DNA from: a virus
IMG/VR virus record: IMGVR_UViG_3300037189_013884
Coordinates: 1 to 22,898 of that record
Reading direction: 5' to 3' (one strand)
DNA: 22,898 nt
Positions 1 through 22,898 of this stretch are shown one piece after another; positions within the stretch are counted from its first letter, which is position 1, and every line of letters starts with the position of its first letter. The position numbers were made by a program, and so were the translations under genes. The notes under the pieces were generated by a model. That model saw only the letters and a list, made by a program, of their open reading frames with translations, made no database searches and was not told where the DNA came from.

Positions 1-447
1 CCTGTATTTAAATGCGGCGAATCAAATAATGTAATGCGTATTAAAATGACTGATTCTCAATATGCAGATACTATTGAAGCGTACAATCATTATAAAGATA
101 TGTTTGATGATTATTGTCGTTATTTAGTTCAAGGTATTATGTCAAGAAACGCTGTTGGATTTTTTCCAAAACCAAAACCTCAAACCGAACCCGATCCAGT
201 TCAAGAACCTCCGCCAGAAATACCAATTCCAGAAGCACAGTCTTCGTCTTCTTCATCTTCGTCAAAAAAAGAAGAAATTAAAGATGAAAATCCGTTTGAC
301 ATGATCAAACTTATGAAAATTGCCGTAGCACTTGACAAAAAACCGTGGATAAAACACACTGACAATAAAAACTTGCTAGACTCGTCTGTTTCTGATATGG
401 TAGGTGACGATCATGCTAAAGCAAGACCTAATAATATCAACACTTAA
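1..447 (+). CDS. 3' part of an unknown acidic, Pro/Ser-rich phage protein (5' end outside window)
   Basis: The reading frame is open from the first base, so the gene probably begins before the window; an internal ATG at 34 is a possible but unproven start. The visible part has an N-terminal segment rich in aromatic and acidic residues that looks helical (YNHYKDMFDDYCRYLVQGIM), then a Pro/Glu linker, an eight-serine run at about nt 240-268, a charged Lys/Glu stretch, and a short C-terminal region. The linker looks like a flexible tether between a folded domain and a C-terminal tail. I do not recognise the family. The last 35 bases overlap the primase gene when its ATG at 413 is used, so the two are likely co-translated. 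Its position suggests a replication role, but that is inference only. Confidence 0.7.
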   Translation, partial: PVFKCGESNNVMRIKMTDSQYADTIEAYNHYKDMFDDYCRYLVQGIMSRNAVGFFPKPKPQTEPDPVQEPPPEIPIPEAQSSSSSSSSKKEEIKDENPFDMIKLMKIAVALDKKPWIKHTDNKNLLDSSVSDMVGDDHAKARPNNINT

Positions 448-1336
448 CAAAGTTTTTCATCAGACTCCTAAATTAAGAAAAGGAACTGATGCGGTTTATT
501 TTTGTCCAGTATGCAAACACTATAAGCGCAAACTAGAAGTTAGTTTGGTGACGGGAAAATATAATTGTTGGGTATGTAATTTTAGAGGATTGAGTTATCG
601 ATCTTTATTTAAAAAATTAAATGCACCATCAGAAGCATATTCTGCATTAGGCGAGTTTGAAACATATAAATTTTCATCAACATATTCTAATGATGAAGAA
701 CCTGAGCGTCCAAAATTGCCGGATGAATTTAAGCAAATGGCGGTACCATCCAAAGATAAAGTATATTATAAAGCAATCCAATATTTAAAAGAACGAAATG
801 TTACAAAATGTGACATTTTAAGATACAACATTGGATATTGTGATACCGGATTGTATGCGAATAGAATAATAATTCCATCATATGATGCAGATGGAAATGT
901 AAACTTTTTTAGTGCCCGTGATATTACTGGATACAGCTATGCAAAATATCGGTTGTCTGGATATTCAAAAAATATTATAGGATTTGAACTATTTATAAAT
1001 TTTGAAGAACCGATTACATTAGTAGAAGGTCAATTTGACGCAATTTCAGTTCGCAAAAACGCCATTCCTTTATTTGGAAAAGGATTATCTAAAAAACTCA
1101 AAGCAAGACTATTGGAATCAGATGTTCCCAGAGTCAATGTATTATTGGACAATGACGCGCATGAAGATGCAATTGAAATTTGTAGGTTTCTAGTTAAAAA
1201 TGAAATCCCTGCACATCTAGTCAAATTAGAAGACAAAGATCCTTCCATTTTAGGATTTAGTAAAACATGGGAATATATAAACAATTCTCCAGAAATGACT
1301 TTTAAATCACTCTTACATCACAAACTTAAATTATAA
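413..1336 (+). CDS. gp61: DNA primase, T4 gp61/DnaG-type (zinc ribbon + TOPRIM)
   Basis: This enzyme makes the short RNA primers for lagging-strand synthesis and would work with the phage replicative helicase. From the ATG at 413 it is 307 residues, close to T4 gp61 (about 340). An N-terminal zinc-binding domain shows two CxxC pairs (C31/C34 and C52/C55, CPVC and CWVC). The TOPRIM catalytic core follows: VEGQFD with E205, LDNDAHEDA with D246/D248, and D276-P-S. A GTG at 404 would add three residues, but it lies inside the purine-rich AGGTG at 402-406, which is well placed as a ribosome binding site for the ATG at 413; I therefore chose 413. The gene overlaps its upstream neighbour by 35 bases and ends 2 bases before the recombination nuclease, so the three form one replication/recombination operon. 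The family call is firm; the gp61 name rests on domain content and size. Confidence 0.88.
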   Translation: MLKQDLIISTLNKVFHQTPKLRKGTDAVYFCPVCKHYKRKLEVSLVTGKYNCWVCNFRGLSYRSLFKKLNAPSEAYSALGEFETYKFSSTYSNDEEPERPKLPDEFKQMAVPSKDKVYYKAIQYLKERNVTKCDILRYNIGYCDTGLYANRIIIPSYDADGNVNFFSARDITGYSYAKYRLSGYSKNIIGFELFINFEEPITLVEGQFDAISVRKNAIPLFGKGLSKKLKARLLESDVPRVNVLLDNDAHEDAIEICRFLVKNEIPAHLVKLEDKDPSILGFSKTWEYINNSPEMTFKSLLHHKLKL

Positions 1337-1338
1337 TT

Positions 1339-4300
1339 ATGGTTACTTATCTAAAATCACCGGTTAAAAAATTCACTCATATAGTTCACGTCGCAGATAT
1401 TCACATTCGTCTTAGTCAACGATATGATGAGTATTTAGAAGTGTTTCAACGTTTATATGATGAAATTGACAAGATGCCAGAAACAACTTTAATTGCTGTT
1501 TTAGGAGATCTATTTCATAGTAAAGCCGCCATGTCACCTGTTTGTTTGACCGCAGCAAACAATTTTTTGAGAGGATTGGCTGATCGACGCCCTGTTATTT
1601 TGATTCCGGGAAACCATGACGCAAATTTAAATAATAAAACTGGATTAGATAGTTCTCAGTCTGTCGTAGATACAATCAGACACGATAATATCTCATTTCT
1701 TCGTAACAGTGGATTGTATATCATTGGAAATGTATTGTTTAATCATTATTCTGTATTTGATGATTATACAAAATATATTAATTACTATAAAATTCCTAAA
1801 AAGTATTTAAATGAAACAGATCATCATATTGCGTTGTTTCATGGACCGGTGCAAGATGCAGTAACAGACGTTGGATATCGTGTAGCAAGTAAAACTGTAA
1901 GCAATAATACATTTGATGGACATCATATTGCATTGTTAGGCGATATTCATCATCATCAACGTTTACAAGAATATAGTGCAAATTATTCTCAGCCTGTAAT
2001 TTTGTATGCAGGTTCAATGGTTCAACAAAACCATGGAGAAAATCTTGAAGGACATGGATATGTACTATGGGAGTTGGATTCTAAAACATATACATTTCAT
2101 GAAATTCCGAATGACTACGGCTATTTTACTATTCTAGTTGAAAATGGAGAATTGAAGACTGACCTTGCTAAGTTACCTAAAAAAACATTTTTACGTGTCA
2201 AGTGCAATCAGACAATTAAAGTAGAAATAGATAAAATTTTACGTGACATCAAAGATAAAACAGAAGTTCTTGAAACCGTATATGAAAAAATAGATTTTAA
2301 AGAATCTGAAAAGAAAAATATTATCGATGTTACAAACATCAATGTTGATAGTATTAATGATCTTGATTATCAAAATCAATTAATTTCAAATTTCTTTAAA
2401 ATTCGTAATATTGAATTGAACGAAGAATTATCTCGTCAAGTTTATAATATTAATAAAGAAATGAATCTACGATTGGAACAAGTTAAGAGTGCTAAAAACA
2501 TTCGATGGAAGCCAAAGAAGTTTCAATTTGAAAATATGTTTTCTTACGGCGACGGCAATGTAATTGACTTTACAAATATGAGAGGAACTGTTGGGTTATT
2601 TGCAAATAATCGCGCTGGTAAAAGTAGTATTCTTTCAGCTTTGTGTTTTTGTATTTTTGATAAATGTGATCGTGCATTTAAGGCGGCTGACATTCTAAAT
2701 ACTCAAAAAATGAGTTTCAATTGTAAATTTAATTTTGAAATCGACAAAATTGATTATTTTATTGAACGTAAAGGTATCCAAGATAAAAAAGGAAATGTAA
2801 AGGTCGATGTTAAATTTTATCGTATCATCGAAGGAGTGATGGAGGATTTGAACGGAGAAGCTCGTAGAAATACAAATGATGTTATTCGTGAATATTTAGG
2901 AACATATGAAGACTTCTTGCTTACTGTATTAAGTATTCAAAACGGTAAAGAAGGAAGTTTCATTGATATGGGACAAGCGGATCGTAAAGATTTAATTTCC
3001 AAATTTATGGGAATTACAGTCTTTGATAATTTGACTGAACATGCCAAGGAAAAATTAAAAGAAGTCAACGCATTGTTAAAATTATATGAGAAAACCGATT
3101 ATCCTAAATTATTGGAGACTCGTATGCATGATATTATTGTCATCGAAAAACAAATAAGTGCAGAGAATAATGAGTTGGAAAAACTAACAGATAAACTTGC
3201 TGTTCAAAATACACGCTTAATTGAAGAAAATAAAAAATTAGTCAATACTGGAAATGCACCAACCAATATTATTGAGTTGGACGCATCCAAAGCTAAATTA
3301 ATTAAAGAAAAATCTGATCTTCAATTGTTGATAGAAAAACAAAAAGTATATTTGACACAAGTCGCAGAGTCATTGGCGACGGTCAAATTAGAAATTGATA
3401 AAATTGACTACGCTACATTAACACAAGAAATTAAAAAATATGAATTGTTAATTGAAGAAAATAAACAATTAAAACATAAAATTGATTTAAAAAATCTAGA
3501 TATAGACAATAAAAAGAAACGCATTCTAAAATTAGAAGAACATAAATATAATCCAAATTGTGAAGCGTGTAGAAGCAATGCGATTGTAAAAGAGTTAGAA
3601 CAAACTAAGAAAGATTTATTAGTTGTTCAAAATGATCAAGTCGCATTAACTAGTAAATTTACAAATAATGTCAACTTAATTGAATCATTGAAATGGGCAT
3701 CAAGTAAAAACACAGAATATATTGAATTGGACAAGAAAAAAATTGATTTAAACAATAAGGTTAATATTGCAACAAACGGAATTCTTAAATCCGAAAGTCG
3801 TTATAATTTAATTGACCGTGAGATTGAAACGGTTCAAAAAAATATTGACGCGTACCATGCTGAAAAAGATGCTATCGAAAGTAATAAAATAATAAATCAA
3901 GTTATTGATAGTATTAAAACAGTTATTAATGGACTCGACAGTAATATTAAAGTATCAAATAAAAAATTAATTGAATTGAATGGAAAATTAACGGCGGCAA
4001 TTGAACAAAAAAATAATTACGAAACTAATATCAAAAATGCCAAAAATTATCAATTAGAACAAGAAGGATATAAATACTATACTATGGCGGTTGATCGTGA
4101 TGGTATTCCATATGAGTTAATTTCACAAGCATTGCCAACATTAGAAGGAGAAATCAATAACATATTACAACAAATTGTTGACTTTACTATTGTACTTAAT
4201 ACAGATGGTAAGAATGTTATTGGATATATATCTGATAATGGACAAAAATGGAAGATGGAATTGGCAAGTGGGTTAGAAAGATTTGTAACATCATTGGCAA

Positions 4301-4539
4301 TCCGAGTGGCATTATTGAACATATCTAACTTACCACGTCCTAACTTTATAGCTATTGATGAAGGATTTGGGTGTGCTGATAAAGAAAACCTAAGCAGTAT
4401 GTCAGCGTTATTATCTCATTTTAAATCAAATTTTGAATTTTTATGGGTAGTAAGCCACTTAGATATGATGAAAGATATGGTAGATCATCAGTTAGAAATT
4501 AAAAAAGAAAAGGGCTTCTCAAAGATTGTTTCGATATAA
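1339..4539 (+). CDS. gp47-gp46: Fused Mre11-like nuclease / Rad50-like ATPase (T4 gp47+gp46, SbcD+SbcC)
   Basis: One 1066-residue chain carries both halves of the DNA-end-processing complex that in T4 is made of gp47 and gp46 and starts recombination-dependent replication and host DNA breakdown. Residues 1 to about 380 are a metallophosphoesterase with all expected motifs: D20-x-H22, G56-D57, G91-N-H93-D, H168-G, and G201-D-x-H204-x-H206. From about residue 400 comes the Rad50/SbcC part: a P-loop at 422-430 (ANNRAGKSS, K428, with Ala in place of the first Gly), a long heptad-rich coiled coil on both sides of a zinc hook C741-E-A-C744, a degenerate ABC signature LASGLER at 975-981, Walker B IAIDEG with D1007/E1008, and the H-loop histidine H1040. 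No stop or frame change separates the halves. The gene starts 2 bases after the primase stop with no Shine-Dalgarno sequence visible. Confidence 0.93.
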   Translation: MVTYLKSPVKKFTHIVHVADIHIRLSQRYDEYLEVFQRLYDEIDKMPETTLIAVLGDLFHSKAAMSPVCLTAANNFLRGLADRRPVILIPGNHDANLNNKTGLDSSQSVVDTIRHDNISFLRNSGLYIIGNVLFNHYSVFDDYTKYINYYKIPKKYLNETDHHIALFHGPVQDAVTDVGYRVASKTVSNNTFDGHHIALLGDIHHHQRLQEYSANYSQPVILYAGSMVQQNHGENLEGHGYVLWELDSKTYTFHEIPNDYGYFTILVENGELKTDLAKLPKKTFLRVKCNQTIKVEIDKILRDIKDKTEVLETVYEKIDFKESEKKNIIDVTNINVDSINDLDYQNQLISNFFKIRNIELNEELSRQVYNINKEMNLRLEQVKSAKNIRWKPKKFQFENMFSYGDGNVIDFTNMRGTVGLFANNRAGKSSILSALCFCIFDKCDRAFKAADILNTQKMSFNCKFNFEIDKIDYFIERKGIQDKKGNVKVDVKFYRIIEGVMEDLNGEARRNTNDVIREYLGTYEDFLLTVLSIQNGKEGSFIDMGQADRKDLISKFMGITVFDNLTEHAKEKLKEVNALLKLYEKTDYPKLLETRMHDIIVIEKQISAENNELEKLTDKLAVQNTRLIEENKKLVNTGNAPTNIIELDASKAKLIKEKSDLQLLIEKQKVYLTQVAESLATVKLEIDKIDYATLTQEIKKYELLIEENKQLKHKIDLKNLDIDNKKKRILKLEEHKYNPNCEACRSNAIVKELEQTKKDLLVVQNDQVALTSKFTNNVNLIESLKWASSKNTEYIELDKKKIDLNNKVNIATNGILKSESRYNLIDREIETVQKNIDAYHAEKDAIESNKIINQVIDSIKTVINGLDSNIKVSNKKLIELNGKLTAAIEQKNNYETNIKNAKNYQLEQEGYKYYTMAVDRDGIPYELISQALPTLEGEINNILQQIVDFTIVLNTDGKNVIGYISDNGQKWKMELASGLERFVTSLAIRVALLNISNLPRPNFIAIDEGFGCADKENLSSMSALLSHFKSNFEFLWVVSHLDMMKDMVDHQLEIKKEKGFSKIVSI

Positions 4540-4544
4540 TTAAT

Positions 4545-7118
4545 ATGGCATATATTTATGAATATATGCCACAATATAGAACAGGTACTAGTTTAGGGTT
4601 AACAAAGCTTAAGGTAGACGCAGAGGATACATCATTTTTATCCTCTGCGTATTTTTTGTTATCAGAATTTGATAATAATTTTAGATTGGGAAAGAATTCA
4701 ATTACTTTAAATAACCCTCCTGCTGATTTAAAAGTTGAAGCATATGATAGTGCAAATAATATTTTATATTTTGAAAAAGCAACTAATAATGATTTTATTA
4801 ATAAAACAAAATCAGTAACTTTATCATTTCATGTATATCCACAAAATAGTAATGGAATCGGTAAAATTATATTGGTAGGAACTTACAATAATAAAATAAT
4901 TCGATATGTAACGATTGTTAATATTGATACCACAACAATCAATAACAGTAAAATTAGATTTTATAATCCGCCGACAATTGAAGTCGCCCCATTATTGGTT
5001 TTTGCAACAAAAACAAACATAAGCGAACTGAATCCGAAAACCCTAACTGGATCGTTTTATACAAAAGCAGTATTACCATCGTCAAATTTTACATTAGATA
5101 ATAAATATAATAAGGATGCTACCGATTATCAAGTTGTTTCAAATTTACCAAATTTTAGTTCAAGTTTGGAATCATTTTATATTAATTTAAATGTAAATAA
5201 AATTAAAAATTTAAATGATGCTGGTGAGATTGTAGTAAATCAAACATCTTCTATTTTAGTTAAGAATGTAGTTAATTCAACTACACTGCAATTAGATACT
5301 CCATACGTATATAATAATTCGGCAAATAATAAATTAACGGTTGCAGAAATAACAAATGGAAATTTTAATATTAACTATTCAAGTTATAATTATAATTCAA
5401 GTTATTTTACAACGCAAAGTTATTTGACTGAAAGCATTGGATTAAATGGAAGTGCAAGATATAAAAAATATTCTATTGCAGAAATTACATATCGTAATCT
5501 AGATACATTTAGTGGAACTGTAGTTCGTCACAAAGTTTATAAAAAGAGTTTAAATATTCAAAGTGATTATACTGTAATCATGGATGAAAATTTTTTAAAT
5601 AATGAAATATTAATAAATTACACGGTTCCAGTTAAAACTTATAAAAATTTAGGATCTTTCTATTCACAAAATTTCATTGATACTTTTTGGTTTACAAGTA
5701 GTGCGGCATTCAATTTAACTTATGATAGTAGTTCATTGATTGACGCAATGAATATCAATGGATCGTCTACAATCACAGATGGATATGTGTTGGTAAAATT
5801 AAATACAGATCCAACTTCAAACAGAAATGTTAATTATATTCCCTATAATAGTACTCAATATGCAGATCAAAGCGGTTCCGCATATGATACAAATTTTTTA
5901 AAATTAAATCAAGCTACTGATTATATATTAAGTTTTAATTGTAATTTAATATCAAAAAATATTTCTGACATTGCTACTTTAGATTTTTATTTAACTGGAT
6001 CTTATATTAATAATAATAAAGAAAAAGATTATAGTGCGCAATACGGAGTTCATCTTGCAAGTTTAAAAATTCCAGATCAAGTTACTTCAAAAAATTATCA
6101 TAATAATTTAAAATTTAAATTTACACCAACTAATGATTTGTATGGTACTCTTGTTATTGTACCTAGAAATTTAAAATCTGTTATAATAAATAAATTATCT
6201 ATCGTTTATGATAGAACTAAAGGATTTAGTCCAAGCTCATATACAGTTCGGGTTCCATTTGATGTAGACCAACCAAAAGAATTATTTGATATTAAAGCGG
6301 AGTTATATGATAATAATTCTAATTTAGTGTATTCAAATTTAAGAACTGTTCAATTATTTGATCCGTCTGGAAGTACTGTAGTATATCCTTTGAATACGGA
6401 TGTTATTACTGCGGGCACTGTAAATGTCACTAATGCATTGAATGTTACAGGAAGTATCAATGTTAATAATTTTAGTTGCACTCCAGCGGATAATTTAAAT
6501 CAAGTTGATTATCTTGTTACTTGGGATCGCAATAATAAAAATTTATGTATTGTAACTTCAAGTGGCATTTCTACTGGAGGTGGATTAACACCCGGTGCTA
6601 CATATCCAATTACAAGTAGCTGGACTAATAATGTTATTAGTTCATCATATGCATTAACAGCAAGTTATATTGCTGGAGTTTCTAATGTTAGTTCAAGTTA
6701 TGCTTTAACCTCAAGCTTTGCAACTAGCGCAAGTGCCGCAATTAATAGTCAAACCGCTTCATTTTTACCAGTAACAACATATTTAATTACTTCAAGTTGG
6801 AGTAATAATAGTTTGACTGCAAGCTATATTACTTCAAGCAACATCACTGGCACGGTTACATCAGCGAGCTATGCATTGAGTAGTAGTTATTCGCCAACAA
6901 ATATTACAAGTAGTTGGTCAAATAATAGCATATCATCGAGTTATGCAACAACTGCAAGTTATGCTCCAACAAATGCTAATTTAACTGCAAGTTATGCAAT
7001 TTTTGCAAGTGTATCAAGTTCATTGAATTTCACAGATGATGTTGGTGCTGCCGCAGGTGGTGTTCCCCTCGGCGGTTTATATCGAAACGGAAACTTTATA
7101 TTAATAAGATTATCATAA
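4545..7118 (+). CDS. Large tail/appendage structural protein with Ser-Tyr repeat C-terminus
   Basis: This is an 857-residue virion protein, probably part of a tail fibre, baseplate appendage or whisker. The first 680 or so residues are rich in Asn, Thr, Ser and beta-forming residues, with few cysteines or charged clusters, as in beta-rich phage appendages. From about residue 688 to 838 the sequence becomes repetitive, with recurring SSYALTASY and TSSWSNN units also found in the N-terminus of the next protein. It ends in a compact Gly-rich tail (GGVPLGGLYRNGNF), which looks like a folded C-terminal cap, so the gene appears complete. The ATG at 4545 has no Shine-Dalgarno sequence; an in-frame ATG at 4566 is an alternative. 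Oddly, a full intrinsic terminator lies inside codons 25-38 and a hairpin covers the start codon. It follows the nuclease gene by 5 bases and precedes the fibre gene by 1 base. No family name can be given with confidence. Confidence 0.75.
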   Translation: MAYIYEYMPQYRTGTSLGLTKLKVDAEDTSFLSSAYFLLSEFDNNFRLGKNSITLNNPPADLKVEAYDSANNILYFEKATNNDFINKTKSVTLSFHVYPQNSNGIGKIILVGTYNNKIIRYVTIVNIDTTTINNSKIRFYNPPTIEVAPLLVFATKTNISELNPKTLTGSFYTKAVLPSSNFTLDNKYNKDATDYQVVSNLPNFSSSLESFYINLNVNKIKNLNDAGEIVVNQTSSILVKNVVNSTTLQLDTPYVYNNSANNKLTVAEITNGNFNINYSSYNYNSSYFTTQSYLTESIGLNGSARYKKYSIAEITYRNLDTFSGTVVRHKVYKKSLNIQSDYTVIMDENFLNNEILINYTVPVKTYKNLGSFYSQNFIDTFWFTSSAAFNLTYDSSSLIDAMNINGSSTITDGYVLVKLNTDPTSNRNVNYIPYNSTQYADQSGSAYDTNFLKLNQATDYILSFNCNLISKNISDIATLDFYLTGSYINNNKEKDYSAQYGVHLASLKIPDQVTSKNYHNNLKFKFTPTNDLYGTLVIVPRNLKSVIINKLSIVYDRTKGFSPSSYTVRVPFDVDQPKELFDIKAELYDNNSNLVYSNLRTVQLFDPSGSTVVYPLNTDVITAGTVNVTNALNVTGSINVNNFSCTPADNLNQVDYLVTWDRNNKNLCIVTSSGISTGGGLTPGATYPITSSWTNNVISSSYALTASYIAGVSNVSSSYALTSSFATSASAAINSQTASFLPVTTYLITSSWSNNSLTASYITSSNITGTVTSASYALSSSYSPTNITSSWSNNSISSSYATTASYAPTNANLTASYAIFASVSSSLNFTDDVGAAAGGVPLGGLYRNGNFILIRLS
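4547..4570 (+). promoter_or_regulatory. Hairpin overlapping a start codon
   Basis: A perfect 9-bp inverted repeat (GGCATATAT / ATATATGCC) with a 6-base loop starts at the G of the ATG at 4545 and takes in the second in-frame ATG at 4566. In mRNA it could partly bury both starts and slow initiation. The stem is mostly A-U, so it is only moderately stable; a regulatory role is inference. Confidence 0.45.
4618..4657 (+). terminator. Intrinsic terminator inside the 5' end of a structural gene
   Basis: A perfect 12-bp stem (ACGCAGAGGATA paired with TATCCTCTGCGT, 4618-4629 with 4639-4650) encloses a 9-base loop and is followed by A and six T residues (4651-4657). This is the standard form of a Rho-independent terminator. 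It lies at codons 25-38 of the structural gene starting at 4545, just past the replication/recombination genes. It would end transcripts arriving from that module unless they are antiterminated or the hairpin is kept open by a translating ribosome. Confidence 0.85.
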
Positions 7119-7480
7119 TATGTCACTACAATTATCAGCCAGTTTAAATCTCACCGGTTCATTAAATTTGAGCGGCAGTATGTCTGCAACTCAAGTTTTA
7201 AATATCACTGCAAGTGTTGCTCAAAACAGCATCACTTCCAGTTACATATCAGCAAGCAATGTAACAGGAACTGTAGTTTCATCTAGTTATAGTTTGAGCA
7301 GCAGTTACTCTCCAACGAATATTACAAGTAGTTGGAGTACAAATAGTTTAACTGCAAGTTATATTACTGCAAGTAATGTAGTTGGTACTGTAACGTCTGC
7401 TTCATATTCACTAAATTCAGGTACTTCAAATACTGCTAGTTATATCAATGCGGCTAATGTGAATGGAACAGTAACTCAAG
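6600..7480 (+). repeat. Shared Ser/Tyr-rich repeats spanning two adjacent structural genes
   Basis: The 3' end of the gene at 4545 and the 5' end of the gene at 7120 contain related repeats encoding SSYxLSSSYSPTNITSSW and GTVTSASY units. One clear DNA pair is 6891-6917 and 7309-7335, which encode the same nine residues, SPTNITSSW, and differ at only a few positions. The units recur several times within each gene. They could pair by recombination and change repeat number or join the two genes. Confidence 0.8.
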
Positions 7481-10215
7481 CATCTACAGCAAGTTATACA
7501 AATCCAAATAATACATATGCAATGAATTATTTGAATATTGCCGGTGACGTTAGTGAACGTGGAAAATTGTTAACACAACGCTATGTTGGATACATGGGAA
7601 ATACTGGTGCAAGTGGTTATTATGACGGTTATATCAACAGTAGAGCTACTTCGGGAACATATGTGTATAATTCATCACTTGACAATGTATTATACAATGC
7701 AGCAACTCGGTTTGCATTGCAAGTCAATAATACATCAAGTGCAAATAATGGATATTTTGATGGAAATTTTGGTTCCATTGCATATAATGTAGCAATTAAT
7801 GACAGCGCATCGTTTTATTTAAATTTTACAGGTAGTAAAGGTGTAAATGGATTTACTTATCCACAAGGATATGTTTATTTAAATTTTTACTATACAAGTA
7901 ATCCACTGAGTTGCAGTGGCTATACAACACACAACGGAGTTCAATATCCAATTACAAATTGGACAATTATTAATGGTACCTCAAGTTCTATTTGGCAAGT
8001 TTGGCGCGGCACAGTAAACGCCAATAATTATATGCAAGATATGTTGGTTGCTGTTACTGCAAGCGCAACCACAATTGCAAGTTTAGTAGAATGGGAATAT
8101 GCAATGACACGTCCCGGTGAAGCTGAACCCACCGTTATTACAAAATATAATGATAATAGCTATTACAATAAATTAACATTTTATAACACCAGTAATACAG
8201 CAAGTATTGTATTGAATCCAAATGCTAGTAGTTATTTTACTAGCAATCGATTGGGTATCGGAACAACCAGCCCAAGTGGATATTTAAATGTATATAGCGG
8301 TTCTTTAAATACAATTCCGGCAATTAAAGTAGAAGGTGCCACCACTGGAACACCATCTATCATTGGATTAGATATTGCTAATGCAAGTAGCAGTAATACT
8401 CCACAAGTTCAATTTACTTTGGAAAAAAGTGTAGCAAAAGCATTTGAAATATCTACAAAATCAGGTAGTGCATCATTAACAAGTCGTTTAACGATACAAA
8501 CAGATACAGGAAATGTTGGAGTGGGTACAACAACACCTTTAAATCTACTGGATGTCAAAGGAGCGGTAGCGATTGGAAGTACGTATGCCGGAACAAACGC
8601 TGCACCATCAAGTGGTTTGTTGGTGCAAGGTAATGTTGGTATTGGAAGCACAAATCCAGCGAATGCATTGGATGTTGTTGGAAATATTAGTGCAAGTGGT
8701 ACTGGAAGTTTTAATCGCCTTGGTATTGGATTAACATCACCAAACGCTCCGGTTCACATCAGTAGTTCATTAACCGGACAAGCAATAATTTTAAATATTC
8801 AAAGTGCCGGTCAATCTCCCGGCATTCAATTGACGGGCACAGATAGAACTGCGGCGATTTATCCAAATGGTCGTTCCGGCGGTATAAGAAGTACAACATT
8901 AGATTTATGGACAGATAATGCGGCGTATATTAATTTTTTTAATACTAATGGAACCACTTATTATGGTTCGGTAGGACAACTTAGTGCAACTGTATTTTCT
9001 ATTACTAGTAATAGTAATTTACAATTGGGTGCGAGTGGTTCTACTCAAGTATTTATTAGCAGCAGTGGTAATGTTGGTATTGGAACTACAAATCCATTAA
9101 ATAAATTAGATGTACTTGGTAATATTAGTGCAAGCAACATTACGGCAAGTTTATTTTTTGGTACAAGTAGTTGGGCAACTCAAGCATTAACAGCTAGTAG
9201 TTTGGTTCCAACAAACAGTTATACCGTAACAACATTCAATGTAAACAGTTCGGGTAGCACAAGCGCATCAACAAATGGTTCATTGACAATAACTGGTCAA
9301 AATACCAAAGGAGGCAGTAATTATCATGACTTTTTATATACAACCAATACTGTTGCTGGTGCCGTTAATGCAAATAAATATTTCCGTCAAGATAATACAG
9401 GAAATTTTGAAATAGTTAATAGTGCTTATAATAATACAATTTTTACATTAACTGACAGTGGTTCGTTGCAATTACCAACTGCACAAAGTGCAAATGTCAC
9501 ACAATTAAGAAATACAGGCGCAGGGTTAAAAGTTGGTAATTATGGATTGCTTTTTGACGATGGTAATGTTCATTTACATAGCACGAATCCTAATTCTAAT
9601 CTTTGGTTAAATTGTTCTGGTTCTGGTCTTTTCATAATAAATGGTCAATCAGGTGCTACCGGTGGTGTAGGTATAGGTACATCCATCATGTCTGGTTATG
9701 TAACAATTAATGGTGGGTCAAATGTTACTATAGGTGCATATGGATATTTGATTAATACGGGCAGTCCTCCTACGGGCACAGGTGGTGGAACAACAGGAAC
9801 TTTTAGTATAACTTGTACTCAACGTGTTCAAGCAACTGAATTTGATGCTACTTCAGATGAAAGATTAAAAAATATTGAGGGTGAAATACCATTAAATGAA
9901 GCGGTTGATTTAATAAATAAAATTATACCAATCAAATATAAATGGAAAGATGGTGTAGATACTGGAACAAAGACTGGCTATTCCGCACAACAAGTATATA
10001 AAGCTGGATTTGATCATTTAGTTGGAGTAGTTAAAAAAGACGGAATGGAAGAAATTATTGATGAAGATGGATTTATCAATCCAAAAGATGCTCAGTTTGT
10101 AATGAATTATGAACAAGTAACTCCATATCATAGTAAATTAATTAAATATTTAATTGATAAAATTGAACGCATGGAAATTGAAATACAATTATTAAAATCA
10201 CAAGTAAATAGATAA
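7120..10215 (+). CDS. Tail fibre with GIGTTxP repeats and C-terminal S74 chaperone domain
   Basis: This 1031-residue protein is a trimeric tail fibre or spike that would contact the host surface. The N-terminal 130 residues hold the Ser/Tyr repeats shared with the previous gene and may be the site where the two proteins bind or align. A unique beta-rich stretch follows (about 135-370), then six copies of a (L/V)G(I/V)G-type unit, often followed by TTxP and LDVxG, with glycines at about 379, 467, 507, 535, 653 and 851, typical of long fibre shafts. Residues from about 903 to 1031 are a peptidase S74/endosialidase-type intramolecular chaperone: SDERLKN with the Ser912 and Lys917 expected for autocleavage, GYSAQQV, and a final coiled coil (about 1003-1031). 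The domain trimerises the shaft and normally cuts itself off after folding. The start lies 1 base after the preceding stop, without a Shine-Dalgarno sequence. The receptor is unknown. Confidence 0.9.
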   Translation: MSLQLSASLNLTGSLNLSGSMSATQVLNITASVAQNSITSSYISASNVTGTVVSSSYSLSSSYSPTNITSSWSTNSLTASYITASNVVGTVTSASYSLNSGTSNTASYINAANVNGTVTQASTASYTNPNNTYAMNYLNIAGDVSERGKLLTQRYVGYMGNTGASGYYDGYINSRATSGTYVYNSSLDNVLYNAATRFALQVNNTSSANNGYFDGNFGSIAYNVAINDSASFYLNFTGSKGVNGFTYPQGYVYLNFYYTSNPLSCSGYTTHNGVQYPITNWTIINGTSSSIWQVWRGTVNANNYMQDMLVAVTASATTIASLVEWEYAMTRPGEAEPTVITKYNDNSYYNKLTFYNTSNTASIVLNPNASSYFTSNRLGIGTTSPSGYLNVYSGSLNTIPAIKVEGATTGTPSIIGLDIANASSSNTPQVQFTLEKSVAKAFEISTKSGSASLTSRLTIQTDTGNVGVGTTTPLNLLDVKGAVAIGSTYAGTNAAPSSGLLVQGNVGIGSTNPANALDVVGNISASGTGSFNRLGIGLTSPNAPVHISSSLTGQAIILNIQSAGQSPGIQLTGTDRTAAIYPNGRSGGIRSTTLDLWTDNAAYINFFNTNGTTYYGSVGQLSATVFSITSNSNLQLGASGSTQVFISSSGNVGIGTTNPLNKLDVLGNISASNITASLFFGTSSWATQALTASSLVPTNSYTVTTFNVNSSGSTSASTNGSLTITGQNTKGGSNYHDFLYTTNTVAGAVNANKYFRQDNTGNFEIVNSAYNNTIFTLTDSGSLQLPTAQSANVTQLRNTGAGLKVGNYGLLFDDGNVHLHSTNPNSNLWLNCSGSGLFIINGQSGATGGVGIGTSIMSGYVTINGGSNVTIGAYGYLINTGSPPTGTGGGTTGTFSITCTQRVQATEFDATSDERLKNIEGEIPLNEAVDLINKIIPIKYKWKDGVDTGTKTGYSAQQVYKAGFDHLVGVVKKDGMEEIIDEDGFINPKDAQFVMNYEQVTPYHSKLIKYLIDKIERMEIEIQLLKSQVNR

Positions 10216-10318
10216 AAGATTAAAAAAACCCATAAATATTATAATCTTGAGTTTTTGACATATATTTATATTTAGTTTTACAAAACAAACTATTTGATTT
10301 TGAAAGGAATTATTATAT
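10216..10318 (+). promoter_or_regulatory. Intergenic leader of the tail sheath gene with candidate late promoter
   Basis: This 103-base gap is almost pure A/T. It holds an ATAAATAT at 10232-10239, resembling the T4 late-promoter core TATAAATA, and a TATATTTATATTT at 10261-10273; both also occur upstream of the gene at 18050. A weak imperfect hairpin (AAAAACCCA pairing with TGAGTTTTT, about 10224-10256) could be a poor terminator for the fibre gene. An AAGGA at 10304-10308, 10 bases before the ATG, is one of the better ribosome binding sites in the window and fits an abundant product. The promoter assignment is tentative. Confidence 0.4.
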
Positions 10319-13300
10319 ATGCCAATTACTGAAGGTGGAAAATTTAGTCCTGAAGACAGAATTGTGAGTCCCGGTGTCTTCACACGCGAAAATGATTTGA
10401 GCGGGGTTGCTCAGGGGGTTGCAGACATTGGTGCTGCAATTGTTGCTCCATTTGCCCAAGGACCGGGATTTGCTCCAACATTAGTTACTAGTACAGCCGA
10501 TCTCGAAAGTAAATTCGGGGTAGCTGATGGAGTATATTATGGTCCATATACTGCAAAAGAATATTTAAAAGAAAAAGGATTTGTAACGGTTGTTCGCGTC
10601 GGCGCATTGACCGGATATAATCAAAAAAATCCTTTCGTTATTTATGCAGAACCGGGTACATGGGCACGTAGTGGCAGTGCAGGATCATTAAATAGTGGCA
10701 GTTCTTATGTTTTGTATGATAGTACCAGTACCACCACATTAAGCACTTCATTTAGCTATACTAGTGGTTCTTCACCAAGTAATGGTACTTTAGCATTTAA
10801 GAGTGGAACTTCTTTCATTGGTAAATTTGCCTCAGTTGCTGGTGATAGCACAGGAAGTAATTCTGGAACCGGCAGTGCATTATATTATGGAAATCAATAT
10901 TCGTTTGCATTTACAAATGATACGACTGCATCAACTTCTTATGTTTCTAGTAGTATTCAAGGAAGTGGTGCCCAAACCAGCCTTGCTAAATTATTGCAAG
11001 CATTAAGCGAAACCGGTGGAGTGACTGGATCAGGAGTTAGTGGTTCCTTTACAACCTCTGGTATTACAGTTACTAACACTGATAATGGTATTATTGCAGT
11101 TGGTGCATTAAGTTTAATTAGTGGTTCATTCACATCATCTCGTTCAACAGTTGGTTGCGGTGTCCAATTATTGGTTAATGGTGTAGTTAGTGGTTCATTT
11201 GGTAAAATTACTGGTGCATTCACAACACAATTTACATCAAGTGCAGATCCATGTAATCCAGTAAGTAGTTCAAGATATCCATTAGTATTAGCTGTTTTGG
11301 CAGATACTCAACATGCAACTATTGGTTCTAATTTGAATGCTCCGGGATTCAGTGCAAGCGCATTTGCTGCCGCAACAGCATCTAGTGGAACTTATCAAAA
11401 TATGTTTGATTTTGATGCTCAAAATTTCAGATTAACTTTGGTATCAAGTGGTTCACAAGTTGGTGTATATGATTTCTCAGTCAATCCAGCAAATAGTAAA
11501 TATATTAGTAATGTATTTGGAACTGATGCGACTGCTGGTAATCCAGCTACGCAAGTTACTGGAACCAAGATTGAAGCTGCATATTTGTATAAATTCTTTG
11601 AAAGCAGTGTTAAGAGAGTTTCCGCAGGTTATGTAACTGAAGGTTGGAGAGTTACTGGTTCTGCATTACCAAGTGTAGGAAATACATTTAGTAGTGGCGA
11701 ATTGATGACTTTCACTGATGCATATTCATTAAATTTGAATGCAGGTGATAGTTCATTTAGTTTGACAAATGCAAATACTCCTTGGATCATGAGTCAAAAA
11801 ATTGCTCCTTGGAGTACCGATGGTAGTTCAACTACTTCAACTAAATTCCAATTGTTCCGTGCTCATACATTGTCTGACGGAACCAACATGAATACTAAGT
11901 ATAAAGTTGAAATTAGTAATGTTAAATTGGCAGGAACAGTTGCAGGTAGTGATTGGGGTACATTCACATTAGCAGTACGTGATTATAGTGACACCGATAA
12001 AAAGCCTAAATATTTGGAAATCTTCCAAAATTTAAGTTTGGATCCAGACAGTGCAAATTTCGTTGCTCGTCGTATTGGTGATCGTTATAATTATATTACT
12101 TATTCAGGTAAAATTATTGAATTTGGTACTTATACCAATTTGAGTAAATATATTCGTATTGAAATGAGTGATATTGCTTATCCTGTCAGTGCAGTACCTT
12201 ATGGATTCCAAGCATATAGTACTCCTGTAAGTAGTACATTGACTAAATATGTTCCAGTTGTCAAATATAGTAAAGCAAGTATTTATGGACAAGCTCCGGG
12301 TAAATATCCATCTGGCACCGTCTTTGGAGATAATCCATTGGGCGCAGATTCCGAATTGACTGCATTATATCCAACCGCAAGTGTTGGTGTTAGTGTAGCT
12401 GAAGATACAATTCAATATTTTGCTCCATTACCAGCATTCGAAGCATATGATAGTAACGGATCAAATTGTGACTTTGATTTGGGTGATGAAATTGGAACTG
12501 GTTCATATGGCGATCTTGCTACCACCGGTAGCTTGTTGCCAGCAGCAACTAGTGGAAGTGTTCCATCAACCTACGACAGCGCAAATGAATCAAATTATGT
12601 TAAGATGCGTAAATTCATTGTTGGTTTCCAAGGTGGATTTGACGGTCAAAGTCCAGCAGTACCAATTAATGTTGGTGGCGATATAACCGCAGGTAATACT
12701 CAAGGTTTGAATTGTGTTAATATCAATAGTGCAGGTTCAATAGCATACAAGCAAGTTGTTGGTGCATTAGGAAATGCAGATGAATTTGATATTAATTTGA
12801 TTGCAACTCCGGGTATTTTCCACAGTCAGCATAGTTATGTAGCACAACTTGTAATTGATATGTGTGAAGCTCGCGGCGATTGTTTCTACATCATGGATAA
12901 CATTGTATTCCCTAAGAGTAATCAATCGGTTGGATTGATTGATGCAGCAGTTAATGATGTATCAACTATCGACAGTAATTATGTTGGAACTTATTATCCT
13001 TGGATCAAGATTCTTGATACTAACTTGAATAAGATTATCAGTGTTCCTCCAAGTGTAATCATGCCAGCAGTTTATGCTGCAAATGATAATGCAAGTGCAG
13101 AATGGTTTGCACCAGCAGGATTGAATCGTGGTGGAATTGCACAAGCTGTTCAAGTGTTGGATCGTTTGACTCATGCAGAACGTGATGTGTTGTATGAAGG
13201 TCGTGTTAATCCAATCGCAGCATTTCCGGGTCAAGGAATTTGTGCTTGGGGTCAAAAGACTCTTCAAATTGCTCCAAGTGCATTGGATCGTATCAATGTT

Positions 13301-13606
13301 CGCCGTTTGTTAATTGCATTGAAGAAATTTATTGCAAGTTCAAGCAAGTTCTTGGTATTCGAACAAAATGTTGCAGCAACAAGAAATCGTTTCTTGAGTA
13401 TTGTAAATCCATATTTGGAATCAGTACAACAACGTAGTGGATTATATGCATTCCAAGTCAAGATGGATGCAGCAAATAATACTCCTGACTTGATTGATCG
13501 TAACATTATGTATGGTCAAATCTACTTGCAACCAGCTAAGACCGCTGAATTCATCGTGTTGGACTTCAATATCTTACCAACAGGTGCTCAATTCCCCGGA
13601 GCCTAA
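10319..13606 (+). CDS. gp18: Contractile tail sheath protein (T4 gp18 family), enlarged
   Basis: This forms the contractile outer tube of the tail. At 1095 residues it is much longer than T4 gp18 (659). The N-terminus has the usual sheath opening (SPGVFTRENDLS, then GAAIVAPFAQGPGFAPTLV, LESKFG, and VVRVGA at about 90-98). The C-terminal 290 residues hold the conserved sheath core: DEFDINLIATPG, an AERDVLYEGRVNPIAAFPGQ segment, INVRRLLIALKKFI, and the closing YGQIYLQPAKTAEFIVLDF strand that threads neighbouring subunits together. Between them, roughly residues 110-800 include a Ser/Gly/Thr-rich region (about 110-330) with recurring SGSF units and no match to the T4 core, likely extra surface domains. 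A good ribosome binding site precedes the ATG, and a strong terminator follows the stop, so it is probably a separate high-level transcript. Expected partner: a tail tube protein, not present next to it. Confidence 0.93.
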   Translation: MPITEGGKFSPEDRIVSPGVFTRENDLSGVAQGVADIGAAIVAPFAQGPGFAPTLVTSTADLESKFGVADGVYYGPYTAKEYLKEKGFVTVVRVGALTGYNQKNPFVIYAEPGTWARSGSAGSLNSGSSYVLYDSTSTTTLSTSFSYTSGSSPSNGTLAFKSGTSFIGKFASVAGDSTGSNSGTGSALYYGNQYSFAFTNDTTASTSYVSSSIQGSGAQTSLAKLLQALSETGGVTGSGVSGSFTTSGITVTNTDNGIIAVGALSLISGSFTSSRSTVGCGVQLLVNGVVSGSFGKITGAFTTQFTSSADPCNPVSSSRYPLVLAVLADTQHATIGSNLNAPGFSASAFAAATASSGTYQNMFDFDAQNFRLTLVSSGSQVGVYDFSVNPANSKYISNVFGTDATAGNPATQVTGTKIEAAYLYKFFESSVKRVSAGYVTEGWRVTGSALPSVGNTFSSGELMTFTDAYSLNLNAGDSSFSLTNANTPWIMSQKIAPWSTDGSSTTSTKFQLFRAHTLSDGTNMNTKYKVEISNVKLAGTVAGSDWGTFTLAVRDYSDTDKKPKYLEIFQNLSLDPDSANFVARRIGDRYNYITYSGKIIEFGTYTNLSKYIRIEMSDIAYPVSAVPYGFQAYSTPVSSTLTKYVPVVKYSKASIYGQAPGKYPSGTVFGDNPLGADSELTALYPTASVGVSVAEDTIQYFAPLPAFEAYDSNGSNCDFDLGDEIGTGSYGDLATTGSLLPAATSGSVPSTYDSANESNYVKMRKFIVGFQGGFDGQSPAVPINVGGDITAGNTQGLNCVNINSAGSIAYKQVVGALGNADEFDINLIATPGIFHSQHSYVAQLVIDMCEARGDCFYIMDNIVFPKSNQSVGLIDAAVNDVSTIDSNYVGTYYPWIKILDTNLNKIISVPPSVIMPAVYAANDNASAEWFAPAGLNRGGIAQAVQVLDRLTHAERDVLYEGRVNPIAAFPGQGICAWGQKTLQIAPSALDRINVRRLLIALKKFIASSSKFLVFEQNVAATRNRFLSIVNPYLESVQQRSGLYAFQVKMDAANNTPDLIDRNIMYGQIYLQPAKTAEFIVLDFNILPTGAQFPGA

Positions 13607-13613
13607 TTAAAGG

Positions 13614-13628
13614 CTGAATAAAATTCAG
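13614..13628 (+). repeat. Small hairpin just after the sheath stop codon
   Basis: CTGAAT and ATTCAG form a perfect 6-bp stem around an AAA loop, directly upstream of the sheath terminator. Two hairpins in tandem could protect the 3' end of the abundant sheath mRNA; this is inference. Confidence 0.4.
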
Positions 13629-13662
13629 AAACCCTGCCAGTTTTATTCTGGCAGGGTTTTTT
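13629..13662 (+). terminator. Intrinsic terminator after the tail sheath gene
   Basis: A 9-bp GC-rich stem (CCCTGCCAG / CTGGCAGGG), extended by AAA/TTT pairs to 12 bp, encloses a 7-base TTTTATT loop and runs straight into six T residues (13657-13662). It begins 23 bases after the sheath stop codon and would end sheath transcription before the packaging genes. Confidence 0.95.
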
Positions 13663-13741
13663 ACTGAAACTATAAAATAAAAAAATGCATTAGAAAACTT
13701 GCAATTATATATAGTAGAGTAGTTTATATCAATCGTTATAT
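13663..13741 (+). promoter_or_regulatory. Gap between terminator and packaging operon; promoter expected
   Basis: Because a strong terminator precedes it, the packaging genes need their own promoter in these 79 A/T-rich bases. A TATAAAATA at about 13671-13679 resembles the T4 late-promoter core with one extra A, and TTATATATA lies at about 13705-13713. Neither can be chosen with confidence from sequence alone. No Shine-Dalgarno sequence is visible before the ATG at 13742. Confidence 0.3.
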
Positions 13742-14422
13742 ATGAAAAAAGCCAATGGAAAAAGTAATTTAAGTATTGTTCAAGATTATTTGGAAGGAAA
13801 TCGTCCATTTATTCAAGTTGGATATGATGAAAATATCGCCGTTCAAAGTCGAAAAGAAGGAGAAGAATGGGAAGATAGTCAGGGACATCGATGGGTAAAG
13901 AAAAATGGATATAAACAAAAGATAAGTAAAAAGGCACAATATGTGTTTGAACAACGTTGTACCATTTGCGATGCGGACATGAAATGGGGCAATTATCTTG
14001 ACCAAAAAATTTATCCTAAAACAACTCGTTGTTATGAATGCAACATTGAATTTGAAGGAGAATTAAGAGGACGTGGTATTTATGGAGATTATGAAAAGTT
14101 TAAAGTTATTAATAATGAATTATCAATGGCATTAAATTTTAAAGCTAATGTAGAAAGTAGTATTGATTACTTGGCAAATTATACTCCAAAAACAAAAAAT
14201 CCTCAATTTTTTAATGAAGACGGCAGTGAAGAAATATGGGTGGATGATACTGATAGAAGAGAAGTGGTGTTAAAAGATTTGCGTGAAGATTTAGAGAAGG
14301 TAACTAATTTAATTAAATTGGCACACGAAGAATTAAATAGTTTAAAATACAATCCTCAAATTGATAAAGATTTGAAACCGGTGGTTATGAAAAAACTAGC
14401 TAAGAAGGAATCAAATGGCTGA
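13742..14422 (+). CDS. Zinc-ribbon protein overlapping terminase gene; candidate small terminase (gp16 position)
   Basis: A 226-residue protein of unrecognised family. It has a basic N-terminal half with WEDSQGHRWVKKNGYKQK, then two CxxC pairs about 28 residues apart (CTIC at about 78-81 and CYEC at about 99-102), which would bind one zinc ion. The C-terminal third is charged and helical (about 170-215), suited to oligomerisation. Its last 8 bases overlap the terminase start, with AAGGA at 14405-14409 serving as the ribosome binding site, so the two are translationally coupled. In T4 the small terminase gp16 lies in exactly this place and helps recognise DNA for packaging; that role is inferred from position alone, and T4 gp16 is helical without a zinc ribbon. 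A zinc-binding packaging regulator or an unrelated structural protein remains possible. Confidence 0.6.
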   Translation: MKKANGKSNLSIVQDYLEGNRPFIQVGYDENIAVQSRKEGEEWEDSQGHRWVKKNGYKQKISKKAQYVFEQRCTICDADMKWGNYLDQKIYPKTTRCYECNIEFEGELRGRGIYGDYEKFKVINNELSMALNFKANVESSIDYLANYTPKTKNPQFFNEDGSEEIWVDDTDRREVVLKDLREDLEKVTNLIKLAHEELNSLKYNPQIDKDLKPVVMKKLAKKESNG

Positions 14423-16022
14423 AAAAAGTTTAAGAGAAGTACTAAAAGCAGAGTATAAAAAATGTTTAATGGATCCGATATATTTCATGAAGAAATATGT
14501 CAAAATTCAACATCCTATTCGCGGAACTGTAAATTTCGATTTATATCCATTTCAAGAAGAAGCGTTGACTGATCTTGTTAATAACCGATTTAGTATTATT
14601 TTAAAATCTCGTCAGATGGGTATTAGTACTTTGGTTGCGGCATATAGTTTATGGATGATGATATTCCATACAGATAAGAATATTCGTTGTGTTAGTATTA
14701 CACAAGAAACTTCAAAAGAAATTGTTACCCGTGTTCGTTTTGCTAATCAACATTTACCTAGTTTTCTAAAAGTTAAAGAAAAAGAAGATAATCGTTTATC
14801 ATTATTATTATCTAATGGGTCTGCAATTAAAGCAGTTAGTAGTGCCGGGGATGCAATTCGTGGTGGATCATTGTCATTGCTTATTATTGACGAAGCTGCA
14901 TTCATTGATAATATTGATGAAATTTGGATTTCGGCACAACCAGCATTGGGCACTGGTGGTAAATCTATTATTTTAAGTACACCAAATGGTGTTGGTAATT
15001 TCTTTCATGATAAATGGGTAGAAGCCGAAGAAAAAAAGAATGGATTTAAAACTATTCGATTGCCATGGGATCTACATCCAGAACGTGATCAAAACTGGCG
15101 TGATGAACAAACCCGTTTGAATGGTGTAAAAAATTCAGCGCAAGAATGTGACTGTGATTTTACAACTACCGGTAATACTGTTATTGATATTCCTACACTT
15201 GATTTTTACAAACAAGAAAAAACACGTGATCCATTGGAAATACGTGGAGTTGATAAAGGATTATGGGTATGGGAATATCCTGATTATAACCGTCATTATA
15301 TTGTATCTGCTGACGTAGCCCGTGGTGATGGTGAAGATTATAGTACATTTCATGTTATCGACGTAGATAATCTAACTCAAGTTGCCGAATATCAAGGTAA
15401 AATCGGAACTAAAGATTACGGTAACTTTCTTGTCAGTATTGCAACAGAGTACAATAATGCTATATTAGTAGTTGAAAATGCAAATATTGGCTGGGCTGTA
15501 TTACAGCAAATTATTGATCGTCAATATCCAAACACATTTTATAGCAGTGCAGATTTGAAATATATTGATGTAGAACGTCAAATGACGAGTAAATATAATA
15601 GAGAAGAAAAGAAAATGGTTCCGGGATTTACTACAACAATGGCAACTCGTCCATTGATCGTATCTCGTATGGAAATGTATTTCAGAGAACGTAGTATTGA
15701 GGTTCGTTCAATTAGATTAATTAATGAATTAAAAACATTCGTTTGGAACGGAAATAAACCAGAAGCGATGGCTAAAAAACATGACGATTTGGTAATGGCA
15801 TTTAGTATTGGGTTATGGGTACGTGATACTGCATTGAGATTGCGTCAACAAGGAATGGATTTAAATAAATCTATGTTATCGAGTATTAATAGAGTTGGCG
15901 GCAATGCTGAAGCTTTATATAAACCTCAATCTATCAATGCAAAAGAAGCTTGGCAAATGTCAACAGGATATGGTGCCAATGTTATTAATGATAAAAAAGA
16001 AAATTTACTGTGGTTAATCTAA
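14415..16022 (+). CDS. gp17: Terminase large subunit (packaging ATPase and nuclease), T4 gp17 family
   Basis: This motor pumps DNA through the portal and cuts the concatemer. The 535 residues hold an N-terminal ATPase: a Q-motif-like YPFQEEAL (44-51), a deviant Walker A KSRQMGIST (64-72) in which the usual P-loop lysine is Ile70 and the lysine sits at the front (K64), Walker B LLIIDE (155-160, D159/E160), and coupling motif STPNG (188-192). The C-terminal RNase H-like nuclease has its acidic residues at D300 (IVSADVARG), E354 (LVVENANIG) and D457/D458 (KKHDDLVMAF). It is shorter than T4 gp17 (610) but contains every catalytic motif, so it should be active. It overlaps the zinc-ribbon gene by 8 bases and ends 13 bases before the portal gene, making a packaging operon. 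Confidence 0.96.
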   Translation: MAEKSLREVLKAEYKKCLMDPIYFMKKYVKIQHPIRGTVNFDLYPFQEEALTDLVNNRFSIILKSRQMGISTLVAAYSLWMMIFHTDKNIRCVSITQETSKEIVTRVRFANQHLPSFLKVKEKEDNRLSLLLSNGSAIKAVSSAGDAIRGGSLSLLIIDEAAFIDNIDEIWISAQPALGTGGKSIILSTPNGVGNFFHDKWVEAEEKKNGFKTIRLPWDLHPERDQNWRDEQTRLNGVKNSAQECDCDFTTTGNTVIDIPTLDFYKQEKTRDPLEIRGVDKGLWVWEYPDYNRHYIVSADVARGDGEDYSTFHVIDVDNLTQVAEYQGKIGTKDYGNFLVSIATEYNNAILVVENANIGWAVLQQIIDRQYPNTFYSSADLKYIDVERQMTSKYNREEKKMVPGFTTTMATRPLIVSRMEMYFRERSIEVRSIRLINELKTFVWNGNKPEAMAKKHDDLVMAFSIGLWVRDTALRLRQQGMDLNKSMLSSINRVGGNAEALYKPQSINAKEAWQMSTGYGANVINDKKENLLWLI

Positions 16023-16035
16023 TATATATACATAT

Positions 16036-17970
16036 ATGCCTATTGAAGAATTTAAAGAGTTGAAGCAACGTTCGTTGTTTTCAAAATTAAGAAGATTATT
16101 TAGCACTGATGTTATTGTTCGCAATATCGGCGGTAAAAAACTTAAAGTAATTGATACTGAAGAACTAGCATACGCTACAGATCGTAATACATTACGCGAC
16201 CGTTTTAATCGCATTCGTACAAGTGCATATAATCAATATAGTCGTGATTTTACATTAAGTTATCAAGCTGCCCGTGTCGAATTGTTTCGCGATTATGATA
16301 CAATGGATATGGATCCAATTATTTCATCTGCATTGGATATTTACGCAGATGAATGTCTCACTCAAAATGAAATGGGTGAAATGTTAACTGTAAAGAGTAG
16401 CAATGATAATATTAAAGAAGTATTACATAATTTATTTTATGATATTTTAAATATTGAATTTAATCTTTGGAGTTGGACTCGTAATTTGGTTAAATATGGA
16501 GATTTTTATTTACGTTTGTATATAAGTCCTGAATTTGGTGTTTATATGGTTGAACCCGTGAGTTCATATAATGTAACCCGTGTTGAAAATAGTGATTTAA
16601 ATAATAAAAGTTATATTAAATTTCAAGTAAATTTGCCAGAAGGTGGTAAAATTGAAGAATTAGAAAATTATGAAGTTGCACATTTTCGTTTATTGAGTGA
16701 TAGCAATTTCTTACCTTATGGTAAAGGTATTATTGAAGGTGCCCGTCGTGTTTGGAAACAAGTCAGTTTGATGGAAGACGCAATGTTAATCCATCGTATT
16801 ATGAGAGCACCTGAAAAACGTATTTTTAAGGTTGATGTTGGTAACATTCCTCCTAATGAAGTTGATCAATACATGGAACGTTTAATGAATAAAACTAAAA
16901 AAGTACCATATATTGATGAAAAAACGGGAGATTATAATCTTCGTTTCAATTTACAAAACATGGTTGAGGATTTTTATTTACCGGTTCGTGGAAGTGATAG
17001 CGGCACAAGTATTGAACCATTGAGTGGAATGGAATTTACTGGCATCGATGACATTGAATATCTTAAAAATAAGATGTTAGCTGCATTAAAGATTCCTAAA
17101 GCATATTTAGGGTTTGAAGAAGATTTAAGTGGTAAAGCAACACTTGCTCAAGAAGATGTTAGATTTGCTCGTACAATTCATCGTGTTCAAAAATTTTTAA
17201 TAAGCGAATTAACTAAAATTGCAGCAATTCATTTATTTGCACAAGGATATCGTGATGCTGAATTAGTTGATTTTAAACTTGAATTAACAAATCCATCAAC
17301 TGTTTTTGAAAAAGAAAAAGTAAGTGTATGGCAAGAAAAAACAAGTCTTGCAAAAGATATGATGGACGGAAAACTTTATAGTAGAAAATGGATTTATAGT
17401 AATGTTTTCAAGATGAGTGACGACGATATCGAAGTAGTAAATAATGATCTCATTGAAGATGCAAAACAAGCATATCGATTAAAACAAATTGAAGAAGATG
17501 GTATTGATCCAGCAAAACCATATAATAAAATGAAAACTGGGGATGAGGGCGGTGGCGAAGGTGGCGAGGGCGGTGGCGAAGGTGGAGAAACTGGTAGTGC
17601 TGAACCCGGAACCGAACCCGGAACCGGCGGCGGCGAACAAGCTCCTGCAAATCCTCCTGCATTAAAAGAACGTGAATATGATCCAGAATATGAACGTAAT
17701 CGTAAGCGCGATCAAACAGGAAGAAAAAACGCAAGCGATTATCCATTTGGAGAAGATGTATTAGGTGATCAAGAAATTAATCGTAAATCTAATAGTAATA
17801 CTAAACGTAATCGTATAACTCACAATTATAATAATAGTCCATTGAGTCTTGAAACATTGGATACTTATTTAAAAACCTCAGAACAAACTAAAAAAGAATT
17901 AATTAAAGAAAATCAAGAAAATAATAATTTAAGAAAATCATTTTTAGACGAATCTAATATTATTGAGTAA
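16036..17970 (+). CDS. gp20: Portal vertex protein (T4 gp20 family)
   Basis: The portal is the dodecameric ring at one capsid vertex through which DNA enters and to which the neck and tail attach. The 644-residue sequence shows gp20-type features: the LELxRDYDxMDxDPIISSALDIYADE-like region (here starting near residue 80), WTRNLVKYGDFYLRLY, MEDAMLIHRIMRAPEKRIF, VPYIDEKTG, and the clip/wing portion LKNKMLAALKIPKAYLGF with GKATLAQEDVRFARTI. T4 gp20 is 524 residues; the extra length is mostly a C-terminal extension with a Gly/Glu-rich linker (about 503-540) followed by a basic, Asn-rich tail. The start has no Shine-Dalgarno sequence (context ACATATATG). The gene follows the terminase closely. The extension could contact core proteins or neck proteins; that is inference. 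Confidence 0.94.
   Translation: MPIEEFKELKQRSLFSKLRRLFSTDVIVRNIGGKKLKVIDTEELAYATDRNTLRDRFNRIRTSAYNQYSRDFTLSYQAARVELFRDYDTMDMDPIISSALDIYADECLTQNEMGEMLTVKSSNDNIKEVLHNLFYDILNIEFNLWSWTRNLVKYGDFYLRLYISPEFGVYMVEPVSSYNVTRVENSDLNNKSYIKFQVNLPEGGKIEELENYEVAHFRLLSDSNFLPYGKGIIEGARRVWKQVSLMEDAMLIHRIMRAPEKRIFKVDVGNIPPNEVDQYMERLMNKTKKVPYIDEKTGDYNLRFNLQNMVEDFYLPVRGSDSGTSIEPLSGMEFTGIDDIEYLKNKMLAALKIPKAYLGFEEDLSGKATLAQEDVRFARTIHRVQKFLISELTKIAAIHLFAQGYRDAELVDFKLELTNPSTVFEKEKVSVWQEKTSLAKDMMDGKLYSRKWIYSNVFKMSDDDIEVVNNDLIEDAKQAYRLKQIEEDGIDPAKPYNKMKTGDEGGGEGGEGGGEGGETGSAEPGTEPGTGGGEQAPANPPALKEREYDPEYERNRKRDQTGRKNASDYPFGEDVLGDQEINRKSNSNTKRNRITHNYNNSPLSLETLDTYLKTSEQTKKELIKENQENNNLRKSFLDESNIIE
17545..17625 (+). repeat. 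GC-rich tandem repeats in the portal gene linker
   Basis: Two exact 20-base copies of a GAGGGCGGTGGCGAAGGTGG unit lie at 17545-17564 and 17566-17585 (period 21), followed by two exact 12-base copies of GAACCCGGAACC at 17602-17613 and 17614-17625. They encode Gly/Glu and Pro/Gly/Thr linkers. The block is far richer in G and C than the rest of the window and is likely to vary in copy number. Confidence 0.85.
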
Positions 17971-18049
17971 ATGTTGGATAAATATCGCTTTTAAATCAAT
18001 TTTACATAAATTTCTCTATATTTATATTTTAACGGAATAGAACATCATT
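17971..18049 (+). promoter_or_regulatory. Candidate promoter region before the prohead-core genes
   Basis: This 79-base gap contains ATAAATAT at 17978-17985 and TATATTTATATTT at 18017-18029, the same two A/T words found upstream of the tail sheath gene. The second ends 20 bases before the ATG at 18050. No terminator is visible after the portal gene. Sharing of both words suggests phage late promoters, but random A/T richness could give the same result. Confidence 0.35.
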
Positions 18050-18919
18050 ATGCATAAAGCAAAACATTCTAAATTTAGAAATACAGGATTGCTATTTGAG
18101 TTGCTTACTCGTCAAGTAACTGCGGATATTTTAGCTGGAAAGGAAGATTCTCCTGCTAAAAATTTATTATTTAAATACTTTTCGCCCAATACAGAATTAG
18201 GTCGAGAATGGCAACTCTATAATTTTTTGGTCAATGAACGTGCCAAAGACGAAGTTCATGCGGAAAAATACATTACCATTACATTAAAACAACGCGAGAA
18301 GTTAAATGGTAAATTATTATCTGAACAGAAATATAATCTCATCAAGGAAATTAATGGTATCTATTCCGCCGACACCTTATTAAAATCCAGTTTAAAGAAT
18401 TATAGATTGTTTGCATCTGTATATAAATTATTTGAAGATCATATCAATACTAAATTAAAATTTGATGTGAAAGAAATTGTTCAAGCCCGTAATTGTATTT
18501 GTGAAAATTTATGTGGCGTTAAAAAACAAGTTAGTGAAGAAATTGATGAAACTATTGCCATGTATAAACAACAAAGTGAAGATATTCGTTTGTTGTCATA
18601 TAAAATCATGGTAGATAGTTTAAATGAAAAATATAACGGATTAGATTCAAATCAAAAACGTTTATTAAGAGAATTTATTAATAATATCACAAATACTAAT
18701 TCATTAAATGTATTAATTAATGAAGAAGTAGAAATTGTTAAAAATGAATTGACTGCATTGAGTTCTAAAGTCGATTCAAACGTTATTCGTATCAAGATTA
18801 ATGAAACTATTAAACAACTTGATAAAGTTAAACCTACAAAAAATGTTAAAGATAATCAAATGATGGTATTATTACTTTCATATGAACTCATCAAAGAAAT
18901 TCAATCAAAAATTAATTAA
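18050..18919 (+). CDS. Conserved-type helical protein between portal and prohead protease, function unknown
   Basis: A 289-residue, mostly alpha-helical, Lys-rich protein with no membrane segment. It opens with KFRNTGLLFELLTRQVTADI, followed by PAKNLLFKYFSPNTELGREW; from memory, similar openings occur in hypothetical proteins of other marine T4-like phages at the same place, though I cannot confirm this here. The later part has leucine-rich helices that could form coiled coils (about 195-285). Its place between portal and protease is where T4 carries small prohead-core genes (67, 68), so an assembly role is reasonable but not shown by sequence. No (L/I)xE cleavage site for the protease is evident. 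It begins a probable operon with the next four genes, which are separated by 3 to 15 bases. Confidence 0.72.
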   Translation: MHKAKHSKFRNTGLLFELLTRQVTADILAGKEDSPAKNLLFKYFSPNTELGREWQLYNFLVNERAKDEVHAEKYITITLKQREKLNGKLLSEQKYNLIKEINGIYSADTLLKSSLKNYRLFASVYKLFEDHINTKLKFDVKEIVQARNCICENLCGVKKQVSEEIDETIAMYKQQSEDIRLLSYKIMVDSLNEKYNGLDSNQKRLLREFINNITNTNSLNVLINEEVEIVKNELTALSSKVDSNVIRIKINETIKQLDKVKPTKNVKDNQMMVLLLSYELIKEIQSKIN

Positions 18920-18924
18920 TTTAT

Positions 18925-19395
18925 ATGAACAAAGATAATATTAAACACAATAAACCAGTGGTTGTTGGAGAAACTCCAAAATTATCTCAAGAAATGAGAG
19001 ATAAACTTAAAGCAAAAATTAAAGAAATTGTCAAAGAAATGACAACTTCTGGTGCCGCTGGAAGTGGTGCTGGCAGTGCTGGTGTTCCAAAATTACCATT
19101 TCATAGTGCAAAAGTTAAAGATCCGACCGCAGGTTTGGCTGGCTATAAACAAGTTGGAAGTAAAGAAACAGGAACTTTAGCTGAAAAGAAAAAAGATACT
19201 GATGCTCCAAAAAATGATGATGCTCCAAAAAAAGCAGAAAAGGAAAAGAAACCAAAGAGTGGTCATGATGAACCAATGATTAAGCCAGAAGATCCATTAA
19301 CTGTTGCTCAAAAAGCATTGAAAATTGCTACTGATCGTTTGAACAAATATAATCAAGACAGAAAAAAAGGTCAAGGTAAAGGTAAAGTAGAATAA
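18925..19395 (+). CDS. Small Lys/Ala/Gly-rich protein, candidate prohead core component
   Basis: This 156-residue protein is highly charged and of low complexity. A short amphipathic helix (MRDKLKAKIKEIVKEM, about 24-39) is followed by a Gly/Ser/Ala segment (GAAGSGAGSAGVPKLPF), a disordered Lys/Asp/Pro region, and a second predicted helix (PLTVAQKALKIATDRLNKY, about 127-145). T4 gp67 and gp68, found in the same gap between portal and protease, are also small charged core proteins, but I see no clear homology. It starts 5 bases after the preceding gene ends, with context TTTATATG and no Shine-Dalgarno sequence. Function is inferred from position only. Confidence 0.62.
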   Translation: MNKDNIKHNKPVVVGETPKLSQEMRDKLKAKIKEIVKEMTTSGAAGSGAGSAGVPKLPFHSAKVKDPTAGLAGYKQVGSKETGTLAEKKKDTDAPKNDDAPKKAEKEKKPKSGHDEPMIKPEDPLTVAQKALKIATDRLNKYNQDRKKGQGKGKVE

Positions 19396-19410
19396 ATTAT
19401 ATTCAATTTT

Positions 19411-19941
19411 ATGCCTGTAAGCTTAAGAAGATTGATTGATTTAGGAGAAGCAGATGTGCCTGTCGCATCTGCTCCTTCTCCTGTTGTTGCACCTTCGAAT
19501 CCGCCATCTGGAGGACAAGAATATAATGTTGGATTAGATTTTACAAATTTTGAAAAGACTCTTGCGAATTTTACTGAAAATTCAAAAAACGCATTTCAAA
19601 ATAAATTATTAAGTCTAGTAGGCAATAAAAAAGTATTTTTGCGTGGTAGCAAAGGCTATGGTCAACCAATTAAAGATTATACTATTAACGTAAAAAGTGT
19701 TAGTATTGATTTTTATTATGAGCGATATGTTGTTGTTTTCAAAGATGAAGATGATAAAGAATATTTTTTGGAACCAAATTATCGTATTAAAATTTTAGGT
19801 ACTGCACAATTTATGCCTAAGACAGTTAGACGTAAGAAAAAAGTCGCAGAACCAACTGTTCCGCCAGTTAATCCTGATGTTACACCACAAGGTCAACAAA
19901 ATAAGCCTAGTCAAGTAAATCCATCAAATCCAAAAATTTAA
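19411..19941 (+). CDS. Small protein with putative protease cleavage site, candidate prohead core component
   Basis: A 176-residue protein of unknown family. Residues 1-14 end in LGEA (L11-G12-E13, then A14), which matches the T4 gp21 cleavage rule, so the N-terminus may be removed during capsid maturation. An Ala/Pro linker (about 15-35) leads to a compact central domain (about 40-140) containing NVGLDFTNFEKTLANF, LVGNKKVFLRGSKGYG and a strand-rich SIDFYYERYVVVFKDED segment, so it appears folded, unlike its neighbour. The C-terminus is basic and then Pro/Gln/Asn-rich. It lies directly before the prohead protease gene (8-base gap), in the gp67/gp68 region of T4. Its role is a positional inference strengthened by the cleavage motif. 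Confidence 0.65.
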   Translation: MPVSLRRLIDLGEADVPVASAPSPVVAPSNPPSGGQEYNVGLDFTNFEKTLANFTENSKNAFQNKLLSLVGNKKVFLRGSKGYGQPIKDYTINVKSVSIDFYYERYVVVFKDEDDKEYFLEPNYRIKILGTAQFMPKTVRRKKKVAEPTVPPVNPDVTPQGQQNKPSQVNPSNPKI

Positions 19942-19949
19942 AATATTAT

Positions 19950-20567
19950 ATGAGTAAACAATTGATAGTTGATTTTATTTCATTTGAAGTAAGTCGTGAT
20001 GTTATTAATGAAATGACAAATTCCGGTGGCCCTTTTATTGTTAAAGGAGTACTCCAACGTGCAGAAGCAAAAAACCAAAACGGCAGAGTATATCCAAAGG
20101 CAATTTTGGAACGTGAAGCAATCAAGTACACTGAAAACTTTATTAAACAACGTCGTGCATTGGGTGAATTAGATCATCCAGAAACCAGTGTTGTTAACTT
20201 GCAAAATGTGAGTCATAACGTAACTGAAATTCATTGGGAAGGTGATGATTTGGTTGGAACTGTTGAAATATTACCAACTCCGAGTGGAAATATTTTGAAA
20301 GAATTATTTAGAAGTTCCATTAATGTTGGTATTAGCAGTCGCGGAGTAGGTAGTGTAAAAAGAAGAATGGCAGAAGCGGCTGATGAAGTTCAAGATGATT
20401 TTGAATTAATTGCATTTGATTTCGTAAGTAATCCTTCAACACGTGGTGCCTTTTTACATCCTACAGGTCAAATTCAAGAAGGAATAGAAACTTACAAAAA
20501 TCCCAATAATAATAAATGGGAAGTAGTAGAAACCATTATTCGTGAAATTTTAGGAGAAATTAAATAA
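19950..20567 (+). CDS. gp21: Prohead core protease (T4 gp21, peptidase S78-type)
   Basis: This serine protease sits inside the prohead, is activated after assembly, and cuts core and shell proteins so the capsid can expand and take up DNA. Its 205 residues match T4 gp21 (212) in length. The expected motifs are present: NGRVYPKAIL (44-53), the catalytic-histidine region GELDHPE (H76), the nucleophile region GISSRGVGS (S129 or S130), and FDFVSNPSTRGAF with D157. An I175-Q-E177 followed by G178 fits the enzyme's own cleavage rule and may be an autocleavage site removing the last 28 residues. It starts with context TATTATATG, without a Shine-Dalgarno sequence, and ends 3 bases before the next gene. 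Confidence 0.94.
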   Translation: MSKQLIVDFISFEVSRDVINEMTNSGGPFIVKGVLQRAEAKNQNGRVYPKAILEREAIKYTENFIKQRRALGELDHPETSVVNLQNVSHNVTEIHWEGDDLVGTVEILPTPSGNILKELFRSSINVGISSRGVGSVKRRMAEAADEVQDDFELIAFDFVSNPSTRGAFLHPTGQIQEGIETYKNPNNNKWEVVETIIREILGEIK

Positions 20568-20570
20568 TTT

Positions 20571-22898
20571 ATGAGCAAGCAATTACTATTTGAAGCAGCA
20601 AAATTGAAAGCAGAATTGTCTTTTGATATTTTAAAAGAGACAAAAGAATATAAACATTTATCTCCTGAAATTCAATCCACCATGGAAGAATGCTACAATA
20701 TGGGTAGCGAATATGGTGCTGCTTTAGCAATGACAGAAGGATCCTTAAATGAAAACGGCGACGTTGATGAAGGATTTTTTGATCGTTTTAAAGCTAATGT
20801 TTCCCGTGCCGGTCAAGCTGTAAAAAATATCACAGGATTAGGAACTCAAACTACAGATAGTAAAGATGCTGCTGTAAATTCATTGCTTGCCAATTTTCAA
20901 AAGAAATTTGAGCCGTTGGTTAATAAACCAGTTGAAACTCCTCAACAAGCAAATACTCCACCTAAGATTGCAAAGGCAGAAGACGATGGATTAAATCGAA
21001 TTCAACAAAAAGTCGAACAAGATCCAACTCCTGCTCCTTCTCCCGCTGAAGCAGAAAAAATTGTAGTAAATACCCCAAATGCTCCAAAAGGATTAAAAGA
21101 TAAAATTATTGCAGGTATTCGTGCAAATCCCGGTAAAACTAAATTTTTATTGGGTGCATTAGCATTTGGTGCTGGTGTTGCTGCTGCTGCAATGAGTGGT
21201 GGTAATCCTGTTGCTGCAAAAATTGCAGGATCATTGGTAAATGGTCTCGGTAATGCTGCATTGGCAAAAATTCAAGGTCGTAGTGGTGCTGATGCTGCTA
21301 TGAGTGGTATCGGTGGGGCAATTGCTGGTGCCGGATTAGCTGGTGCTGGATTTAATATGACTAATTGGTTGGGCAGTGCTGCTGAACGCGCAGTTGATGG
21401 ATTGCACAATATGTTAGGCGGTGGTGTTCAAGTTCAATTCCCCGCAGGACATCATGCTGCCGCTCATGCAAATACATGGGCAGATACTAGTGATGCAAAT
21501 AGTTCTGAATATCAAACAACTCAAAATCAAATAAATCAAAACGATACTGGAGTCGCTGATACTAGTGATGCAAATAGTTCTGAATATCAAACAACTCAAA
21601 ATCAAGTAGCTCAAGGCACTGATGTTCAACCTCAAACTGCACAAGCTGCCTCACAAGCGGACTCACAAGTTGCGGCACCGGTTTCTAAAGGATTACATCC
21701 ATTAGATCCAAGATCAGCCAGAGTTGCATTTGATAAAGCACGTGGAGTAGTACGTGAAGATGATGAAGAAACGGAAGAATCTATTTTTGAAAAAGGCAAT
21801 GGAAATGTTTTCAAATTGAAAAAACCATCTACTAAATCTTTGAAAGAAGCTCGTCAATTACAACCTGATGCCGAAGCTGCATTAAATGATTTCTTAGACG
21901 ATTTAGCAAAAATGTTTGGTGTTCAAGGTGCAGGAACAGATGCAGGTCGCAAAGCAGTTATTGAATTTATGAAGAGTCAAGGAACTCGTTTCAAGAGTGT
22001 TCTCGATTATTTGAATAAATATCAATTAGTTGACGGAGGTTCTGCTCAACAACAAACTCCTGAATTGTCAAATAACGTAAAAAACAATATTGGAAATGAA
22101 TTGAAATCATTTTTTAGTACAATGACAATTCTAAATCCTAATATTAAAGAATTAAAAACAACAAATGCTACCAAAACATATGGAGCAACCTATGTTTTGA
22201 AATTAAATAAAAACGGAAATTTATCATTTGCAATTCAAGGTCGTTTATTAAAACAACCAGTTGTTGTTCAAGATCAAGCACAAGCTGCAAAAGCATTTGA
22301 TTCACTATTAATTAAAGAAATTAAATATAATAATATTAAGGGATTGACAGATAAAATAATTGAAGGATTAACGACTGCATTTGTAGCAGAATACGGACAA
22401 AATCCTCAAATGACAAATAATATGCAACCTGCTCAATTCGCACAATCTATTAAAACTTATGTCGCTGCACGTGTAAATAGCGGCGGCGAAGTTAAAAAGA
22501 TTGTTGATAATTTAATGAAAGTTTGTAGTTCAGCATTATCATTGATGAACAAATCTAATGTCAATGCAACTGGTATTGCAATTAATCAAAAAGGAACCGG
22601 TATCAAATCTATAGGAGGAGTTGCTCAAAAGCAAACCGATCTACCAAATGGAACTTCTGTTAAAACTAAAAAAGGTAATGAATATATTGTTAAGGACGGA
22701 GTTTGGCATGGCAAACGCAGTGGAGAAGCTGTCACGGATCCAGCTGTTGTTAACTTATTAAATAAATTGAGTGCTCAAAAAGACAATCAAGCATCTAATA
22801 ACGATAAATCAGCTCCACAAAACAAAAAACAAAATATTAAACAGGTAAAAAGTGTTAAACCAGTAAAAGTTGGTAAACCGGTTAAACCAGCTAAACCA
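20571..22898 (+). CDS. Giant protein in the scaffold (gp22) position, with hydrophobic Gly-rich segment; 3' end outside window
   Basis: The frame is open for 776 codons from the ATG at 20571 to the window edge, so the gene is longer still. T4 has the 269-residue scaffold gp22 here. The N-terminus MSKQLLFEAAK holds L6-F-E8 then A9, a match to the gp21 cleavage rule; further matches are L424-K-E426/A427 and I596-I-E598/G599. A Pro/Gln-rich linker leads to a strongly hydrophobic Gly/Ala segment (about 195-265: FLLGALAFGAGVAAAAMSGG, then GAIAGAGLAGAGF), which resembles a glycine zipper or membrane-active region. A duplicated 25-residue unit (about 305-346), an acidic region (REDDEETEES), a helical part (about 420-700) and a Lys/Pro-rich tail follow. 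It may be an expanded scaffold, or an internal protein packaged in the head and sent out with the DNA; sequence does not decide. AGGAG at 20552-20556 is rather far from the start. Confidence 0.72.
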   Translation, partial: MSKQLLFEAAKLKAELSFDILKETKEYKHLSPEIQSTMEECYNMGSEYGAALAMTEGSLNENGDVDEGFFDRFKANVSRAGQAVKNITGLGTQTTDSKDAAVNSLLANFQKKFEPLVNKPVETPQQANTPPKIAKAEDDGLNRIQQKVEQDPTPAPSPAEAEKIVVNTPNAPKGLKDKIIAGIRANPGKTKFLLGALAFGAGVAAAAMSGGNPVAAKIAGSLVNGLGNAALAKIQGRSGADAAMSGIGGAIAGAGLAGAGFNMTNWLGSAAERAVDGLHNMLGGGVQVQFPAGHHAAAHANTWADTSDANSSEYQTTQNQINQNDTGVADTSDANSSEYQTTQNQVAQGTDVQPQTAQAASQADSQVAAPVSKGLHPLDPRSARVAFDKARGVVREDDEETEESIFEKGNGNVFKLKKPSTKSLKEARQLQPDAEAALNDFLDDLAKMFGVQGAGTDAGRKAVIEFMKSQGTRFKSVLDYLNKYQLVDGGSAQQQTPELSNNVKNNIGNELKSFFSTMTILNPNIKELKTTNATKTYGATYVLKLNKNGNLSFAIQGRLLKQPVVVQDQAQAAKAFDSLLIKEIKYNNIKGLTDKIIEGLTTAFVAEYGQNPQMTNNMQPAQFAQSIKTYVAARVNSGGEVKKIVDNLMKVCSSALSLMNKSNVNATGIAINQKGTGIKSIGGVAQKQTDLPNGTSVKTKKGNEYIVKDGVWHGKRSGEAVTDPAVVNLLNKLSAQKDNQASNNDKSAPQNKKQNIKQVKSVKPVKVGKPVKPAKP
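21483..21605 (+). repeat. Tandem 75-base duplication with 48-base identical core
   Basis: Bases 21483-21530 and 21558-21605 are identical over 48 bases and encode DTSDANSSEYQTTQNQ twice. The offset of 75 bases keeps frame (25 codons). Exact identity at the DNA level, including third positions, indicates a recent duplication. Confidence 0.9.

Follow-up and report, generated by a model that had tools for sequence, protein, structure and literature searches.

In phage T4, genes e, soc, 49, and I-TevI carry a hairpin that hides the start codon in early read-through RNA, with a late promoter located in the 5′ strand of the hairpin (PMC3014915). The interplay of translation and intrinsic terminators has been described in E. 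coli, where ribosomes finishing translation repress almost completely a terminator located just a few bp beyond the stop codon, with termination recovering as the distance grows, and where termination persists within the first 100 bp of a coding sequence; a translated terminator 30 bp after the start codon lost only approximately 10% of its efficiency and gave rise to non-stop mRNA (PMC4824070). PeSLs are promoter-terminator cassettes of T4-like phages (Arbiol 2010 and Comeau 2014, according to their citation in PMC4503421). Here we describe a viral locus in which an intrinsic-terminator-like hairpin (H2) is located within the first codons of a putative structural gene (p3) whose start codon is itself found in the arm of an upstream hairpin (H1); in the part of the literature covered, we found no description of a naturally occurring embedded terminator combined with a hairpin that hides the start codon.

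The window, i.e., the whole stretch of DNA analysed, is a 22.9-kb viral contig (33% GC) of a T4-like myovirus, as indicated by a T4-type portal and terminase, a prohead protease, and a tail sheath (Pfam and PHROGs); its terminase is approximately 50% identical to the terminases of Flavobacterium and Microcystis phages. Pfam, PHROG, and family searches identified a replication block that includes a DNA primase gene (404–1336, + strand) and ends with a gene (1339–4539, + strand) encoding SbcD and SbcC (Mre11/Rad50-type) fused in a single chain, referred to here as SbcCD. This chain of 1066 aa, which joins the SbcD nuclease and the SbcC ATPase, was found in the window and in every relative fetched; the T4 counterparts are encoded by separate genes, 47 and 46. 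The SbcCD stop codon (4537–4539) is followed by p3 (most likely 4566–7118, + strand, by alignment to relatives), an ORF of more than 800 codons that encodes a structural-type protein with no match in Pfam or PHROGs, then by a gene for a tail fibre with a Peptidase_S74 chaperone, and then by the sheath gene, which starts at 10319. The border between replication and tail genes proposed in the sequence-only reading of this DNA thus held. Searches of annotated phages with the region (nucleotide) and with p3 (protein) gave no matches, and the SbcCD-p3 arrangement was absent from the 31 kb around the terminase gene in both Flavobacterium phage immuto and Microcystis phage Mel-JY01, the phages with related terminases. 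The module between SbcCD and the sheath gene differs among lineages, some of which carry other gene types there; three loci (L030, L031, and L097) lack p3 and the tail fibre gene (window 4540–10318), and the sheath gene, with its own promoter-like motif, directly follows SbcCD.

H2 (4618–4657, + strand) was characterized by folding, by comparison with relatives, and by synonymous recoding. It comprises a left arm ACGCAGAGGATA (4618–4629), a 9-nt loop CATCATTTT (4630–4638), and a right arm TATCCTCTGCGT (4639–4650) that form 12 of 12 Watson-Crick pairs, six of them G-C, followed by an A and then TTTTTT (4652–4657), with the T tract present on the + strand only. The perfect 12-bp stem and six T's reported earlier were therefore correct to the letter, and H2 has the sequence features of an intrinsic (Rho-independent) terminator, i.e., a G+C stem-loop followed by a U-rich tract; a generic terminator scan passed over it solely because the loop limit of the scan was 8 nt. 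The minimum free energy (MFE) of the RNA from 4612 to 4660 was −19.2 kcal/mol (z = −6.0 versus dinucleotide shuffles). When the 33% GC window was shuffled 200 times with a Markov model, a 12-bp stem enclosing a loop of 3 to 12 nt appeared 0.045 times per window, and stems of at least 10 bp with at least 6 G-C pairs plus a T tract did not occur at all. None of 5000 synonymous recodings of the window codons matched the stability of H2; a stem of at least 12 bp was present in 111 of 20,000 recodings of the H2 codons, showing that the stem is compatible with the protein sequence but not explained by it. A dispersed repeat was rejected as the origin of the arms, as their only exact matches were the two arms themselves, and an Rfam search of 4300–5000 yielded only a sub-threshold chance match to Aar (22 bits; cut-off, 60).

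Viral contigs supplied 78 distinct junctions downstream of SbcCD. The two closest loci (L084 and L085), which are 59% and 58% identical to the window over the first 300 p3 residues, both present a 12-bp stem, a 9-nt loop, and a T-rich tail at the same codon positions as H2 in the window, i.e., ATGTAGAGGACA-9-TGTCCTCTGCAT ATTTTATT in L084 and ATGTAGACGACA-9-TGTCGTCTACAT ATTTTTTA in L085; the SbcCD stop is located 78, 78, and 74 nt upstream of H2 in the window, L084, and L085, respectively. Across the three genomes all 36 cells of the helix were paired; four of the 12 pairs carried changes on both sides, and no pair was disrupted, while in slid controls for the H1 and H2 helices together only 19–62% of cells paired. 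Recodings as stable as the native hairpin were rare in both relatives (2/2000 in L084 and 1/2000 in L085). An alignment of related phages had been proposed in the sequence-only reading as a check for compensatory changes; such changes, as expected of a terminator stem, were found in L084 and L085, including at synonymous sites. The shuffles, the recodings, and this conservation bear out the earlier view that H2 is unlikely by chance, and both chance and protein constraint are effectively excluded as its origin, although the comparison involves just three sequences. Together these features support H2 as a conserved, directional, terminator-like element at a putative early/late border.

A clean H2 (hairpin plus T tract) in p3 was found in these three genomes only. 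Two other loci (L127/L026) carry a differently placed p3 hairpin with a T tract (ACCCGTTG..CAACGGGT TTTT), in another (L141) SbcCD and the sheath gene are separated by a terminator of the ordinary intergenic type, and most other lineages showed no junction terminator within 330 nt. Overall, seven terminators were found at the SbcCD junction across relatives versus 3.7 expected, a mild enrichment suggesting that H2 belongs to one clade and not to all relatives. In a separate set of loci, group B (L103, L017, L105, L010, L008, L022, and L024), the first ~130 nt of p3 form a long stem (GAAATACCGGACAAAA..TTTTGTCCGAGTATTT); this stem occupies the same codons as H2, shows some covariation, has no free T tract, and in most members is more stable than synonymous recodings.

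A second hairpin, H1 (4546–4571, + strand; identified by folding and in relatives), was overlooked in the earlier description of p3. It consists of an 11-bp stem and a 4-nt loop (TGGCATATATT-TATG-AATATATGCCA), with the p3 start codon in the right arm. L084 has no in-frame ATG at the position homologous to 4545, its homologous ATG corresponds to 4566, and in relatives the start codon is located within the right arm of the corresponding hairpin; p3 therefore probably starts at 4566 and not at 4545, which places H2 at codons 18–31 instead of codons 25–38, as had been given before, and leaves a gap of 26 nt between the SbcCD stop and the p3 start. The corresponding gene start carries an H1-type hairpin in L084 and L085 as well as in many divergent relatives, which rebuild the stem with very different letters (ATATGTATTGT..ACAATACATATGG, GGGTATATATA..TATATATGCCC, CCATAGG..CCTATGG, and others), indicating that H1 is more widely conserved than H2. 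For the gene after SbcCD, folding of the 60 nt around the start yielded a median z of −2.24, with 51% of 45 distinct junctions below −2, as compared to a median of 0.12 (5% below −2) for other motif-bearing starts and 0.45 (1.7%) for starts without the motif; the 45 junctions include related, non-independent loci, and the contrast is large and extends across unrelated hairpin sequences. The computed probability that the AUG is paired was 1.00 in the window, L084, and L085, i.e., the start codon is predicted to be sequestered as in the T4 gene e-type hairpins. When the RNA 5′ end was placed 12 nt or less before the ATG, computed AUG pairing fell from approximately 1.0 to 0.61, 0.29, and 0.59 (window, L084, and L085, respectively), so that the shortened window RNA still shows pairing of approximately 0.6. 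No clear Shine-Dalgarno sequence was found upstream of p3.

The left arm and loop of H1 contain a late-promoter-like motif, TATATTTATG (4551–4560, + strand), recognized by enrichment, strand bias, and comparison with relatives; it is located 5 nt before the p3 ATG, with the same spacing in L084 and L085. The same motif, as TATATTTATA, is found upstream of the sheath gene (10261–10270, + strand), and TATATTTATA precedes structural genes both in the window (10261–10270 and 18017–18026) and across the phage group. In the fetched loci ATATTTATA occurred 297 times on the + strand versus 42 times on the − strand, and 96 copies were located within 60 nt upstream of the 803 distinct gene starts, as compared to two for its reverse. 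This strongly strand-biased motif, located 10–45 nt before structural genes of the phage group, represents a candidate late promoter and reads as the reverse complement of the T4 TATAAATA core. The T4-type late promoter itself was rejected, as TATATTTATG does not match the TATAAATA consensus and copies of the latter with up to one mismatch were not enriched in the window. No exact copy of the motif was found at the group B p3 starts, and a search of six relative contigs for a late sigma factor with a general model of sigma70 region 2 gave nothing above the cut-off. It is plausible that TATATTTATG is a late promoter overlapping the p3 start; the late promoter anticipated in the sequence-only reading may exist, although its motif lies upstream of H2 and overlaps the gene start, whereas a position downstream of H2 had been proposed.

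We consider it fairly probable that H2 as a terminator, H1 as a start-hiding structure, and the overlapping late promoter together form a barrier against read-through from early into late genes. As a selected terminator, H2 would keep transcripts of an early replication operon, which comprises primase and SbcCD together with a RuvC-like gene in relatives, from running on into the late tail cluster. Its location inside p3 may be explained by the short SbcCD-p3 gap, since ribosomes completing SbcCD would inactivate a terminator near the stop. In read-through RNA, H1 would pair the p3 start codon, so that no p3 would be made from early RNA and no ribosomes would be stranded on stop-less mRNA; it is from this reasoning on the short gap and on non-stop mRNA that we infer a joint role for the two hairpins. 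RNA from the replication genes that passes the border would thus probably be both cut off and left untranslated. The late polymerase would start at TATATTTATG. T4 late transcription starts approximately 6 nt after the promoter motif, and with the same spacing here late RNA would begin at or just before the AUG and lack the H1 left arm, which would render it translatable. The earlier proposal that H2 stops early transcripts is thus consistent with a conserved, directional, terminator-like element at the border, with termination as such predicted from its sequence.

Late polymerase may get past H2 as part of a modified elongation complex, through partial read-through, or with the help of rapidly loading ribosomes. 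Hairpin melting by ribosomes, as suggested earlier, would probably not suffice, given that the E. coli terminator near a start codon lost only ~10% (PMC4824070). Ribosomes probably reach H2 too late, which suggests that late polymerase must ignore H2 or that some late RNA is lost; a terminator this close to the start would be expected to cost some late RNA as well, and with no known antitermination factor in this system, this counts against the barrier. Further points against it are the confinement of a clean H2 to three genomes, the group B stem lacking a free T tract, the lack of a junction terminator in most other lineages, the negative sigma factor search, the difference of the motif from TATAAATA and the missing exact copy at group B p3 starts, and the residual AUG pairing in the shortened window RNA.

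The arrangement resembles the T4 start-hiding hairpins in that the start codon is paired in read-through RNA, a promoter-like motif is located in the left arm, RNA started at that motif would lose this arm, and similar structures are present in related phages; it differs in its candidate coupling to an embedded intrinsic terminator, in its motif (TATATTTATA instead of TATAAATA), and in having no evident Shine-Dalgarno sequence. As with tR2 engineered into E. coli coding starts (PMC4824070), the terminator-like hairpin lies within the first 100 nt of an ORF; H2, however, is natural, is maintained by compensatory changes at the same codons, and is paired with a hidden start codon. H2 and the motif would also form a promoter and stem-loop terminator composite at a gene border, as in PeSLs. 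The latter are reportedly intergenic, with early promoters and with the terminator upstream of the promoter, and assignment to this class was rejected since H2 is located inside the p3 ORF and downstream of a late-like motif found before structural genes. Leader-peptide attenuators such as that of pyrBI likewise link translation state to an intrinsic terminator in translated RNA; however, no leader peptide and no sensed metabolite are involved here, the terminator is part of a structural gene, and the distinction is presumed to lie in the promoter from which the RNA was transcribed. The location of H2 within an ORF of more than 800 codons, together with the lack of any antiterminator pairing that competes for the H2 arms in the MFE fold, led us to reject this class as well.

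An alternative is that H2 attenuates all transcripts, including late ones, and sets the RNA level of p3, the tail fibre gene, and the sheath gene without acting as an early/late barrier. Translation does not abolish termination within the first 100 bp of a gene (PMC4824070), and nothing was found that lets late polymerase ignore H2; however, the sheath gene has its own motif at 10261 and would need no read-through, and H2 accompanies a start-hiding hairpin at the replication/tail border, with a similar embedded hairpin at the opposite edge of the block in L084 and L085, making attenuation unlikely. We consider it somewhat less likely still that H2 is an RNA-stability or processing hairpin that shields the SbcCD message at its 3′ end or directs cleavage, without terminating transcription. 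The strong, partly covarying group B stem suggests that structure without termination is possible in these codons, but the T-rich tail directly after the stem is retained in all three genomes of the clade, as expected of terminators and unneeded for stability. A translational coupling role for H1, in which a ribosome terminating at the SbcCD stop would unfold the left arm and thereby permit p3 translation on the same mRNA, with H2 melted by the ribosomes that follow, appears improbable: the left arm begins 7 nt after this stop, within reach of a terminating ribosome, and the lack of a clear Shine-Dalgarno sequence would fit, but the arm bears the motif seen before other structural genes, a structural gene tied to the translation of a replication gene would be made early, and H2 would have no purpose. 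Least credible, to the point of being nearly negligible, is a stem that arose by chance or as a by-product of the protein sequence, as stems of this length did appear among recodings (111/20,000) but none of 5000 was as stable, and L084 and L085 rebuild the stem with other letters, also at synonymous sites.

If correct, the read-through barrier would show how early and late genes can be insulated in phages with almost no intergenic DNA, and a terminator placed in codons behind a hidden start would also avoid stranding ribosomes on stop-less RNA. With this locus, the question of whether late-modified RNA polymerase disregards intrinsic terminators can be asked in a concrete setting, and the analysis yields a candidate late-promoter motif for a large group of uncultured T4-like phages.

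In the L084 and L085 contigs, the replication block (RuvC-like gene, 213-aa protein, primase, and SbcCD) is located inside the structural cluster, and a second embedded terminator-like hairpin was identified at its upstream edge, in codons ~9–18 of the RuvC-like gene (L181 13230–13310, − strand; L184 19690–19790). These hairpins (GGCCACC-GTTG-GGTGGTC TTTTTTT and GACCACC-GTAG-GGTGGTC TTTTTTT) were matched by only 2/3000 and 1/3000 synonymous recodings, and the gene carries a further hairpin at or just before its start codon; conserved RuvC residues contribute to the stem, which makes the evidence from this border weaker. Tentatively, and with somewhat less than even confidence, we propose a two-hairpin read-through filter, in which a promoter overlaps a hairpin at the start codon and a terminator follows within the first codons, and through which a gene would accept only RNA from its own promoter; both borders of the replication block would be insulated in this clade, with the filter acting on p3 after SbcCD and on the RuvC-like gene after the preceding late gene.

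Across 1.8 Mb of fetched DNA we identified 29 distinct strong terminator-like hairpins outside ORFs and seven inside; six of these seven were located in the first 150 nt of the ORF, three of them representing H2. An ordinary intergenic terminator (13629–13664, + strand), a stem followed by a T run with a homologous hairpin in L004, was found after the sheath gene of the window and served as a comparison. Another embedded terminator-like hairpin (AAGCAACTTC..GAAGTTGCTTTTTTT) is located at position 13563 of L013, in codons 14–25 of a group B gene encoding a 990-aa protein; a hairpin of this type was found in the same type of contig region in L018 and L010 and, in weaker form, in L006. The window also contains a 15-bp hairpin with one mismatch (19443–19479) in codons 11–23 of the ORF at 19411, whose T-poor tail makes a role as terminator doubtful. 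Finally, a very stable hairpin (CTGCACACGGGAATAG..CTATTCCCGTGTGCGG) was found at position 466 of L123, within the opening codons of an ORF that is rich in repeats and similar to HNH-endonuclease-associated proteins.
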